From Streptacidiphilus sp. P02-A3a (GTDB taxonomy: Bacteria > Actinomycetota > Actinomycetes > Streptomycetales > Streptomycetaceae), in the NCBI RefSeq assembly GCF_014084105.1, contig NZ_CP048289.1:7821922-7885921 (forward strand): a DNA stretch of 64,000 bases, read 5' to 3'. The notes beneath the pieces are model-generated. The model did not search any database and had not been told where the DNA came from. It was given only the letters and a program-made list of their open reading frames with translations. The translations under genes and the position numbers were made by a program. Below are positions 1 through 64,000 of this stretch, piece by piece (position 1 is the stretch's first letter; every line of letters begins with the position of its first letter).

Positions 1-1485
1 GTCGTGCAGCAGCGCCGCCACCAGCAGCAGGTCGGGGCGGGCCACCCGGCGGGTGAGCGCGGCGGCCTGGACCGCCGTCTCCACCAGGTGGCGGTCGACC
101 GTCCACCGGTGCACCGCGTTGCGCTGCGGGCGACAGCGGACCCGCTCCCAGTCCGGCAGCAGCCTGGCCACCAGTCCCTCGGCCTCCAGCGCCTCCCAGA
201 CCGGGATCGCGCTCTCCCCCGCGCCGAGCAGGGTCACCAGCTGCTCCCGGGCCTCGTCCGGCCAGGGCACCGGCAGCGGCCGGGACTCGGCGGCCAGGCG
301 GCGGGCGGTCGAGGGCGCCAGCGGCAGACCGGCCTGGGCGGCGGCCGCCGCGGCCCGCAGCGGCAGCACCGGATCGGCGGCGGGCTTGGCGGTGGCGGCC
401 AGCACCGCCTCGCCGTCCTGCTCGACCACGCCCTCCGCCAGCGGGCTGCGCAGCGCGGAGCCGCGCTGCGGCGCGGCCCGCCCGGCGGAGCCGAAGCCGA
501 AGCGGGTGCTGCGGCGCGGCCGGTCGCTGCGGGCCCGCAGCACCCGGTCCACCTCGCGCCAGGTGACGTCGGCGGCGTAGGCGACGGTGCGGGCCGCCTC
601 GTAGACCTGGCGCAGCAGGATGTCCGCGTCGAGCACCCCGAGCTCGGCCGCGACCTGGTCCTGGTCCTGGAGGCTGAGCCGGTCGGTGGCCCGGCCGGTG
701 ACCAGGTGCAGCGTGTCCCGGACGTCGCGCAGCCGGGCTCCGGCGGCGTCCAGACCGGCCCGGGGCGCGTCGGCGATCCAGGAGGCGGCCACCGCGTCCA
801 GTGCGGTGAGGTCGCGCAGGCCGCCCCTGGCCTCCTTGAGGTCGGGCTCCAGCAGGAACGACAGCTCGCCGTGGCGTTCCGCGCGCTCCCGGCACAGGGC
901 GTGCAGCTCCGGCAGCCGGTCGGCGGCGGCCGAGCGCCAGTCGGCCAGCACGCTGGAGCGCAGCGAGGCGGTCAGCGACGGGTCCCCCGCCAGGTGCCGG
1001 GCGTCCAGCAGGCCCAGCTGCACCTTGAGGTCGCCCGCGGCGACCTTGCGGGCGGTGCCCAGGTCGCGCACCGAGTGGTCCAGGGCGATGCCGTTGTCCC
1101 AGACCGGGTACCAGATCTGTTCGGCGAGTTGCGAGACGGCCGTGCCGCTGGGCCCGCCGTCGTGCAGCAGCAGCAGGTCCAGGTCGCTGCGGGGGGACAG
1201 TTCGCCGCGCCCGTAGCCGCCGACGGCGACCAGGGCGACCCCGGTCAGGCCGTCGGCGGCGGTGGTGAACAGGCCGGACAGCCAGCGGTCGGTGAGCTCG
1301 GCCAGGGCGGCGCGGCGGGCCGCGCCGGTCCTCGGGTCCGCGCGCAGCAGGTGCAGCCGCTGGGCCGCGTAGCCGGTCGGTTCGGTTGCGGAGTCGGGCC
1401 TGGGACCGCTGCCGGGGCCGGGTGCCGGGGCGGACGTGCCGAGGACGGGGGTGGAGCCTGCCTGTGCCTGCTGCCGATCAGTCAA
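1..1485 (-). CDS. glnD: PII uridylyltransferase/adenylyltransferase GlnD (5' part, runs off window)
   Basis: Enzyme that covalently modifies and demodifies the PII signal protein in response to nitrogen status; in Streptomyces it is known as an adenylyltransferase. Reading the minus strand from 1485 gives 495 open codons. The nucleotidyltransferase motif GGYGRGELSPRSDLDLL lies at about residues 89-105, and the HD-domain helix ending LLHD falls exactly on the window edge, so the rest of the HD domain and the ACT domains are outside. I chose the TTG start at 1485 because GGGAG lies five bases upstream; no better ATG or GTG is visible. It follows amtB and glnB on the same strand, the usual streptomycete order. 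The family is secure; the start is less so. Confidence 0.93.
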   Translation of the reverse strand, partial: MTDRQQAQAGSTPVLGTSAPAPGPGSGPRPDSATEPTGYAAQRLHLLRADPRTGAARRAALAELTDRWLSGLFTTAADGLTGVALVAVGGYGRGELSPRSDLDLLLLHDGGPSGTAVSQLAEQIWYPVWDNGIALDHSVRDLGTARKVAAGDLKVQLGLLDARHLAGDPSLTASLRSSVLADWRSAAADRLPELHALCRERAERHGELSFLLEPDLKEARGGLRDLTALDAVAASWIADAPRAGLDAAGARLRDVRDTLHLVTGRATDRLSLQDQDQVAAELGVLDADILLRQVYEAARTVAYAADVTWREVDRVLRARSDRPRRSTRFGFGSAGRAAPQRGSALRSPLAEGVVEQDGEAVLAATAKPAADPVLPLRAAAAAAQAGLPLAPSTARRLAAESRPLPVPWPDEAREQLVTLLGAGESAIPVWEALEAEGLVARLLPDWERVRCRPQRNAVHRWTVDRHLVETAVQAAALTRRVARPDLLLVAALLHD

Positions 1486-1548
1486 CGGGTCTCCCGTGGC
1501 TGGTGCCGAAATGCCTGGTGCCGCGGATACGCGAACAGCCGGAGCGGT

Positions 1549-1570
1549 GCCGGCGCCTCTCGGCGCCGGC
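1549..1570 (-). terminator. Hairpin between glnB and glnD
   Basis: A perfect 9-bp stem GCCGGCGCC/GGCGCCGGC with a four-base loop lies in the 190-bp gap after glnB and before glnD. It lacks a T-tract, so it may be a partial terminator or an RNA-processing structure that lowers glnD expression relative to amtB-glnB. Confidence 0.4.
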
Positions 1571-1675
1571 TCCTCCGGCGGGGTCGGTGGGACGCGGCGG
1601 CGGGGGAAGCCGGGCCTCGTCGCCCGCGCTCCCCCCGCCACTGCTTGGTTCAGTTGTCGCCCGGCACGGACGGAG

Positions 1676-3372
<1,697 letters not shown>

Positions 3373-3469
3373 CGGCGTCTCCTCGAATGTTGAGCCGCTC
3401 CGATCCCCGGTATCCCGTCCCGTACCACCGGAGGCGTCGGCTTGTTGAAGAGGAGATTGACAAGGGGCG

Positions 3470-3507
3470 GTTTCGGCCGACGCGCCGACGTGTTTCCGGT
3501 AGGTGAC
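3470..3507 (-). promoter_or_regulatory. GlnR box upstream of amtB
   Basis: On the minus strand the order is GTCAC, 6 bases, GAAAC, 6 bases, GCGCG, 6 bases, GAAAC. This matches the known actinomycete GlnR consensus (GTNAC-n6-GAAAC, two half-sites), with the first half-site perfect and the second half-site keeping its GAAAC. It ends about 97 bases upstream of the amtB ATG. Nitrogen-limitation activation of amtB-glnB-glnD by GlnR is therefore inferred. Confidence 0.8.
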
Positions 3508-3678
3508 GAAGCTGACGCCGCTGTTACGCGGCGGTGAACGCCCAGCAAAAGGCCCGGCCGCGAAAACCATCCTGCAGACCAGGCGTGGGGGAGCCAAGTG
3601 TGAAGGGTTTTCGCGGCCGGAACTCTGGGGGGCTGCCGAGGCTGAAAACCGCCTCAGCGGCGCGCGGGGGCCGTTGGC

Positions 3679-5136
3679 TCAGACGGCCTGCGGACGGTTG
3701 AACTCGGGGAGGTCCTGATCGATCCTTTCGCGCAGCCGGTTCACCTCGGCGACGTCGCGGAACTCCCCCAGTGCCGCCTCGGTGGTCTTCCTGAGCCTGG
3801 TGTTGACGCGTTCCGAGCGGATCCGCATCGCTATGTCCACGGCCTGCTGGGCGGAGGCGGCGGCGGCCTCGGGCTCCTGCTGGAGCAGGTGGACGCTGGC
3901 CATGCCGATCAGGTTGAGGGCGTAGGAGCGCTGGTGGCCCGGGTCCTGCGAGAAGAGCTCCACCGCCCGCTCCATCACCGGCTGCGACTCCATCGCGTAC
4001 TGGCGGTTGCGGCCGGTCTGGTAGCTGAGGTCGCGGTAGGAGTGGGCGTTCTCCGCGTTGAGCTCGGCCTCGGAGAAGAAGCGGATCCAGTCCGGCTCCG
4101 GATCCCCGTCGTTGATGTCCCGGAAGCTGTCCTCCGCCAGCCGGGCCGCGCGGAAGCACTTGGTGACGTCGCCCAGGTTGGCGTAGGCACGCGCCTCCAG
4201 CACGTGCATCAGCGACTGGGTGCGCGGGGTGGCGGTGTCGCGGCTGCCGTACTGGGCGAGGTGGATCAGCTCCAGGGCGTCGGTGCCACGGTTCAGGTGG
4301 ATCATCTGGCGGCACATGTCGGACAGGATCAGCGCGCCGAAGGGGCGGTCCCCCGCCTCCTTGGCCGCGTGCAGGGCCAGCACGTAGTACTTCTGCGCGC
4401 TGGGGTGCATCCCTATGTCGTACGACATCCACCCGGCGAGGTGGGCGAGCTGGGCGGTGGTCTGGAACAGCCGCCGGGTGACGTCCGGGCTGTAGCTCTC
4501 CTGGAGCAGGTCGCAGACCTCGTGCAGCTGGCCGACCACGGCCTTGCGGCGCAGGCCGCCGCCGTTCTGGGCGTCCCACTGGCGGAACATCATCACCGTG
4601 GATTCGAGCAGGTCCAGCTCCGGGGCGGAGATCCGGCCGGTGATCTGGGCCTGGTCCCGGCCGGCCGCCAGGATCGGCGTCGGCCGACCGCTGGCGGAGG
4701 GGGCGAGCCAGCGCTGGAGCGGTTCGATCAGAGCGGTACCGGCGGTGAGCGCCAGCGAGGTGCCGAGGAAGCCCCGACGGTTGAGCATCAGGTCGCTGCG
4801 GGAGTAGTCGGAGAGCAGCTGCACGGTCTGCGGACCGCTCCAGGGGAGGTCCACCCCGCTGCCGGGGGTGAGCTGGACCGTCGGCTTCAGGCCCAGGTCC
4901 TCGATGTTGACCAGCGATCCGAAGCGCTCGGAGAAGAGATCGGAGAGGATCTTCGGAATCGGCTCGCGCGGGCACTCCCCGTCGAGCCAGCGCCGGACCC
5001 GCGAGGTGTCGGTACTGACATGGCTGGCGCCGATCTGCCGGGCGCGCTTGTTCACCTGGCGCGCCAACTCACCCTTTGACCAACCGCTCCTGACGAACCA
5101 CGCCGTCAGTTGCTCATTTGGTTGCTTCTCGCCCAC
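3679..5136 (-). CDS. nsdA: NsdA-type negative regulator of differentiation
   Basis: Protein of 485 residues matching the Streptomyces NsdA family, whose founding member represses sporulation and antibiotic production. The N-terminal 80 residues resemble a small helix-turn-helix domain (SKGELARQVNKRARQIG... VRRWLDGECPRE). They are followed by a twin-arginine-like stretch NRRGFLGTSLALTAGTALIEP and a long all-helical TPR-like region. The GTG start at 5136 has GGGGGCG upstream. Its position beside amtB is the conserved streptomycete neighbourhood and supports the name. The molecular target is not evident from sequence. Confidence 0.85.
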   Translation of the reverse strand: MGEKQPNEQLTAWFVRSGWSKGELARQVNKRARQIGASHVSTDTSRVRRWLDGECPREPIPKILSDLFSERFGSLVNIEDLGLKPTVQLTPGSGVDLPWSGPQTVQLLSDYSRSDLMLNRRGFLGTSLALTAGTALIEPLQRWLAPSASGRPTPILAAGRDQAQITGRISAPELDLLESTVMMFRQWDAQNGGGLRRKAVVGQLHEVCDLLQESYSPDVTRRLFQTTAQLAHLAGWMSYDIGMHPSAQKYYVLALHAAKEAGDRPFGALILSDMCRQMIHLNRGTDALELIHLAQYGSRDTATPRTQSLMHVLEARAYANLGDVTKCFRAARLAEDSFRDINDGDPEPDWIRFFSEAELNAENAHSYRDLSYQTGRNRQYAMESQPVMERAVELFSQDPGHQRSYALNLIGMASVHLLQQEPEAAAASAQQAVDIAMRIRSERVNTRLRKTTEAALGEFRDVAEVNRLRERIDQDLPEFNRPQAV

Positions 5137-5607
5137 CGGAACGCCCCCATCCCGGGCTCACCTCCACGGTGCCCGTGACTCCCCGTCAGCCGGGGGTCCG
5201 GGCCTGATCGCCGACAGATCCAACGGACCGTCATGGGACCTGCCCTGGAATCCACTTGTTGGATTCGGATGCCAGCGGCATACCCACGCGTTCGGAGGAG
5301 AACTGCCCTGCGGAGCGAACGTAGCGTGCCCACGACCATCCGGGGGAGTTCGCCGGGAGAAACGCCACCTTTCGCCACCCCTGGGGGTGAACTTTCGGCG
5401 GTCCTGGCGCGCTTCACTGGATCTCGGGCGAACTCCCGCTCGCTCTCGCACTATGACCCTCCTCCATCGGCGCGTCCCCGGCAACGTCCTCCGCTCGCGG
5501 CGTCGCCGCAGCTGGAGCACGAGGTCAGGGCACGCGCCCCCCGGACGAACCGCGCACCCTGCCGCACCCCGGCGTAACCATCGGACCCCCGTACCTGTTG
5601 GTGGTGA
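5137..5607. other. Divergent intergenic region between nsdA and prim-pol-like gene
   Basis: 471 bp without a supported gene, containing the divergent promoters. An 11-bp perfect inverted repeat, GGGAGTTCGCC at 5344-5354 and GGCGAACTCCC at 5427-5437, is separated by 72 bp. It could bind a regulator by looping or form a weak RNA stem. No convincing -35/-10 pair was assigned. Confidence 0.5.
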
Positions 5608-6198
5608 GTGGACTTGGACATCCTGTTCGACAGGCCGATCTTCGGCGGACGCGCGCTGGGCCCACGCGGTCGGGCCCGCGCCAGCCGGTGCCGGGCCGTC
5701 GCCGAGTACACGCTGACCCTGGGCTGGACCGCCGTCCTGGCCGGGTCCGAACTGCCGCCCGCCAGCAGTCCGGACCAGGTCGGCGACCTGTGGCTGCGGC
5801 ACCCCGGCGCGGAGCTGCGGCTGCGCACCGGCATCGGCTTCGACGCGCTGGACGTCCCGGAGCAGGCGGGCTTCCGGGCGCTGGTCCGGCTGGAGCGGAT
5901 GGGCGTCCGGCCCGGGCCGGTGCTGGCGGCCGGGGACCGGGCGCTGTTCCTGGTCGCCCCGCACACCGCCGAGGTGCTGCCGGACCTGCTGTACCGCACC
6001 GGCTGGGACGACGCCGAGCTCGACCTGCGCTGCCACGGCCCGGGCGGTTCGGTCCCGGCACCGCCCACCGCGCTCACCCGCTGGCTGCGCCCGCCCACGC
6101 CGGAGAGCGCGGCCCGCCCGCCGGAGGCCAGGCTGCTGCTGGGGACGCTGGCGTACGCCTGCCACCGGGGGGTCGCCGGGCTGGTCGGGCGGCGCTGA
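5608..6198 (+). CDS. Bifunctional primase/polymerase N-terminal domain-like protein
   Basis: Protein of 196 residues. The pattern AEYTLTLGWTAVLAG near residue 33 followed by LRTGIGFDALDVPEQAG near residue 72 resembles the small N-terminal prim-pol domain that occurs alone in many streptomycete proteins. I do not see a clear acidic metal-binding triad, so polymerase activity should not be assumed. The GTG start at 5608 gives a compact N-terminus. The gene converges on ftsY, with a perfect hairpin between them, and its stop codon lies in a 15-bp tandem duplication. Confidence 0.6.
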   Translation: MDLDILFDRPIFGGRALGPRGRARASRCRAVAEYTLTLGWTAVLAGSELPPASSPDQVGDLWLRHPGAELRLRTGIGFDALDVPEQAGFRALVRLERMGVRPGPVLAAGDRALFLVAPHTAEVLPDLLYRTGWDDAELDLRCHGPGGSVPAPPTALTRWLRPPTPESAARPPEARLLLGTLAYACHRGVAGLVGRR

Positions 6199-6223
6199 CC
6201 GGACGGCCGCTGACCGGACGGCC
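6194..6223 (+). repeat. 15-bp tandem duplication over stop codon
   Basis: Two perfect copies of GCTGACCGGACGGCC run from 6194 to 6223. The first copy contains the TGA stop of the prim-pol-like gene. Confidence 0.85.
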
Positions 6224-6243
6224 GGGTCGGGGCGGAACGAGCG

Positions 6244-6275
6244 GCGGGCCGCCTCCCGGTCGGGAGGCGGCCCGC
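6244..6275. terminator. Bidirectional terminator hairpin
   Basis: Perfect 15-bp stem with arms GCGGGCCGCCTCCCG and CGGGAGGCGGCCCGC and a two-base loop, between two convergent stop codons (6198 and 6295). Confidence 0.7.
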
Positions 6276-6294
6276 GAGGGGTCGGCGGTCGGTC

Positions 6295-7518
6295 TCAGCC
6301 GATGAGCGCGTCCACGAAGGCGTCCGGCTCGAACGGCGCCAGGTCGTCCGGGCCCTCGCCCAGGCCGATCAGCTTCACCGGCACGCCCAGCTGGCGCTGC
6401 ACGGCGACGACGATGCCACCCTTGGCGGTGCCGTCCAGCTTGGTCAGCACGATCCCGGTGATGTCCACCACCTCGGCGAAGACCTTCGCCTGCACCAGGC
6501 CGTTCTGGCCGGTGGTGGCGTCGAGCACCAGCAGCACCTCGTCCACCGGGCCGTGCTTCTCCACCACCCGCTTGACCTTGCCCAGCTCGTCCATCAGGCC
6601 GGTCTTGGTGTGCAGCCGTCCGGCGGTGTCCACCAGGACGGTGTCGGCGCCGTCGGCGATGCCCTGCTTGACCGCCTCGAAGGCCACCGAGGCCGGGTCG
6701 CCGCCCTCCGGGCCGCGCACCGTGTGCGCGCCGACCCGCTCGCCCCAGGTCTGCAACTGGTCCGCGGCGGCGGCGCGGAAGGTGTCGGCCGCGCCCAGCA
6801 GCACGGTCCGGCCGTCGGCGACCAGGACCCGGGCGAGCTTGCCGCTGGTGGTGGTCTTGCCGACCCCGTTGACGCCGACGACCAGTATCACCGCCGGACG
6901 CGGCGGCTCCTCCTCGGTGTGCCGGGCGGTGTGCAGGGTGCGGTCCATCTCCGGGTCGACCAGGGCCAGCAGCTCCTCGCGGAGCAGCGCGCGCAGGTCG
7001 TCCGGGGTACGGGTGCCGAGCACCCGGACCCGGGTACGCAGCCGCTCCACCAGCTCCTGGGTCGGGGTGACCCCGACGTCGGCGGTGAGCAGGACCTCCT
7101 CGATCTCCTCCCAGGTGTCCTCGTCCAGGTGGTCCCGGGAGAGCAGCGAGAGCAGGCCCTTGCCCATGGAGTTCTGCGAGCGCGACAGTCGCGAGCGCAG
7201 CCGGACCAGGCGGCCCGCGGTCGGCTCCGGGACCTCCAGCGCGGGCGGGGCCAGCGCCTCGGCCACCGGTTCCTCGGCGGCCTCGGCTTCGGGTTCGGCC
7301 TGGGCTTCGGGTTCGGCCTGGGCTTCAGGCTCGGCTTCGGGTTCGGCCTCGACGGTGGGCCGCGGCTCGACCGGGGTCGGCCGGGCCGGGGCGCCGAGGG
7401 TGGTGTCCGGGGGCGGGGGCGGCGGCAGCTGCTTGCGTCGTCGGCCGTTGACGACGAGACCGGCGGCGGCTCCGAGCAGGACCACCGCGATGACTACGAT
7501 GAGAATGATGGTTTCCAT
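6295..7518 (-). CDS. ftsY: Signal recognition particle receptor FtsY
   Basis: GTPase that docks SRP-ribosome complexes at the membrane. The 407-residue product starts with one membrane segment (about residues 3-23). An acidic Pro/Glu/Ala linker with EPEAQA-type repeats (35-105) follows, then the four-helix N domain and the G domain. GTPase motifs are GVNGVGKTTTSGK (about 215-227), DTAGRLHTKT and TKLDGTAKGG. An in-frame extension to 7743 overlaps smc and is rejected; the ATG at 7518 begins the membrane anchor. It lies 17 bp downstream of smc and is likely cotranscribed. Confidence 0.95.
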   Translation of the reverse strand: METIILIVVIAVVLLGAAAGLVVNGRRRKQLPPPPPPDTTLGAPARPTPVEPRPTVEAEPEAEPEAQAEPEAQAEPEAEAAEEPVAEALAPPALEVPEPTAGRLVRLRSRLSRSQNSMGKGLLSLLSRDHLDEDTWEEIEEVLLTADVGVTPTQELVERLRTRVRVLGTRTPDDLRALLREELLALVDPEMDRTLHTARHTEEEPPRPAVILVVGVNGVGKTTTSGKLARVLVADGRTVLLGAADTFRAAAADQLQTWGERVGAHTVRGPEGGDPASVAFEAVKQGIADGADTVLVDTAGRLHTKTGLMDELGKVKRVVEKHGPVDEVLLVLDATTGQNGLVQAKVFAEVVDITGIVLTKLDGTAKGGIVVAVQRQLGVPVKLIGLGEGPDDLAPFEPDAFVDALIG

Positions 7519-7535
7519 GGCGTCCCCAGTATCCG

Positions 7536-10500
7536 TTACGAGGGACCGGCGGCGGGTTGCTGCGGACGCATGTCCTGCGGATCGGCCTGGTCGGCGGCCT
7601 CGGGACGGCCGCCGGGCTCGGGACGGCGCTGGGCGGCCAGCAGTCGGCGGGGGGCCGGGCGCGGGGTCTCCCGCAGCCGCTGGCTGATCACCTGGGAGAT
7701 GCCGTCGCCGCGCATGGACACCCCGTACAGGGCGTCGGCGCACTCCATGGTCAGCTTCTGGTGGGTGATCACGATCAGCTGGGAGCTGTCCCGCAGCTCC
7801 TCCATGATGGCGATCAGCCGCCGCAGGTTGGTCTCGTCCAGCGCCGCCTCGACCTCGTCCATCACGTAGAAGGGGCTGGGCCTGGCCTTGAAGATGGAGA
7901 CCAGCAGCGCGACGGCGGTCAGCGAGCGCTCGCCGCCGGAGAGCAGCGACAGCCGCTTGACCTTCTTGCCCGGCGGCCTGGCCTCCACGTCGATGCCGGT
8001 GGTCAGCATGTTCTCCGGGTCGGTCAGCACCAGCCGCCCCTCACCGCCGGGGAACAACCGGGAGAAGACGCCCTCGAACTCGCGCGCGGTGTCGTGGTAC
8101 GCGGCGGTGAAGACCTGCTCGACCCGCTCGTCCACCTCCTTGACGACGGTGAGCAGGTCGCGGCGGGTGGACTTGAGGTCCTCCAGCTGCTCGCCGAGGA
8201 ACTGGTGCCGCTCCTCCAGCGCCGCGAACTCCTCCAGTGCCAGCGGGTTGACCTTGCCCAGCTGGGCGTAGGCCTTCTCGGCGGCGCGCAGTCGGCGCTC
8301 CTGCTCCTCGCGCCGGTACGGGCGGGCGGCCGCAGGCGCCTTGGCCTCAGCCTTGGCCTCACCCTCAGCCTTGGCCTCCGGTGCGTCGGGGTCCGCCGGG
8401 GCGAGTGAGGGCGGTACCAGCTGGTCGGGGCCGTACTCGGCGAGCAGCCCCTCGGCCTCGATGCCGTGCTCCTCCAGCGCCTTGGTCTCCAGTTGCTCGA
8501 TCCGCAGCCGCTTCTCGGCCCGCAGCACCTCGTCCCGGTGCACCGAGTCGGTCAGCTTGTCCAGCTCGGCCTTGAGCTCCCGGCTGCGGAGCCGCTCCCG
8601 GCCGAGCTCGGTGTCGCGGGCCGCCCGCTGCTGCTCGGCCTCCGCCTTCTCGGCCGCCGCCGCCTGCAACGACGCCTCGACGCGGGCCAGCAGCAGCCGG
8701 GCGCCGTCGCGGACGGCGGCGGCGATCCGGGCCTCGTGGCCCAGCCGCTGCTGCCGCGCGGCGGCGCGGGCCCGCGCCTCGCGCTCGGCCCTGGCGCCCC
8801 GGTCCAGCGAGTCGGCCCGGCCCGCCAGACCGCGGACCCGCTCCTCGTGGGTGCGGACCGCGAGCCGGGCCTCCATCTCGCTCTGCCGGGCCCGGGCCGA
8901 CTCCTCCCCCAGCCGGTCCCGGTCGCCGGTGTCCGGCTCCTCCTCGTTCGGGCCCTCCTCGGCGACCAGCAGCCGCTCGGAGAGCTCGGCCAGCTCCTGT
9001 TCCGCCTGCTCGCGGGCGTCCCCGGCCTTCGCGGCGGCGGCGGTCAGCCGCTCGGCCTCGCCGGTCGCGCCGCGCGCCTGGCCGCCGAGCCGGCCGAGCT
9101 GCTGGGCGACGGCGGACTTCTCCTTGTCGGCGGCGCGGCGGCGCGCGGCCAGCGCCTCCACCTCGGCCGCCAGCGCCTTGCGCCGGGCGGTGGCCTGCTC
9201 CAGCGCGGCCGCCAGCGCCTCCCGGCGTCCGGCCAGGGCCTCCAGCGCGGCGCCCGCCTCGTCCACCGCGGCCCGGGTCTCCAGCAGGCTGGGGGCACCG
9301 GCGGAACCGCCGTAGCCGAAGCCGCCGCTGAGCAGGTCGCCCTCGGCGGTGACCGCGGTCAGCTCCGGGCGGGCGGCGACCAGGGCCTCGGCGTCGGCGA
9401 GGGTGTCCACCAGCACCGTGTCCCGCAGCAGTCCGGCCGCCGCCGCGAGCAGCCCGGCCGGGCCGGAGAGCAGGTCGGCGACCCGGACCGCGCCGTCGGG
9501 CAGCGGCGACCGGTCCGGTTCGGCGGCGGGGGCGTCGGCGATCAGCAGGGCGGCGCGCCCGGCGTCGTCCTTGCGCAGCAGCCGCAGCGCCTCGGCCGCC
9601 TCGGCCACCCCGGTCACCGCGACCGCGTCGGCGGCGTGGCCGAGCGCCGCGGCGACCGCGGCCTCCGCGCCCTGGCGCACCGTCAGCAGTTCGGCCGCCG
9701 GGCCCAGCACTCCGCTGACCGAGCCGCCGAGCAGCGCTCCGCTGCCGTCCTTGCGGCGCAGTCCCAGGGCCAGCGCGTCGCGCCGGGCGGTCAGTCCGGC
9801 CCTTTCCCGCTCGACCGCCGCCAGTTCCTCGCGGGCCCGCGACTGCGCCTCCTCCGCCTCGGCCAGCGCCGCGCGGAGCTCGACGAGCTGCTGCTCGGCC
9901 TCCGCGTCACCCGCGTCCAGGCCGTCCACCTGCGCCTTGAGCTGCTCGTACTCCTCGGTGGCGAGTGCGGCGCGGGCGGTGGCGGCGTCCCGGGCCTCGG
10001 CCAGGCGGCCGATCTCCTCGGCCGCGCCGACCGCCCGCGAGCGGGCCGCCGCGACCTTGCCCTGGAGCCTGGCCAGCCCCTCCCGGCGGTCGGCCAGCGC
10101 CCGCGCCGCCGCGCGCAGCCGCTGCTCCTCCTGCTGCAGCTGCCGCTCCAGCTCGGCCCGCCGCTCCACGGTCTCGGCCAGCGTGTACTGGGCCTCCTCC
10201 AGCGCCTCGGCCAGCTCCGCCTCCTCCGCCCGGACCCGCGCGGCCTCGCGCTCCAGCTCCTCCGGATCGCGTCCGCGGCGCTCCTCGGTCTGCGGCGCGG
10301 TCGCGTGCCGGTGCCGGGCCTCGGCCAGGCCGATGGTCCCGCGCACCCGCTCGGCCTGCGAGGACAGCGCGAACCAGGTCTGCTGGGCCTGCTCGACGCG
10401 CGGGCCCAGCTGCGCCACCTGCGCCTCCAGCACGGCCTCCCGCCGACGGCACTCCTCGGCCTCCTGCTCGACGCCGCCGCGGCGCAGCCGCAGCGCCATC

Positions 10501-11243
10501 TCGTCGGCGACCTCCTCCTCCACCGCGCGCCGCAGCGTCACCAGGTCGTCGGCGAGCAGCCGCAGCCGGGCGTCGCGCAGGTCGGCCTGGATGGTGGCGG
10601 CCCGGCGCGCTATCTGCGCCTGGCGGCCCAGCGGCTTCAACTGCCGGCGCAGCTCGCCGACCAGGTCCTGCACCCTGGTCATGTTGGCCTGCATGGCGTC
10701 CAGCTTCCGCAGCGCCTTCTCCTTGCGCTTGCGGTGCTTGAGGACCCCGGCCGCCTCCTCGATGAAGGCCCGGCGGCCCATCGGGTCGGCGTGCAGCACC
10801 GAGTCCAACTGGCCCTGGCCGACGATGACGTGCATCTCCCGGCCGATACCGGAGTCGGACAGCAGCTCCTGGATGTCCAGCAGCCGACAGGTGCTGCCGT
10901 TGATCGCGTACTCGCTGCCGCCGTTGCGGAACATGGTCCGGGAGATGGTGACTTCGCTGTACTCGATGGGCAGCGCGCCGTCGGTGTTGTCGATGGTCAG
11001 CGCGACCTCGGCGCGGCCCAGCGGCGCGCGGCCGGTGGTCCCGGCGAAGATGACGTCCTCCATCTTGCCGCCGCGCAGCGATTTGGCGCCCTGCTCGCCC
11101 ATCACCCAGGACAGGGCGTCGACCACGTTGGACTTGCCGGAGCCGTTGGGGCCGACCACGCAGGTGATGCCGGGTTCCAGGCGCAGCGTGGTGGCGGAGG
11201 CGAAGGACTTGAAGCCGCGGAGGGTGAGGCTCTTCAGGTGCAC
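7536..11243 (-). CDS. smc: Chromosome segregation ATPase SMC
   Basis: Full-length SMC of 1235 residues. The N-terminal head starts MHLKSLTLRGFKSFASATTL with Walker A GPNGSGKSN. Two long Arg/Glu/Ala-rich coiled coils flank a central hinge, near residues 500-640. The C-terminal head carries the ABC signature LLSGGERSLTAVALL and Walker B FYVMDEVEAALDE. A Lys/Ala/Glu-rich insertion (AKAEGEAKAEAKA) lies late in the second coil. The GTG at 11243 gives the canonical N-terminus. The C-terminal 45 residues after the head are Pro/Arg-rich and probably variable. Confidence 0.97.
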   Translation of the reverse strand: MHLKSLTLRGFKSFASATTLRLEPGITCVVGPNGSGKSNVVDALSWVMGEQGAKSLRGGKMEDVIFAGTTGRAPLGRAEVALTIDNTDGALPIEYSEVTISRTMFRNGGSEYAINGSTCRLLDIQELLSDSGIGREMHVIVGQGQLDSVLHADPMGRRAFIEEAAGVLKHRKRKEKALRKLDAMQANMTRVQDLVGELRRQLKPLGRQAQIARRAATIQADLRDARLRLLADDLVTLRRAVEEEVADEMALRLRRGGVEQEAEECRRREAVLEAQVAQLGPRVEQAQQTWFALSSQAERVRGTIGLAEARHRHATAPQTEERRGRDPEELEREAARVRAEEAELAEALEEAQYTLAETVERRAELERQLQQEEQRLRAAARALADRREGLARLQGKVAAARSRAVGAAEEIGRLAEARDAATARAALATEEYEQLKAQVDGLDAGDAEAEQQLVELRAALAEAEEAQSRAREELAAVERERAGLTARRDALALGLRRKDGSGALLGGSVSGVLGPAAELLTVRQGAEAAVAAALGHAADAVAVTGVAEAAEALRLLRKDDAGRAALLIADAPAAEPDRSPLPDGAVRVADLLSGPAGLLAAAAGLLRDTVLVDTLADAEALVAARPELTAVTAEGDLLSGGFGYGGSAGAPSLLETRAAVDEAGAALEALAGRREALAAALEQATARRKALAAEVEALAARRRAADKEKSAVAQQLGRLGGQARGATGEAERLTAAAAKAGDAREQAEQELAELSERLLVAEEGPNEEEPDTGDRDRLGEESARARQSEMEARLAVRTHEERVRGLAGRADSLDRGARAEREARARAAARQQRLGHEARIAAAVRDGARLLLARVEASLQAAAAEKAEAEQQRAARDTELGRERLRSRELKAELDKLTDSVHRDEVLRAEKRLRIEQLETKALEEHGIEAEGLLAEYGPDQLVPPSLAPADPDAPEAKAEGEAKAEAKAPAAARPYRREEQERRLRAAEKAYAQLGKVNPLALEEFAALEERHQFLGEQLEDLKSTRRDLLTVVKEVDERVEQVFTAAYHDTAREFEGVFSRLFPGGEGRLVLTDPENMLTTGIDVEARPPGKKVKRLSLLSGGERSLTAVALLVSIFKARPSPFYVMDEVEAALDETNLRRLIAIMEELRDSSQLIVITHQKLTMECADALYGVSMRGDGISQVISQRLRETPRPAPRRLLAAQRRPEPGGRPEAADQADPQDMRPQQPAAGPS

Positions 11244-11571
11244 GCGTGAGTACCTCCGCCTGATCCGGCCCCCCTGCTGACCACGGGAACTCTATCCCGG
11301 GGGACCGTGGTGCGGGCTCGACGCCCAGCGGGGTTTCACCGGCCGGGGCGGAGGGCATCCCTGGTACAAGGAGACGGGGGTGGCGGGGGTCGTGCCGAAG
11401 GGACGCCACGGTGGGCGTCCCTAGCACACAGATTGCCGCGCAGAGCTGTCGTGAAGCGTCGCAGTCGTGCGCAGCGACGAACGTGACGCGGTGGCGAACC
11501 GACCGCGGTGGCGAACTAACGGAGTAGCGGACTTGCGGGGGTGGCAGCTCCGCCGCCCTGATCTGCGGAGA
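11244..11571. other. Gap upstream of smc with direct repeats
   Basis: 328 bp without a gene. The direct repeat CGCGGTGGCGAAC occurs at 11487-11499 and 11504-11516 (period 17 bp); a degenerate third copy may lie just before. On the minus strand this lies about 245-275 bp upstream of the smc start, so it could be an operator or a leftover duplication. Confidence 0.45.
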
Positions 11572-11775
11572 TCAGGAGTAGGCGGGCACTGCCTGGGGCA
11601 CGTCGATGCTGCGGAGCAGCTGCTCGTGTTCCGCGACGGCCGACAGCGCGTCGTTCTCGGCCTGCATCCGCATGAGCTCGGATTCCAGGTCCTGGACACG
11701 CTGCTGGAGACGCCGCATCTCGGAGAGCACGCGGGGGTCAGGTCCGCCGACGTAGCCGAGAAGCGCCTTTGCCAT
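11572..11775 (-). CDS. Small conserved coiled-coil protein
   Basis: 67-residue protein starting MAKALLGYVGG. A heptad-like Leu/Met pattern at about residues 16-42 (MRRLQQRVQDLESELMRMQAEN) predicts a coiled coil, and the tail ends in VPQAVPAYS. The ATG at 11775 has GGAGG ten bases upstream; upstream in-frame codons to 11946 look noncoding. Very high GC3 and a good ribosome site support a real gene. I believe similar proteins occur widely in streptomycetes, but I know no function. Confidence 0.75.
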   Translation of the reverse strand: MAKALLGYVGGPDPRVLSEMRRLQQRVQDLESELMRMQAENDALSAVAEHEQLLRSIDVPQAVPAYS

Positions 11776-12124
11776 GATGAATGGTCCTCCACGCTGAGTG
11801 ACCGACCAATGAAGGTGGGGTCGTGTTGGGGTACGCACTCGCTGCGCAGCCCTGGCAAGGCTGAAGGGGCGAAAGCCTTGGGCTGTACGTCCGGGTGCGC
11901 GGGTTTCCAGCGTCTCACCAAACGCGAAAAGGGTCAACACGATCACAGCGTGCGACGTCGCCCGCCCGGCATCCGCAGTGGTTCACCCACACTGCGAGCA
12001 ACCGTGTCACGACCGGTGGCCGGGCGATCACTGCTCGATGCGGAGTCAACCATGAGCTGGCCGGAAGCGCAAGCGTGATACACACGTTCGGTGAACATGT
12101 GCGGACCGGTCGGGGGCGGTACCG
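11776..12124. other. Gap with imperfect palindrome
   Basis: 349 bp without a supported gene. It must hold the promoter of the coiled-coil gene. A 21-bp imperfect palindrome, CACACGTTC, GGT, GAACATGTG, lies at 12081-12101 just after the acylphosphatase stop. It has the form of a repressor operator but no flanking regulator gene supports that. Confidence 0.4.
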
Positions 12125-12403
12125 TCAGCGGATCTCGAAGCCCTGGTAGCGGGCCTCCGTAGGGCCCCATATCTCGGTGACACCGTCGACCCGGCCGGGC
12201 GTGTCGCCAGAGCGCAGCAGATCGAGCAGGCGCTCGCACTGCTCCCGCGCGCCCTCAGCGACCACCTGCACCCGGCCGTCGCCGAGGTTGGAGGCGTAGC
12301 CGAGGAGCCCTATCTCCAGCGCCCGGGACCGCGTCCACCAGCGGAAACCCACCTCTTGCACCACCCCGCGCACCCACGCGGTCATCCGGACCTGCTCACT
12401 CAT
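12125..12403 (-). CDS. acyP: Acylphosphatase
   Basis: 92-residue acylphosphatase that hydrolyses acyl phosphates to carboxylate and phosphate. The catalytic arginine is in [12 protein letters not shown] (about residue 21) and the catalytic asparagine in [15 protein letters not shown] (about residue 39). Length and motifs fit the family fully. It sits near smc as in other streptomycetes. Confidence 0.93.
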
Positions 12404-12542
12404 GCGCCGATTCTCGCATCACACCGGGTACGGACTTTCCCCGCACGCACCGCCGGACATGCCCTACGCTCCCCATGGAGCGCCCTGACGGGTGGCCATG
12501 CCGTAACTGTCCGGCCAGCAGGCCTGGGAGGGACGACCAGCC

Positions 12543-13148
12543 ATGTCTCGACACGCATGCAGCGCACACGGATCCTGCGGGGATCACACCCCCGGCCGAC
12601 GGGCCGGGCAGCGGACCGGACGGACCAGACGGACCAGCGGCCGGGCGCCGCGGATAGTGGCGGCGCTGTGCGGGACGGCGCTGGCGGCCGGGGCGCCGTT
12701 CGCGGCGGCAGTTCCGGCCGCGGCGGCTCCGGTGACCGGGGTGCGGCTGGCTCCGGCGGTGGACACCCAGGCCGACTCCGCCCAGCGGCAGGTACTGACA
12801 CTGGTGAACACGCAGCGCTCGGAGCACCGCTGCGGCGCGCTCAGCGCCTCGTCCCGGCTGAACCGGATGGCGACGGACTACAGCGCCGAGATGGGCACCG
12901 AGAACTTCTTCAGCCACACCGACCCGGCCGGGCGCACCCCCTGGGACCGGGCCAAGGACATGGGGATATCCGACTTCGGCGGCGAGAACATAGCCGTGGG
13001 CCAGCCGACGCCGCGGGCGGTGATGGACGCCTGGATGAACAGCTCCAAGCACCGGGCGAACATCCTCGACTGCCGCTTCCACTCGCTCGGGGTGGGCGTG
13101 TACTACGGCGACGGCGGGCCCTGGTGGACCCAGGACTTCGGCTACTGA
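12543..13148 (+). CDS. Secreted CAP-domain (SCP/PR-1-like) protein
   Basis: 201-residue exported protein. The Arg-rich N-terminus (possible twin-arginine-like GRAPR) and hydrophobic segment IVAALCGTALAAGAPFAAAVPAAAA form a signal sequence, with cleavage likely after the AAAA stretch near residue 62. The mature part is a single CAP domain: LVNTQRSEH, SHTDPAGRTPWDRA, GGENIAVGQ, SKHRANIL and WWTQDFGY. The CAP histidine and glutamate (H in SHTDP, E in GENIAVG) are present. Bacterial members are often wall-associated; no enzymatic role is established. It converges closely on mutM (13-bp gap). Confidence 0.88.
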   Translation: MSRHACSAHGSCGDHTPGRRAGQRTGRTRRTSGRAPRIVAALCGTALAAGAPFAAAVPAAAAPVTGVRLAPAVDTQADSAQRQVLTLVNTQRSEHRCGALSASSRLNRMATDYSAEMGTENFFSHTDPAGRTPWDRAKDMGISDFGGENIAVGQPTPRAVMDAWMNSSKHRANILDCRFHSLGVGVYYGDGGPWWTQDFGY

Positions 13149-13161
13149 CCCGCGCGGACGG

Positions 13162-14043
13162 CTAGCGGGACGCCACGCCGCTCTGGCGCGGCAGTCGCTG
13201 GCAGCGGGGGCAGTGGTAGCTGGAGCGGTTCATCCAGGCGGAGCGGCGCATCGGGGTCGCGCAGCGGTTGCAGGGCAGTCCCTCGCGGCCGTAGGCGTCC
13301 AGGGCCCGGGAGAAGTACCCGGACTCGCCGTTGACGTTCACGTAGAGGCTGTCGAAGCTGGTGCCGCCGACCGCCAGCGCCGCCGACATGACGTCCCGGG
13401 CGGAGGCCAGCAGCAGCGCGGCCTGGGGCCGGGTGAGGGTGTCGGCGGGGCGCTCGTAGTGGAGCTTCGCGCGCCACAGCGCCTCGTCGGCGTAGATGTT
13501 GCCGACGCCGCTGATCAGCGACTGGTCCAGCAGGTTGCGCTTCACCCCGCTGCCGCGGCGGCGCAGCGCCGCCAGGAAGGCGGTGTCGTCGAAGCGCGGG
13601 TCGAGCGGGTCGCGGGCGATGTGGCCGAGCGACAGCGGAGCCGAATCGGGGTCGCTCGGGTCGGCCTCCTCGACCGCCAGGCCGCCGAAGGTGCGCTGGT
13701 CGACGAAGCGCAGCTCGGTGCCCTGGTCGTCGGCGAAGCGGAAGCGGACCCGCAGGTGGGTCTCGGCGGGGGCGTCCTGCGGCTGCACCAGCAGCTGCCC
13801 GCTCATGCCGAGGTGGCCGATCAGCGAGCTGCCGGTGCCCGGCAGCGGCAGCCACAGGTACTTGCCGCGGCGCTGGGCGGCGCCGAGCACCCGCCCGGCG
13901 AGCTGCGCCGCGAAGTCGTCCGGACCGGCGGCGTGCCGCCGGACCGCACGCGGGTGGTAGACCAGCACCGAGCTGACGGTACGGCCGCTGACCCAGCGGT
14001 CGAGCCCTCGGCGGACCACCTCGACCTCGGGCAGCTCGGGCAT
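13162..14043 (-). CDS. mutM: Formamidopyrimidine-DNA glycosylase
   Basis: Base-excision repair glycosylase/AP-lyase for oxidised purines. The 293-residue product starts [14 protein letters not shown] after Met, which supplies the catalytic N-terminal proline and glutamate. A beta-hairpin lysine is in RRGKYLWL, the helix-two-turn-helix is [15 protein letters not shown], and the C-terminal zinc finger has CNRCATPM and CPRC. It lies 10 bp downstream of rnc and is probably cotranscribed. Confidence 0.95.
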
Positions 14044-14053
14044 GGTGGCGGCC

Positions 14054-14803
14054 TTACTCGCTCGTGGACGTGCTGCCGTCGCTGTGCTTCTCCCGGATCG
14101 CGGTCCAGGCGTTCTGCGCGGCCTTCTGCTCGGCTTCCTTCTTGGACCGGCCGGTGCCCGTGCCGTAGTCCTCGCCGGCCACGCGAGCGGCGGCGATGAA
14201 GGTCTTCTCGTGGTCGGGGCCGGACTCCGAGACGACGTACTCGGGGACGCCGATGCCCACCGAGGCGGTGAGCTCCTGCAGGCTGGTCTTCCAGTCCAGT
14301 CCGGCGCCGAGGTTCGAGGACTCCTCGATCAGCGGGTCGAACAGGCGGTGCACCAGTTCATCGGCGGCGCTCAGGCCCTGGTCCAGGTAGACCGCGCCGA
14401 TGATCGCCTCAAGGGTGTCCGCGAGGATGGAGGACTTGTCCCGTCCACCGGTGCCCTCCTCGCCGCGCCCGAGGCTGATGAAGGACCCGAGGTCGAGTCC
14501 GCGCGCGACCTGGGCGAGGGCGCGCGAGTTGACCACCGCGGCGCGCAGCTTCGCGAGCTGCCCTTCCGGAAGGTCGGGGTGGATGCGGTAGAGGGTGTCC
14601 GTCACCACCAGACCCAGCACCGAGTCGCCCAGGAACTCCAGGCGCTCGTTGGTGGGCAGACCACCGTTCTCGTACGCGTACGAGCGGTGAGTGAGCGCAC
14701 GTACCAGGAGGGCCGGCTCAAGTGTGTACCCGAGCCGTCCCTCCAGCACGGCGTACGCGGTGTCGGCGTGTTGCGACGCAGACGCTGACATCGTGTTGGT
14801 CAC
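14054..14803 (-). CDS. rnc: Ribonuclease III
   Basis: Double-strand RNA endonuclease (AbsB in S. coelicolor, required for antibiotic regulation there). The 249 residues comprise the RNase III signature [18 protein letters not shown] near residue 50, the second acidic site [15 protein letters not shown], and a C-terminal double-stranded RNA-binding domain (TSLQELT... [23 protein letters not shown]). The GTG at 14803 could be replaced by the ATG at 14791. It follows rpmF closely in an operon. Confidence 0.95.
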
Positions 14804-14810
14804 CAGCCGA

Positions 14811-14984
14811 TCAGACCGACAGGACCTGACGGCGGTTGTACGTGCCGCAGCTCGGGCACGCGATGTGGCCCAGCTTGGGCTCGTGGCAGCGGTCGCAAGC
14901 CACCAGGGCGGGGACCGCAGCCTTCCACTGCGAACGGCGGTGGCGCGTGTTGCTGCGCGACATCTTCCGCTTCGGAACAGCCAC
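14811..14984 (-). CDS. rpmF: 50S ribosomal protein L32 (zinc-binding form)
   Basis: 57-residue L32 starting [20 protein letters not shown]. Two CxxC pairs (CDRC at about 30-33 and CPSC at about 43-46) show the zinc-containing form rather than the zinc-independent paralogue. The GTG start at 14984 lies two bases after the stop codon of the upstream YceD-family gene, so coupling is likely. The YceD-rpmF pairing is conserved across bacteria. Confidence 0.95.
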
Positions 14985-14986
14985 GG

Positions 14987-15625
14987 CTACTTCTCCTGGT
15001 TCTCGGCAGCACCCTCACGGGTACCGCTGTCGTTGCTTCCGGCCTCGATGGATGGGGCCGAGAGTCCCTGCAGAGCCGCCCACCGGGGGTCGACGGCGTC
15101 GTGGTGGTGGTCCGGGTCGTCCGTGAGCCGTGCTCCGCACTCGGAGCACAGGCCCAGGCAGTCTTCCTGGCACACCGGCTGCAGCGGCAGTGCGAGCACC
15201 ACCGCGTCACGCAGCACCGGCTCAAGGTCGAACAGCTCGCCCTCAAGCCGGGAGGCTTCTTCGTCCTCTTCCTCTTCGGCGGTCGCGAAGCGGTTCGTGC
15301 CCTCGGGGTAGTAGTAGAGCTCCTGGAAGTCCGCGTCGAGCTTCTGCTCGATCGGTTCCAGGCAGCGCACACACTCGCCCTTGAGCCCGCCCTTGACCGT
15401 ACCCGTGATGAGTACGCCTTCGACGACTGCCTCCAGTCGGAGGTCCAGCTCGACAGTGCTTCCTTCGGGGACGCCGATGACCTCGATACCGAGGCCCTCG
15501 GGCGCCGGGAGGGAACGGGAAACCTTGCGCATCGAACCAGGCCGCCGCCCGAGCTCGTGTGTATCGAACACGAGCGGGTCGCGGTGGTCGAGGCGGTTCA
15601 GGGTTTCCTGCTCTCTACGGTGCAC
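14987..15625 (-). CDS. YceD/DUF177 family protein
   Basis: Protein upstream of rpmF in most bacteria, thought to be linked to 23S rRNA or ribosome assembly. The conserved [25 protein letters not shown] stretch begins at about residue 81. A second cysteine cluster, [13 protein letters not shown], follows. The start is uncertain: the conserved segment [18 protein letters not shown] must be included. That allows GTG at 15625 (used here) or a CTG at 15601 preceded by AGGA; an ATG at 15532 would remove it. Confidence 0.85.
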
Positions 15626-15764
15626 GGAGCTACGGGCACCCGGATACGAGAACCCGGGGCGGGGCAGCCGACAATCCCCGGCACTGAACAGGCCGGAGAC
15701 GTCAGAGTACCGGAAGGGTGGACCGGGGCCCAACTCGCGGGTCCCGGGTCCGCCGCCGACGGCG

Positions 15765-16880
15765 CTACTGCTGGTATCCGCCGAACTCGCGCAGCTTGCT
15801 GACATCGATGAAACCGGTGTCGAAGAAGCTGGTCTCGTCGAGCCCCTGGCCCTGCTGCTGCTGCGGCAGGTGCGGCTGCGGCTGGACGTACGGGTCGTAC
15901 TCAGGCTGCTGCGGATAGGCGTACGGGTCGTAGCCCGGCTGCGGCTGCTGGTAGCCGTAGGCGTCGTAGCCGGGCTGCTGCTGCTCGTAGCCGGACTGGG
16001 CCTGCTGCGGCTGCAACTGGCCCTGGAGCTGGTACTCCTGCTGGTACGGGTAGCCGTTCGGGTCCAGCTGCGGCTGCTGCGGCGGCCAGTACTCGGGCTG
16101 CTGCTGGCCGGGGTGCTCCTGACCGGCGTGCTCCTGAGCGGCGTCCGGCTCCGGCAGCAGCCCGGCCGAGGCGAGCTCGGCGGCGACGGCGGAGTGCCGG
16201 TCGCCGTGCACGGTGACCCCGGAGGCGTGGTCGGCGGCCTCCAGGTAGGCGCCCAGGTCGTCGATCGGCCGCTTGCCGAGGAGCTTGTCCCGGCCCCGGC
16301 CGACCGCCTCCAGGGTCTTGCCCAGCGCGGTCTCCAGCGCCGCCAGCTTGACGTCGACGTAGTCGTCGACCTCGGGGCTCGGCGAGTGGAAGGCGTCCTG
16401 GGCGAACTCCTCGCCGTCCTCGCCCTCGACCGGCATGCCGCCGGTGCGCAGCTTCGCCCGGCCGCGGCCGAGCGCGCCCAGCGTCTTGGTGAGCACCACC
16501 TCGAAGTTCGCCAGCTTGCTGTCGACGTAGTCGTCGGCCTCGCGGCGCTCCTCCTCGGACTCCGCGCGGGCCTCGGCGAGCAGCCGGTCGGCCTCGGCCT
16601 GGGCCCGGACCACCAGGTCGGTTCCGGCGACCAGCCGCGCGCGCTCCTCGTGGGCGGCGGCGATGATCCGCTCGGCCTCGCGGCGGGCCTCCTCGACGAC
16701 CTGGTCGCCCTGCTCCACCGTCTGCTGGGCCTGCGCGAGCTCGGTCGGCAGGGCCTCCCGCAGCTCGGCCAGCATCGCGGCCATCTCGGACTTGTTCACC
16801 ACGATCGACGCCGACATCGGCATGGATCTCGCGTTCTCGACCGTCGCGGTGATCTCGTCAAGCTTCTGCTGCACGTCCAC
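15765..16880 (-). CDS. SepIVA/DivIVA-like coiled-coil cell envelope protein
   Basis: 371-residue protein. The N-terminal LDEITATVENARSMPMSASIVVNK, the central coiled coil with alternating Ala/Glu/Arg, and YVDSKLANFEVVLTKTLGALGRGR closely resemble mycobacterial SepIVA (Rv2927c), a DivIVA-domain division factor. SepIVA also sits beside the YceD gene and rnc. A second copy of the YVDxKLAxxExxLxKTLxxxGRGR element follows at about 175-200. The C-terminal 110 residues are a low-complexity Gln/Pro/Tyr tail with YGYQQPQPGYDPYAYPQQPEYDPY-type repeats absent from the mycobacterial protein. A role in polar growth or septation is inferred. Confidence 0.78.
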   Translation of the reverse strand: MDVQQKLDEITATVENARSMPMSASIVVNKSEMAAMLAELREALPTELAQAQQTVEQGDQVVEEARREAERIIAAAHEERARLVAGTDLVVRAQAEADRLLAEARAESEEERREADDYVDSKLANFEVVLTKTLGALGRGRAKLRTGGMPVEGEDGEEFAQDAFHSPSPEVDDYVDVKLAALETALGKTLEAVGRGRDKLLGKRPIDDLGAYLEAADHASGVTVHGDRHSAVAAELASAGLLPEPDAAQEHAGQEHPGQQQPEYWPPQQPQLDPNGYPYQQEYQLQGQLQPQQAQSGYEQQQPGYDAYGYQQPQPGYDPYAYPQQPEYDPYVQPQPHLPQQQQGQGLDETSFFDTGFIDVSKLREFGGYQQ

Positions 16881-16935
16881 CTGAGCTCACGTCTTCCAGA
16901 GGAGGCAATGGAGTGGAAGCACGAACTCTACTGCG

Positions 16936-17454
16936 CTAGCGCTGATCCGCGAGCCGCCCGACCAGCCGCGAGTAGACCGTCTCCGGTACGAGATGGGACA
17001 CATCGCCCCCGTACGCCGCGACCTCCTTGACCAGCGAGGAGGAGATGAAACTCCAGGTCGGGCTGGTCGGCACGAACAGCGTCTCGACGCCGGACAGTCC
17101 GTGGTTCATCTGCGCCATCTGCAACTCGTAGTCGAAGTCGCTGACGGCGCGCAGGCCCTTCACGATGGCCGGGATGCCGCGCTCCCGGCAGAAGTCCACC
17201 AGCAGCCCGTGGTGGGACTCCACCACGACGTTGCCGTAGGGCGCGGACACCTCCTCGATCATCTCGATCCGCTCCTCGACCGTGAACAGGCCGCGCTTGG
17301 ACTTGTTGACCGCGACCGCGACATGGACCACGTCGTAGAGGCGGGACGCCCGCTCGATGATGTCGAGGTGCCCGTTGGTGATCGGGTCGAACGAACCCGG
17401 ACAGACAGCACGGCGGGCGTCCCGACGACCCACAGCATCATTGCTGGCAGACAC
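16936..17454 (-). CDS. coaD: Phosphopantetheine adenylyltransferase
   Basis: Fourth step of coenzyme A synthesis, ATP plus 4'-phosphopantetheine to dephospho-CoA. The 172 residues carry [16 protein letters not shown] (nucleotidyltransferase TxGH-type motif), [19 protein letters not shown] and the C-terminal [12 protein letters not shown] phosphate-binding segment. The GTG at 17454 gives an N-terminus slightly longer than usual (about 15 extra residues); an internal start near RRAVCPGSF is possible. Confidence 0.95.
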
Positions 17455-17483
17455 GGCGATACCTCATTCACTCGGTGGGGAAC

Positions 17484-18071
17484 TCAGACGACACTGTCGG
17501 TTCCGTCGGCGTCGGCGCGGCCGTGCCAGAGTGTGGCCTCGCCGTAGCGTCGGGCGCGGAGCGGCCTGAACCCGGCGGGCCAGGCGAACTCGCCGCCCCG
17601 GGTGCCGCGCTCCACGGTGACAATCGTCCCGTCGGCGAGCCACCCACGGGAACCGAGTGTGATCAGGATCTCGCGCACCGCGTCGTCGGTGACGGCATAC
17701 GGCGGGTCCAGGAACAGCGTGTCGTAGCGGGCCAGCGGGGGCTCCCCCGCCAGCACCTTCTCCACCTGGCCCGGGCGCACCTCGGCCCCTGACAGGCCCA
17801 GGGTGCGGACGTTGGCCAGGATCGCCTTCACCGCCGCCTGGTCCGCCTCGACCAGCAGCGCGTGGGCCGCCCCCCGGGACAGGGCCTCCAGCCCGACCGC
17901 GCCGGACCCGGCGAACAGGTCGAGCACCCGGGCCCCGGCCAGCGAGCCGCGCTGGGCCTCCCAGCTGGAGAACAGGCCCTCGCGGGCGCGGTCGGAGGTC
18001 GGGCGGGTGCCCTCGCCCGGGGGGACGGCCAGGTTGCGGCCACGGGCTGATCCGGCGATCACGCGGGTCAT
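17484..18071 (-). CDS. rsmD: 16S rRNA (guanine966-N2)-methyltransferase
   Basis: 195-residue RsmD family enzyme. It starts MTRVIAGSARGRNLAVPPGEGTRPTSDRAREGLFSSW, contains the SAM-binding VLDLFAGSGAVGLEALSRGA, and has the catalytic motif DTLFLDPPYAVTDD (DPPY). The ATG at 18071 is chosen over the ORF start at 18116 because it begins the conserved region and has AAGGA upstream. It is followed by coaD 29 bp downstream, a widespread pairing. Confidence 0.94.
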   Translation of the reverse strand: MTRVIAGSARGRNLAVPPGEGTRPTSDRAREGLFSSWEAQRGSLAGARVLDLFAGSGAVGLEALSRGAAHALLVEADQAAVKAILANVRTLGLSGAEVRPGQVEKVLAGEPPLARYDTLFLDPPYAVTDDAVREILITLGSRGWLADGTIVTVERGTRGGEFAWPAGFRPLRARRYGEATLWHGRADADGTDSVV

Positions 18072-18164
18072 GAGTTTCGGTCCTTGCGGTGCGGTGCTGA
18101 CGCGGTCGCCCACCACGCTATCCGCAGCCGGTGCGGACCGGCGTGGCGGGCGACCGCGCGCCGG

Positions 18165-18695
18165 TCAGGCCCCGGGTGCCGCGCCGCCGGGCTCGCCCGC
18201 CGCGCCGAGCAGCGTCGGGGAGGCGTAGCGGGACCAGGACAGGCAGCCGTCGGGCGGGCAGTACTCGGGGCGGCGCGGGTCGTGACCGAGCTCACGCAGC
18301 TTGGTGCGCACGGAGTCGGGTGTGCGGCCGAAGCGGGCCGCTATCCGGGCCACGGTCTCGTTGTCGTGGAACCGGCGCAGCAGTTCCTCCTCGTGCACCG
18401 GCACCCAGGGGGCGCCGTGTCCGGGGTAGAGCTCGCGCAGCACGTCGCGGTCGGGGATGGGCTCGGAGACGTCGGCGACGATCGCCAGCGCCCGCAGCGC
18501 CCGGTTGAAGGCGATGCGCAGCGAGGGGACGTCCTCCACCGGCAGCCGCAGCCGGCCGGAGGCGATGGGCTCGGCGGCGTGGCCCTCGCGCCAGCCGGTG
18601 AAGTTGACGACGACCTCGCGGTCGTCCTCGCTGCTGAGTTCGATGCGGAAGACCTTGTCGCCGAGCGGAAGCTCGTTGAGGTGACGGAATGCCAT
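18165..18695 (-). CDS. Conserved hypothetical protein with C-terminal HTH-like segment
   Basis: 176 residues. The N-terminal half is beta-rich (FRIELSSEDDREVVVNFTGW). The segment EEELLRRFHDNETVARIAARFGRTPDSVRTKLRELGHD at about 100-140 looks like a helix-turn-helix. DNA binding is possible but unproved. No catalytic motif is visible. ATG at 18695. Confidence 0.7.
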   Translation of the reverse strand: MAFRHLNELPLGDKVFRIELSSEDDREVVVNFTGWREGHAAEPIASGRLRLPVEDVPSLRIAFNRALRALAIVADVSEPIPDRDVLRELYPGHGAPWVPVHEEELLRRFHDNETVARIAARFGRTPDSVRTKLRELGHDPRRPEYCPPDGCLSWSRYASPTLLGAAGEPGGAAPGA

Positions 18696-18821
18696 GCGAG
18701 TGCCCCCAGTTGTCCGGTGGACGGCGTGCGTGCGGGAGCGGAAAGCCCTGGTGACGCGGGCTTTCCGAACACCTCCATTGTCGCGCGCGGCACTGACAAT
18801 CGGGGGTGGGCGAGCGACTGC

Positions 18822-21005
18822 TCAGCCCTTCTCCAGGTACTCCGCGCGGTCCTCGTCGACCAGGCTGCGCAGGGCGGCGGCGAGTTCCGGATGCTCCGTC
18901 AGTTCCGGGTCGGCGGCGACCACCCGGGCGGCCTCCTCCCGGGCGGCGGCGATCACGTCCTCGTCGTCCAGCACCGAGAGCACCCGCAGCGAGGAGCGCA
19001 CGCCGGACTGGGCCTGGCCGAGGACGTCCCCCTCGCGGCGCTGCTCCAGGTCGATCCGGGACAGCTCGAAGCCGTCCAGGGTGGCGGCCACCGCGTCCAG
19101 TCGGCGGCGGGCCGGGCCGGCCTCGGGCATCTCGCTGACCAGCAGGCACAGGCCGGGCGCGGAGCCCCGGCCGACCCGGCCGCGCAGCTGGTGCAGCTGG
19201 GAGACGCCGAACCGGTCGGCGTCCATGATCACCATGGCGGTGGCGTTGGGGACGTTGACGCCGACCTCGATCACGGTGGTGGCCACCAGCACGTCCACCG
19301 CGCCCGCGGTGAACCGGCGCATCAGGTCGTCCTTGGCGTCCGGCGGCATCCTGCCGTGCAGCACCTCGACCCGCAGCCCGGACAGCGGGCCCCGGACCAG
19401 CTGTTCGGCGGTCTCCAGCACCGCCAGCGGCGGACGCCGGTCGTCGCCGGCGGGCGGCTTCTCCTTGGCCGCGCCCTTCCGGTCCTCCTCGTCGCCGATC
19501 CGCGGGCAGACCACGTAGGCCTGGTGGCCCGAGGCGACCTCCTCGCGGACCCGCTCCCAGGCGCGGGCGAGGAAGTTGGGCTTCTCCAGGGCGGGCACCA
19601 CATGGGTGGCGATCGGCGAGCGCCCGGCCGGGAGCTGGTCCAGCACCGAGGTCTCCAGGTCGCCGAAGACGGTCATCGCGACCGTGCGCGGGATCGGGGT
19701 GGCGGTCATCACCAGCAGGTGCGGCGGCCGGGCGGCCTTGGCCCGGAGCGCGTCGCGCTGCTCGACGCCGAAGCGGTGCTGCTCGTCGACCACCACCAGG
19801 CCCAGGTCGTCGTCGTGGAACAGCACCTTGTCCTCGATCAGGGCGTGGGTGCCGATGGCGATCCCGGCCTCGCCGGTGACCAGGTCGAGCAGCGCGCGCT
19901 TGCGGGCGGCGACGCCCATCGAGCCGGTCAGCAGCGCCACCCGGGTGCCGAGGTCGGAGCCGCCCAACTGGCCGCGCTCGGCCAGGTCGCCCATCATCTC
20001 CACGATCGAGCGGTGGTGCTGCTGGGCCAGCACCTCGGTCGGCGCCAGCAGCGCCGCCTGGCCGCCGGAGTCGACCACGGCCAGCATCGCCCGCAGCGCG
20101 ACCAGGGTCTTGCCGGAGCCGACCTCGCCCTGGAGCAGCCGGTGCATCGGGTGCTCCAGGGCCAGGTCGGCGAAGATCTCGGCGGAGACCGCGCGTTGGC
20201 CGTCGGTCAGGGTGAACGGCAGCCGGGCGTCGAAGGCGTCCAGCAGGCCGCCCTCGCGCGGCACCCGCGGGGTGGCCGGGCGGGCGCTGTCGGCGGCCCG
20301 GCGCCGGGCCAGGGCGACCTGCAACACGAACGCCTCGTCCCACTTCAGCCGGGCCTGGGCGCTCGCCCGCTCGGCCTGGTTGGCCGGGCGGTGGATCCGC
20401 TGCAGGGCGTCCCGCAGCGGCAGCAGGTCGCGGTCACGGCGCAGCGGCTCCGGCAGCGGGTCGTCCAGCTCGTCCCAGACGAAGGTGTCCAGGAGTGCGT
20501 CGACGGCTTTGGCGATCCGCCAGGAGGGGACCTTGGCCGCCGCCGGGTAGACCGGGATCAGCCGCCCGGCGAACTGCCTGGCCAGGTCGGTGTCCTCCTC
20601 GTCCATCAGCTGGTACTCGGGGTTGGTCAGCTGCCGGATCCGGTTGAAGACGCCGACCTTGCCCGCGAACAGGCCCTGGCGGCCCGGCCGCAGTTCGTGC
20701 ACCCGGCGGGCCTGGTTGAAGAAGGTGAGCCGCAGCCGGCTGCGGCCGTCGGTGACCACCACCTCCAGCCGGTCGCCCTTGCGCCCCTGGAACGGGATCA
20801 CCCGGGATTCCTCGATCCTGGCCATCACCGTGACGTGCTCGTCCAGCACCAGCTCGTCCAGGCTGGTGAGTTCGCCGCGCTCGGCGTAGCGGCGCGGGTA
20901 GTGGTGCAGCAGGTCGCCCACGGTGTGCAGGTCGAGGTGGTCGGCGAGGGCCTTGGCGCTCGGGCCGCCGACGAGCTTCTTCAGGGGTTCGTCGAGCGCG
21001 GACAT
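18822..21005 (-). CDS. recG: ATP-dependent DNA helicase RecG
   Basis: Fork-reversal and Holliday-junction helicase. The 727-residue product has an N-terminal wedge OB-fold (EHVTVMARIEESRVIPFQGRKGD) and superfamily 2 motifs: LQGEVGSGKTLVALRAM (Walker A), VVVDEQHRFG (DEQH box), MTATPIPRTVAM (motif III), TTVIEVGVNVPNA (motif V) and QLRGRVGRG (motif VI). The ATG at 21005 is used because AAGGAGG stands 8 bases upstream; the GTG at 21014 overlaps that ribosome site. It lies downstream of the DhaL-like gene, a conserved order. Confidence 0.96.
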   Translation of the reverse strand: MSALDEPLKKLVGGPSAKALADHLDLHTVGDLLHHYPRRYAERGELTSLDELVLDEHVTVMARIEESRVIPFQGRKGDRLEVVVTDGRSRLRLTFFNQARRVHELRPGRQGLFAGKVGVFNRIRQLTNPEYQLMDEEDTDLARQFAGRLIPVYPAAAKVPSWRIAKAVDALLDTFVWDELDDPLPEPLRRDRDLLPLRDALQRIHRPANQAERASAQARLKWDEAFVLQVALARRRAADSARPATPRVPREGGLLDAFDARLPFTLTDGQRAVSAEIFADLALEHPMHRLLQGEVGSGKTLVALRAMLAVVDSGGQAALLAPTEVLAQQHHRSIVEMMGDLAERGQLGGSDLGTRVALLTGSMGVAARKRALLDLVTGEAGIAIGTHALIEDKVLFHDDDLGLVVVDEQHRFGVEQRDALRAKAARPPHLLVMTATPIPRTVAMTVFGDLETSVLDQLPAGRSPIATHVVPALEKPNFLARAWERVREEVASGHQAYVVCPRIGDEEDRKGAAKEKPPAGDDRRPPLAVLETAEQLVRGPLSGLRVEVLHGRMPPDAKDDLMRRFTAGAVDVLVATTVIEVGVNVPNATAMVIMDADRFGVSQLHQLRGRVGRGSAPGLCLLVSEMPEAGPARRRLDAVAATLDGFELSRIDLEQRREGDVLGQAQSGVRSSLRVLSVLDDEDVIAAAREEAARVVAADPELTEHPELAAALRSLVDEDRAEYLEKG

Positions 21006-21079
21006 CTCGTCCACCTCCTTACTCGGTTCACAGGCACAGCCCGGTCACCACAGCCTTACCGCACGGCACTGACAAACCG

Positions 21080-21111
21080 CTCACGCGACTCACGCGACTC
21101 ACGCGCCTCAC
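21080..21111 (-). repeat. 9-bp tandem repeat at stop codon
   Basis: About 3.5 copies of CTCACGCGA run from 21080 to 21111; the last partial copy contains the stop codon (21108-21110) of the DhaL-like gene. The repeat lies immediately 3' of that gene. Confidence 0.8.
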
Positions 21112-22832
21112 TCGACGCCGATGAGCAGCGGCGAGGACGCCTGGTCGCCCCGGTAGACGACGGTGTCGACGACCGGGTTGGCCCGGCGGACGTGGGCCAC
21201 CAGGTGTTCGGCGACCGCCTCCGGCACGCCTTCGCCGAGGATCAGGGTGACCAGTTCGCCGCCCGCCGCGAGCATCCGGTCCAGCACGGTCGCCGCGGTC
21301 CGCTCGGTCTCCGAGCCGATCACCGCGACGTCGCCGTCGATCAGCCCGAGCACGTCGCCCGCCTGGCAGACCCCGGCCATGGTCCAGGACTCCCCCTCGG
21401 CGACGGCGAGTTCGGCGTAGCGGGTGGCTCCGGCGGCGGAGGTCATGGCGACCACGTCCTCGTCGAAGCGGCGGCCCGGCTCGTGCACGGCGAGCGCGGC
21501 CAGGCCCTGGACCGGGGAGCGGGTGGGGATCACCGCGACCCGCACCCCCTCGCGGCGCAGCTGCTCGGCGGCGGCTCCGGCCGCCGGGCGCAGTTCGGTG
21601 TCGTTGAGCAGCAGCACCACCTCGCTGGCGCGGGCGCGGCGGATCGCCGCCGCCAGCTCGGTGCTGGACGGACGGCGGTCCGGGTCGGCGTGCAGCACGG
21701 TGGCGCCGGAGTCGGCGCACAGCCCGGCCATGCCCTGGCCGTGGACGACGCTGACCACCCCGCGGGGGCTGGCGGCCGGGTCGGTCTCGTCGTACCCGGC
21801 GGGGGCGGCCGGGGCGGCGGCGCTGGCGAAGTGGGTGATCCGGATCCGGTGCGGGCGACCGGCCCCGATCCCGGCCTCGACGGCCGCGCCCGGGTCGTCC
21901 ACGTGCACGTGGACGTTCCACAGGCCGTCGCCGCCGACCACCACCAGTGAGTCGCCGAGTTCGGCGAGCGCGGCCCGCAGCGCGGGCAGCCGGTCGTCGA
22001 CGGCGTCGAGCAGGTAGACCACCTCGTAGCCGGGGCCGCCGGGGGTGAACCGGTGCGTCCCGGTGGGGACGGGTTCGGCGGCGCGGGTCCCGGCCAGGGC
22101 CAGCGGGCCCATCGGGCTGTGGCCGCCGACGGCGTCGGCGAGCGCGCCGAGCACCGCGACCAGGCCCCGGCCGCCGGCGTCCACCACTCCGGCCGCGCCC
22201 AGCGCGGGCAGCTGGGCGGTGGTCCGGGCCAGCGCGGCGCGGGAGGCCTCGTAGGCGGCCTGGGCCACGGCCGGGAGGTCGGCGCCGGGTCGCGGGCCGC
22301 GGTGCGGTCCGGAGTCGGCGTCCGGACCGGAGTCGGCGTCCGGACCGGGGTCCGCGCCCGGCTCCGCCCCGACGGCGAGTTCGGCGGCCTCGGCCGCGGC
22401 GGCGGCGACGGTCAGGACCGTTCCCTCGACCGGCGCGGCCACCGCCTCGTACCCGGCGTCGGCGGCCCGGCGCAGCGCCCGGGCCAGGGTGGCCGCGTCG
22501 GCGGCGGGGTCGGCGGCGAAGGCGGCGGCGATGCCGCGCAGCAGCTGCGCCAGGATCACCCCGGAGTTGCCGCGGGCGCCGATCAGCGCGCCGTGCGCCA
22601 TCGCCCGCAGCGCGTCGGCGGGGGTCGGCGTACCGGTGCTCCCGGCGGTCGCGAACAGCCGGTCCACCTCCTCGGCGGCGGACTCCACGGTGAGGTAGAG
22701 GTTGCTGCCGGTGTCGCCGTCCGGGACCGGGAAGACGTTGAGCGCGTTGATCTCCTCGCGGGCCTGGCCGAGCGCGGCCAGCGAGAGCCGGCACCAGGTG
22801 CGTACGGCCGGAGCGTCGAGGGTGTCCAGCAC
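21108..22832 (-). CDS. DhaL/DegV two-domain protein (FakA/YloV-like)
   Basis: 574 residues. The N-terminal DhaL (Dak phosphatase) domain has [16 protein letters not shown] (Mg-binding aspartates), [16 protein letters not shown] and [10 protein letters not shown]. The long C-terminal domain ends [15 protein letters not shown], typical of the FakA/YloV family. In Firmicutes FakA is an ATP-dependent fatty-acid kinase working with DegV-type FakB proteins; that role is only inferred here. A Pro/Asp-rich repeat [18 protein letters not shown] sits between domains near residue 170. The GTG at 22832 follows AAGGAG by 7 bases; codons further upstream are rejected. Confidence 0.85.
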
Positions 22833-23141
22833 CTGGGGTCTCCTTGGGGACGCGACTGGGTACGCGGCCTGGGTACGGCGGCGTGGGTGCACGGCGGGGC
22901 GGGCGGCGGGGCTCCAGGGCAGGTTATCCGGCTCGGAGCCGGGGCCGGTCGCGGCGGCCGGATGCGGGGCTTCCGGCCAGGTCGTGGTAGTTTCGCTGTA
23001 CGGAGCAAGCCCATGTATGCTGCTCCGGTTGCCCGGATCCCTCCGGGCCAACCCCCGGTAGCAGCGCGGTACCGCTACCAGGCCTCCGCGCCACCCGGGG
23101 TTGTCAACGTAAGTGCATCTGAAGTCTTTGGAGTGACTCCC
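22833..23141. other. Divergent region upstream of rpmB with stem structures
   Basis: 309 bp between divergent genes. The 7-bp arms CGGAGCA (23001-23007) and TGCTCCG (23021-23027) flank a possible -10 element TATGCT at 23016-23021. The downstream leader can form GGTTG-CCCGGA/TCCGGG-CAACC and GGTAGC/GCTACC stems. These may be the rpmB promoter and a structured leader; no L28 autoregulatory site can be proved from sequence. Confidence 0.4.
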
Positions 23142-23327
23142 GTGGCTGCCAACTGCGACGTCTGCGGCAAGGGGCCGGGCTTCGGCAACAACATCTCCCA
23201 CTCGCACCGCCGTACCCGTCGTCGTTGGAACCCCAACATCCAGACGGTGCGCGCTGTGATTGGGCGGACGCCGAAGCGGCTCAACGTCTGCACCTCGTGC
23301 ATCAAGGCCGGCAAGGTGTCGCGCTGA
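23142..23327 (+). CDS. rpmB: 50S ribosomal protein L28 (Cys-containing form)
   Basis: 61-residue L28: [17 protein letters not shown]... with CxxC pairs CDVC and CTSC, the zinc-binding form. The GTG at 23142 has GGAG eight bases upstream. The same frame stays open far upstream (to 22053) on the opposite strand of the DhaL gene, but that part is a shadow. Confidence 0.95.
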
Positions 23328-23350
23328 CGCGGCCACCTTCCTCGGCTTCG

Positions 23351-23387
23351 CAGTGGGCCGGTCCACCTCAGGTGGACCGGCCCACTG
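23351..23387. terminator. Bidirectional terminator after rpmB and thiD
   Basis: Nearly perfect hairpin with arms CAGTGGGCCGGTCCACCT and AGGTGGACCGGCCCACTG around one base, followed by a T-rich CTTTGCTTT. It lies between the convergent rpmB and thiD stops. Confidence 0.85.
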
Positions 23388-23407
23388 CTTTGCTTTCCCC
23401 GACGGGT

Positions 23408-24241
23408 TCAGCCGCGCTGCCGCCAGCCGTGGTCGACCGGACCGATGCCCGCGCCCAGGGCGAAGCCGCCCGCGATGGCGCCGGTGACGTACGCCTTGGC
23501 GGCGGCCACCGCCTCCGGCACCGGCAGGCCCAGTGCCAGGTGTGAGGCGATGGCGCTGGCCAGGGTGCAGCCGGTGCCGTGGGTGTGCCGGTTGTCGTAG
23601 CGCTCGGCCCGGAACCAGTGCTGTTCGCCGTCGGGCCCGCGCAGCAGGTCCGCCGCCTCCCCCGGCAGGTGGCCGCCCTTGATCAGCGCCCAGCGGGCGC
23701 CGAGGTCCCGCAGCGCCCGGGCGGCGTCCGGCATGCCCCGCTCGTCGGTGACGGTGATCCCGGTGAGCTGCGCCACCTCGTGCAGGTTGGGGGTGGCCAC
23801 GGTGGCCAGCGGCAGCAGCCGCTCGCGCAGGACCGACACCGCCGAGCCCGCGAGCAGCGCGTCGCCGTGCTTGGAGACGCCGACCGGGTCGACCACCACC
23901 GGTACCGCCGGGTCCAGGCCGCCGAGCAGCTCGGCGACGGTCGCGACGAGTTCGGCGGAGGCCAGCATCCCGGTCTTCACCGCCTGCACCCCGATGTCGT
24001 CCACCACGCTGCGGAACTGGGCCCGGACCGCCTCCGCCGGGAGCTCCCAGTAGCCCTGGACGCCGGTGGAGTTCTGCGCGGTGACGGCGGTGATCACGCT
24101 CATGCCGTGGACGCCGAGCGCCAGCATGGTCTTCAGGTCGGCCTGGATGCCCGCGCCGCCGCCGGAGTCGGATCCGGCGACGGTGAGCACGCGGGGCGGG
24201 GCGACCGGCCCGGACGAGGGGGTGGGAGGAACGTTCGACAT
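23408..24241 (-). CDS. thiD: Hydroxymethylpyrimidine/phosphomethylpyrimidine kinase
   Basis: Phosphorylates HMP and HMP-P for thiamine synthesis. The 277 residues show the ribokinase-like fold: [19 protein letters not shown] near the N-terminus, [16 protein letters not shown], the [13 protein letters not shown] segment and the anion-hole/catalytic motif [14 protein letters not shown]. An extra Pro-rich 16-residue N-terminus precedes the domain. It clusters with thiL, split by pfkA. Confidence 0.93.
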
Positions 24242-24269
24242 GGATCCAACCTATCTGCCCCGCTCCGGG

Positions 24270-25295
24270 CTACAGCACGGCCTCCGCCTCGGTCCAGCGG
24301 ATCTCCGGGACGGTCTTCAGCCGGGTCACCGCGTCGGCGATCGGCACCAGCTGGATCCCGGTCCCGCGCAGCGCGGTCATGTGGCCGAAGGCGCCCTTGT
24401 GCACGGCCTCGACCGCGTGCCAGCCGAAGCGGGTGGCGAGCACCCGGTCCTGGGCGGTGGGGGTGCCGCCGCGCTGGACGTGGCCGAGGATGACCGGCTT
24501 GGACTCCTTGCCGATCCACTGGGCGATCTCGCCCGCGAGCCGGGTGCCGATGCCGCCGAACAGCTGGTGCCCGTAGGCGTCGGTGCTGCCGTGGGCGAAG
24601 CGCATGGTGCCGGGGCGGGGTTCGGCGCCCTCGGCGACGGCGACGATGGCGAACTTCTTGCCGCGCGCGAAGCGCTCCTCGACCATCTGGCAGACCTCCT
24701 CGACGTCGAAGGGCCGCTCCGGGATCAGGATGCCGTGGGCGCCCCCGGCCATCCCGGCGTGCAGGGTGATCCAGCCGGTGTGCCGCCCCATGAGCTCGAC
24801 CACCATCACCCGCTGGTGTGACTCGGCGGTGGTCTTCAGCCGGTCGATGGCCTCGGTGGCGACGTGGACGGCGGTGTCGTGGCCGAAGGTGACGTCGGTG
24901 GCGTCGATGTCGTTGTCGATGGTCTTGGGCACGGCCACCACCGGCATTCCGGCCTCGCTGAACAGCTGGGCGGCGATCAGCGTGCCTTCGCCGCCGATGC
25001 AGACCAGGGCGTCGAGGCCGAGTGCCCGGCGCAGTTCCCCGGCCCGGGCCACGCCCTCGCGCAGCCGGTCCCGGGCGACCCTGGCGGAGCCGAGGACGGT
25101 GCCGCCCAGGGTGAGGATGCCCTGGACATCGTCCAGGCCCAGCGGGCGGGCGCGGCCCTCGATCAGGCCGAGGAAGCCGTCCTCGATGCCGATGACGGTG
25201 TCGTCGTGGTCGGCGACCGCCCGGTGCACCACCGAGCGGATCACCGCGTTGAGTCCGGGGCAGTCGCCGCCGCTGGTCAGCACTCCGATTCTCAT
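24270..25295 (-). CDS. pfkA: 6-phosphofructokinase (ATP-type, group III)
   Basis: Converts fructose 6-phosphate to fructose 1,6-bisphosphate in glycolysis. The 341 residues carry [15 protein letters not shown] at the N-terminus, [25 protein letters not shown] with the catalytic aspartate, and [16 protein letters not shown]. The glycine in GGEGT with lysine in PKTIDND is the combination known from streptomycete ATP-dependent enzymes, whereas PPi-dependent enzymes have aspartate at that glycine. A glutamate replaces the usual aspartate of GGDGS. Its position between two thiamine genes is unusual. Confidence 0.92.
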
Positions 25296-25371
25296 GGGTG
25301 CAGCTTATGAGAAAGGACCGGTTTGCGGGGCTCTGCCCGGCCCTGGTCGGGTCTGCTCCGCCCGCCTCGGG

Positions 25372-26334
25372 TCAGCCGAAGTGGTCCCAGCCGCCCGCGG
25401 CGTCCCAGGGGGCGCCGTCGACGGTGACCGTGCCGGTCTTGGAGAGCCCGGCCGGGCGGGTGACCTCGCCCACCACCCGCCAGCGCGACGGCAGGTGGGT
25501 GTCCGGCGGGAAGGTGGCGACCAGCGCGTGGTCCTCACCGCCCGACAGCACCCAGCTCAGCGGGTCGACGCCGACGGCCTGGCCGATGTCCGACATCTGC
25601 GCGGGGATGTCGAAGTCGGCCGCCCGCAGGTCTATGTGGACCGCGCTGGCCGCCGCGACGTGGCCCAGGTCGGCCACCAGGCCGTCGCTGACGTCGATCA
25701 TCGAGGTGGCGCCGAGCCGGGCGGCGGCGGGGCCCGCGTGGTACGGCGGCTCCGGGCGGCGGTGCGCCTCGACGAAGGCCCGCGGCGAGCGGAAGCCCCG
25801 GGAGAGCACGGTCAGCCCGGCGGCGGACCAGCCGAGCCAGCCGGTGACCGCGACCAGGTCGCCGGGGCGGGCGCCGGAGCGGGTCACCGGGGGGCGGCCC
25901 TGGAGGTCGCCGAGCGCGGTGATGGCGACGGTGATGGTGTCGCCGCGAACCACGTCGCCGCCGACCACGGCCGCGCCCGCGACCTGGCACTCGTCCCGGA
26001 TGCCGTCCATCAGCTCCAGCGCCCAGGTGGCCGGCAGGTCGGCCGGGGCGACCAGGCCGAGCAGCAGCGCGGTGGGGGTGGCGCCCATCGCCGCGATGTC
26101 GGCGAGGTTCTGTGCCGCGGACTTGCGGCCCACGTCGTAGGCCGTGGACCAGTCCCGGCGGAAGTGGCGGCCCTCCAGCAGGACGTCCGTGGTGGCGACC
26201 ACCCGGCCGTCGGGGGCGGCCACGACGGCCGCGTCGTCGCCCGGTCCTAGTTCCACCGCGGCGGTCCGCGGCAGCCTGGAGGTCAGCTGCCGGATCAGTC
26301 CGAACTCGCCGAGCTCGCCGACGGTGCCCTGCAT
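25372..26334 (-). CDS. thiL: Thiamine-monophosphate kinase
   Basis: Phosphorylates thiamine monophosphate to the pyrophosphate cofactor. The 320-residue PurM-like fold shows GPGDDAAVV, TTDVLLEGRHF, KSAAQNLADIAAMGATP, GGDVVRGD and MIDVSDGLVADLGH. The ATG at 26334 has AAGGA five bases upstream and removes a long noncoding extension. It is followed 76 bp downstream by pfkA. Confidence 0.94.
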   Translation of the reverse strand: MQGTVGELGEFGLIRQLTSRLPRTAAVELGPGDDAAVVAAPDGRVVATTDVLLEGRHFRRDWSTAYDVGRKSAAQNLADIAAMGATPTALLLGLVAPADLPATWALELMDGIRDECQVAGAAVVGGDVVRGDTITVAITALGDLQGRPPVTRSGARPGDLVAVTGWLGWSAAGLTVLSRGFRSPRAFVEAHRRPEPPYHAGPAAARLGATSMIDVSDGLVADLGHVAAASAVHIDLRAADFDIPAQMSDIGQAVGVDPLSWVLSGGEDHALVATFPPDTHLPSRWRVVGEVTRPAGLSKTGTVTVDGAPWDAAGGWDHFG

Positions 26335-26578
26335 CTGCGTCCTTCCTGAGAGTGCCGGCTGTGGGGGCCGGTCCGGGGTGACTGCCGGGGTCGGCCGCAC
26401 GGGTCGGGCCGGTACGCTCCCCGCGCGCAGCGTACGCCCTGAAGAGTGTCGGGGGGCTCCCCCTGGTGGTACGCGCCGCGATAGCGTGGCGAGCTCCTGG
26501 GGCGCACCACCCCGGGAGGACGCACCCTGGAAAGAGCACACCAGTACGATCCCGCACCGAGCCGCTTGGGGGTCCACC

Positions 26579-26812
26579 GTGGTAAAGGCATACATCCTGA
26601 TCCAGACCGAGGTAGGCAAGGCGACCGCCGTGGCCGAGCTGATCTCCGAGATCGCCGGAGTGATCCAGGCCGAGGACGTCACCGGCCCCTACGATGTCAT
26701 CGTCCGTGCCGAGGCCGACACGGTGGATGACCTGGGCAGACTGGTGGTGGCGCGGATCCAGCAGGTCGAGGGGATCACGCGGACCCTGACCTGCCCGGTG
26801 GTCAACCTGTAG
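26579..26812 (+). CDS. Stand-alone Lrp/AsnC-type ligand-binding (RAM) domain protein
   Basis: 77-residue protein starting VVKAYILIQTEVGKATAVAELIS. The full length corresponds to the C-terminal effector-binding domain of Lrp/AsnC regulators (VTGPYDVIVRAEADTVDDLGRLV), with no DNA-binding part. Such stand-alone domains form oligomers that bind amino acids. The GTG at 26579 follows a GGGGGT stretch. It is divergent from thiL. Confidence 0.85.
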   Translation: MVKAYILIQTEVGKATAVAELISEIAGVIQAEDVTGPYDVIVRAEADTVDDLGRLVVARIQQVEGITRTLTCPVVNL

Positions 26813-26832
26813 TCGCCCTCTACCATCGCTTG

Positions 26833-27357
26833 GTGCGCACCTCCACCAGGCGTTTCGTCTTCCTGCCCGCAACCGTCGCAGCCGCAATGGCGCTGCTGGG
26901 CGGTTGCTCGGACGCGGTGCGGGTGTCCGCGCCGACGACCACCGGTGCCACCAGTGCGCAGTGCCGGGCGCTGCGGGCGCAGCTGCCGCGGACGCTGATG
27001 GGACGCGAGCGCCGCAGCACCACACCGGACTCCGACAACACCGCCGCCTGGGGCAGCCCGGCGATCACGCTGCGCTGCGGGGTCCCCGAGCCGGGACCGA
27101 TGAACCCGGCCTCGCCGGAGTACGACCCGCACGAGACCCAGACCGTGATGATCGACTCCAGCGGCATGTGCTGGCTCACCCAGCCGACCAGCGGCGGCGG
27201 CTACGTGTTCACCACGGTCAAGCAGCAGACCTTCGTCGAGCTGGACGTCCCGGGCGCGTACGCGGGCCAGGACTACCCGCTGCCGGAGTTGGGCGCGCCG
27301 CTGCGGAAGACCGATCCGGCGAGCACCGACCCGGGCGTGGCGTTCGACTGCTCCTGA
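26833..27357 (+). CDS. DUF3515-type lipoprotein
   Basis: About 174 residues. The positively charged N-terminus, a hydrophobic stretch and the lipobox LLGGC (cysteine near residue 25) indicate a lipoprotein. The mature region has the family pattern CGVPEPG...WGSPAITLRCG and EVDxPGxY-like VELDVPGAYAG, with paired cysteines. GTG at 26833 or TTG at 26830 may be the start; no clear ribosome site separates them. Function is unknown. Confidence 0.8.
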   Translation: MRTSTRRFVFLPATVAAAMALLGGCSDAVRVSAPTTTGATSAQCRALRAQLPRTLMGRERRSTTPDSDNTAAWGSPAITLRCGVPEPGPMNPASPEYDPHETQTVMIDSSGMCWLTQPTSGGGYVFTTVKQQTFVELDVPGAYAGQDYPLPELGAPLRKTDPASTDPGVAFDCS

Positions 27358-27501
27358 GCCGCGGTGGTCCACCCCGGCCGTATAACGGCTCGGCAACCGA
27401 TCAGCGGGCCGCGAGCCGGTGTCGGCGGGGGTCGGTAGGGTCCGCACGTTCGAACACCCAGCTTCGAACAGTTCAGACACTCCTGCGACGAGGTAGCACC
27501 G

Positions 27502-28329
27502 ATGACCACCCCGCCCCAGCCTGCCCCGGGCAATCCGTACGCCCAGCCCGTTCCCGGGAACCCCTACGCCGACCAGGTCCCCGCCCAGGGCAGCCCGTAC
27601 CCCCCGCAGTACCCGCCGCAGCCGCAGTTCCAGGCCCCGCCGCAGCCGTACCAGCAGCCGTACCAGCAGCCGTACCAGCAGCCGTACCAACAGCCGCAGC
27701 AGCCGCTGCCGCAGCACCCGCAGACCGGCCTGGGCTGCCGCTTCTGCGGGGCGCAGCCCTCGGCGGACGCCACCGTGCGGGCGCACCGCGGCATGGTGCT
27801 GATGATGCAGTGGCGTCGGCAGAGCGGCCCGTTCTGCCGCACCTGTGGCATCGCCACCGTCCGCACGCTCTCCGCGGAGACCCTGATCCAGGGCTGGTGG
27901 GGCGCCCAGTCGTTCTTCCGGACGCCGTTCACGCTGATCCAGAACGCGTTCGCCTACCGCAGGTTCAAGGCGCTGGCGCAGCCCGGCCCCGGCTCCCGGC
28001 AGCCGCTGCCGCTGGGGCGGCCGGTGCTGCTGCGGCCCGGCGCGATCGGGCTGCTGGTGCCGCTGGCGGTGATCGGGCTGGTGCTCTACGGGATCACCGC
28101 CTCGTCCAGCGACCCGCGCTACGCCTCGGTGGGCGACTGCGTGCGGAACCAGGGCACCGACGCCAACCCGAACGTGCATGTGACGGCCTGCGCGCCGGGC
28201 GCCTACAAGGTGGTCGACAAGCTCAGCGACACCACCAGCGACAGCGGCTGCCCGCAGTCCACCTCCGTGTCCTACACCCAGCAGCAGGGCAGCGACGAGT
28301 TCGTGCTCTGCCTGGTGGACTACAGCTGA
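27502..28329 (+). CDS. LppU/SCO3897-like membrane protein with zinc-ribbon motif
   Basis: 275 residues. The N-terminus is a Pro/Gln/Tyr-rich region with PYQQ repeats (about residues 49-66). A CRFCG...CRTCG pair (about 76-115) looks like a zinc ribbon. One transmembrane helix (PGAIGLLVPLAVIGLVLYGIT) follows, then an exported C-terminal domain with ASVGDCVRNQGTDANPNVHVTAC...LCLVDY, as in the LppU/SCO3897 family. The cytoplasmic part probably binds partners; the role is unknown. Confidence 0.75.
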   Translation: MTTPPQPAPGNPYAQPVPGNPYADQVPAQGSPYPPQYPPQPQFQAPPQPYQQPYQQPYQQPYQQPQQPLPQHPQTGLGCRFCGAQPSADATVRAHRGMVLMMQWRRQSGPFCRTCGIATVRTLSAETLIQGWWGAQSFFRTPFTLIQNAFAYRRFKALAQPGPGSRQPLPLGRPVLLRPGAIGLLVPLAVIGLVLYGITASSSDPRYASVGDCVRNQGTDANPNVHVTACAPGAYKVVDKLSDTTSDSGCPQSTSVSYTQQQGSDEFVLCLVDYS

Positions 28330-28340
28330 TCCGGACGGCA

Positions 28341-28375
28341 CCGCGGCCCGGCCCCCGAGGGGAGCCGGGCCGCGG
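28341..28375. terminator. Bidirectional terminator
   Basis: 12-bp stem with arms CCGCGGCCCGGC (28341-28352) and GCCGGGCCGCGG (28364-28375), extended inside by CCCC/GGGG, between convergent stops at 28329 and 28393. Confidence 0.7.
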
Positions 28376-28392
28376 TGTGCCCGCGCCCGGTG

Positions 28393-29556
28393 CTAGCGCA
28401 GGCCGGTGGAGCGGCGCAGCGCGGACCGGAGCAGCCGGTCGATCAGCTCCGGGTAGGGGATGCCGGTGGCCTCCCACATCCGGGGGAAGGCCGAGATCGG
28501 GGTGAACCCCGGCATGGTGTTGATCTCGTTCACCACGAACGAGCCGTCCTCCAGCAGGAACACGTCGACCCGGGCCAGGCCCTCGCAGGCCAGCGCCTCG
28601 AACACCTCGACGGCCAGGGCGCGCAGCCGGGCGGTCTCGTCCTCGGTGAGCGCGGCCGGGATCCGGACGTCGCTGGAGTCGATGTACTTGGCTTCGAAGT
28701 CGTAGAAGTCGTAGCCCTCGCCCACCAGCACCTCGGCCGGCAGGCTGGCCCGCGGGCCGTCCTCGAACTCCAGGACGCCGCACTCCAGTTCGCGGCCGAC
28801 CAGACCGGCTTCGATGATCACCTTGGGGTCGTGCCGACGCGCCTCGGCGATGGCCGCGTCCAGGTCCTCCAGCACGGTGACCCGGCTGATGCCGATGCTG
28901 GACCCGGCCCGGGCGGGCTTCACGAACACCGGGAAGCCGAGCTCGGCGACCCGGGCCCGGACCGCCGGGCGGGCGGCCTCGTCGGCCCACTCGCGCGGGC
29001 GGACCACGGTGTACGGGCCGACCGGCAGCCCGAACGAGGCCAGCACCCGCTTGGTGTACTCCTTGTCCATGCCGACGGCGCTGGAGAGCACCCCGGAGCC
29101 GACGTAGGGCACCCCGGAGAGCTCCAGCAGGCCCTGGACGGTGCCGTCCTCGCCCCAGGGGCCGTGCAGCAGCGGGAGGACCACGTCGACCTCGCCGAGG
29201 GCCTTGGGGACGGCGCCGGGCTCGGTGTAGACCAGGCCCCGGTCGACGGGGCTGGCGGGCAGGTTGACCTGTCCGTCGGCCGACTCGGCCAGGTCGTCGA
29301 CGGAGGGCAGGCGGCCGTCGGTGATCGCCATCCGGGCGGGCTCGTCGGCGGTGAGCGCCCAGCGGCCGTCGGTGGCGATGCCGATCGGCAGCACCTCGTA
29401 GGCGGCACGGTCGATGGCGCGCAGCACACTGCCCGCCGTGGAGACCGAGATGGCGTGCTCGGAGCTGCGTCCGCCGAAGACGATCGCGACCCGCGGCTTG
29501 CGGTGGGCGCCCGCTGCGGCGGGCACGGGGACTGGGGAGGTGTGCTCAGTGCTCAT
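28393..29556 (-). CDS. ddlA: D-alanine--D-alanine ligase
   Basis: Makes the D-Ala-D-Ala dipeptide of peptidoglycan precursors. The 387-residue ATP-grasp enzyme has VAIVFGGRSSEHAISVSTA, LHGPWGEDGTVQGLLELSGVPYVGSGVL, the phosphate loop KPARAGSSIGISRV, EFEDGPRASLPAEV and FVVNEINTMPGFTPISAFPRMW. No feature suggests a VanA-type D-lactate ligase. An extra 20-residue Ala/Pro N-terminus precedes the domain. Located downstream of gpsA. Confidence 0.95.
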   Translation of the reverse strand: MSTEHTSPVPVPAAAGAHRKPRVAIVFGGRSSEHAISVSTAGSVLRAIDRAAYEVLPIGIATDGRWALTADEPARMAITDGRLPSVDDLAESADGQVNLPASPVDRGLVYTEPGAVPKALGEVDVVLPLLHGPWGEDGTVQGLLELSGVPYVGSGVLSSAVGMDKEYTKRVLASFGLPVGPYTVVRPREWADEAARPAVRARVAELGFPVFVKPARAGSSIGISRVTVLEDLDAAIAEARRHDPKVIIEAGLVGRELECGVLEFEDGPRASLPAEVLVGEGYDFYDFEAKYIDSSDVRIPAALTEDETARLRALAVEVFEALACEGLARVDVFLLEDGSFVVNEINTMPGFTPISAFPRMWEATGIPYPELIDRLLRSALRRSTGLR

Positions 29557-29676
29557 ATTCCGATGGAGACTACCCGGCCGCTCCCGGCGGCGTCCTGGCG
29601 GGCGGGCAGTCGGGCGACGGCCGCCCGGCCCAATCGCCCGCGAAGGCGCTGCTCAGCGCCGCTCGGACGCGGAGCC

Positions 29677-29766
29677 GCTCGGGTTCAGCGCCGCTCGGGT
29701 TCAGCGCCGCTCGGGTTCAGCGCCGCTCGGGTTCAGCGCCGCTCGGGTTCAGCGCCGCTCGGGTTT
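29677..29766 (-). repeat. 16-bp minisatellite at the gpsA 3' end
   Basis: Five perfect tandem copies of GCTCGGGTTCAGCGCC (29677-29756) plus ten bases of a sixth. The unit equals the 3' end of gpsA, including its stop codon (29749-29751). The period is not a multiple of three, but only the copy nearest the gene is coding. Degenerate copies continue to about 29650. Confidence 0.92.
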
Positions 29767-30753
29767 GGCCGAGCGGGACATCAGCTCCTTCACCGCGACC
29801 AGCGGCGGCTTGCCGCCGTGGACGACGTCCACCACGGTCTCGGTGATCGGCATGTCCACCCCGTGCCTGCGGGCGAGGTCCAGCACCGACTCGCAGGACT
29901 TCACCCCCTCCGCCGTCTGCTTGGTGGCGGCGATGGTCTCCTGGAGGGTCATCCCGCGCCCCAGATTGCTGCCGAAGGTGTGGTTGCGGGACAGCGGCGA
30001 GGAGCAGGTGGCCACCAGGTCGCCCATCCCGGCCAGTCCGGCGAAGGTGTACGGGTCGGCCCCGAGCACCAGGCCCAGCCTGGTGGTCTCGGCCAGTCCC
30101 CGGGTGATCAGCGAGGCCTTGGCGTTGTCGCCGAGGCCCATGCCGTCGGCGATGCCCACGGCCAGCCCGATCACGTTCTTGACCGCGCCGCCGAGCTCGC
30201 AGCCGACCACGTCGACGCTGGTGTACGGGCGGAAGTAGCCGGTGTGGCAGGCCGACTGGAGCCGCTTGGCGACCTCCTCGTCGGCGCAGGCGACCACGCT
30301 GGCGGCGGGCTGGCGGCGGACGATCTCCGGAGCCAGGTTGGGTCCGGAGACCACCGCGATCCGTTCCGGCCCGGCGCCCGCGACCTCGGCGATCACCTCG
30401 CTCATCAGCTTGGCGGTGCCGAGTTCGACCCCCTTCATCAGGCTGACCAGCACCGTGTCCGGGCCGATCGCCGGGGCCCAGCGGCCGAGGCTGGCCCGCA
30501 GCGTCTGCGAGGTACCGGCGAGCACCGCGAACTGCGCGCCCTCGGCGGCCTCGGCGGCGTCGGCGGTGGCCCTGATCCCGGCCGGGAGTTCCACCCCGGG
30601 GAAGTAGTCGGGGTTGGTCCCGGTCGCGTTGATGGCGTCGACCAGTTCCGGACGGCGGCCCCACAGCCTGACCTCGCAGCCCGCGTCGGCCAGGATCATG
30701 GCGAAAGCGGTGCCCCAGGACCCGGTCCCGAACACGGCGGTACGGGTCGTCAC
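29749..30753 (-). CDS. gpsA: Glycerol-3-phosphate dehydrogenase [NAD(P)+]
   Basis: Makes sn-glycerol 3-phosphate for phospholipids. The 334 residues contain the Rossmann start AVFGTGSWGTAFAMILADAG, SLMKGVE, SGPNLAPEI, the catalytic lysine in ELGGAVKNVIGLAVGIADGMGLGDNAKASLITRG, and AGMGDLVATCSSPLSRN. The GTG start overlaps the plsC stop by four bases (GTGA), with GGGAGG seven bases upstream, so the two lipid genes are translationally coupled. The last residues (PERR, stop) lie in a tandem repeat. Confidence 0.95.
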   Translation of the reverse strand: MTTRTAVFGTGSWGTAFAMILADAGCEVRLWGRRPELVDAINATGTNPDYFPGVELPAGIRATADAAEAAEGAQFAVLAGTSQTLRASLGRWAPAIGPDTVLVSLMKGVELGTAKLMSEVIAEVAGAGPERIAVVSGPNLAPEIVRRQPAASVVACADEEVAKRLQSACHTGYFRPYTSVDVVGCELGGAVKNVIGLAVGIADGMGLGDNAKASLITRGLAETTRLGLVLGADPYTFAGLAGMGDLVATCSSPLSRNHTFGSNLGRGMTLQETIAATKQTAEGVKSCESVLDLARRHGVDMPITETVVDVVHGGKPPLVAVKELMSRSAKPERR

Positions 30754-31529
30754 CGACCGGCCTCCCTCTCCTTGCGCCGCTCGGCCGCGGCACGCTGCAC
30801 GTCGTAGCGTACGGCGGGTGCCTTCTCGCCGCGGATGTCCTCCAGCAGCGCGGTGATCCCGTCCATGATCACCTCGGTCGCCTCGCGCAGCACCTTGGCG
30901 TTGAGGTCCTTGCCCGCGAAGGCGCTCAGATCGACCGGCGGGCCCGCCACCACCCGCACCGTGTGCCGGGGGAAGGGCTTGAACCGGCGGTCGCCGCGAC
31001 CGCCCTTGGCGTAGCGGGGCATGATCTCGTGCGCGCCCCAGTGGGCCACCGGGATCACCGGCGCGCCGGTCATCAGCGCCACCCGGGCCGCGCCGGTCTT
31101 CCCGGTCATCGGCCACATCTCCGGGTCGCGGGTGAGCGTCCCCTCCGGGTAGAAGGCCACGCACTCGCCCGCCTCCACCGCCGCCACGGCGGCCCGGAAC
31201 GCGTGCGCCGCGTCGGTGGACCCGCGGTACACCGGGATCTGGCCGCTGCCGTGCAGGATCCGGCCGATGATCGGCACCGAGAACACCCCGGACTTGCCGA
31301 GGAACCGCGCCGGGCGCCCGGAGTCGTACTGGTAGTGGCCGTAGATCAGCGGGTCCAGGTACGAGTTGTGATTGACCGCGGTGATGAAACCGCCGGTCTT
31401 CGGGAAGTTCTCGTAGCCCTGCCAGTCGCGCTTGGTCAGCAGGAACAGCGGGGGCTTGCCGATCACCGCCGCGAGGCGGTACCAGAAACCGTACTGGCGT
31501 CGGGCCGCCTTGGTACTGCTGCCGGGCAC
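30750..31529 (-). CDS. plsC: 1-acyl-sn-glycerol-3-phosphate acyltransferase
   Basis: Acylates lysophosphatidate to phosphatidate. The 259-residue protein has the PlsC motifs NHNSYLDP (HX4D), GQIPVYRG, FYPEGTLTRD and APVIPVAHWG. The GTG at 31529 is preceded by GAGGAGGAG; the open frame further upstream is opposite cofC and is rejected. It is followed by gpsA, which supplies its pathway, in the same operon. Confidence 0.92.
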   Translation of the reverse strand: MPGSSTKAARRQYGFWYRLAAVIGKPPLFLLTKRDWQGYENFPKTGGFITAVNHNSYLDPLIYGHYQYDSGRPARFLGKSGVFSVPIIGRILHGSGQIPVYRGSTDAAHAFRAAVAAVEAGECVAFYPEGTLTRDPEMWPMTGKTGAARVALMTGAPVIPVAHWGAHEIMPRYAKGGRGDRRFKPFPRHTVRVVAGPPVDLSAFAGKDLNAKVLREATEVIMDGITALLEDIRGEKAPAVRYDVQRAAAERRKEREAGR

Positions 31530-31665
31530 GCGAACTCCTCCTCGCAATCCATCACTGCATGATTGTCCACCACATGAAAGACCGTACAAGTGTCTCCCCT
31601 GCCTCGACAGACTGTCGAGGCACCCCCGCCCCAGCCTTCTCAGGCGGTACCGCGGGCGGTGCAGA

Positions 31666-32385
31666 ATGAACCGGGTGGACACCCGCCCTCCCCCGCCGCC
31701 GGACGCCCCGGCCCACGCGGACTCCCCGCCCTGGACGCTGGTCCTGCCGCTGAAGCCGCTGGCCCTGGCCAAGAGCAGACTGGCGTCGGCGACCGGCCCG
31801 CTGCGGCCAGGGCTGGCGCTGGCCTTCGCCGTGGACACCGCCACCGCCGCGCTGCGCTGCGCCGAGGTGGGCCGATTGCTGGTGGTCACCGACGATCCGC
31901 TGGCGGCGGCGGAACTGGCCGCGCTCGGCGCGCTGGTGGTCCCGGACGAGCCCGGGGCCGGGCTCAACGCGGCGCTGCGGCACGGCGCGGAGGTGGCCCG
32001 GGCCCGGCACGGCGCGACCGCGGTCGCCGCGATGTCGGCCGATCTGCCCGCGCTGCGCCCGCTGGAACTCGGGCGGGTGCTGCGGGCCGCCGCCGGGCAC
32101 CCGCGCGCCTTCCTGGCCGACACCCAGGGCGTGGGCACCACCCTGCTGACCGCCGGTCCCGGGGTCGCGCTGGCTCCCGCCTTCGGCGGCGCCTCCCGGC
32201 TGCGCCACGCCGCCGCCGGGGCCCGGGAACTGACGCTGCCGGACGTCCCCTCGCTGCGGCGGGACGTGGACACCCCGCAGGACCTGCGGGTGGCGCTGGG
32301 TCTGGGGACCGGGCCGCGCACCACCGCGCTGTCGGCGCTGGTCGGCTCCCGGCCGGGCACGGAACGGCCCTGCCGGACGGTCTAA
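31666..32385 (+). CDS. cofC: Phosphoenolpyruvate/2-phospholactate guanylyltransferase (F420 synthesis)
   Basis: Activates phosphoenolpyruvate or 2-phospho-L-lactate with GTP for coenzyme F420 synthesis; in mycobacteria the enzyme is FbiD. The 239 residues show LPLKPLALAKSRLA, LLVVTDDPLAAAELAALGA, AAMSADLPALRP and ADTQGVGTTLL. The N-terminus is Pro-rich. ATG at 31666 or GTG at 31675 are possible. The gene lies beside HU and leuDC as in Mycobacterium, which supports orthology. Confidence 0.88.
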   Translation: MNRVDTRPPPPPDAPAHADSPPWTLVLPLKPLALAKSRLASATGPLRPGLALAFAVDTATAALRCAEVGRLLVVTDDPLAAAELAALGALVVPDEPGAGLNAALRHGAEVARARHGATAVAAMSADLPALRPLELGRVLRAAAGHPRAFLADTQGVGTTLLTAGPGVALAPAFGGASRLRHAAAGARELTLPDVPSLRRDVDTPQDLRVALGLGTGPRTTALSALVGSRPGTERPCRTV

Positions 32386-32394
32386 CCTGGGGTC

Positions 32395-32598
32395 ATGCAG
32401 GCCACAGCGTTCACGTACTCCCCCGACAGCCGCAGCGGTTCGGTGCTGCTCGACGACGGCACCGCGGTGCCGTTCGACGCCGCCGCCTTCGACGCGGGCG
32501 GCCTGCGGCTGCTGCGGGTCGGCCAGCGGGTGCGGATCGAGACCGAGGGCGACGGTCCGCGGCGGCGGATCACGCTGGTGACACTGCAGACCTTCTGA
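32395..32598 (+). CDS. Small conserved beta-rich protein
   Basis: 67 residues: GSVLLDDGTAVPFDAAAFDAGG followed by VGQRVRIETEG and RRITLVTLQTF. The pattern resembles a small OB-like or cold-shock-like beta barrel, but no RNP motif is visible. It starts 9 bp after cofC, probably cotranscribed, and ends before a strong bidirectional terminator. Function unknown. Confidence 0.75.
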   Translation: MQATAFTYSPDSRSGSVLLDDGTAVPFDAAAFDAGGLRLLRVGQRVRIETEGDGPRRRITLVTLQTF

Positions 32599-32622
32599 AG
32601 GCCTGTCGGCGCCGCGGACGCG

Positions 32623-32663
32623 GCGCGGGCCGGGTCCGGGGTTTCCCGGAGCCCGGCCCGCGC
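32623..32663. terminator. Bidirectional terminator before hupS end
   Basis: 18 paired bases: outer arms GCGCGGGCCGGG and CCCGGCCCGCGC, inner TCCGGG/CCCGGA, loop GTTT and one bulged G. It sits between convergent stops at 32598 and 32704. Confidence 0.8.
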
Positions 32664-32703
32664 ACCAGCGCCCTGCGGTCACTACTGGTACTGCACCACT
32701 GGT

Positions 32704-33387
32704 TCAGCTCTTGGCGACACGCTTCGCCGGAGCCTTGCGGGCGGTGGTCTTCTTCGCCGCCGCCGCCGTGGTCTTCTTGGCCGCGGCGGCCGTGGTCTTC
32801 GCCGCCGGGCGGGTGGCCGAGGCGGTCACGGTCTTCTTGGCCGGAGCCTTGACCGCGGCGGAGGTCTTCTTCGCCGTGGTCTTCTTGGCCGCCGTCTTGG
32901 CGGGCGCGGTGGCCGCCGCCTTGGTCGCCGGAGCCGCCTTCTTGGCCGCCGCCTTCTTCACCGTGGGCGTGGTCTTCTTCGCGGTCACGGTCTTCTTCGC
33001 CGCCGCCTTCTTCGCGGCGGGCGAGCCGGCCGGCGCCACCATGCCGCTCTTGCCCGGCGTGAGCGAGCCCTTGGGGGCCTTCTTCACCGAGGGACCGGTC
33101 TTCGGCAGCTTCTTGGAGCCACTGACCAGGTCCTTGAAGCCCTGGCCCGGACGGAAGCGGGGCACTGCGGTCTTCTTCACCTTGACCCGCTCGCCCGTCT
33201 GCGGGTTGCGAGCGAACCGAGCCGAGCGGTCGACCTTCTCGAAGGTGCCGAAGCCGGTGACCGACACCCGCTCCCCGGCAGTGACCGCGCGGACGATGGT
33301 GTCGAGCACAGCGTCCACTGCTTCTGCGGCGGCGCGACGGCCACCCAGCTGCTCGGCCACCGCTTCAACAAGCTGCGCCTTGTTCAC
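32704..33387 (-). CDS. hupS: HU-family nucleoid protein with Lys/Ala-rich tail (HupS type)
   Basis: 227 residues. The N-terminal 95 residues are a canonical HU fold (MNKAQLVEAVAEQLG, VTGFGTFEKVDRSARFARNPQTGE, VPRFRPGQGFKDLV). The rest is a histone H1-like tail of AAKKT-, PAKKT- and KKTTA-type repeats. This two-domain form is the actinobacterial HupB/HupS type; in Streptomyces HupS compacts spore DNA. The GTG start at 33387 follows an AT-rich promoter region. Confidence 0.95.
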   Translation of the reverse strand: MNKAQLVEAVAEQLGGRRAAAEAVDAVLDTIVRAVTAGERVSVTGFGTFEKVDRSARFARNPQTGERVKVKKTAVPRFRPGQGFKDLVSGSKKLPKTGPSVKKAPKGSLTPGKSGMVAPAGSPAAKKAAAKKTVTAKKTTPTVKKAAAKKAAPATKAAATAPAKTAAKKTTAKKTSAAVKAPAKKTVTASATRPAAKTTAAAAKKTTAAAAKKTTARKAPAKRVAKS

Positions 33388-33444
33388 GTCTTCCCCTTCA
33401 GAAACCGGTGCCCGGATGATTCGGATTTGATCCGGGCATTTCGC

Positions 33445-33473
33445 ACGTTAGGCATGTATATACGGCATTTCAA
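33445..33473 (-). promoter_or_regulatory. Likely housekeeping promoter of hupS
   Basis: On the minus strand TTGAAA (33473-33468) is separated by 17 bases from TAACGT (33450-33445), about 58 bases upstream of the hupS start. The spacing and hexamers fit the principal sigma factor consensus in an unusually AT-rich stretch. Confidence 0.6.
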
Positions 33474-33518
33474 TTACCAAACGGGCGAATCACCCTTGTG
33501 TCGCAATGGATTCGGCTT

Positions 33519-33788
33519 TCAGTGAGCGGGCGGCTGCGGCAACTGCCCGCCGTCCAGCTCCTCCATGAAGCGCGCCAACCTCCCTGCCGCGTCCGGGAGA
33601 TCGCGTTTCGCTGCCTCGGTGATCCGGAGCAGCGAGCGAGTGAGCGACGCCTTGGCGGCATCCGACGCATCGAGCGCACGCACACGGGCGTGTGCCTGCC
33701 GCAGTCGTTCGGCCAAGAACGCATAGAACTCGGCCTCCGACGACTCCCCCGGTTCGGGGTCGGGGGAGGGCTGGTGGACCGGGCTCAT
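33519..33788 (-). CDS. Small hypothetical protein
   Basis: 89 residues; acidic Pro/Glu N-terminus, then helices rich in Ala/Arg/Leu (FYAFLAERLRQAHARVRALDASDAAKASLTRSLLRIT). High GC3 supports coding. No family is recognised. It lies between leuD and hupS, reading with both. Confidence 0.65.
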   Translation of the reverse strand: MSPVHQPSPDPEPGESSEAEFYAFLAERLRQAHARVRALDASDAAKASLTRSLLRITEAAKRDLPDAAGRLARFMEELDGGQLPQPPAH

Positions 33789-33869
33789 GCACTGATTGTG
33801 CCACCGCGCAGGGGATACTCCCTGTTCAGCCTTGGTTCAACCTTACACAGAGTCACCGCAGGCATGGCA

Positions 33870-33911
33870 ACGGCCCCCGGCTCCGGTCAGTTGACCGGGG
33901 CCGGGGGCCGT
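33870..33911. terminator. Terminator downstream of leuCD
   Basis: Arms ACGGCCCCCGGC (33870-33881) and GCCGGGGGCCGT (33900-33911), continued inside by CCGGTCA/TGACCGG. It is 36 bp beyond the leuD stop on the minus strand. Confidence 0.8.
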
Positions 33912-33946
33912 GGTGACGGTGTCTCAAAAACGCTGCTGGGCAAGGC

Positions 33947-34558
33947 TCAGCCGAGCGGAACCGTGTTCGGCTTGAAGCTCGGCCGGTTCGCCTCGAACGC
34001 CGAGATCTTGGACTCCTGCTGAAGAGTGATGCTGATGTCGTCCAGGCCGTTCAGCAGCCGCCAGCGGACGTTCTCGTCCAACTCGAACGGAACCACCAGC
34101 GCGGAGCCGTCCAGCGCCACCGTCCGGACCTCGCGGGCCTCCAGGTCCACAGTGACCTCGGCGGTCGGGTCGGCCTCGACCAGCGCCCAGATCCGCTCCA
34201 CCGCCTCCTGCGGCAGGATCACCGTCAGCAGGCCGTTCTTCAGCGAGTTGCCCCGGAAGATGTCGGCGAAGCGGGAGGAGATGACGGCCCGGAAGCCGTA
34301 GTTCTCCAGCGCCCAGACGGCGTGCTCGCGCGAGGAGCCGGTACCGAACTCGGGCCCGGCCACCAGGATGCTGGCACCGGCGTACTGCGGCTGGTTGAGG
34401 ACGAAGGACTCGTCCTTGCGCCAGGCTTCGAACAGACCGTCCTCAAAGCCGCTGCGGGTGACCTTCTTCAGCCAGTGGGCCGGGATGATCTGGTCGGTGT
34501 CCACGTTGCTGCGGCGCAGCGGCACGACCCGGCCGGTGTGGGTGGTGAACTTCTCCAT
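33947..34558 (-). CDS. leuD: 3-isopropylmalate dehydratase small subunit
   Basis: With LeuC isomerises 2- to 3-isopropylmalate in leucine synthesis, and citramalate intermediates in the CimA route. The 203 residues start [31 protein letters not shown] and contain [17 protein letters not shown] and [19 protein letters not shown] at 34558, with GGAGG in front; it begins just after leuC. Confidence 0.96.
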
Positions 34559-34563
34559 GGTGC

Positions 34564-35988
34564 TCAGACCTCCGCAGTCTGACGGGCGTCGGACAGGTCG
34601 GCGGGCGAGGCCAGGTGGCCCAGCACCGCGGTGGCGGCGGCCACCTGCGGCGAGACCAGGTGGGTGCGCCCGCCCTTGCCCTGCCGCCCCTCGAAGTTGC
34701 GGTTGGAGGTGGACGCGCAGCGCTCGCCGGGGGCGAGCTGGTCCGGGTTCATGCCCAGGCACATCGAGCAGCCCGCGTGCCGCCACTCGGCGCCGGCCGC
34801 GACGAACACCTTGTCCAGGCCCTCCGCCACGGCCTGCAGGGCGACCCGGACCGAGCCCGGGACGACCAGCATCCGGACGCCGTCGGCGACCTGGCGGCCC
34901 TCGACCACGGCGGCGGCGGCGCGCAGGTCCTCGATCCGGCCGTTGGTGCAGGAACCGACGAACACCGCGTCCACGGAGACCTCGCGCAGCGGGGTGCCGG
35001 CGGTCAGGCCCATGTAGCGCAGCGCGTTCTCGGCGGCCACCCGCGCCTGCGGGTCCTCGAACGAGGCCGGGTCCGGCACCTCGGCGCTCAGCGGCGCGCC
35101 CTGGCCCGGGTTGGTGCCCCAGGTGACGAACGGGGACAGCTCGGAGGCGTCGATGAAGACCTCGGCGTCGAAGACCGCGTCCTCGTCGGTGACCAGGGTC
35201 TTCCAGTACGCCACGGCGGCGTCCCAGTCGGCCCCCTGCGGCGCGTGGTCGCGGCCCTGGAGGTACTCGAAGGTGGTCTCGTCCGGGGCGATCATCCCGG
35301 CCCGGGCGCCCGCCTCGATCGACATGTTGCAGACGGTCATCCGGGCCTCCATGGAGAGGCTGCGGATGGCGGAGCCGCGGTACTCCAGGACGTAGCCCTG
35401 GCCACCGCCGGTGCCGATCCGGGTGATCACGGCCAGGATCAGGTCCTTGGCGGTGACGCCCTCCGGCAGTTCGCCCTCGACGGTGATCGCCATGGTGCGG
35501 AACGGGGCCAGCGGCAGCGTCTGGGTGGCCAGCACGTGCTCGACCTGGCTGGTGCCGATGCCGAACGCCAGCGCGCCGAAGGCGCCGTGGGTGGACGTGT
35601 GGGAATCCCCACACACCACCGTGGTCCCCGGCTGGGTCAGGCCCAGCTGCGGTCCGACGACGTGGACCACGCCCTGCTCGGCGTCGCCCAGCGAGTGCAG
35701 CCGGACGCCGAACTCGGCGCAGTTGGCCCGCAGCGTCTCCAGCTGGAGCCGCGACACCGGGTCGGCGATCGGCTTGTCGATGTCCAGGGTGGGGGTGTTG
35801 TGGTCCTCGGTGGCGATCGTCAGATCGGTCCGGCGGACCTTGCGCCCGGCCAGCCGCAGGCCGTCGAAGGCCTGCGGGCTGGTCACCTCGTGCAGCAGGT
35901 GCAGATCGATGAAGAGGAGATCCGGCTCGCCCTCAGCGCGCCTGACGACATGGTCGTCCCAGACCTTCTCCGCGAGTGTGCGTCCCAT
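34564..35988 (-). CDS. leuC: 3-isopropylmalate dehydratase large subunit
   Basis: Aconitase-family [4Fe-4S] enzyme subunit, 474 residues. Cluster ligands appear as [17 protein letters not shown] and [13 protein letters not shown]. Other landmarks are [34 protein letters not shown] and EHNTP-like [11 protein letters not shown] at 35988 follows GGAGGGA. It is divergent from ndgR, its expected regulator. Confidence 0.97.
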
Positions 35989-36105
35989 CACTGTCCCTCC
36001 GACCGGCTGCTTTGTCGGTCTAAGTCGTGTTTTGGCTACCCAACGGGCGACGTCCCGAGGGCTGCTCACCCCAGAGTGGCGCAGATCCCAGAACATTGAA
36101 CTTGC

Positions 36106-36122
36106 GTCTCGCGATCTGAGAC
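36106..36122. promoter_or_regulatory. Candidate NdgR operator between leuC and ndgR
   Basis: GTCTC, 7 bases, GAGAC forms a dyad 15 bp before the ndgR start, in the 148-bp divergent region. NdgR/AreB proteins are known to bind the leuC-side promoter and their own; this dyad is the best symmetric site I see. Not proved. Confidence 0.4.
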
Positions 36123-36136
36123 TGCAATATCAGGGC

Positions 36137-36850
36137 ATGGACAACTCTAGTGGCGTCGGCGTTCTCGACAAGGCTGCTCTGGTGCTGAGCGCGCTGGAGT
36201 CAGGCCCCGCAACCCTGGCCGGCCTGGTGGCCGCCACCGGACTGGCGCGGCCCACCGCGCACCGGCTGGCGGTGGCACTCGAACACCACCGCCTGGTCAC
36301 CCGTGACATGCAGGGCCGTTTCATTCTCGGTCCCAGGCTCTCCGAACTCTCGGCGGCGGCCGGCGAGGACCGGCTGCTGGCCACCGCCGGACCGGTGCTC
36401 ACGCACCTGCGCGACGTCACCGGCGAGAGCGCGCAGCTCTACCGCCGCCAGGGTGACCTGCGGATCTGCGTGGCGGCGGCCGAGCGGCTGTCCGGCCTGC
36501 GGGATACCGTCCCGGTCGGCAGCACGCTGCCGATGAAGGCGGGCTCCGCCGCCCAGGTCCTGCTGGCCTGGGAGGAGCCGGAGCGGCTGCACCGCGGCCT
36601 GCAGGGCGCCCGGTTCACCGCGACCGCGCTCTCCGGCGTCCGGCGGCGCGGCTGGGCCCAGTCCATCGGCGAGCGCGAGCCGGGCGTGGCCTCGGTCTCC
36701 GCGCCGGTGCGCGGCCCGTCCAACCGGGTGGTCGCCGCCGTCTCGGTCTCCGGACCGATCGAGCGGCTCTCCCGCCACCCGGGACGGCTGCACGCCCAGG
36801 CGATCATCGAGGCGGCCGGTCGGCTCACCGAGGCGCTGCGCCGCGCCTGA
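36137..36850 (+). CDS. ndgR: IclR-family regulator NdgR/AreB
   Basis: 237-residue IclR-type regulator. The winged helix occupies the first 65 residues (LAGLVAATGLARPTAHRLAVALEHHRLV), followed by the effector-binding domain. Divergent placement beside leuC is diagnostic of NdgR/AreB, which controls leucine and other amino-acid genes and antibiotic production in Streptomyces. ATG at 36137. Confidence 0.92.
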   Translation: MDNSSGVGVLDKAALVLSALESGPATLAGLVAATGLARPTAHRLAVALEHHRLVTRDMQGRFILGPRLSELSAAAGEDRLLATAGPVLTHLRDVTGESAQLYRRQGDLRICVAAAERLSGLRDTVPVGSTLPMKAGSAAQVLLAWEEPERLHRGLQGARFTATALSGVRRRGWAQSIGEREPGVASVSAPVRGPSNRVVAAVSVSGPIERLSRHPGRLHAQAIIEAAGRLTEALRRA

Positions 36851-36856
36851 GCGGCC

Positions 36857-36888
36857 CCGACAGCGGTACTCACCGACAGCGGTGCTCC
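36857..36888 (+). repeat. 16-bp imperfect tandem duplication after ndgR
   Basis: CCGACAGCGGTACTCA at 36857-36872 is followed directly by CCGACAGCGGTGCTCC (two differences). It starts six bases after the ndgR stop and fills the 43-bp gap before the convergent membrane gene. Confidence 0.7.
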
Positions 36889-36893
36889 CGGAT

Positions 36894-38138
36894 TCAGGCG
36901 GGGGCACCGCTGACGAACACCAGGTTCACCCCGTGGTAGCCGGACCACAGCGCCAGCGCCCCCAGCAGCGCGGCCAGCAGCCACCGGCGGCGGATCCGCG
37001 CCAGCTGCTCCGCCAGCGGGAACAGCAGCGGGAAGGCCGGGATCAGGAACCGGGCCAGCGGCGGGTACGGCGAGGCGTTGCCCAGGTCCATCGCCAGCAG
37101 CAGCGCGCTGAACAGCACCAGCACCAGCGGCTGCCGCCGGACCAGGCACAGCGCGAACAGCACCAGGTAGACCAGCACGGTCGCGGCCATCAGCAGGTTG
37201 TTGGTCGAGTCGCCGCGGCCGTGGTGGTACGGCTCGGTCAGCGCCGCCACCCAGCGCAGCGTCGACAGGCCGCCGTCGAACGTGCTGCTCCAGGCGTCCT
37301 GGAGGTGGAAGTACCCGGTCAGCGAGCCCTGGGTCCAGCCGGTCCACAGCATGTAGCCGAGCCAGCCGAGACCCGAGACCAGCGCGCCGACCGGCGGACG
37401 CCACCAGTCGACCGGGCCGCCGCCGTCCCGGCGCCGGCGGTACAGCGCCACCAGGGCGGCGACGCCGAGCGCCCCGCTGAGCGCCATCGCGTTCGGCCGG
37501 GTCAACCCGGCCAGCAGGGCCAGCGAACCGGCCCAGAGCCAGTTGCCGCGCAGCACCGCGTACAGCGACCACGCGCAGAGCGCGGTGAACAGCGCCTCGG
37601 AGTACGCCATGGTCTCCACCGCGGCCAGCGGCAGCACGCCCCACAGCACGGCGGCCACCACCCCGACCCGGCGGTTGCGGCAGAGGGCGCCGCAGGCGTA
37701 GATGCCCCAGGCGGCGAACAGCCCGGAGATCCAGGCGACCATCAGCAGCGCCACCCCGGCGGTGACCGGCAGCACCCGGTAGACGGGCTCGGCGAGGCTC
37801 GGGAACAGCGGGAAGAAGGCCTTGGAGGAGTACTCGGCCCCGGCCGCGTTGAACAGCCCGGTGTGCGCGGTGTAGCCGTCCCGGACGATCCGGCCGTACC
37901 ACCCGGCGTCCCAGACGGTGGCCAGGCGGGTGATGGTGCGGTGCGGCCCCCGGCTGAGCACCAGCAGCGCCAGCAGCAGCAACCGGGTGGCGGCGTACCC
38001 GTACAGGGCCGGGGCCGCCTGGCGCAGGGCCCGGGGCACCCGCCAGGAGGCGTCACGGGGGGCGGCCGCCGGGCTCGGGAGGGCGACGCTGCCGGAGGCG
38101 GCGGACAGCCGGTCGCCGGGCGCGGGGGTTCGGGTCAC
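36894..38138 (-). CDS. GT-C type membrane glycosyltransferase (mannosyltransferase-like)
   Basis: 414-residue multi-pass membrane protein with about nine to eleven hydrophobic helices. The first loop reads TVWDAGWYGRIVRDGY and the second FFPLFPSLAEPVYR. This resembles PIG-V/GT-C polyprenyl-phosphate-mannose-dependent transferases, where the WDA...WY and following acidic residues are catalytic. Substrate cannot be inferred. GTG at 38138. It reads with the downstream-facing ABC genes on the minus strand. Confidence 0.75.
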   Translation of the reverse strand: MTRTPAPGDRLSAASGSVALPSPAAAPRDASWRVPRALRQAAPALYGYAATRLLLLALLVLSRGPHRTITRLATVWDAGWYGRIVRDGYTAHTGLFNAAGAEYSSKAFFPLFPSLAEPVYRVLPVTAGVALLMVAWISGLFAAWGIYACGALCRNRRVGVVAAVLWGVLPLAAVETMAYSEALFTALCAWSLYAVLRGNWLWAGSLALLAGLTRPNAMALSGALGVAALVALYRRRRDGGGPVDWWRPPVGALVSGLGWLGYMLWTGWTQGSLTGYFHLQDAWSSTFDGGLSTLRWVAALTEPYHHGRGDSTNNLLMAATVLVYLVLFALCLVRRQPLVLVLFSALLLAMDLGNASPYPPLARFLIPAFPLLFPLAEQLARIRRRWLLAALLGALALWSGYHGVNLVFVSGAPA

Positions 38139-38166
38139 AGGCGCTCAGCCTAGGCGATCGGCGGGG

Positions 38167-39855
38167 TCAGTCCTTGGGGCGGTGCCGTCCGGAGAGGGTA
38201 AGAGCCCGCTGGTAAGACCAGTACATGAGCACCGCCGCGATCAGCAGGCACCACAGCGCGGCCGTCACCGGACGGCTGCCCAGCGCGAACGCCAGGGCCG
38301 GGACGGTGGTCAACGGCCCGGCGGCGTACCAGGCCAGGAAGATGAACGGGCCCATGCTGCCCGCTCCGCGCGGGGTGTACATGAGTTCCTGCCGGGACGG
38401 CCCACGGACGGCGTTGACCAGTGCCGCCGCGGTCAGCGGCAGCGCCGCCACCGGCGCCAGCCAGACCGCCGCGCTCTCGCCGAGGGCGGTGGCCACGGCC
38501 GCGCCGATGGTCATCAGCAGCACCGAGGCGACCGTCGGCACCAGCGCGTGCCGCAGCATGAGCTTGGCGTACGGGTAGGGCGACCAGCCCGCGCGGCGCG
38601 GGTCGTCGGCCTCCACCCGGGCGGGTTCGGCGAGCTGCGCGACGCCCAGGTAGCCGAGGGCGACCGCGAGCGCGGTCAGCAGCACCCGGTCCGCGCCCCG
38701 GGCGTCTGCCGCCGGACCGGCCAGCAGCAGCGCCGGGACGGCGAACAGCACCGCCCGGCCGAACCGGGAGGGGGCGCGCAGCAGCGCGGTCAGGTCGCGC
38801 CAGGGCACGATCAGCGCCGCCCGGCTCGGCGGCGGGATCCGCATCCTGACCTTGCGGCCGTGCTGGTCCGCCTGGGCCAGCACCAGCCGGGCCGACCGCA
38901 GTTCGGCGGTGCGCAGCGCGGCGGCCACCCCGGCGGCGGTCCGCGCCCGCAGCCGCAGGCTGCCGAGCGGGATCCCGGCGGCGGCCCGGTGCGCCCAGAG
39001 CAGCGCGAGCACGGTCAGCACCGCGAGCAGCGGCGCGGCGACCCAACCACCGGGCAGCGCGGCGTGGGTGGGGGCCAGCCCGGCCAGCGCCGACCAGCCC
39101 CACGGCCCGGACCACAGCTCCGCCCGCTCCAGCCCGGTGACCCGGTGCCCGAGCACCGCCAGCACGCTCTGCACCGCGAGCAGCATCACCAGCAGCGCCA
39201 CCACCGGTGAGCCCCGGCGCACCCAGCGGGCGACCCGGGTGGAGCGCTCGACCAGTACCGCGCCGGCGGTGGCCAGCAGCGGTACGCAGATCCCGCCGAT
39301 CAGCGCCCAGCCGAGGGCGGAGCCGAACGGCACCTTCTCCATCAGGCCCAGGGCCACCGCCGCCGCGGCGGCGGCCAGCAGTCCGGGCACCACCGCGATC
39401 ACGCAGGACACCCAGAACCAGGGCCGGAGCACCGGGCCCGGGCGGACCGGCTGCATCAGCAGCCAGTCGACGGTGGCGCGGGGGGCGACCACCGGGCCGC
39501 GCCACAGCGCGTCCCGGGCCACCATCAGCATCAGGCCCAGGCTGAGCGCGCACACCCCGGACGGCAGCGCGGCCAGCAGCCTCGGGCCGTCGGCGGTGTA
39601 GTCGGCGCCCATCGAGGCGTTGGCGAAGAGTCCGAGCGAGAACAGCCCGCCCCAGGAGAGCACGAACAGCACGAAGCTGTAGACGGCGTAGCCGATCTGG
39701 CCCGCCCGGGAGCGCCGGTGCGGGGCGCGCAGGGCGCGCAGCAGCTCCAGCGTCTCGTCGGTCCAGTCGCCGGTCTCGACCTTCTCGGCGGTGGCCTCGG
39801 CCTCGTCGCCGCTCCGGGCGTCGGCGTTGGCGTTCGCCTCGGCGTCGCCGCTCAC
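38167..39855 (-). CDS. ABC transporter permease
   Basis: 562-residue membrane protein with roughly ten to twelve hydrophobic segments and a hydrophilic Ala/Asp/Glu N-terminus. A DUF6297-like streptomycete permease is possible, but I cannot name the family with certainty. The GTG start overlaps the ATPase stop (GTGA). Together they form a two-gene exporter. Substrate unknown. Confidence 0.78.
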   Translation of the reverse strand: MSGDAEANANADARSGDEAEATAEKVETGDWTDETLELLRALRAPHRRSRAGQIGYAVYSFVLFVLSWGGLFSLGLFANASMGADYTADGPRLLAALPSGVCALSLGLMLMVARDALWRGPVVAPRATVDWLLMQPVRPGPVLRPWFWVSCVIAVVPGLLAAAAAAVALGLMEKVPFGSALGWALIGGICVPLLATAGAVLVERSTRVARWVRRGSPVVALLVMLLAVQSVLAVLGHRVTGLERAELWSGPWGWSALAGLAPTHAALPGGWVAAPLLAVLTVLALLWAHRAAAGIPLGSLRLRARTAAGVAAALRTAELRSARLVLAQADQHGRKVRMRIPPPSRAALIVPWRDLTALLRAPSRFGRAVLFAVPALLLAGPAADARGADRVLLTALAVALGYLGVAQLAEPARVEADDPRRAGWSPYPYAKLMLRHALVPTVASVLLMTIGAAVATALGESAAVWLAPVAALPLTAAALVNAVRGPSRQELMYTPRGAGSMGPFIFLAWYAAGPLTTVPALAFALGSRPVTAALWCLLIAAVLMYWSYQRALTLSGRHRPKD

Positions 39856-40580
39856 CGCTCGCCGCCCAGGGCGCTGCCGGGGAAGGCGGTGGGCAGCACG
39901 TTCTGCGGGGCGCCCTGGGCCAGCACCGCGCCGTCCTCCAGCAGCACCACCCGGTCGGCGACGTGGAACGCCAGGTCGGGGTGGTGGGTCGCGAGCAGCA
40001 CCGCGACCCCGTCGGCCAGTTCGGCGCGCAGCAGCGCGGCCAGGCGCTCCCGGGCGCCGGGGTCGAGCCGCTGCTCGGGCTCGTCCAGGATCAGCAGGTC
40101 GCGCGGGCGGACCAGCGCGGCGGCCAGCAGCAGCGACTGGAGCTGGCCGGAGGAGAGCGAGTCGGGCAGCACCTCGGCGTGCTCGGCCAGGCCCCGGTCG
40201 GCGAGCGCGCGGTCGACCCAGGTCAGCGGGTCCTCGACGCCGTGGGCGACGGCGACCAGGGCCAGGTGCTCGCGGACCGTCAGGTCCGGGTAGCAGGCGG
40301 AGACGTCGCCGACGACGGCCAGCCGCGCGCGCACCCGGGGGTCGTTCTCGTCCACCGGTTCGCCGTCGAGCTTGACCGTGCCGCTGGTGGGGGTGTCCCG
40401 TCCGGCGGCGAGCCGCAGCAGGGTGGACTTGCCGGAGCCGTTGTGGCCGACCAGGGCGACGCACTCGCCCGCGGCGATGTTCAGGTCGATCGGCTGGAGC
40501 GCGAGTCGGCCACCGTAACGCCGACTGACCTGGCGGAGTGCCAACAGGGGTGGACGTGCGGCCTTCTTGGGCTTAGCCAT
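39852..40580 (-). CDS. ABC transporter ATP-binding protein
   Basis: 242-residue ATPase: Walker A GHNGSGKST, Q-loop region VVGDVSACYPDLTVREHL, signature LSSGQLQSLLLAAAL, Walker B LLILDEPEQRLD and switch histidine in LLATHHPD. The signature LSSGQ is a common exporter variant of LSGGQ. ATG at 40580. Confidence 0.9.
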   Translation of the reverse strand: MAKPKKAARPPLLALRQVSRRYGGRLALQPIDLNIAAGECVALVGHNGSGKSTLLRLAAGRDTPTSGTVKLDGEPVDENDPRVRARLAVVGDVSACYPDLTVREHLALVAVAHGVEDPLTWVDRALADRGLAEHAEVLPDSLSSGQLQSLLLAAALVRPRDLLILDEPEQRLDPGARERLAALLRAELADGVAVLLATHHPDLAFHVADRVVLLEDGAVLAQGAPQNVLPTAFPGSALGGER

Positions 40581-40596
40581 ACTCGCTGCGGCCTCT

Positions 40597-40627
40597 CAAA
40601 AAACACGAAAAGGCCCTTGCGGGCCTT
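40597..40627 (-). terminator. Intrinsic terminator of the tRNA cluster
   Basis: Minus-strand stem AAGGCCC/GGGCCTT with loop GCAA, followed by TTTCGTGTTTTTTG: a strong factor-independent terminator just after the last tRNA-Gln. Confidence 0.88.
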
Positions 40628-40641
40628 CGACTGCTGCTGTG

Positions 40642-40713
40642 CTGGGGTACCAGGACTCGAACCTAGACTAAATGAACCAGAATCACTCGTGCTGCCAATT
40701 ACACCATACCCCA
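40642..40713 (-). tRNA. tRNA-Gln (anticodon CTG)
   Basis: 72 nt. The minus strand starts TGGGGTATGGTGTAATTGGC, anticodon loop TTCTGGT gives CTG, T-arm GGTTCGAGTCC, acceptor 3' strand TACCCCA. Identical to the copy at 41282-41353. Promoter-distal member of the cluster. Confidence 0.96.
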
Positions 40714-40831
40714 TTGCCCGCACAAACCGGCCTGCCGGTGAACGGTGCGAGAAGAAGCCTACCTGACCTGCGGGCCCGCGCGCGCCAGGGCGCGGAACGC
40801 GCTGCGGGAAAAGCCGGTGGCCCGGAAAGCG

Positions 40832-40863
40832 GTCAGGCCCCCGGCCGGAGCCGGGGGCCTGAC
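40832..40863 (-). terminator. Hairpin between tRNA-Glu and the distal tRNA-Gln
   Basis: Perfect 14-bp stem GTCAGGCCCCCGGC/GCCGGGGGCCTGAC with four-base loop in the 163-bp spacer. It may be a terminator or a processing signal and suggests the distal tRNA-Gln has its own promoter. Confidence 0.5.
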
Positions 40864-40876
40864 GTCGCTACTCGCG

Positions 40877-40949
40877 TACCCCCGACCGGATTCGAACCGG
40901 CGCTACTGCCGTGAGAGGGCAGCGTGCTAGGCCGCTACACAACGGGGGC
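40877..40949 (-). tRNA. tRNA-Glu (anticodon CTC)
   Basis: 73 nt. Minus strand begins GCCCCCGTTGTGTAGCGGCC, anticodon CTC in TGCCCTCTCACGG, T-arm GGTTCGAATCC. One of three identical copies in the cluster. Confidence 0.96.
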
Positions 40950-41016
40950 GAGCTTGGTGATCCTACGTCATCGCCTCGGAGAATGATCGTTCCGATGGCA
41001 AGGGTTTTGGATCTGG

Positions 41017-41089
41017 TACCCCCGACCGGATTCGAACCGGCGCTACTGCCGTGAGAGGGCAGCGTGCTAGGCCGCTACACAACGGGGGC
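41017..41089 (-). tRNA. tRNA-Glu (anticodon CTC)
   Basis: Second identical 73-nt copy; spacer to the next copy (41090-41157) is AT-richer than average. Confidence 0.96.
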
Positions 41090-41157
41090 TTGTATCTCTA
41101 TTTCCTGCGGTACTGCTGGTACTGCTCATACTGCTCGTTCACTGCTCGGGTAATGCG

Positions 41158-41230
41158 TACCCCCGACCGGATTCGAACCGGCGCTACTGCCGTGAGAGGG
41201 CAGCGTGCTAGGCCGCTACACAACGGGGGC
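41158..41230 (-). tRNA. tRNA-Glu (anticodon CTC)
   Basis: Third identical 73-nt copy, same anticodon CTC and acceptor stem. Confidence 0.96.
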
Positions 41231-41281
41231 ATCGAGAGTATTCTCTCGACTGTGCAAGCCTCGTTCTGGCGAGGACTTACG

Positions 41282-41353
41282 CTGGGGTACCAGGACTCGA
41301 ACCTAGACTAAATGAACCAGAATCACTCGTGCTGCCAATTACACCATACCCCA
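41282..41353 (-). tRNA. tRNA-Gln (anticodon CTG)
   Basis: 72 nt, identical to 40642-40713. It is the first tRNA in transcription order: Gln, Glu, Glu, Glu, Gln. Confidence 0.96.
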
Positions 41354-41428
41354 TTGGCTGTCCAGGTGATCTTGGTGAGAACCTTTCGGTCTCCCCCGTC
41401 CCTCCCGGGCGGCGCAACAAGAAGAACA

Positions 41429-42181
41429 CTACCCGATCCTGGGCACCGCTCCAAAATCGATTAGCTCCAGCACTCCGGGCAGGTCAGCGAGGGTGCCGAT
41501 GCGGTGGACGCCGGGCGGGGCCGGAACCGGGCCGAGGGCCGGGCGGTCCAGCCACACCGGATGCAGCCCGGCGCCGAGCGCCCCGAGGGCGTCGGTGGTG
41601 AGCTTGTCGCCGACGTAGACCACCCGCTCCGGCGGCAGGCCGAGCGCCGCGCAGCCCGCCCAGAAGGCCTCCGGGGCCGGTTTGGCGCAGCCGATGTCGT
41701 CCGAGCAGACCAGGCTGCGGAAGCGGCGGTGCACACCGAGCCGCTTCAGCTTGCGCCGCTGGTGCACCGTGGAGGAGTTGGAGAGCAGGCCGTGCGCGTA
41801 GCCGTCGCGCAGCTGGTCCAGCACCGGGAGCACGTCCGGGAAGAGCCCCCAGTGCCGTTCGTAGCAGCGGATGTAGCGCTTGAACCAGGCGGCGGCGGCC
41901 CGGTCGCCGGGGAAGGTGCGGCCGGCGCGGGCGGCGAAGGTGTGCGCCCGCTCCAGGCGGTGCTCGTGGAAGCCCAGCTCCCCGGCGAGGAACCTGGCGT
42001 AGGCCCGCTCCATGTCCTCCCGCCAGAGGCCGAGGGCCTGCTCGGGCGAGTCGAACTCGCCGAGCAGGCCCTCGGTGCGCAGGTGCTCCACGATCCCGGC
42101 GGCCTCGGCGCCGGTGTAGTCGAAGAGGGTGTCGTCGATGTCCCAGAGGATCCCCCGCGCGTCCGACGGAACGTCAGCCAC
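41429..42181 (-). CDS. HAD-superfamily hydrolase
   Basis: About 250 residues. Motif I is ILWDIDDTLFDYTG (nucleophile aspartate), motif II LLSNSS, motif III K in CAKPAPEAF, and motif IV VGDKLTTDALGALGAG. The cap domain is helical, as in subfamily I enzymes related to YjjG/pyrimidine 5'-nucleotidases. Start GTG at 42181 overlaps the FAH gene by 8 bases; GTG at 42193 is also possible. Substrate unknown. Confidence 0.88.
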   Translation of the reverse strand: MADVPSDARGILWDIDDTLFDYTGAEAAGIVEHLRTEGLLGEFDSPEQALGLWREDMERAYARFLAGELGFHEHRLERAHTFAARAGRTFPGDRAAAAWFKRYIRCYERHWGLFPDVLPVLDQLRDGYAHGLLSNSSTVHQRRKLKRLGVHRRFRSLVCSDDIGCAKPAPEAFWAGCAALGLPPERVVYVGDKLTTDALGALGAGLHPVWLDRPALGPVPAPPGVHRIGTLADLPGVLELIDFGAVPRIG

Positions 42182-42956
42182 GCTTGACCACACGGTTGCT
42201 GAGGGTGCCGATGCCCTCGATCGAGACCGCCACCTCGTCGCCGACCGCCAGCGGGCCGACCCCGGCCGGGGTGCCGGTGAGCACCACGTCGCCGGGCAGC
42301 AGCGTCATCGCCTCGGTGATGTGCACGATCAGGTCCGCCACCGAGCGCACCATCTGCGAGGTGCGGCCGGCCTGCCGCAGCTCGCCGTTGACGGTGCAGG
42401 TGACCGCCAGGTCGGCCGGGTCCAGGTCGGTCTCGATCCAGGGGCCGAGCGGGCAGGAGGTGTCGAAGCCCTTGGCCCGGGCCCACTGGCCCTCGCGCTG
42501 CTGGACGTCGCGCGCGGTGACGTCGTTGGCGCAGGTGTAGCCGAAGACCACCTCGGGAACCCGCTCACGCGGCACGTCCCGGCACATCCGGCCGATGACC
42601 ACGGCCAGCTCGGCCTCGTACTGGACGTCGGAGGAGAACGGCGGGTACGCGATGTTCTCGGTGGGGCCGATGACGGAGGTCGACGGCTTGAAGAAGGTGA
42701 GCGGGACCTCCGGGACCTCGTTGCCCAGCTCGGCCGCGTGCGCGGCGTAGTTGCGGCCCACCGCGACGATCTTGTTCGGCAGCATCGGCGGCAGCAGCCG
42801 CACCTCGGACAGCGGCCGGACCTGGCCGGTGGGCTGGAGCTCACCGAAGGGGTGCCCGGACAGGACGTGCAGGGTCAGCGTCTCCGGTTGCGCGGCGTCG
42901 CCCTCGACGACGCCGAAGGAGACGGTCCCTTCACTGGAAAACCTGGCGATGCGCAC
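42174..42956 (-). CDS. Fumarylacetoacetate hydrolase (FAH) family protein
   Basis: 260 residues. Metal ligands lie in YEAELAVVIG and TCANDVTARDVQ; further landmarks are VGRNYAAHAAELG, GFDTSCPLGPWI and GDVVLTGTPAGVGPL. The family includes oxaloacetate tautomerases and decarboxylases and acylpyruvases, so the exact reaction is open. Overlaps the HAD gene downstream. Confidence 0.9.
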   Translation of the reverse strand: MRIARFSSEGTVSFGVVEGDAAQPETLTLHVLSGHPFGELQPTGQVRPLSEVRLLPPMLPNKIVAVGRNYAAHAAELGNEVPEVPLTFFKPSTSVIGPTENIAYPPFSSDVQYEAELAVVIGRMCRDVPRERVPEVVFGYTCANDVTARDVQQREGQWARAKGFDTSCPLGPWIETDLDPADLAVTCTVNGELRQAGRTSQMVRSVADLIVHITEAMTLLPGDVVLTGTPAGVGPLAVGDEVAVSIEGIGTLSNRVVKRG

Positions 42957-43020
42957 GGTGGCTGGTGCCCCTTCGGACGGACGGACGGATCATGCCCAGC
43001 CTATCCGGCGGGCATGGCGG

Positions 43021-43051
43021 GGGCCCTGCCGGATTCGCTTCGGCAGGGCCC
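43021..43051. terminator. Terminator after the TANPRR peptide gene
   Basis: Arms GGGCCCTGCCG and CGGCAGGGCCC (11 bp) with a nine-base loop; 52 bp beyond the stop of the 69-residue gene and upstream of the FAH start. Confidence 0.65.
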
Positions 43052-43102
43052 TGTCAGGTGCGGTTTCCGGCCGCCCGGGTGAACGGGCGGTTCCGGGTGG
43101 GC

Positions 43103-43312
43103 TCAGACGGCCTCGGGGCGGGGCGGCGCGACCATGAGGTTGATCCGCCGGGGGTTGGCGGTGGTGCGGGGCAGTTCGACCGGCTCGGTGGCGGAGGCGC
43201 GCAGCGCGGGGCCGCCGTTGACGGGCAGGGTGTCGAGCGTGGTCCGGCGGGGGTTGGCGGTGGGACGGAAGCTCATCGTCGTCTTGGTGGACACGCGGAC
43301 TACCTCACTCAT
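43103..43312 (-). CDS. Small protein with duplicated TANPRR motif
   Basis: 69 residues. The sequence has two similar halves: PTANPRRTTLDTLPVNG near residues 17-33 and TTANPRRINLMVAPPRP near 50-66. Every third base is G or C apart from a few N-terminal codons, so it is almost certainly coding, while the overlapping plus-strand frame is not. No cysteine, no membrane segment, no signal peptide. The ATG at 43312 lacks a strong ribosome site; the ATG at residue 13 is an alternative. It stands alone between FAH and the conservons with its own terminator. Function unknown. Confidence 0.6.
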   Translation of the reverse strand: MSEVVRVSTKTTMSFRPTANPRRTTLDTLPVNGGPALRASATEPVELPRTTANPRRINLMVAPPRPEAV

Positions 43313-43841
43313 ATGAAGACGCAGGAGAAGAACCGGGGGCGGTCAGTTGCACATCCAGGATCTCATTCCACAGGAAGCCTGCTTCGCACTACCCAAACCG
43401 CTGTGATTTTGGTCACTTATCTCCTCGAAAGTTCCGACAGTTACGACATTGTGCCCTTGGGAGGTAACCCGACATCAGTTTCATACCGGACAAAATCATC
43501 ACTCGGCGTCACCCCATCCGAGGAGGAATCCACGTGCACGTGTCCGAAAGGTGCACTATTCCAAGGGTGCAGGCATACCGATCGCGCCCACGCGAACACG
43601 CACCGTAGCCAAAACGACTACCCGCCGTCGCCCCTTGTTGCTGGTCCGGCACTGTGCTGGAATGCCACGGACCGCCGGAGGCCACCCCTCCACTGCGCTA
43701 CTGCCAGCGCCGGGGCGCACTCCACGGCGGCACACGGGCACCCATCAGGGGTTCCAGCGGAATCCCGCGCCCGCCCGAAACTCGACACCGTCCTGACCGC
43801 GTTCACGCGGTGGGGCGCCTGGTCCAGAGGTTGCGACGCTA
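43313..43841. other. Long divergent intergenic region before conservon 1
   Basis: 529 bp without a supported gene, including an AT-richer stretch (about 43340-43520). It must hold the cvn1 promoter and that of the TANPRR gene. No -35/-10 pair could be assigned with confidence; the open frames here have poor codon use. Confidence 0.5.
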
Positions 43842-46800
43842 GTGCAGGGACGTATCAAGAGGGGTGGCGGCGGCCCGGGCGACCCGGCGGACCGCGAAGC
43901 AGCCATTCGCCAGCAGCAGACACCGCCGGCGGCGCCGTCCGCCGAGGCCGGTCGGGACGGGCAGGGCGGGCAGCAGCCCGCCGGCCCCAAGGGCGGCCCG
44001 AGCGAGGGGAAGAACAGCAAGCCCACCACCTCCGAGGGCGCCAAGGGCCGGGCCGGGCGGATAGCCACGCCCAAGGTCCGCGGCGTGCGCCGGTACGGGT
44101 TGAGCAACTGGCGCATCCGTACCCGACTGATCGCGCTGCTGACGCTGCCGGTGATCGCGGCCATCATCCTCGGTGGCCTGCGCATCCAGACCTCGCTGTC
44201 GGCGGAGAACCAGCTGACCAACGTGGCCAACCTCGGTAGCATCGCCAGTTACGCCACCAACCTGGCGGACCAGCTGGAGACCGAGCGGGACACCCTCGCC
44301 GGGACGGTCACCGCGACCGGCAACCGCCTGGCCGACAACGTGGCCGCGGCCGAGAAGTCCACGCTCACGAACATGACGCACTTCGTCACCCTGACGAACC
44401 AGCTGAACCTGGCGACCCTGCCCGGCGGCGGCATCGACGTCCACACCATCCAGATCGACCTGAGCCTGCTCTCGACCTACCGCACCCAGGACTTCGCCCA
44501 GGGCGGCGGGAACATCCTGCAGTCGGTGGCGGACTACGACGGCCTGATCCAGCAGCTGCTGTCACTGAGCTCCGACGTCGCGCTCACATCGAGCAACGAG
44601 CAGCTGCTGACCGCCACCCGGGCGCTCCAGGTCTTCTCGCAGTGGAAGGACGACCAGTCCGTCGTCCAGGCCGTGATCAGCGCCGGTCTGGCCTCCGGCA
44701 AGCCACTCGGCAACGAGGACCGCAACTACGCCCAGAGCGCCTGGCAGAACGGCCAGACCCTGGCCAGCGAGTTCCCCTCGCTGTACGGGGCCGCGGCCAA
44801 CAACATGACGCAGAGCTGGGCGAACAACACCAACATCAGGACCACCAACTACTTCACCAACACGGTCCTGCCCTCGGCCTTCGGCTTCCAGAACTACGTC
44901 GGCAAGGGCGAGTCGCTGCCCTCCTACTCGGCCTGGGACGGCGAGTCGGCGACGCAGATCAACGAGATGGCCCAGGACGAGACGTCCATCATCACCGACC
45001 TGAACAACCAGGTGCAGCAGCTGCAGAAGCAGGCGCAGACGGACGTCGTGCTGAACGCGATCCTGATCGCCCTGGTGCTGCTGGTCGCGGTGATCGGCGC
45101 CGCGCTGGTGGCCCGCTCGATGGTGCGCACGCTGAACAAGCTGCAGACCGCCGCCGAGGACGTCGCCGAGCACCGGCTGCCGGAACTGGTGCACACGCTC
45201 TCCGAATCGGACCCGCAGGACGTCGACACCTCGGTCCAGTCGATCGGGATCAACACCACGGACGAGATCGGGCACGTGGCCCGGGCCTTCGACCAGGTGC
45301 ACGCGCAGGCGGTGCGCCTGGCCGCCGAGCAGGCCCTGCTGCGAGGCAACATCAACGCGATGTTCACCAACCTCTCGCGCCGCTCCCAGGGCCTGATCCA
45401 GCGCCAGCTGTCGATGATCTCCGAGCTGGAGAGCCGCGAGGCCGACCCGGACCAGCTGGCCAGCCTCTTCAAGCTGGACCACCTGGCCACCCGTATGCGC
45501 CGCAACGGTGAGAACCTGCTGGTCCTCGCGGGCGAGGACCCGGGCCGCCGGTGGACCCGCCCGGTGCCGCTGGTCGACGTGCTCCGCGCGGCCGCCTCCG
45601 AGGTGGAGCAGTACGAGCGGATCGAACTGGCCTCGGTGCCCACCGCCGAGGTCGCCGGACGCGTCGTGAACGACCTCGTCCACCTGCTCGCCGAGCTGCT
45701 GGAGAACGCCACGTCGTTCTCCAGCCCGCAGACCCGGGTCCGGGTCACCGGCCACGCGCTGCCGGACGGCCGGGTGCTGGTCGAGATCCACGACACCGGC
45801 ATCGGCCTCTCCCCCGACGACCTCGCCGAGATCAACGAGCGCCTGGCCAACCCGCCGGTGGTGGACGTCTCGGTGTCCCGCCGGATGGGCCTGTTCGTGG
45901 TCGGTCGGCTGTCGCTGCGGCACGGCATCCGGATCCAGCTCCGCCCCAGCGACTCCGGCGGCACCACCGCGCTGGTCATGCTGCCGGTGGACGTCACCAA
46001 CGCGGCCGAGCGCCGGGGCCCGGGTGCGCCCGGACAGGCCCCCGGCCAGCGTCCGCAGAACGGCCCCGGCCTCACCGGCGGCCCGCAGCGCGGCGCCGTG
46101 CCGCCGTCCCAGGGGCGGACCCCGCTCGGCGGCGCTCCCAACGGCGGCCCGGGCGGACGCCCGTCGCTGCCCGGTCAGCCGGGGCAGCCGGGGCAGCCGG
46201 GTCAGCCCGGCATCGGTCAGGGCCAGCCGGGCCAGGGTCCGGGCCAGGGCCAGCAGGGTGCGCAGCAGTCGGGCCAGTCGGGCCTGCCGCCGCGCCGTCC
46301 CAAGGCGACGCTGCCGCAGGGCAGCACCGCGCTGACCGGCCAGCTGCCCCCGGTCGGGCAGCAGTCCGGCCAGCAGCTGCCGCGCCGCGACCAGCAGGGC
46401 CAGCAGGGGCTCGGCCAGCAGGGCCTCGGCCAGCAGGGACCGGGCCAGCCGGGTCAGTCGGGCCCGTCGGCGCCGAACCAGCCCACGCAGCCGCAGCAGC
46501 CCAACCGGCCGCTGCCGGTGCGCGGCCAGGCTCCGAACCAGCCGCAGCAGCCGGGCCCCGGCCAGCAGGGACCGGGCCAGCAACGCCAGGGCCAGCAGGG
46601 TCCCGGCCAGCAGGGTCCCGGCCAGCAGGGTCCCGGGCAGGGTCAGTCGCAGCTCGGGCAGCAGCAGGGTCGGCGGCCGCAGTCGGCCGCGCAGCCGCAG
46701 CCGCCGGTGCCCTCGCCGCTGGACGAGCACAGCACCTGGGCCGAGCAGCCGCAGCACGGTTCGCCGGTCACCCGGCCGCTGCCGATGGACATCCCGGACG

Positions 46801-47606
46801 GCAGCCTGCCGTACGGCCGCAGCCACTTCGAGGACGAGCAGCAGGCCCGCCCGGCCGCGCCGCAGCAGCCGCTGCCGCCGCGCCCGGTCGCGCCGCAGCC
46901 GGTCGCCCCGCAGCAGCCGCTGCCGCAGCCGGTCGTCCCGCAGCAGCCGACGCCGATGCCCGCCCCGGTGCAGCCGCAGGCCCCGCAGCCGGTCCAGCAG
47001 CAGCAGGACGCCGCCGACCACCCGTTGACGCGGGCGCTGCCGCCCGCCGAGGCGGACGCGGCCCGCTCGCCGATCTTCGAGGCGATGGAGTCCAACTGGT
47101 TCCGCAGCGGTCGGGCGGACCGGATGCGCGCGGTGCAGGTCTACGGCGACCCGGCCGCGGCCCCGCAGCAGCCCGAGCAGCAGTCCGCGCCGCAGCGTCC
47201 GCAGCAGCAGGCACCGGCCGCGCAGCCGCAGGCCCAGCCGCCGCTGACGCAGCGTCCGGTGCCGCAGCGCGGGACCGGCGCCGGCGCGCCCGCGGCCACC
47301 GGCTCCGCGCCCTGGCGCTCCTCCTCCAACGACGAGGTGTGGCGCCGGGCCGAGCAGGTCCGCGAGCCCAGCGCGGGCGGCGTCATGCCCTCCGGTCTCC
47401 CCCGCCGGGTGCCGCAGGCGAACCTGGTTCCCGGAGCCGCCGAGGCCGCGCCGGACAACGGACCGCAGGTCTCCCGGTCACCCGAGGAGGTCCGCGGGCG
47501 GCTCACCAACCTGCGACGGGGGATCCAGCAGGGACGCAGCGCGGGAACGGCTAACCCGTCCCAGGACAACGGCCCGTACGGCACGAACCCCCACCAGGAG
47601 CGTTGA
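43842..47606 (+). CDS. cvnA1: Conservon 1 sensor histidine-kinase-like protein CvnA
   Basis: 1254 residues. Basic Pro/Gly N-terminus, transmembrane helix 1 (about 89-110), an extracellular nitrate/nitrite-sensor-type (NIT) helical domain (about 115-400), helix 2 (about 405-425), HAMP, a LDHLATRMRRNGENLLVL dimerisation helix, and an ATPase with N box HLLAELLENATSFSSP and G box DTGIGLSPDD. Everything after about 725 is a 500-residue Gln/Pro/Gly tail with repeated GQQGPGQQ units, which ends with the PEEVRGRLTNLRRGIQQGRS motif shared with CvnA2. GTG start. In S. coelicolor Cvn proteins form a membrane complex resembling a eukaryotic G-protein system. Confidence 0.92.
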   Translation: MQGRIKRGGGGPGDPADREAAIRQQQTPPAAPSAEAGRDGQGGQQPAGPKGGPSEGKNSKPTTSEGAKGRAGRIATPKVRGVRRYGLSNWRIRTRLIALLTLPVIAAIILGGLRIQTSLSAENQLTNVANLGSIASYATNLADQLETERDTLAGTVTATGNRLADNVAAAEKSTLTNMTHFVTLTNQLNLATLPGGGIDVHTIQIDLSLLSTYRTQDFAQGGGNILQSVADYDGLIQQLLSLSSDVALTSSNEQLLTATRALQVFSQWKDDQSVVQAVISAGLASGKPLGNEDRNYAQSAWQNGQTLASEFPSLYGAAANNMTQSWANNTNIRTTNYFTNTVLPSAFGFQNYVGKGESLPSYSAWDGESATQINEMAQDETSIITDLNNQVQQLQKQAQTDVVLNAILIALVLLVAVIGAALVARSMVRTLNKLQTAAEDVAEHRLPELVHTLSESDPQDVDTSVQSIGINTTDEIGHVARAFDQVHAQAVRLAAEQALLRGNINAMFTNLSRRSQGLIQRQLSMISELESREADPDQLASLFKLDHLATRMRRNGENLLVLAGEDPGRRWTRPVPLVDVLRAAASEVEQYERIELASVPTAEVAGRVVNDLVHLLAELLENATSFSSPQTRVRVTGHALPDGRVLVEIHDTGIGLSPDDLAEINERLANPPVVDVSVSRRMGLFVVGRLSLRHGIRIQLRPSDSGGTTALVMLPVDVTNAAERRGPGAPGQAPGQRPQNGPGLTGGPQRGAVPPSQGRTPLGGAPNGGPGGRPSLPGQPGQPGQPGQPGIGQGQPGQGPGQGQQGAQQSGQSGLPPRRPKATLPQGSTALTGQLPPVGQQSGQQLPRRDQQGQQGLGQQGLGQQGPGQPGQSGPSAPNQPTQPQQPNRPLPVRGQAPNQPQQPGPGQQGPGQQRQGQQGPGQQGPGQQGPGQGQSQLGQQQGRRPQSAAQPQPPVPSPLDEHSTWAEQPQHGSPVTRPLPMDIPDGSLPYGRSHFEDEQQARPAAPQQPLPPRPVAPQPVAPQQPLPQPVVPQQPTPMPAPVQPQAPQPVQQQQDAADHPLTRALPPAEADAARSPIFEAMESNWFRSGRADRMRAVQVYGDPAAAPQQPEQQSAPQRPQQQAPAAQPQAQPPLTQRPVPQRGTGAGAPAATGSAPWRSSSNDEVWRRAEQVREPSAGGVMPSGLPRRVPQANLVPGAAEAAPDNGPQVSRSPEEVRGRLTNLRRGIQQGRSAGTANPSQDNGPYGTNPHQER

Positions 47607-47611
47607 TTCAG

Positions 47612-48034
47612 ATGAGCCAGATGTCCCAAGCGGCACACAATCTGAACTGGTTGATCACCAACTTCGTGGACAACACCCCCGGGGTGTCGCACACGGTGGT
47701 GGTCTCCGCCGACGGCCTCCTGCTGGCCATGTCGGAGGGCTTCCCCCGGGACCGCGCCGACCAGCTGGCGGCGGTCGCCTCCGGGCTGACGTCGCTCACC
47801 CAGGGCGCCTCCCGGATCTTCGAGGGCGGTCGGGTCACCCAGACCGTGGTGGAGATGGAGCGCGGGTTCCTCTTCATCATGGCCGTCTCCGACGGCTCCT
47901 CGCTGGCCGTACTGGCCTCGCCGGACAGTGACATCGGCCTGGTCGGCTACGAGATGGCACTGCTGGTCGACCGGGCCGGGGACGTGCTGACCCCGGCGCT
48001 GCGCGCCGAACTCCAGGGCAGCCTGCTGCACTGA
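47612..48034 (+). CDS. cvnB1: Conservon 1 Roadblock/LC7 protein CvnB
   Basis: 140-residue Roadblock/LC7 domain protein (NLNWLITNFVDNTPGVSHTVVVSADGLLLA... GLVGYEMALLVDRAG). Such proteins are related to MglB-type GTPase regulators and probably contact CvnD. The ATG at 47612 follows AGGAG by 11 bases; a TTG at 47603 overlaps the cvnA stop but is too close to that ribosome site. Differs from CvnB2 at six positions. Confidence 0.95.
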   Translation: MSQMSQAAHNLNWLITNFVDNTPGVSHTVVVSADGLLLAMSEGFPRDRADQLAAVASGLTSLTQGASRIFEGGRVTQTVVEMERGFLFIMAVSDGSSLAVLASPDSDIGLVGYEMALLVDRAGDVLTPALRAELQGSLLH

Positions 48035-48119
48035 GGCGCCACGGACCGTCCACCTGGACCCCGCACCACCACCCAGCCGCGGAGAGGCAAGACGGACCGC
48101 TGCACGTCAAGGAGGACAG

Positions 48120-48512
48120 ATGACCCCGCCCAATGGCCCGAACGGTCCCTACGGCAACGCGGGCGGCGCCCAGCAGCCGCTGGTACGGCCGTACGCGATG
48201 ACCGGCGGCCGTACCCGGCCCCGGTACCAGCTCGCGATCGAGGCCCTGGTCTCGACCACGGCACGGGCCGACCGGGCGGGGTCCCTGCTTCCCGAACACC
48301 AGCGGATCGTCCAGCTGTGCCGCGAGGTGAAGTCCATCGCGGAGGTCTCCGCGCTGGTGCCGATCCCGCTGGGTGTCGCCCGCATCCTCGTCGCCGACCT
48401 GGCCGAAGCCGGCCTGGTCGCGATCCACCAGCCCGCCGCCGCCGCACCGGGCGGCGGTGCCCCGGACGTGACTCTGCTCGAAAGGGTCCTCAGTGGACTA
48501 CGCAAGCTCTAG
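48120..48512 (+). CDS. cvnC1: Conservon 1 DUF742 protein CvnC
   Basis: 130 residues with the DUF742 pattern LVRPYAMTGGRTRPRYQLAIEALVSTT... IPLGVARILVADLAEAGLVAIHQP, which resembles a winged-helix fold. Required partner of CvnB and CvnD in conservons. The 3' end overlaps cvnD1 by 20 bases. Confidence 0.95.
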   Translation: MTPPNGPNGPYGNAGGAQQPLVRPYAMTGGRTRPRYQLAIEALVSTTARADRAGSLLPEHQRIVQLCREVKSIAEVSALVPIPLGVARILVADLAEAGLVAIHQPAAAAPGGGAPDVTLLERVLSGLRKL

Positions 48513-49083
48513 CCCCACGGCGCCGGCCTCGACCCGCGCCACCACCTCGGCCAAGATCGTGGTCGCGGGCGGATTCGGCGTGGGCAAGACGACCCTCGTC
48601 GGCGCGGTCTCCGAGATCAACCCGCTGCGCACCGAGGCCGTCATGACCTCCGCCAGCGCCGGCATCGACGACCTGACCCACGTCGCCGGGAAGACCACCA
48701 CCACGGTCGCCATGGACTTCGGCCGGATCACCCTCGACGAGGACCTGATCCTGTACCTGTTCGGCACCCCCGGACAGGACCGCTTCTGGTTCATGTGGGA
48801 CGACCTCGTCCGCGGCGCCATCGGCGCCGTCGTCCTGGTCGACACCCGCCGCCTCGCCGACTGCTTCCCCGCCATCGACTACTTCGAGAACAGCGGCCTG
48901 CCCTTCGTCGTCGCCCTCAACGCCTTCGACGGAACCCAGACCCACAACCCCGAAGAAGTCCGCGAAGCCCTCCAACTCAGCGTCGACACACCCATCATCA
49001 CCACCGACGCCCGCCGACGCGACAGCGCCAAATCCGCCCTCATCACCCTCGTCGAACACGCACTGCTCGCCCGACTCCGCTGA
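48493..49083 (+). CDS. cvnD1: Conservon 1 small GTPase CvnD
   Basis: 196-residue Ras-like GTPase of the MglA-related bacterial family. P-loop GGFGVGKTTLVGAVSE (about 26-41), switch region with repeated threonines KTTTTVAMDFG, G3 FGTPGQDRFW, and ALNAFDG at G4 (N-A-F-D in place of NKxD, a known variant of this family). GTG start within the cvnC end. Only three residues differ from CvnD2. Confidence 0.95.
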   Translation: MDYASSSPTAPASTRATTSAKIVVAGGFGVGKTTLVGAVSEINPLRTEAVMTSASAGIDDLTHVAGKTTTTVAMDFGRITLDEDLILYLFGTPGQDRFWFMWDDLVRGAIGAVVLVDTRRLADCFPAIDYFENSGLPFVVALNAFDGTQTHNPEEVREALQLSVDTPIITTDARRRDSAKSALITLVEHALLARLR

Positions 49084-49087
49084 ACCG

Positions 49088-49105
49088 CGACTCCGGGGGG
49101 AGTCG
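49088..49105 (+). terminator. Weak hairpin after conservon 1
   Basis: CGACTCC/GGAGTCG, 7 bp with GGGG loop, four bases after the cvnD1 stop; no T-tract. Confidence 0.35.
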
Positions 49106-49142
49106 GCCGGGTCACACCTGATTTCATAACGGTTAGGCAAGC

Positions 49143-49309
49143 AATTCCAGCGATCGGCTCACCCAGTGTGGCCGATCGTGCACCCTGCGCCCATCCCGAT
49201 GGGCGCATTCGCCACCACTGGGGCCCTATGCCCCGATTTCTCATCACAGCGGGGGGCTCCAGCAGGTGTTTGGCCCGTACACCGCGTACGTGCTGAAATT
49301 CCAGCGATC
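49143..49309 (+). promoter_or_regulatory. Pair of 13-bp direct repeats between conservons
   Basis: AATTCCAGCGATC occurs at 49143-49155 and again at 49297-49309 in the 274-bp gap, the second copy 49 bp before cvnA2. This is AT-richer than the surroundings. A regulator site is possible; nothing proves it. Confidence 0.4.
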
Positions 49310-49357
49310 CGCGCAGATCTGTAGAACTGGCCACCCCGGCCGAGAGGTTGTTGTCGA

Positions 49358-52300
49358 GTGAGGCAGAAGAAGGCAGACCCCGGACCACGGCAGGACAGTG
49401 CTCCCCCCGTGGGCGACGGCGGCGCCAACTGGCGCTTCCGCAACTGGCGTGTCCCCACCCGGCTGACGGCCATTCTGCTGGTGCCCGTGCTCACCGGCGT
49501 CACCTTCGCTGGGCTGCGGGTCAAGGACCAGCTCGACCTGGCCAACACGGCGAAGCAGAACGAGCAGATCGCGGTGCTGGTTCGCGACGCCGCCACGGTC
49601 GTCGACGACCTGGAGACCGAGCGCGACCTCGCGGTCGCCCCGGAGCTCGCCGGGGTGCGCGACAACCCGGCGGTGCTCACCGCGCAGCGGCAGACCAACA
49701 CCGACATCACCACGATGTTCGCCGCGGCCTCCTCGGTGCACAGCGACGCCCAGATCTCCACCGACCTCAGCAACTTCCGCAACCTGGAGTCGCTGGACCT
49801 GGGGATGCTGCGGAGCAACGGGAACAGCAAGTCGCTGGACCCGGTCACCACCAACGCCGACTACTCGAACCTGTTCTTCGACCTGATGGGTCTGGACAAC
49901 GAGCTGAGCTTCGGCAACAACGACGTCAACAGCCGCGGCCGCGAGCTATACGCGCTGACCCTGGAGAAGGCCTCCACCTCCAACGAGCGCAACCTGGTGA
50001 CCGTCGCCCTGGTCTCCGACCGGATGCCGACCGCGCTCTCGGTCGGGGTGCAGACCGCGAACAAGCTCACCTCCACCGCGTACGGCCAGTTCGTGGTCTC
50101 CGGCATCCCCACCGACCAGGCGCTCTACAAGCGGACGGTGACCGCGCCGCAGATCACTCCCACCGAGGACCAGCTGGAGACGCTGGGCCTGGCGAACAAG
50201 CCGCTGGCGTCCTCCGGGGTGACCGCCGACTCCTGGTACAAGTCGGCGACCGACCTCATCCAGCAGGAGCGCTCGGTCGAGTCCGCGCTGACCGACCAGA
50301 TCGTGCAGGACGCCAGGACCGGCCAGCACAACGCCGACCAGCAGGCGATCATCCTCGCCGCCGAGGCGCTGGCGGCGCTGCTCGCGTCCGCGCTGCTGAC
50401 CATGGTCATGGCCCGCTCGATGGTGCGCGGGATGCGCACCCTGCGCGACAGCGCCCAGGACATCGCCAGCGAACGGCTGCCGGACCTGGTCCGCAAGCTG
50501 TCCAAGACCGACCCCGAGCGGGTGGACACCACCGTCGCCCCGATCCCGCTCACCGGCCGGGACGAGATCGGCGAGGTCGCCCGGGCGTTCGAGGACGTGC
50601 ACCGTGAGGCGGTCCGGCTCGCCTCCGAGCAGGCCATGCTCCGGGGCAACGTCAACGCGATCTTCACCAACCTCTCCCGCCGCAGCCAGGGCCTGATCGA
50701 GCGGCAGCTGGCGCTGATCACCGAGCTGGAGACCAACGAGGGCGACCCGGACCAGCTGGAGAGCCTGTTCAAGCTGGACCACCTGGCCACCCGCATGCGC
50801 CGCAACGGCGAGAACCTGCTGGTCCTCGCCGGGGAGAGCGCCGGACGCGAGTGGAACGACCCGATCCCGCTGGTGGACGTGCTCCGCGCGGCCGCCTCCG
50901 AGGTGGAGCAGTACGAGCGGGTCGAGCTCAGCGGCATCCCGGAGACCGACGTCATCGGGCTGGCCGTGACCGACCTGGTGCACCTGCTGGCCGAGCTGCT
51001 GGAGAACGCCACCACCTTCTCCAGCCCGCAGACCAAGGTCCGGGTCACCGCGACCCGGCTGCCGGACCAGCGGGTGCTGATCGAGATCCACGACAAGGGC
51101 ATCGGCCTGACCGCCGAGGACTTCGCCGCGATCAACAGCAAGCTGGCCGACCCGCCGACGGTGGACGCCACGGTCTCCCGGCAGATGGGCCTGTTCGTGG
51201 TCGGCCGACTGGCCGAACGGCACGGCATCCGGGTCCAGCTGCGGCCCTCCGGCGAGTCCGCCGGAACCACCTCGCTGGTGATGGTCCCCGACCACCTCAC
51301 CCAGCTGCCCCGGGTGGGCGAGCCGGAGGAGCAGTTCACCGTCTCCCGGGTCTACCCGGAGACCGGCACCGGCGAGTTCCCCCAGGTCGGCGGCCGCTCC
51401 GCGAGCGACCTGGGCTTCGACGACAGCCGCTACGAGCCCACCCCGGCACTGCCGGAGGCCGAGCAGCCGGCCGCCGCGCTCGGCCCGGTGCAGCGGGCGC
51501 TGCGCCTCGGCCAGCGGCGCGAGACGCAGGCGCTGGAGCCCGGCGCCCCCCAGCCCGGCCAGCCGACCGCCGGGTCGGCCGCCCCGGCCCCGGCCGCCCC
51601 CGCTGCCCCGACCGCACCGGCCGCCCCGGCCGCCCCGCAGCCGGAGGCCGCGCCGGAACCGCGGTACGACCCGGGCTTCGCGCCCTTCGGCGGCGAGCGG
51701 TACCCGGAACAGGCCCCCTACCAGGAGCCGTACCCGGCCGAGCCCTACCCGCCGGAGACCTACACCGCCGAGCCCTACCAGGACGGGCAGCGGTACGCCG
51801 CCGACTTCGACACCGCCGGTCCCTACGACGACGGCTTCCCCACCACCTCCTTCCCGGCCGCCGCCTTCCAGGACCAGCCCTTCCAGGAGCAGCCCTACGA
51901 GGAGCAGCCCTACGGCCAGGACCCGGCCTACGGCGAGCAGCCGTACGCCGGAGCCCCGGCCGCCGCCGCGGCCCCGGCCTACGAGGAGCAGGCGTACGAG
52001 GAGTCCGGCTACGAGGAGTCCGGCTACGAGGAGTCGCCCTACGGGCAGTCCTACGAGGGACGCCCCTACGCGGCCCCGGACAGCAGCTTCGAGGTCGGCC
52101 GGTACACCGCCGCCGACTTCGACTCGGCCAGCTTCGAGCCGACCCGGGCCGAACCGGCCGTACCCTCCGCCTCCGGCGACGGCTTCGACAGCACCTTCGA
52201 CAGCGGCTACGACCGCTTCGGCGGCTCTGGCGGCTACCCGCAGCAGCCGTACCGGGCCGAGCAGCCGGCGCCGCCGGTGGAGCCGCTGCCCCGGCCCTCG

Positions 52301-52771
52301 CTGCCGCAGCGGCCCAGCCCCGCGCCCGCGCTGCCGCAGTCGACCGGCGGCGGGCTCCCGCAGCGCCGCCCCGGCCAGGCCCTCGGCGGCCGGGCGATCG
52401 GCGGACGCGAGTCCGGCGAGCATCCCAACTGGTTCACCGGCGCCCGTGAGGACAGCGGTTCGGCCGCTGCCGCGCCGCTCCCCCAGCCCACGGTGGAGGC
52501 AGTCCGCGCGCCCGTCGCCGGAGGCACCACCGAGGCCGGACTCCCCCGCCGCGTGCCCCGGCAGAACCTGCTGCCGGGCAACGTCCAGGGACCCGGTACT
52601 GATTCGCAGAACCCCGCAGCACAGCTGTCCCGCAACCCCGAGGAGGTCCGCGGACGGCTCACCAACCTGCGCCGCGGCGTCCAGCAGGGCCGCAGCGCGG
52701 GCGACACTCCCCTCCCCGACCAGCACGGCGGCGCCGACCTGTTCGGCAGCCCGAACCACCCGGAGCGTTAG
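49358..52771 (+). CDS. cvnA2: Conservon 2 sensor histidine-kinase-like protein CvnA
   Basis: 1137 residues with the same architecture as CvnA1: helix 1 (about 33-53), NIT-type sensor domain, helix 2 (about 330-352), HAMP, LDHLATRMRRNGENLLVL helix, and ATPase N box HLLAELLENATTFSSP and G box DKGIGLTAED. The tail is of different composition, Pro/Glu/Tyr-rich with EQPY and EESGYEESGYEESPY repeats. It keeps the common C-terminal motif NPEEVRGRLTNLRRGVQQGRS. The sensor half is only moderately similar to CvnA1, so the ligands probably differ. GTG start. Confidence 0.92.
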   Translation: MRQKKADPGPRQDSAPPVGDGGANWRFRNWRVPTRLTAILLVPVLTGVTFAGLRVKDQLDLANTAKQNEQIAVLVRDAATVVDDLETERDLAVAPELAGVRDNPAVLTAQRQTNTDITTMFAAASSVHSDAQISTDLSNFRNLESLDLGMLRSNGNSKSLDPVTTNADYSNLFFDLMGLDNELSFGNNDVNSRGRELYALTLEKASTSNERNLVTVALVSDRMPTALSVGVQTANKLTSTAYGQFVVSGIPTDQALYKRTVTAPQITPTEDQLETLGLANKPLASSGVTADSWYKSATDLIQQERSVESALTDQIVQDARTGQHNADQQAIILAAEALAALLASALLTMVMARSMVRGMRTLRDSAQDIASERLPDLVRKLSKTDPERVDTTVAPIPLTGRDEIGEVARAFEDVHREAVRLASEQAMLRGNVNAIFTNLSRRSQGLIERQLALITELETNEGDPDQLESLFKLDHLATRMRRNGENLLVLAGESAGREWNDPIPLVDVLRAAASEVEQYERVELSGIPETDVIGLAVTDLVHLLAELLENATTFSSPQTKVRVTATRLPDQRVLIEIHDKGIGLTAEDFAAINSKLADPPTVDATVSRQMGLFVVGRLAERHGIRVQLRPSGESAGTTSLVMVPDHLTQLPRVGEPEEQFTVSRVYPETGTGEFPQVGGRSASDLGFDDSRYEPTPALPEAEQPAAALGPVQRALRLGQRRETQALEPGAPQPGQPTAGSAAPAPAAPAAPTAPAAPAAPQPEAAPEPRYDPGFAPFGGERYPEQAPYQEPYPAEPYPPETYTAEPYQDGQRYAADFDTAGPYDDGFPTTSFPAAAFQDQPFQEQPYEEQPYGQDPAYGEQPYAGAPAAAAAPAYEEQAYEESGYEESGYEESPYGQSYEGRPYAAPDSSFEVGRYTAADFDSASFEPTRAEPAVPSASGDGFDSTFDSGYDRFGGSGGYPQQPYRAEQPAPPVEPLPRPSLPQRPSPAPALPQSTGGGLPQRRPGQALGGRAIGGRESGEHPNWFTGAREDSGSAAAAPLPQPTVEAVRAPVAGGTTEAGLPRRVPRQNLLPGNVQGPGTDSQNPAAQLSRNPEEVRGRLTNLRRGVQQGRSAGDTPLPDQHGGADLFGSPNHPER

Positions 52772-52773
52772 CA

Positions 52774-53196
52774 GTGAGTCAGATGTCCCAGGCGGCACAG
52801 AACCTGAACTGGTTGATCACCAACTTCGTGGACAACACCCCCGGGGTGTCGCACACGGTGGTGGTCTCCGCCGACGGCCTCCTGCTGGCCATGTCCGAGG
52901 GCTTCCCCCGGGACCGGGCCGACCAGTTGGCGGCCGTCGCCTCCGGCCTCAGCTCGCTCACCCAGGGCGCCTCCCGGATCTTCGAGGGCGGCAAGGTGAC
53001 CCAGAGCGTGGTGGAGATGGAGCGCGGGTTCCTCTTCATCATGGCCGTCTCCGACGGCTCCTCGCTGGCCGTGCTGGCCTCGCCGGACAGCGACATCGGC
53101 CTGGTCGGCTACGAGATGGCACTGCTGGTCGACCGGGCCGGGACGGTGCTGACGCCCGCCCTGCGCGCGGAACTTCAGGGCAGCCTGCTGTACTGA
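52774..53196 (+). CDS. cvnB2: Conservon 2 Roadblock/LC7 protein CvnB
   Basis: 140 residues, 134 identical to CvnB1. Begins three bases after the cvnA2 stop with GTG AGT CAG ATG. Confidence 0.95.
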   Translation: MSQMSQAAQNLNWLITNFVDNTPGVSHTVVVSADGLLLAMSEGFPRDRADQLAAVASGLSSLTQGASRIFEGGKVTQSVVEMERGFLFIMAVSDGSSLAVLASPDSDIGLVGYEMALLVDRAGTVLTPALRAELQGSLLY

Positions 53197-53311
53197 TCGC
53201 CCCCTGCGACCGCCCTTCAGCAGGTTTACTAGCCCCAACAGCTCCACCCGCGCCGCCCGCATGTTCGACAAGAGCCGCAAACGCCCCGTCGCCCCACTGT
53301 GAGGAGGAACC

Positions 53312-53905
53312 GTGACACCGTCCGAGGATCAGAGCGGTCAGTACGGCACCGGCTATCCCGGTACAGGTCATGACGCGTTCGGCGGTCCCGGTGGCGGCTA
53401 CGCCCCCGGATACCCCGGTTATGACAACAACCCGTACCAGGACAGCAGTTACCCCGCCCAGACCGGCTACGCCGGCGGCGCGGGGTATCGCGAGGAGTAC
53501 CAGGACGATGCGTGGAACCGCCGTCCCGGCAGCGCCCCGCGCGCCCCGGAGCCGGAGCCGGACGAGGGCCCGCTGATCCGCCCGTACGCGATGACCGGCG
53601 GCCGTACCCGGCCCCGGTACCAGCTCGCGATCGAGGCCCTGGTCTCCACCACGACCCCGCCGGAGCGCTTCGCCACCCTCCTCCCGGAGCACCAGCGGAT
53701 CTGCCACCTCTGCCAGGAGATCAAGTCCGTCGCGGAGATCTCCGCGCTGCTGACCATCCCCCTCGGTGTCGCCCGCATTCTCGTCGCCGACCTGGCCGAG
53801 TCCGGCCTGGTCGCGATCCACCAGCCCGCCGCCGGTGGCGAATCCGGTGGCACGCCCGATGTGACTCTGCTCGAAAGGGTCCTCAGTGGACTACGCAAGC
53901 TCTAG
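53312..53905 (+). CDS. cvnC2: Conservon 2 DUF742 protein CvnC
   Basis: 197 residues. An extra 70-residue Gly/Tyr/Pro-rich N-terminus absent from CvnC1 precedes the DUF742 core LIRPYAMTGGRTRPRYQLAIEALVSTT. GTG start after GAGGAGG. Overlaps cvnD2 by 20 bases. Confidence 0.95.
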   Translation: MTPSEDQSGQYGTGYPGTGHDAFGGPGGGYAPGYPGYDNNPYQDSSYPAQTGYAGGAGYREEYQDDAWNRRPGSAPRAPEPEPDEGPLIRPYAMTGGRTRPRYQLAIEALVSTTTPPERFATLLPEHQRICHLCQEIKSVAEISALLTIPLGVARILVADLAESGLVAIHQPAAGGESGGTPDVTLLERVLSGLRKL

Positions 53906-54476
53906 CCCCACGGCGCCGGCCTCGACCCGCGCCACCACCTCGGCCAAGATCGTGGTCGCGGGCGGATTCGGCGTGGGCAAGACGACCCTCGTCGGCGCGG
54001 TCTCCGAGATCAACCCGCTGCGCACCGAGGCCGTCATGACCTCCGCCAGCGCCGGCATCGACGACCTCAGCCATGTCGCGGACAAGACCACCACCACGGT
54101 CGCGATGGACTTCGGCCGGATCACGCTGGACCAGGACCTGATCCTGTACCTGTTCGGCACCCCCGGACAGGACCGGTTCTGGTTCATGTGGGACGACCTC
54201 GTCCGCGGCGCCATCGGCGCCGTCGTCCTGGTCGACACCCGCCGCCTCGCCGACTGCTTCCCCGCCATCGACTACTTCGAGAACAGCGGCCTGCCCTTCG
54301 TCGTCGCCCTCAACGCCTTCGACGGAACCCAGACCCACAACCCCGAAGAAGTCCGCGAAGCCCTCCAACTCAGCGTCGACACACCCATCATCACCACCGA
54401 CGCCCGCCGCCGCGACAGCGCCAAATCCGCCCTCATCACCCTCGTCGAACACGCACTGCTCGCCCGACTCCGCTGA
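53886..54476 (+). CDS. cvnD2: Conservon 2 small GTPase CvnD
   Basis: 196 residues, 193 identical to CvnD1. Differences are T/S, G/D and E/Q between residues about 59 and 83. P-loop and G motifs are unchanged. Long DNA stretches are identical to cvnD1. GTG start. Confidence 0.95.
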   Translation: MDYASSSPTAPASTRATTSAKIVVAGGFGVGKTTLVGAVSEINPLRTEAVMTSASAGIDDLSHVADKTTTTVAMDFGRITLDQDLILYLFGTPGQDRFWFMWDDLVRGAIGAVVLVDTRRLADCFPAIDYFENSGLPFVVALNAFDGTQTHNPEEVREALQLSVDTPIITTDARRRDSAKSALITLVEHALLARLR

Positions 54477-54509
54477 ACCGCGACTGCGCTGAACCGCGAC
54501 TCCGCTGAG
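54472..54509 (+). repeat. 16-bp tandem duplication over the cvnD2 stop
   Basis: GCTGAACCGCGACTGC (54472-54487) then GCTGAACCGCGACTCC (54488-54503), followed by GCTGAG. The first copy holds the cvnD2 stop. cvnD1 has only one copy. Confidence 0.8.
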
Positions 54510-54543
54510 ACCCCTCCGGGCCGAAGCCCTTCGAGGCAACGCA

Positions 54544-54597
54544 CCGAGGCCGTGTGATGCGGCGGCATGCCACTGCCGCCGCGTCCCACGGCCTCGG
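54544..54597. terminator. Bidirectional terminator between cvnD2 and cimA
   Basis: Two-part hairpin: CCGAGGCCGTG/CACGGCCTCGG outside, GCGGCGGCA/TGCCGCCGC inside, between convergent genes. Confidence 0.75.
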
Positions 54598-54632
54598 CGT
54601 TCGTCGGGCCCCCACGGCCCCCACTCGGCTGC

Positions 54633-56228
54633 TCAGTCCTCCTCGGGCTCCAGGCCCGCGCGGACCAGGCCGAGCGTGTAGGCGTCCTCCAGGGCCTGCC
54701 AGGAGGCGGCGATGACGTTCTCGGCCACCCCGACCGTCGACCACTCGACCTTGCCGTCGCCGGTGGACACCAGCACCCGGGTCATCGAGGTGGTGCCGTG
54801 CTGGCCCTCCAGGATCCGCACCTTGTAGTCCACCAGCTCCAGGTCGACCAGCTGCGGGTAGAACGGCTCAAGGGCCGTGCGCAGCGCCCGGTCCAGCGAG
54901 TTCACCGGGCCGTTGCCCTCGCCGGTGGCGATGATCCGCCGACCCTTCAGCAGCAGCTTCACCGTGGACTCGTTCGCCTGGGTGCCGTCCGTGCGCTGCT
55001 CGCTGATGGTCCGCCAGGACTCCAGCCGGAAGAACCGCCGCCGGTGGCCGTTGACCTCGTCGCGGAGCAGCAGCTCGAACGAGGCGTCGGCCGCCTCGTA
55101 GGTGTAGCCCCGGTTCTCCCGCTCCTTGACGGTGGCGACCAGTCGGCCCACCGTCTCCCGGTCCCGGGACAGGTCGTAGCCCAGCTCCCGGGCCTTGAGC
55201 TCGACCGAGGCGCGCCCGGCCATGTCCGAGACCAGCATCCGCATGCTGTTGCCGACCAGCGCCGGGTCGGTGTGCTGGTACAGGTCCGGGTCGACCTTGA
55301 TCGCGGAGGCGTGCAGTCCGGCCTTGTGCGCGAAGGCGGAGACCCCGACGTACGGCTGGTGGGTGGACGGGGTGAGGTTGACCACCTCGGCGATGGCGTG
55401 CGAGATCCGGGTCATCTCGGCCAGCGCGCCGTCCGGCAGCACCCGGCGGTCCAGCTTGAGTTCGAGCGCGCCGACGACCGGGAAGAGGTTGGCGTTGCCG
55501 ACCCGCTCGCCGTAGCCGTTCGCGGTGCACTGCACGTGGGTGGCCCCGGCGTCCACGGCCGCGAGGGTGTTCGCGACCGCGCAGCCGGTGTCGTCCTGGG
55601 CGTGCATGCCCAGCCGCGCGCCGGTCTGCGCCAGTACCTCGGCCACCACCTCGCGGACGCCCGAGGGCAGCATCCCGCCGTTGGTGTCGCACAGCACCAC
55701 CACGTCGGCCCCGGCCTCGTGCGCGGTGCGGACCACCGCCAGCGCGTATTCGCGGTTCGCCTTGTAGCCGTCGAAGAAGTGCTCGCAGTCGACGAACACC
55801 CGGCGTCCCAGCGACCGCAGGTGGCGGACGCTGTCGGCGACCATCGCCAGGTTCTCCTCCAGGGTGGTGCGCAGCGCGAGCTCGACGTGGCGGTCGTGGG
55901 ACTTGGCCACCAGCGTGATCACCGGGGCGCCGGACGCCACCAGGGCGGCCAGCTGGGCGTCCTCGGCGGCGCTGCCGCCCGCGTGCCTGGTGGCGCCGAA
56001 GGCCACCAACTGGGCGTTCTTCAGGTCGAGTTCAGTGGCGGCCCGGGCGAAGAACTCCGTGTCACGGGGGTTGGCGCCGGGCCAGCCGCCCTCGATGAAG
56101 CCGACGCCGAAGTCGTCCAGGTGGCGGGCGATGGTGAGCTTGTCGGCGACGGTGAGGTGGATGCCCTCGCGCTGCGCGCCGTCACGCAGGGTGGTGTCGA
56201 AGACGTGGAAGTCGTCTTGGAGGGTCAT
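54633..56228 (-). CDS. cimA: (R)-citramalate synthase
   Basis: Condenses pyruvate and acetyl-CoA to citramalate, a threonine-independent route to 2-oxobutyrate and isoleucine. The 531-residue product has the DRE-TIM barrel signature VFDTTLRDGAQREGIHLTV, the HAQDDTGCAVANTLAAVDAGATHVQCTANGYGERVGNANL metal site, and a C-terminal LeuA-type regulatory domain. The second-half features (LQDDF start, FIEGGWPGANPRD) fit CimA rather than LeuA. ATG at 56228 with GGAG nine bases upstream. It lies behind a candidate attenuator. Confidence 0.92.
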   Translation of the reverse strand: MTLQDDFHVFDTTLRDGAQREGIHLTVADKLTIARHLDDFGVGFIEGGWPGANPRDTEFFARAATELDLKNAQLVAFGATRHAGGSAAEDAQLAALVASGAPVITLVAKSHDRHVELALRTTLEENLAMVADSVRHLRSLGRRVFVDCEHFFDGYKANREYALAVVRTAHEAGADVVVLCDTNGGMLPSGVREVVAEVLAQTGARLGMHAQDDTGCAVANTLAAVDAGATHVQCTANGYGERVGNANLFPVVGALELKLDRRVLPDGALAEMTRISHAIAEVVNLTPSTHQPYVGVSAFAHKAGLHASAIKVDPDLYQHTDPALVGNSMRMLVSDMAGRASVELKARELGYDLSRDRETVGRLVATVKERENRGYTYEAADASFELLLRDEVNGHRRRFFRLESWRTISEQRTDGTQANESTVKLLLKGRRIIATGEGNGPVNSLDRALRTALEPFYPQLVDLELVDYKVRILEGQHGTTSMTRVLVSTGDGKVEWSTVGVAENVIAASWQALEDAYTLGLVRAGLEPEED

Positions 56229-56363
56229 GGCCTGGGTCTCCTGTCCGGGGGCTGGGGTGCCCCGGCAGGCCGACCTGCCTGCCGGGGGCTCCGACTCCAC
56301 TGTGCTCCCTCACCGCGCCACCGTTCGTCCGCGACGAACTCCTGTTGGGAGTCGCCGGGCAAC

Positions 56364-56393
56364 GAAAAAGACCCCTCGCGGGTGCGAGAGGTC
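56364..56393 (-). terminator. Attenuator-type terminator in the cimA leader
   Basis: On the minus strand GACCTCTCGC pairs with GCGAGGGGTC (9 of 10 pairs, loop ACCC) and is followed by TTTTTC. It lies about 136 bases upstream of the cimA ATG and 60 bases after the stop of the leader peptide. Only the minus strand has the T-run. Confidence 0.7.
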
Positions 56394-56419
56394 TGCGCGC
56401 GGGTCTGAACACAAGGTGT

Positions 56420-56452
56420 CCGTTCCGCTTACGGGTCTGTCGTACGGAACGG
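56420..56452 (-). promoter_or_regulatory. Pause-type hairpin after the cimA leader peptide
   Basis: CCGTTCCG and CGGAACGG form an 8-bp stem starting one base after the leader stop. In addition GCGCGCCGGTC at 56461-56471 can pair, with one mismatch, with GACCCGCGCGC near 56396-56406, giving an alternative fold that would compete with the terminator. Confidence 0.5.
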
Positions 56453-56503
56453 TCACTGCGGACCGGCGCGCCTGCTGCCAATAATGAGCGCTAGCGAGGA
56501 CAC
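56453..56503 (-). CDS. Candidate leader peptide of cimA
   Basis: 16-residue ORF, MSSLALIIGSRRAGPQ, with GTG start. Its centre is CTA GCG CTC ATT ATT: two leucines and two isoleucines. CTA and ATT are rare codons in this genome type. Together with the following stems and the T-tailed terminator this fits ribosome-mediated attenuation by charged tRNA-Leu or tRNA-Ile. The ribosome site before GTG is weak, so the call is provisional. Confidence 0.5.
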   Translation of the reverse strand: MSSLALIIGSRRAGPQ

Positions 56504-56576
56504 GCTCGCAGTCTGCCACAGGGCGCGCCGCGCGGGACGGATGATCTCAGCATCCGGGACCGGGGCGGGTGGCGAC

Positions 56577-57143
56577 TCAGAACAGCTTGCTGGTGTCCAG
56601 GTCGAAGCCGAAGGGCTGGGGCAGTGTGAGCGGGTCGCCCGGCTTGGCGACAGCGGTGATCGAGTAGTCACCGTGCTTGGGGTCACTGTGCAGTATCACC
56701 AGCTCACGCTGCCGATCAGCCAGCAAGTACAGCGGAACTCCTGCGGCGGCATACCCACGACGCTTCCCTTCGCCATCCCTCTGAGGGTCCCGGGAGGTCA
56801 CTTCGAGGACCATCAGTACGCCGTCCGGCTTGGACCAGGACCCCTGGTCGCTGAGCACCGCCTCCCAGACATAGGTAGCGTCGGGAATGAAGCGCCCATC
56901 GGGAACGATCAGACCCTTAGTGCCGGCGATTTCCAAATCAGCGGGTCCCAGGCTGTAGATCTGCCGGTTGACCAGGCTGATCAACCTCTCGTGCTTGCCG
57001 TCTGGCGACGGTGTCACGATGATCTCCCCCTCGATGAGCTCTGCCTTGAAGCCCTCAGGGGTCTCCAAGGCCAGGAACGCCTCCAGCAGTCCCTCGGGCT
57101 CGCTCCCGCCAAGCTCAGCGAAGTCGATTGTTGCTGCGGACAT
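56577..57143 (-). CDS. Uma2 family (DUF820) PD-(D/E)XK nuclease-like protein
   Basis: 188 residues. Catalytic-core pattern IPDATYV... KPDGVLMVLEVTSRDPQRDGEGKRRGYAAAGVPLYLLAD: the aspartate, E-x-S and lysine positions match the Uma2 restriction-endonuclease-like fold. ATG at 57143 with GGGAGGGG. Codon use is less GC-biased than its neighbours, as often seen for these mobile, multi-copy genes. It interrupts cimA and ilvE. Role unknown. Confidence 0.85.
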   Translation of the reverse strand: MSAATIDFAELGGSEPEGLLEAFLALETPEGFKAELIEGEIIVTPSPDGKHERLISLVNRQIYSLGPADLEIAGTKGLIVPDGRFIPDATYVWEAVLSDQGSWSKPDGVLMVLEVTSRDPQRDGEGKRRGYAAAGVPLYLLADRQRELVILHSDPKHGDYSITAVAKPGDPLTLPQPFGFDLDTSKLF

Positions 57144-57242
57144 GGCCCCTCCCTTCCGGTGCTCACTGCTCAACGAGTGGTACGAGTCGAGGTTACGCAT
57201 GTCCCGCCGCCGCCGCCCGGGTTCGGGCGGCGGGGGCGGAAC

Positions 57243-57272
57243 GGCTCGGGCTCGGGCTCGGGCTCGGGCTCA
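57243..57272 (-). repeat. 6-bp tandem repeat at the ilvE stop
   Basis: Four copies of GGCTCG and a fifth, GGCTCA, from 57243 to 57272; the last contains the ilvE stop codon (57270-57272). Confidence 0.8.
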
Positions 57273-58370
57273 GGCGATGCGGTGCATCCAGTTGTGGGTG
57301 TCCTCGCGGCGGCCGGTCTGCAGGGCGAGCAGGGTCTCGCGGAGCTTCATGGTGACCGGGCCGGGGTTGCCGTCGCCGATCGTCCAGTCGCCGCGCGCGG
57401 ACTTGACCGAGCCGACCGGGGTGATCACCGCGGCGGTGCCGCAGGCGAAGACCTCGGTGAGGGTGCCGTCGGCGCTGCTGTTGCGCCACTCGTCGGTGGA
57501 GATCTTCCGCTCCTCGGTGGCGTAGCCGAGGTCCGCGGCGATGCCGAGCAGCGAGTCGCGGGTGATCCCGGGCAGCAGCGAGCCGGAGAGCTCCGGGGTG
57601 ACCACGCGGGCGTTCTCGCCCTCGCCGAAGACGAAGTACAGGTTCATGCCGCCCATCTCCTCGATCCAGCGGCGCTCGATCGCGTCCAGCCAGACCACCT
57701 GGTCGCAGCCCTGGGCGGCGGCCTGGGCCTGGGCGACCAGCGAGGCGGCGTAGTTGCCGCCGCACTTGGCGGCACCGGTGCCGCCGGGCGCCGCCCGGAC
57801 GTACTCCTCGGAGAGCCAGACCGAGACCGGCTTCACGCCGCCCGGGAAGTAGGCCCCGGCCGGGGAGGCGATCAGCAGGAAGAGGCACTCGTTGGCCGGG
57901 CGGACGCCCAGTCCGACCTCGGTGGCGATCATGAAGGGCCGCAGGTAGAGGCTGGCCTCGTCCTGGGTGGGCACCCAGGCGGAGTCCTGCTGGACCAGCG
58001 CCTCGACGGCCGCGACGAAGGTCTCCTGGGGCAGCTCGGGCATGGCAAGGCGCCGGGCGGAGGCCTGGAAGCGGGCGGCGTTGGCGTACGGACGGAAGGT
58101 CTGGATGCTGCCGTCGGCGGCACGGTAGGCCTTCAGCCCCTCGAAGATCGACTGGCCGTAGTGCAGGATCGCGGTCGCCGGGTCGAGCTCCAGCGGCCCG
58201 TAGGGGACGAGCTGGGCGTCGTGCCAGCCACGGCCCTCGGTCCAGCGGATGGTCACCATGTTGTCGGTGAAGAAACGGCCGAAGCCGGGATTGGCGAGCC
58301 GCGCTGCGCGCTCCTCGGCGGCAAGGGGATGAGCCGAGGGCTTGAGCTCGATCTCGATGGGGGAGGTCAT
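57270..58370 (-). CDS. ilvE: Branched-chain amino-acid aminotransferase
   Basis: PLP enzyme of fold type IV that makes Val, Leu and Ile from their keto acids. The 366 residues show [27 protein letters not shown], the PLP lysine in [28 protein letters not shown] and [18 protein letters not shown] at 58370. A longer frame to 58529 is not supported. Confidence 0.96.
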
Positions 58371-58568
58371 GGCGGATACATCCTTCACCGTGTCGTCATG
58401 GCGGGCCGTGCGAAACGTATCGCCGACCCATGTCGATGGTCGCACTTTCCCGGCCTGGTCGAACAGCCTGCGCGAGCGGGCATACGACAAAGCGGCCCGG
58501 AAGGCGCGTGCCGGTAGCGGCGGGGTCACAGGGGGTGCTGACCAGCCGGTACGGGGCTCGCTGTCTTC

Positions 58569-58586
58569 CGGACCGCTTTCGGTCCG
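58569..58586 (-). terminator. Hairpin after leuB
   Basis: CGGACCG/CGGTCCG with four-base loop, 23 bp beyond the leuB stop; no T-tract. Confidence 0.4.
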
Positions 58587-58608
58587 TGATTCGCAGGTGC
58601 CGGCTCGG

Positions 58609-59652
58609 TCAGCCGGCTACTCGGGCGGCGAGGGCGTCGCCGATCGCCGAGGTGGAACGGGACGCCTGGCCGACGCGCTCGGCGAGGTCCGCCGCGACGG
58701 CGGACTCGATCCGGGCCGCCGCGTCGTCCAGGCCGAGGTGCTGGAGCAGCATCGCGACCGAGAGGATGGTGGCGGTCGGGTCGGCCTTGCCCTGTCCGGC
58801 GATGTCCGGGGCCGAGCCGTGGACCGGCTCGAACATCGACGGGAACTCACCCGCGGGGTTGATGTTCCCGCTCGCGGCGAGGCCGATGCCGCCGGTGACG
58901 GCCGCGGCCAGGTCGGTCAGGATGTCACCGAAGAGGTTGTCGGTGACGATGACGTCGAAGCGCTCGGGCTGGGTGACGAAGAAGATCGTCGCCGCGTCGA
59001 CGTGCAGGTAGTCGGTGCTGACCTCGGGGAACTCGACCGCGACCTGCTGGAAGACGCGCGTCCACAGGTGTCCGGCGTGGACCAGGACGTTGTTCTTGTG
59101 GACCAGCGTCAGCTTCTTGCGCGGGCGGGCCTGGGCCCGGGCGAACGCGTCGCGGACGACCCGCTCGATGCCGAAGGCCGTGTTCAGGCTGACCTCGGTG
59201 GCCACCTCCTGCGGGGTGCCGGTGCGCAGGCTGCCGCCGTTTCCGGTGTAGGGGCCCTCGGTGCCCTCGCGGACGACCACGAAGTCGATGTTCGGGTCGC
59301 CGGCCAGCGGCGAGTCCACGCCGGGGAAGAGCCGCCCCGGGCGCAGGTTGACGTGGTGGTCGAAGGCGAAGCGGAGCTTCAGCAGCAGCCCGCGCTCCAG
59401 CACCCCGGAGGGGACGGAGGGGTCGCCGATCGCGCCGAGCAGGATCGCGTCGTGGTCCTTGAGCTCCGCGAGCACGCCGTCCGGCAGGGTCTCACCGGTG
59501 GCGTGGTAGCGGCGGGCGCCGAGGTCGTACTCGGTGGTCTCCACCTTGGTGTCGGCGGGCAGGGCGGCATTGAGGACCTTGAGTCCTTCGGCCACGACTT
59601 CCTGGCCGATACCGTCACCGGGGATAACTGCGAGGCGGAGAGTACGAGACAT
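58609..59652 (-). CDS. leuB: 3-isopropylmalate dehydrogenase
   Basis: Oxidises 3-isopropylmalate in leucine synthesis. The 347-residue product shows [70 protein letters not shown] and [21 protein letters not shown] at 59652. It forms a functional set with leuC-leuD, cimA and ilvE of this window. Confidence 0.96.
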
Positions 59653-59756
59653 GGCGGGGACCCTACTCCTGGTTTCACCTGTCGGTCGGCTGCCGTCCGA
59701 ATGATGGGACAGCCGACCGAGGGCCGACGGACGGATGTGCGACGGTCGAGCGACCG

Positions 59757-59903
59757 TCAGAGGTGGTCGTGCCCGGTGACGCCGCCGTTGTCGCGGCGGT
59801 CGAGCGCCCGCTGCAACGCGGCGGCGGCGTTGGCACGCTCACTGCTGCGCTCGGGACGGCGGCGGGACGGACGGGAGGGGGTCTGCGGGCGCAGCTGGTC
59901 CAT
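59757..59903 (-). CDS. Small basic protein upstream of leuB
   Basis: 48 residues: [20 protein letters not shown] followed by an Ala/Leu helix and [12 protein letters not shown] at 59903 preceded by GGAG at six bases; nearly all third positions are G or C, so it is probably translated. Too short for most gene finders. Function unknown; not a branched-chain leader because it lacks Leu/Ile/Val runs. Confidence 0.6.
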
Positions 59904-60162
59904 GATGGACTCCGATCGCTCGGGTCACATGACATGCCGACGGCGTGTCACAGCGAGGTTGGGGGTGCGTGGCCGCGCAGGGGTCGCCTGCGGCACGGGC
60001 CGAATCAGGTCTGGCTGGAGATTCAGCGGACTGCCTGATGACCTCACGTTACGACAGCGAGCTGGAGCTGTCTGCACAACTACTTGGATTTCCTACTATC
60101 TGAGATGGGCCCACCCGGACGGACGCCCCGGAACCGGGTCCGGCCCCGGTGGGACGGGTCGG

Positions 60163-60483
60163 TCAGGACCGGGCGATCGTCTCGTGGTGGCGGATGACCT
60201 CGGCGATGATGAAGTTCAGGAACTTCTCGGCGAAGGCCGGGTCCAGCCGGGCGTTCTCGGCCAGCTCGCGCAGCCGCGCGATCTGGTCCCGCTCGCGGGC
60301 CGGGTCGGCCGGGGGCAGCCGGTACTCGGCCTTGAGCCGCCCGACCTCCTGGGTGCACTTGAAGCGCTCGGCCAGCATGTGGACGATGGCGGCGTCGATG
60401 TTGTCGATGCTGCCGCGCAGCCGCGCGAGCTCGGCCGTCGCGGCGGCGTCGACGCCCGTGTCGGCTGCGTTCTCTTCACTCAT
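60163..60483 (-). CDS. Chorismate mutase (AroQ type)
   Basis: 106-residue all-helical AroQ domain: LARLRGSIDNIDAAIVHMLAERFKCTQEVGRLKAEYRLPPADPARERDQIARLR. The Arg in LRGSID, Lys in RLKAEY and downstream Arg/Gln positions fit the active site. It converts chorismate to prephenate for Phe/Tyr. No signal peptide, so cytosolic. ATG at 60483 with GGGGGA upstream. Confidence 0.9.
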   Translation of the reverse strand: MSEENAADTGVDAAATAELARLRGSIDNIDAAIVHMLAERFKCTQEVGRLKAEYRLPPADPARERDQIARLRELAENARLDPAFAEKFLNFIIAEVIRHHETIARS

Positions 60484-60592
60484 GATGTCCCCCGGTCGGG
60501 CGAGTCTGGGCAGTACGGTCGGTCCTCCGACGCGCCCAGGATACCGATTCGGCGTTTGCCCCCGGATCATGTAAAGTTTTCCGAGTCAGCAG

Positions 60593-60666
60593 GCGCCGCT
60601 AGCTCAGTTGGTTAGAGCAGCTGACTCTTAATCAGCGGGTCCGGGGTTCGAGTCCCTGGCGGCGCA
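60593..60666 (+). tRNA. tRNA-Lys (anticodon CTT)
   Basis: 74 nt, starts GCGCCGCTAGCTCAGTTGG, anticodon loop ACTCTTAAT, T-arm GGGTTCGAGTCCC, acceptor end GCGGCGC then A. Divergent from chorismate mutase. Confidence 0.97.
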
Positions 60667-60680
60667 CAGCAGGCAGTTTG

Positions 60681-60720
60681 TTCAGGGTCCCTCGCCTCGG
60701 CGAGAGGCCCTGAACGTTTT
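60681..60720 (+). terminator. Terminator after tRNA-Lys
   Basis: TTCAGGG/CCCTGAA outer stem and CTCGCC/GGCGAG inner stem with single bulges, followed by CGTTTT. It separates the tRNA from the convergent mycosin gene. Confidence 0.85.
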
Positions 60721-60741
60721 CCGCCCCTCCCGCGCCCGCGC

Positions 60742-61890
60742 TCAGACCCGCCGCCGGTGGCGGCGCAGCAGCGCCAGCCCGAGGCCGATGCAGCCGACGG
60801 ACAGCAGGGCCCCGACCGGCAGCACCCAGACGCCGAGGTGGCCGGGCTTCCTCCGGTCGGCGGACACCGCGAGCGTCGGCACCGGCGCCAACGGGTCCGT
60901 CGCCCGCGCCAACGGCCCCTGCGCGGGCCCCGCCGGGATGCTGTCGGTCAACGCCTCGCGCGGCCGCGCGACGCCGTAGCCGTAGTGCGGGTCCGGAGTG
61001 GTCTGCCCGGGCTTGGCATCGGGGTCGATGGCGGACTTGATCAGCCGGTTGATGACCTGCCCGGCAGTGAGCCCCGGAAACCTCGCCCGAACCAGCGCGG
61101 CGATGGCAGAGACGTAGGCGGTGGCACCGCTGGTGCCGTTGCCCAAGGCGTACTGCGTGTCCGTGCCGCTGTCATCGCCGAGAACGTTGCTGCCCGGCCC
61201 AGTGAGGACGATATGCGGGCCGTAGTCAGAGCCTGACCAGATACTGCCGTCCTGGTTCGCACCACCGACGTCCACAACCCCGGGGAAGGACGCGGGGTAG
61301 TTGCTCACCTCGGCGCCGTCATTGCCGGCGGCAGCGACCAGCACGACGTTGTGTGCCTCTGCGTAGGCGACAGCGGACTGTTCGATGGCACTGGGGGTGA
61401 CGCCCGCAATCGACATGTTGATGACACCGACGCCGCGACTCACCGCGTAGCGAATGGCCCCTGCGATCTCCTGATCGTAGTTCGCATCCTGGAGATCAAC
61501 GACAAGGGGCAGCAGTGTGACTCCCGGTGCCAGCCCCCTGATGCCGTCCGAGTCACCGGGCCCATGCCCATGCCCCGCGATAAGGCTGGCCATCATCGTT
61601 CCGTGGCCAGCATTGGCGGCTTCGTCGTAGCTGGCGGGGGCGAAGTCCTTCCCTGGCAGGAACTGCCCGGTCAGGTCCACATGGGTCGTACGGAAGCCAG
61701 TGTCGATGACGGCGACAACCTGTCCCTTGCCGGTCGTGACGGGCCAGATCTTCTGCGCGGCACCGTAGGCCTGCAATGGCCACTGCTTGTTCCGCGCCGC
61801 ATCGGCGTGCGCGGCCGGTGCCATCGCCGTCAGCAGCACTCCCAGCGTGGCCATCGCACCGGCGAAGCGCCATGTCCTTACACACCGCAT
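60742..61890 (-). CDS. mycP: Type VII secretion-associated serine protease (mycosin)
   Basis: 382 residues. Signal peptide (about 1-29), subtilisin-type S8 domain with catalytic D63 (VIDTG), H96 (GHGTMMAS) and S254 (GNGTSGATAYVSA), oxyanion N190, and a C-terminal transmembrane helix (about 352-372) followed by Arg-rich cytosolic end. This is the mycosin architecture. ATG at 61890 follows GGAG. Last gene of a three-gene operon with two ESX-like proteins, without the usual Ecc components. Confidence 0.88.
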   Translation of the reverse strand: MRCVRTWRFAGAMATLGVLLTAMAPAAHADAARNKQWPLQAYGAAQKIWPVTTGKGQVVAVIDTGFRTTHVDLTGQFLPGKDFAPASYDEAANAGHGTMMASLIAGHGHGPGDSDGIRGLAPGVTLLPLVVDLQDANYDQEIAGAIRYAVSRGVGVINMSIAGVTPSAIEQSAVAYAEAHNVVLVAAAGNDGAEVSNYPASFPGVVDVGGANQDGSIWSGSDYGPHIVLTGPGSNVLGDDSGTDTQYALGNGTSGATAYVSAIAALVRARFPGLTAGQVINRLIKSAIDPDAKPGQTTPDPHYGYGVARPREALTDSIPAGPAQGPLARATDPLAPVPTLAVSADRRKPGHLGVWVLPVGALLSVGCIGLGLALLRRHRRRV

Positions 61891-61919
61891 GCGCTGATTC
61901 TCCAAGAGATGACGCTATG

Positions 61920-63320
61920 TCACATGATGACTGGCGGATTGACGGTGACACCGGAGTTCCAGTTCTCCGGGTCCTCCACCAGGTAGTGCGGGCGAGGACG
62001 CCGCTTACGCTTCCTGTCCTGGCTGCTGAGGCCGCCCGGGAACCCGCCCATCCCCATCGCCTCCTCGGCAGCAGTTGTGGCTTCAGCCCCAGGTTGGTCC
62101 GCCTCCTCATTGCCGACCAGACCGCCGCCGGTCCTGCTGCTCGCCGAACTCGCACCGAGGTGTTCTGCTGCTCCGTCAAAGCCCCCAGCGAACGAGGAGG
62201 TACCTCCAGTCGCACCCTGGGTACCGCTGAACCCGACCGCCGCACCGCCAAGGCTCAGACCCGAAGCGAAATGACCATGGCCGGTAGCACCACCGATACC
62301 AGCGACCAGTGGGAGCGGGATACTCATCCTCTCGCCCGTGCTGTCTGCTCTGCCACCAGAGCCAAGGCCTCCGGAGATCCCAGTGATGGTGGTGCTCGGC
62401 CCCGGAGTGGTCGGTAGCCGCTCCCCGCCGGTGATCCCCTCGCCCGGGGTAGCACCACCGACAGCCACCCCCGGGCCTTGCCCGGGGGTGATCCCGTAAG
62501 CCACGCTGCCCTTGCCCGGCGCACCGACCTGAGTCAGGTGCACCGCACCCGCCATGCCAGGGCTAGTGACCGGCTCGCTGTCGGGCGTTCCGACGGGGTC
62601 ATGGGTGATCGTCGCGGATGGAGGCGGCCAGACCGAGAAGGCCTCTACCGGGTCGCGTGGTGCCTTCCCGATGGTCGTCCCCGCCCTGTTGTACTCGCCC
62701 TCCAGGGTCTGCATCACCACGATCGCCTGCTGGTGGCGCTCCTCCGTCGCGGAGAGTTGGCCGCCGTCGAGGTCCAGGGCTACCTGGCGGCTGATGCCTG
62801 ACCGGAGGTCGGCGTTGAACTGCTGGTCGCCGGTCTCGCTGGTGGCCTTGCGGGTGATCTTCTGCCACTCGCTCGGTGCCTTCGGCATGTTCAGCTTCGC
62901 GGCCGTCAGGGCCGTCGCCGCCGCCGAGACTCCGCTGCCGGCGTGTGCCGCGTACTGCGCGCCGTTGCCCAGGGCCTCGTGTAACTGCTGGGCGCGGGCG
63001 GCGAAGCCGTCCGCCGCTGCGCCGGTCCAGTGCTCCAGCGCGGCCGAGGTGTGGGTGCGGAAGTCGGCCTGGGCCGCCAGCAGGGCCTCGTTGACGGCGG
63101 TCCAGTGGTCGGCGACGGCGGTGAGCGCGGACGGGTCGGCGTGCTCGATCATCGCCCGCAGGCCGTCCAGTCCGCCCACGTCGGCGGCGGTGAAGTCGGT
63201 GGTGTAGCCGGTCGGTCCCGCGTGCCCGCCGCGGGTCTTCGCCAGGATGTCCGCCCGGGTCTGCTGTACCCGCTGTTCCCGAGCCTGCTGAAGCTGCCGG
63301 GAATCGTCGATCGCTCCCAT
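61920..63320 (-). CDS. PPE/WXG-like putative type VII secretion substrate
   Basis: 466 residues. The first 200 are helical, with W-x-G (HWTG at about 97-100) in AALEHWTGAAADGFAARAQQL, resembling PPE/WXG100-like proteins. A Gly/Pro/Ser/Thr-rich region (about 240-420) follows. The end is a basic cluster DRKRKRRPRP then HYLVEDPENWNSG, a tail seen in other actinobacterial ESX-linked proteins as far as I recall. ATG at 63320 with GGGGG. No signal peptide, as expected for such substrates. Confidence 0.75.
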   Translation of the reverse strand: MGAIDDSRQLQQAREQRVQQTRADILAKTRGGHAGPTGYTTDFTAADVGGLDGLRAMIEHADPSALTAVADHWTAVNEALLAAQADFRTHTSAALEHWTGAAADGFAARAQQLHEALGNGAQYAAHAGSGVSAAATALTAAKLNMPKAPSEWQKITRKATSETGDQQFNADLRSGISRQVALDLDGGQLSATEERHQQAIVVMQTLEGEYNRAGTTIGKAPRDPVEAFSVWPPPSATITHDPVGTPDSEPVTSPGMAGAVHLTQVGAPGKGSVAYGITPGQGPGVAVGGATPGEGITGGERLPTTPGPSTTITGISGGLGSGGRADSTGERMSIPLPLVAGIGGATGHGHFASGLSLGGAAVGFSGTQGATGGTSSFAGGFDGAAEHLGASSASSRTGGGLVGNEEADQPGAEATTAAEEAMGMGGFPGGLSSQDRKRKRRPRPHYLVEDPENWNSGVTVNPPVIM

Positions 63321-63333
63321 CACCGCCCCCGTT

Positions 63334-63669
63334 TCATCCGAACATGTTCTGCGCGGTCTGGTCCTCAAGGTCGGTGTAGTTGGCCGCGACCTGCTTCGCC
63401 TGACCGCCGTACTCCTCGATCAGGCTCTTCAACTGGCTGATCATCTCCGCGATCCAGGACTGCATCGCGTCGTGCGTGCCCAACAGGCCGGTCGCGCCCG
63501 CGAAGCCGGTGCCGAGGGTTCCCCCGCCGATGGTGGTCCGGTAGGCCGCGCGGTCGGCGGTCGGGCCGAGCTCGGCGGCGACCGCGTTGAGCTTCGCCAC
63601 GGTCTGTTCCAGAGCGCTCACGTCGACCTGGTAGCCGCCGCCCTGCTGCGGCGCCGCGTGCCTGCTCAT
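63334..63669 (-). CDS. Small ESX-like protein with YxxxE secretion motif
   Basis: 111 residues, two predicted helices around a central Gly-rich turn, tryptophan at about 72 (SWIAEMI), and the canonical type VII signal YTDLE at residues 98-102 near the C-terminus. It probably pairs with the PPE-like protein encoded 13 bp downstream. ATG at 63669 with GGGGGAG. Confidence 0.75.
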   Translation of the reverse strand: MSRHAAPQQGGGYQVDVSALEQTVAKLNAVAAELGPTADRAAYRTTIGGGTLGTGFAGATGLLGTHDAMQSWIAEMISQLKSLIEEYGGQAKQVAANYTDLEDQTAQNMFG

Positions 63670-63838
63670 GTCCGCTCCCCCTCCCCGTGCTGCCCCCGCG
63701 GCCGGAAAAGCGCGCCCGTGGGGGCTCTCCCGGACATCATAGGGACGGGGTACGACAGCCGGGCCCCGGTTTGGCGTGCGCAGGGCAAAGTCACACCTTC
63801 GGGCGTGCCCGGCACCGCAGTTGACCGGCACAACGCAG

Positions 63839-63875
63839 CGCGGCGCGCCACCGACTGGTTCGGTGGCGCGCCGCG
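63839..63875 (-). terminator. Terminator after the serA-like gene
   Basis: 15-bp stem CGCGGCGCGCCACCG/CGGTGGCGCGCCGCG with seven-base loop, 27 bp beyond the stop at 63902 on the minus strand. Confidence 0.75.
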
Positions 63876-63901
63876 GCCGCGGAGCGGACGAGCGGGTGCG
63901 G

Positions 63902-64000
63902 TCAGGCGGTCAGGTTCACCGAGCGGGCGAACTTCGCGCCGATCTCGGCGGAGATCTCGCCCAGCAGCGGCTGCGGGATCTCGCTGTCGACGGTGAGCGA
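63902..64000 (-). CDS. serA: 3' end of probable D-3-phosphoglycerate dehydrogenase
   Basis: Only 32 codons plus stop are in the window: SLTVDSEIPQPLLGEISAEI then GAKFARSVNLTA. The sequence fits the C-terminal ACT domain end of actinobacterial SerA, which lies next to leuB in Mycobacterium. The rest of the gene is outside, so the name is provisional. Confidence 0.55.
   Translation of the reverse strand, partial: SLTVDSEIPQPLLGEISAEIGAKFARSVNLTA

Follow-up and report, generated by a model that had tools for sequence, protein, structure and literature searches.

What does a mycosin gene do when it is encoded away from the ESX secretion machinery? We addressed this question for a three-gene operon in a stretch of 64,000 nucleotides (henceforth the window) from Streptacidiphilus sp. 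P02-A3a, a soil actinobacterium. In our best explanation, which we give a probability of about 0.5, the operon encodes a satellite PE/PPE-like type VII secretion system (T7SS) substrate pair together with its own mycosin, which reads a conserved C-terminal tail on the longer partner.

The operon and its genomic place

Reading of the open reading frames (ORFs) places all three genes on the minus strand. They are a small PE/Esx-like gene of 111 aa, with a predicted helical hairpin (63334..63669), a PPE/WXG-like gene of 466 aa from its ATG (61920..63320) and a gene for a mycosin-like subtilase (S8) of 382 aa from its ATG (60742..61890), the last two supported by profile matches. The coordinates confirm the co-oriented arrangement described in the initial annotation, with 13 bp between the small and the PPE-like gene and 29 bp between the latter and the mycosin gene. 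A GGAG lies shortly upstream of the mycosin ATG; if translation began at the TTG at 61905, the protein would have 387 aa. The gap that separates the mycosin gene's end from a tRNA-Lys gene contains a strong hairpin and probable terminator (60680..60715; z -4.84 for the 71-base stretch, with 0 of 200 shuffles folding as well); a pattern scan for promoters and terminators gave no matches and did not pick up this hairpin either. The three-gene set was found again in relatives and is therefore no chance arrangement. In two relatives the operon occupies the identical place, between serA and a chorismate mutase gene, and a second module of like design is present elsewhere in the same genome.

We searched the window ORFs with phmmer, using the genome's own proteins as queries, and found none of EccB, EccC, EccD, EccE, EsxA or EsxB, which agrees, as regards EccB-E, with the earlier statement that the window carries no EccA-E component. 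The search for eccC elsewhere in the genome, which had been proposed as a check, retrieved one locus at which EccC, EccD, EccB, EccE, EsxA and EsxB all exceed their NCBIfam cut-offs. This ESX locus is complete, includes another mycosin and is ~158 kb distant from the operon; given also the lack of EccB-E in the window, the window mycosin is encoded outside an ESX locus. EspG (PF14011) was not found in the genome over its cut-off (best 14.9 bits versus 27).

A predicted PE-PPE-like pair

The helical domain of the 466-aa protein (residues 1-217; 62670..63320, minus strand) has a predicted fold closest to mycobacterial PPE proteins. The first nine Foldseek matches of its AlphaFold model were PPE41, PPE15 and PPE4 chains with a probability of 1.00, at E values of 1.6e-3 to 0.13, none under 0.001. 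PPE entries also took VIA ranks 1-6 (Z 10.3-11.0, rmsd 2.9-4.1, 152-160 aligned), followed by EsxA-type chains (Z 9.7-9.0); the best unrelated match reached 8.8. A Z of 10-11 is only suggestive for helical bundles, but with PPE entries in all six top ranks the predicted model supports a PPE helical fold. At the sequence level, EsxA matches the profile of the 466-aa protein (E 2.6e-8). The protein scores below the Pfam PPE cut-off (23.7 versus 26 bits), its inspected sequence contains no Pro-Pro-Glu motif near the N-terminus, and neither it nor the 111-aa protein reaches the WXG100 cut-off. A W-x-G motif (W98-T-G100) sits at a helical turn of the helical domain, and 88 of 98 PPE-like proteins have W-x-G where it would be expected, versus 100 of 530 controls. 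The motif and the predicted fold uphold the original PPE/WXG-like label. Beyond the bundle, the protein continues into a Gly-rich linker at about residues 242-435 (62016..62597, minus strand), predicted to be disordered with pLDDT under 50 for residues 243-336 and 338-435.

The 111-aa protein is predicted to form a helical hairpin (helices 18-43 and 59-110). Its VIA list has unrelated helical proteins on top (Z 9.5) and Esx chains from rank 21, a sequence search of its profile against solved structures gave no match under E 0.24, and inspection of the sequences found no PE (Pro-Glu) motif near the N-terminus. Near its end is YTDLE (residues 98-102; 63364..63378, minus strand), which fits the type VII YxxxD/E signal and bears out the YxxxE reported before. 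In an alignment of the window protein with 36 of 67 small ORFs, Y/F-xxx-D/E falls at a single column in all 37 rows (33 Tyr, 4 Phe). A small ORF was called upstream of 79 of the 98 tail genes of at least 300 aa; within their final 70 residues, 64 of these 79 carry YxxxD/E (67 if Y or F is allowed), versus 136 of 1718 control ORFs. The hallmark of a substrate pair, W-x-G on the large partner and YxxxD/E on the small one, is thus present, and the predicted helical folds of both proteins favor a T7SS substrate pair over the self-contained cell-surface system that the initial annotation offered as an alternative.

A divergent mycosin-like protease

The catalytic residues D63, H96, N190 and S254 are all present, so the mycosin is intact as first described. 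It matches Peptidase_S8 (E 8.7e-43), and its sequence matches in the PDB include MycP1 and mycosin-5. We term it a divergent, mycosin-like protease because it misses the NCBIfam TIGR03921 cut-off (248.3 versus 278.75 bits); the mycosin of the genome's second module passes it (282.3 bits). From hydropathy only, the N-terminus has a hydrophobic segment (15-residue mean 1.81) and the C-terminus a putative membrane segment (60766..60837, minus strand; 19-residue maximum 2.21). Among 90 mycosins linked to a tail gene, the catalytic D, H, N and S are intact in all and the C-terminal segment exceeds 1.6, again by hydropathy only, in 82.

A conserved tail at the end of the PPE-like protein

The initial annotation proposed the HYLVEDPENW tail and the adjacent basic cluster of the PPE-like protein as candidate recognition or cleavage sites. 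The tail gained support as a candidate recognition site, being conserved and tracking one mycosin clade, and the basic cluster (residues 436-443; 61992..62015, minus strand) did not: its last Arg alone is widely conserved, and we rejected it as a general cleavage signal because many relatives carry mixed or acidic residues there. HYLVEDPENW belongs to a longer tail, R-P-D-YLVEDEETW...N-P-x-V-I-E, which in the window spans residues 444-466 (PHYLVEDPENWNSGVTVNPPVIM; 61923..61991, minus strand) and was delimited by conservation in relatives; its core YLVEDPENW is at 61959-61985 on the same strand. The Arg three residues ahead of the Tyr and the tail beyond the Tyr are conserved in relatives, and the Y, E and D of YLVED are among the most fixed residues. 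The tail alignment (the window and 49 locus rows, drawn from the listed loci plus L228) shows 98% conservation of the core, a figure that is inflated because loci were picked by the pattern YLVED-x-E-x-W. A fairer figure is that 26 of 30 loci found with the whole PPE-like protein, the window's own counted, have a [YW]L-type tail (the others are L024, L044, L046 and L047).

Of 82 tail ORFs, three continue for 31 to 39 further residues (L280, an 85-aa ORF, L288 and L295), and the remainder end at most one residue past the tail. Three proteins of same-genus genomes carry tandem tail units (L161, L174, L175). The literature searched, open-licence PubMed Central only, contained no description of the tail or of such modules, which is no proof of absence.

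The tail tracks one mycosin clade

We assessed the linkage in 120 genomes, defining clade mycosins by at least 357 bits to the clade profile and neighborhood by a distance of 2.5 kb; the cut was set just above the first third-class match (355 bits), and some tail-linked mycosins score lower. A tail match lies within 2.5 kb of 104 of 118 clade mycosins, and a clade mycosin within 2.5 kb of 96 of 108 strong tails. The 14 clade mycosins lacking a tail match comprise three with a divergent tail (L302, L303, L305), two that keep the PxVIE end alone (L307, L309), one at a contig end (L304) and eight with no tail seen. Among the 12 strong tails lacking a clade mycosin of at least 357 bits, three are accompanied by one that is fragmentary or scores lower (G007, G030, G064). 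Across 80 loci, a mycosin starts -300 to 400 bp downstream of 77 of the 82 tail ORFs; two have a mycosin only upstream and three have none. One relative (G073) has 10 tail matches and 10 clade-profile mycosins, with three EccCa matches among those listed.

A tree of 131 mycosins, which left out identical copies and mycosins covering under 80% of the profile, separates the two kinds: all 90 tail-linked mycosins are on one side of a branch with SH-aLRT 100 and all 24 tail-less EccC-locus mycosins on the other. The loci in the tree were picked by tail or by EccC, which favors such a split; the profile search for mycosins was not so picked. Of 20 mycosins from loci with neither tail match nor EccC, 17 form a third clade of their own. 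It is this tree position that is evidence for the link; the finding of no tail in 20 of 20 such loci is none, because they were chosen away from tail matches. Three tail-less loci (L216, L217, L218) are on the tail-linked side. In ten fetched ESX loci, a tail gene and its mycosin occur alongside EccC and another mycosin, and the tracking persists where two mycosins share one ESX locus. Residue 305, in the aligned window slice, is D in 24 of 25 EccC-locus and 17 of 17 third-class mycosins and R in 52 of 90 tail-linked ones. We considered such clade-specific residues, a few charge switches, as a docking site and found them too weak.

The strong tails are mostly remote from the secretion machinery. 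Across the 120 genomes, 12 of 108 have a listed EccC place at a distance of 15 kb or less, and for 96 the EccC places compared are either over 15 kb away or on a different contig. The places compared are a subset of those listed; inspection by eye put none of the places omitted for tail-bearing genomes close to a strong tail. Both this distribution and the distant ESX locus fit the earlier suggestion that the operon is a satellite module for a type VII system encoded elsewhere. EccC co-occurrence was dropped as evidence for it: 72 of 72 tail-bearing genomes have an EccCa match, as do other sampled genomes of the same order, and because every sampled genome of the order has EccC, the test has no power.

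What may read the tail

The conservation and linkage suggest that the tail is a tag read by a protease or by the secretion machine. In our preferred model, the 111-aa and 466-aa proteins would form a PE-PPE-like helical heterodimer that is exported by a shared EccB-E machine encoded elsewhere in the genome, and the third gene would supply a dedicated, membrane-anchored mycosin facing outward. The disordered Gly-rich arm of the long partner would present the tail (YLVEDxExW...NPxVI), which the linked mycosin would bind, probably cutting nearby in the manner of MycP1 on EspB, whose C-terminal arm is cut. We consider it likely that the proteins are a T7SS substrate pair and that the distant ESX exports them; given that, reading of the tail by the operon's own mycosin is moderately favored.

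Alternatively, the tail may be an export or targeting signal read by EccC or a chaperone of the ESX machine, which the pair would need because it is encoded away from that machine; the mycosin would then be co-encoded for other reasons, such as pore capping. The fixed Y, E and D would suit such a signal, and YLVED fits the type VII YxxxD/E consensus. So would tails that occur apart from the clade mycosins. Of 34 weak tail matches, 20 are within 15 kb of EccC, among the EccC places compared; four of these belong to ordinary modules that include a clade mycosin (G018, G051, G063, G066), and the other 16 lack an adjacent clade mycosin. Some of the 16 are large WXG-type proteins (L316, L317) whose ESX loci hold another, lower-scoring mycosin. 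For six tails with a small partner no mycosin was found nearby (L151, L158, L163, L164, L169, L171), and for the first four, from genus g4, none was found in 7 kb downstream. Seven of the 14 clade mycosins with no tail match lie within 15 kb of EccC, three of them with a divergent tail. However, the small partner already carries YxxxD/E, the tail lies ~230 residues past the helical bundle across a disordered arm, and a pattern scan of ORFs in the genome's own ESX stretches (L015, L016) did not find it. The tail also follows one mycosin clade even where an ESX locus holds two. We consider an export signal rather unlikely as the explanation.

It is improbable, in our estimate, that the module is a plug-in specificity pair, in which the satellite's mycosin replaces the resident one as the ESX pore cap and admits only the pair with its own tail. 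If this were true, a single secretion machine would, through its dispersed modules, work as several dedicated ones. We give slightly less credence to a tail that fixes the pair, once exported, to the cell surface or within a multimer, with the mycosin trimming or releasing it or being a mere structural neighbor; display or assembly would be in keeping with the tandem tail units and the Gly-rich arm, but we recognized no known anchoring motif. That the operon is what remains of an ESX locus, decaying or without function, as the missing EccB-E and the faster divergence of the three genes than their flanks (71% versus 90% mean protein identity with the two relatives) might indicate, is very improbable given the intact reading frames and catalytic residues, the retained tail, the kept position in both relatives and the up to 10 copies in another genome.

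Comparison with known systems

The targets of mycosin cleavage are an old question. For about a hundred mycosins here, the neighboring gene encodes a candidate substrate, and these candidates have a short tail in common; the link is found in soil bacteria accessible to simple deletions. Passages of one account (PMC5082899) name EspB as the only substrate that had been identified for any mycosin by 2016, with processing by the mycosin that belongs to the same ESX system as EspB, and state that secretion in mycobacteria does not need the protease activity, a point against our preferred model. Like EspB/MycP1 of ESX-1, the operon would combine a PPE-like helical domain with a partner mycosin, and EspB structures are among the VIA fold matches of the 466-aa model (Z 7.5-8.2). 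EspB is described in part of PMC11217815 as a single chain containing both halves; in the operon two separate genes encode them, with no linkage to EccC and with a conserved tail.

The pairs PE25-PPE41, PE8-PPE15 and PE5-PPE4 share with the operon two partner genes, YxxxD/E on the small partner, and the PPE-like fold predicted here for the large one; the PE partner is described with a C-terminal type VII signal in a section of PMC11217815. Unlike them, the proteins here are without a PE or PPE motif and below the Pfam PPE cut-off, no EspG was found, and the mycosin is within the operon. WXG100 (EsxA/EsxB) pairs are also helical hairpins and EsxA matches the PPE-like profile, whereas the window proteins fall below the WXG100 cut-off and have a long arm and tail in addition. 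A 2006 study, in the part relevant here, reported PE/PPE proteins nowhere outside Mycobacterium (PMC1660551), and a passage of a 2016 study placed PE/PPE capture among mycolic-acid producers (PMC4791881). The PPE-like fold predicted in this work, by contrast, occurs among relatives of Streptomyces, Kitasatospora and Streptacidiphilus, which makes it relevant to how PE/PPE proteins arose.

A mycosin-like protease has been noted as the neighbor of a possible T7SS substrate, the toxin family Ntox38, in a passage of PMC3482391; that is a toxin system, and the passage mentions neither a PE/PPE-like pair nor a tail. Also related are the Streptomyces-family ESX loci with two mycosins: the ten loci above join the tail gene, both mycosins and EccC, whereas none of the EccC places compared lies 15 kb or less from the window copy. 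In S. coelicolor and S. scabies, ESX seems to have its role in sporulation and development, according to part of PMC8401907.

Gene content of the operon and its satellite position

The three genes all lie on the minus strand and encode a small protein of 111 aa (63334-63669), a PPE-like protein of 466 aa (61920-63320) and a mycosin of 382 aa counted from ATG (60742-61890). The ORF coordinates bear out the co-orientation and the intergenic gaps of 13 and 29 bp reported in the initial annotation. The mycosin gene product matched Peptidase_S8 in Pfam (8.7e-43), and its top NCBIfam match was the mycosin family TIGR03921 (248.3 bits vs a cut-off of 278.75). Pfam matches of the 466-aa protein to PPE and WXG100-type families, and all Pfam matches of the 111-aa protein, were weak and under the cut-off. 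The interval separating tRNA-Lys from the mycosin gene carries a strong hairpin (60680-60715), which could possibly terminate transcription on both strands. Five tRNA genes (Gln, Glu) cluster at 40641-41353.

Using the proteins of this genome as phmmer queries, we found no EccB, EccC, EccD, EccE, EsxA or EsxB among the window ORFs, which for EccB-E agrees with the earlier claim that the window holds no EccA-E component. The contig containing the window is 9.33 Mb long. We sought eccC elsewhere in the genome and found EccC encoded ~158 kb from the operon, surrounded by EccD, EccB, EccE, EsxA and EsxB, which exceed the NCBIfam cut-offs, and with a mycosin of 329 bits nearby. The genome encodes three strong mycosins: that of the ESX locus, that of the window and one at 8.47 Mb, the last being the final gene of a second small/PPE-like/mycosin set whose long protein ends in YLVEDGETWTSATSGANPAVIE. 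Given this second set and the single ESX locus, the genome has two satellites, one of them the window operon, encoded away from the ESX machine genes.

The closest named relatives of the window's copy of the module are in Streptacidiphilus. Two genomes of the genus (G013 and G007) carry the module at the same site, flanked by serA and the chorismate mutase gene; identities are 64-79% for the module proteins and 76-99% for the flank proteins. Mean identity over two same-genus relatives is 71% for the module proteins (60742-63669) vs 90% for the flanking amino-acid biosynthesis proteins.

Predicted folds of the putative partners

The model of the 466-aa protein, computed from 50 sequences, is helical over residues 1-217, mostly at high confidence, and disordered over ~243-435, with a low-confidence tail (the conserved C-terminal end). 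PPE chains took the top nine places in Foldseek, at a probability of 1.00 and with E values between 1.6e-3 and 0.13. On VIA re-alignment, PPE entries held ranks 1-6 with Z values of 10.3-11.0, a range (10-11) that unrelated folds can reach when the structures are helical bundles; EsxA-type chains followed, and the best unrelated chain had Z 8.8. What carries weight for the predicted PPE likeness is that the leaders are all PPE, together with an EsxA sequence-profile match.

The 111-aa protein was modelled as a two-helix hairpin. EsxA and PE8 led its Foldseek list, yet with E 1.2, and VIA placed unrelated helical proteins first (Z 9.5), Esx chains first appearing at rank 21 (8.3) and PE25 ranking 50th (7.3). 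On these scores the fold alone is no proof of kinship, and gene position and the YxxxD/E signal are better evidence for the identity of the small partner. The C-terminal type VII export signal is written as YxxxD/E. It occupied one column in all 37 aligned small proteins (the window protein and 36 of 67 small ORFs), with Tyr in 33 and Phe in four.

Distribution of the C-terminal tail

The whole PPE-like protein matched 31 of 120 genomes, counting its own, and the same kind of tail closed the matching protein in 26 of 30 returned loci, counting the window. A profile built from 23 tails matched 72 of the 120 genomes (E ≤ 0.01). In a class-wide sample at E 1e-5, it matched 17 of 296 genomes, comprising 16 of 28 same-family genomes (own genome counted) and 1 of 268 others, as read off a listing ordered nearest kin first. 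Barring inner copies of repeated units, 107 tail ORFs stop with the tail itself or a single residue past it. Three proteins from same-genus genomes (L161, L174 and L175) carry the arm-plus-tail unit twice in tandem, ~100 residues apart; their inner tail copy is not C-terminal. Two large WXG-type proteins in EccC-bearing neighbourhoods, L317:2916-5759 (947 aa) and L316:4414-6939 (841 aa), close with a related tail (WLAADEDVWGTDEGGAPAVIGR and similar), and the L317 protein contains NPDGS-type repeats.

Linkage of the tail to one mycosin clade

A profile built from 17 tail-linked mycosins gave 118 matches in the 120 genomes at or above the threshold of 357 bits. A tail (E ≤ 0.01) lay within 2.5 kb of 104 of these 118 clade mycosins, and a strong tail (1e-4) within the same distance of 100. 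Conversely, 96 of 108 strong tails had a clade mycosin no further than 2.5 kb away. Of the same 108, 12 were located 15 kb or less from one of the EccCa places used in the comparison. Among the 82 tail ORFs of a named set, a mycosin was directly downstream of 77, upstream only in two (rotated order) and absent for three; EccC was present in 2 of 80 loci of this set.

A quick tree built from 131 mycosins was divided into 100 and 31 rows by a single branch with SH-aLRT support of 100. The larger side comprised 90 tail-linked mycosins, six of the rotated kind and four adjoining a tail-linked mycosin, and the smaller side 24 tail-less EccC-locus mycosins and seven others, of which none immediately follows a tail gene. 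Since the presence of a tail or of EccC was what qualified a locus for the tree, it shows two distinct lineages and not the number of exceptions, which is addressed by the clade-profile search and the 2.5-kb counts. EccC, a tail gene and both mycosin kinds occur together in ten of the fetched loci. Asp, His, Asn and Ser were kept in 90/90 tail-linked mycosins and also in the other mycosin classes, and thus do not mark out the clade.

In some modules (L087, L096, L121, L148), two clade mycosins stand side by side. An order-level relative (G073; loci L098, L105, L110, L114, L116, L117, L118 and L141) has ten tail, ten tail-linked-mycosin-profile and three EccCa matches, and its L116 holds three tandem modules in ~11 kb.

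We added to the tree 20 mycosins picked for being near neither tail nor EccC, and 17 formed a separate, third class. In the five third-class loci read (L200, L205, L209, L212 and L219), the mycosin adjoins translation genes, which we take to be infC, rpmI and rplT, and no Ecc gene was found in these stretches. The mycosins of three tail-less loci (L216, L217 and L218) fell on the tail-linked side. Sixteen weak tails lay near EccC without a clade mycosin; the two such weak-tail loci that were read, L316 (G072) and L317 (G060), share their contig with a mycosin of ~205 bits, and so they too have a mycosin within ~20 kb. In one genus (g4), L151, L158 and L164 hold strong-tail PPE-like genes with no mycosin within 7 kb, preceded in L158 by a small gene; these genomes also have a clade mycosin and divergent-tail partner beside EccC.

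Proposed function and comparison with known systems

PE-PPE substrates are described as exported in helical pairs in which the PE partner bears the C-terminal signal, and the mycosin as capping the pore on its outer side (PMC11217815). The module encodes such a pair together with a mycosin and lacks a machine of its own, so the simplest reading is that the ESX encoded elsewhere in the genome would export the small/PPE-like pair. The linked mycosin may then read the tail of the long partner; the main argument is that, even within shared ESX loci, the tail tracks one mycosin clade rather than EccC. Against this stand tails lacking a clade mycosin, clade mycosins lacking a tail, and the weak tail-like ends that occur next to another kind of EccC locus, in some cases on large WXG-type proteins. 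A serious rival is that the tail would itself be an export signal: its YLVED matches YxxxD, and the clade tracking argues instead for reading by the mycosin.

The module is assembled from parts of known kinds. The literature searched contained no description of the conserved tail, of its association with one mycosin clade or of modules dispersed away from EccC. PE/PPE genes have been placed in Mycobacterium (PMC1660551) and in mycolic-acid producers (PMC4791881). The module proteins share the predicted fold of this family without its sequence motifs, and we therefore do not class them as members. Processing of EspB by MycP1 is established (PMC5082899), and to it we liken the module's disordered arm and conserved tail beside a dedicated protease.
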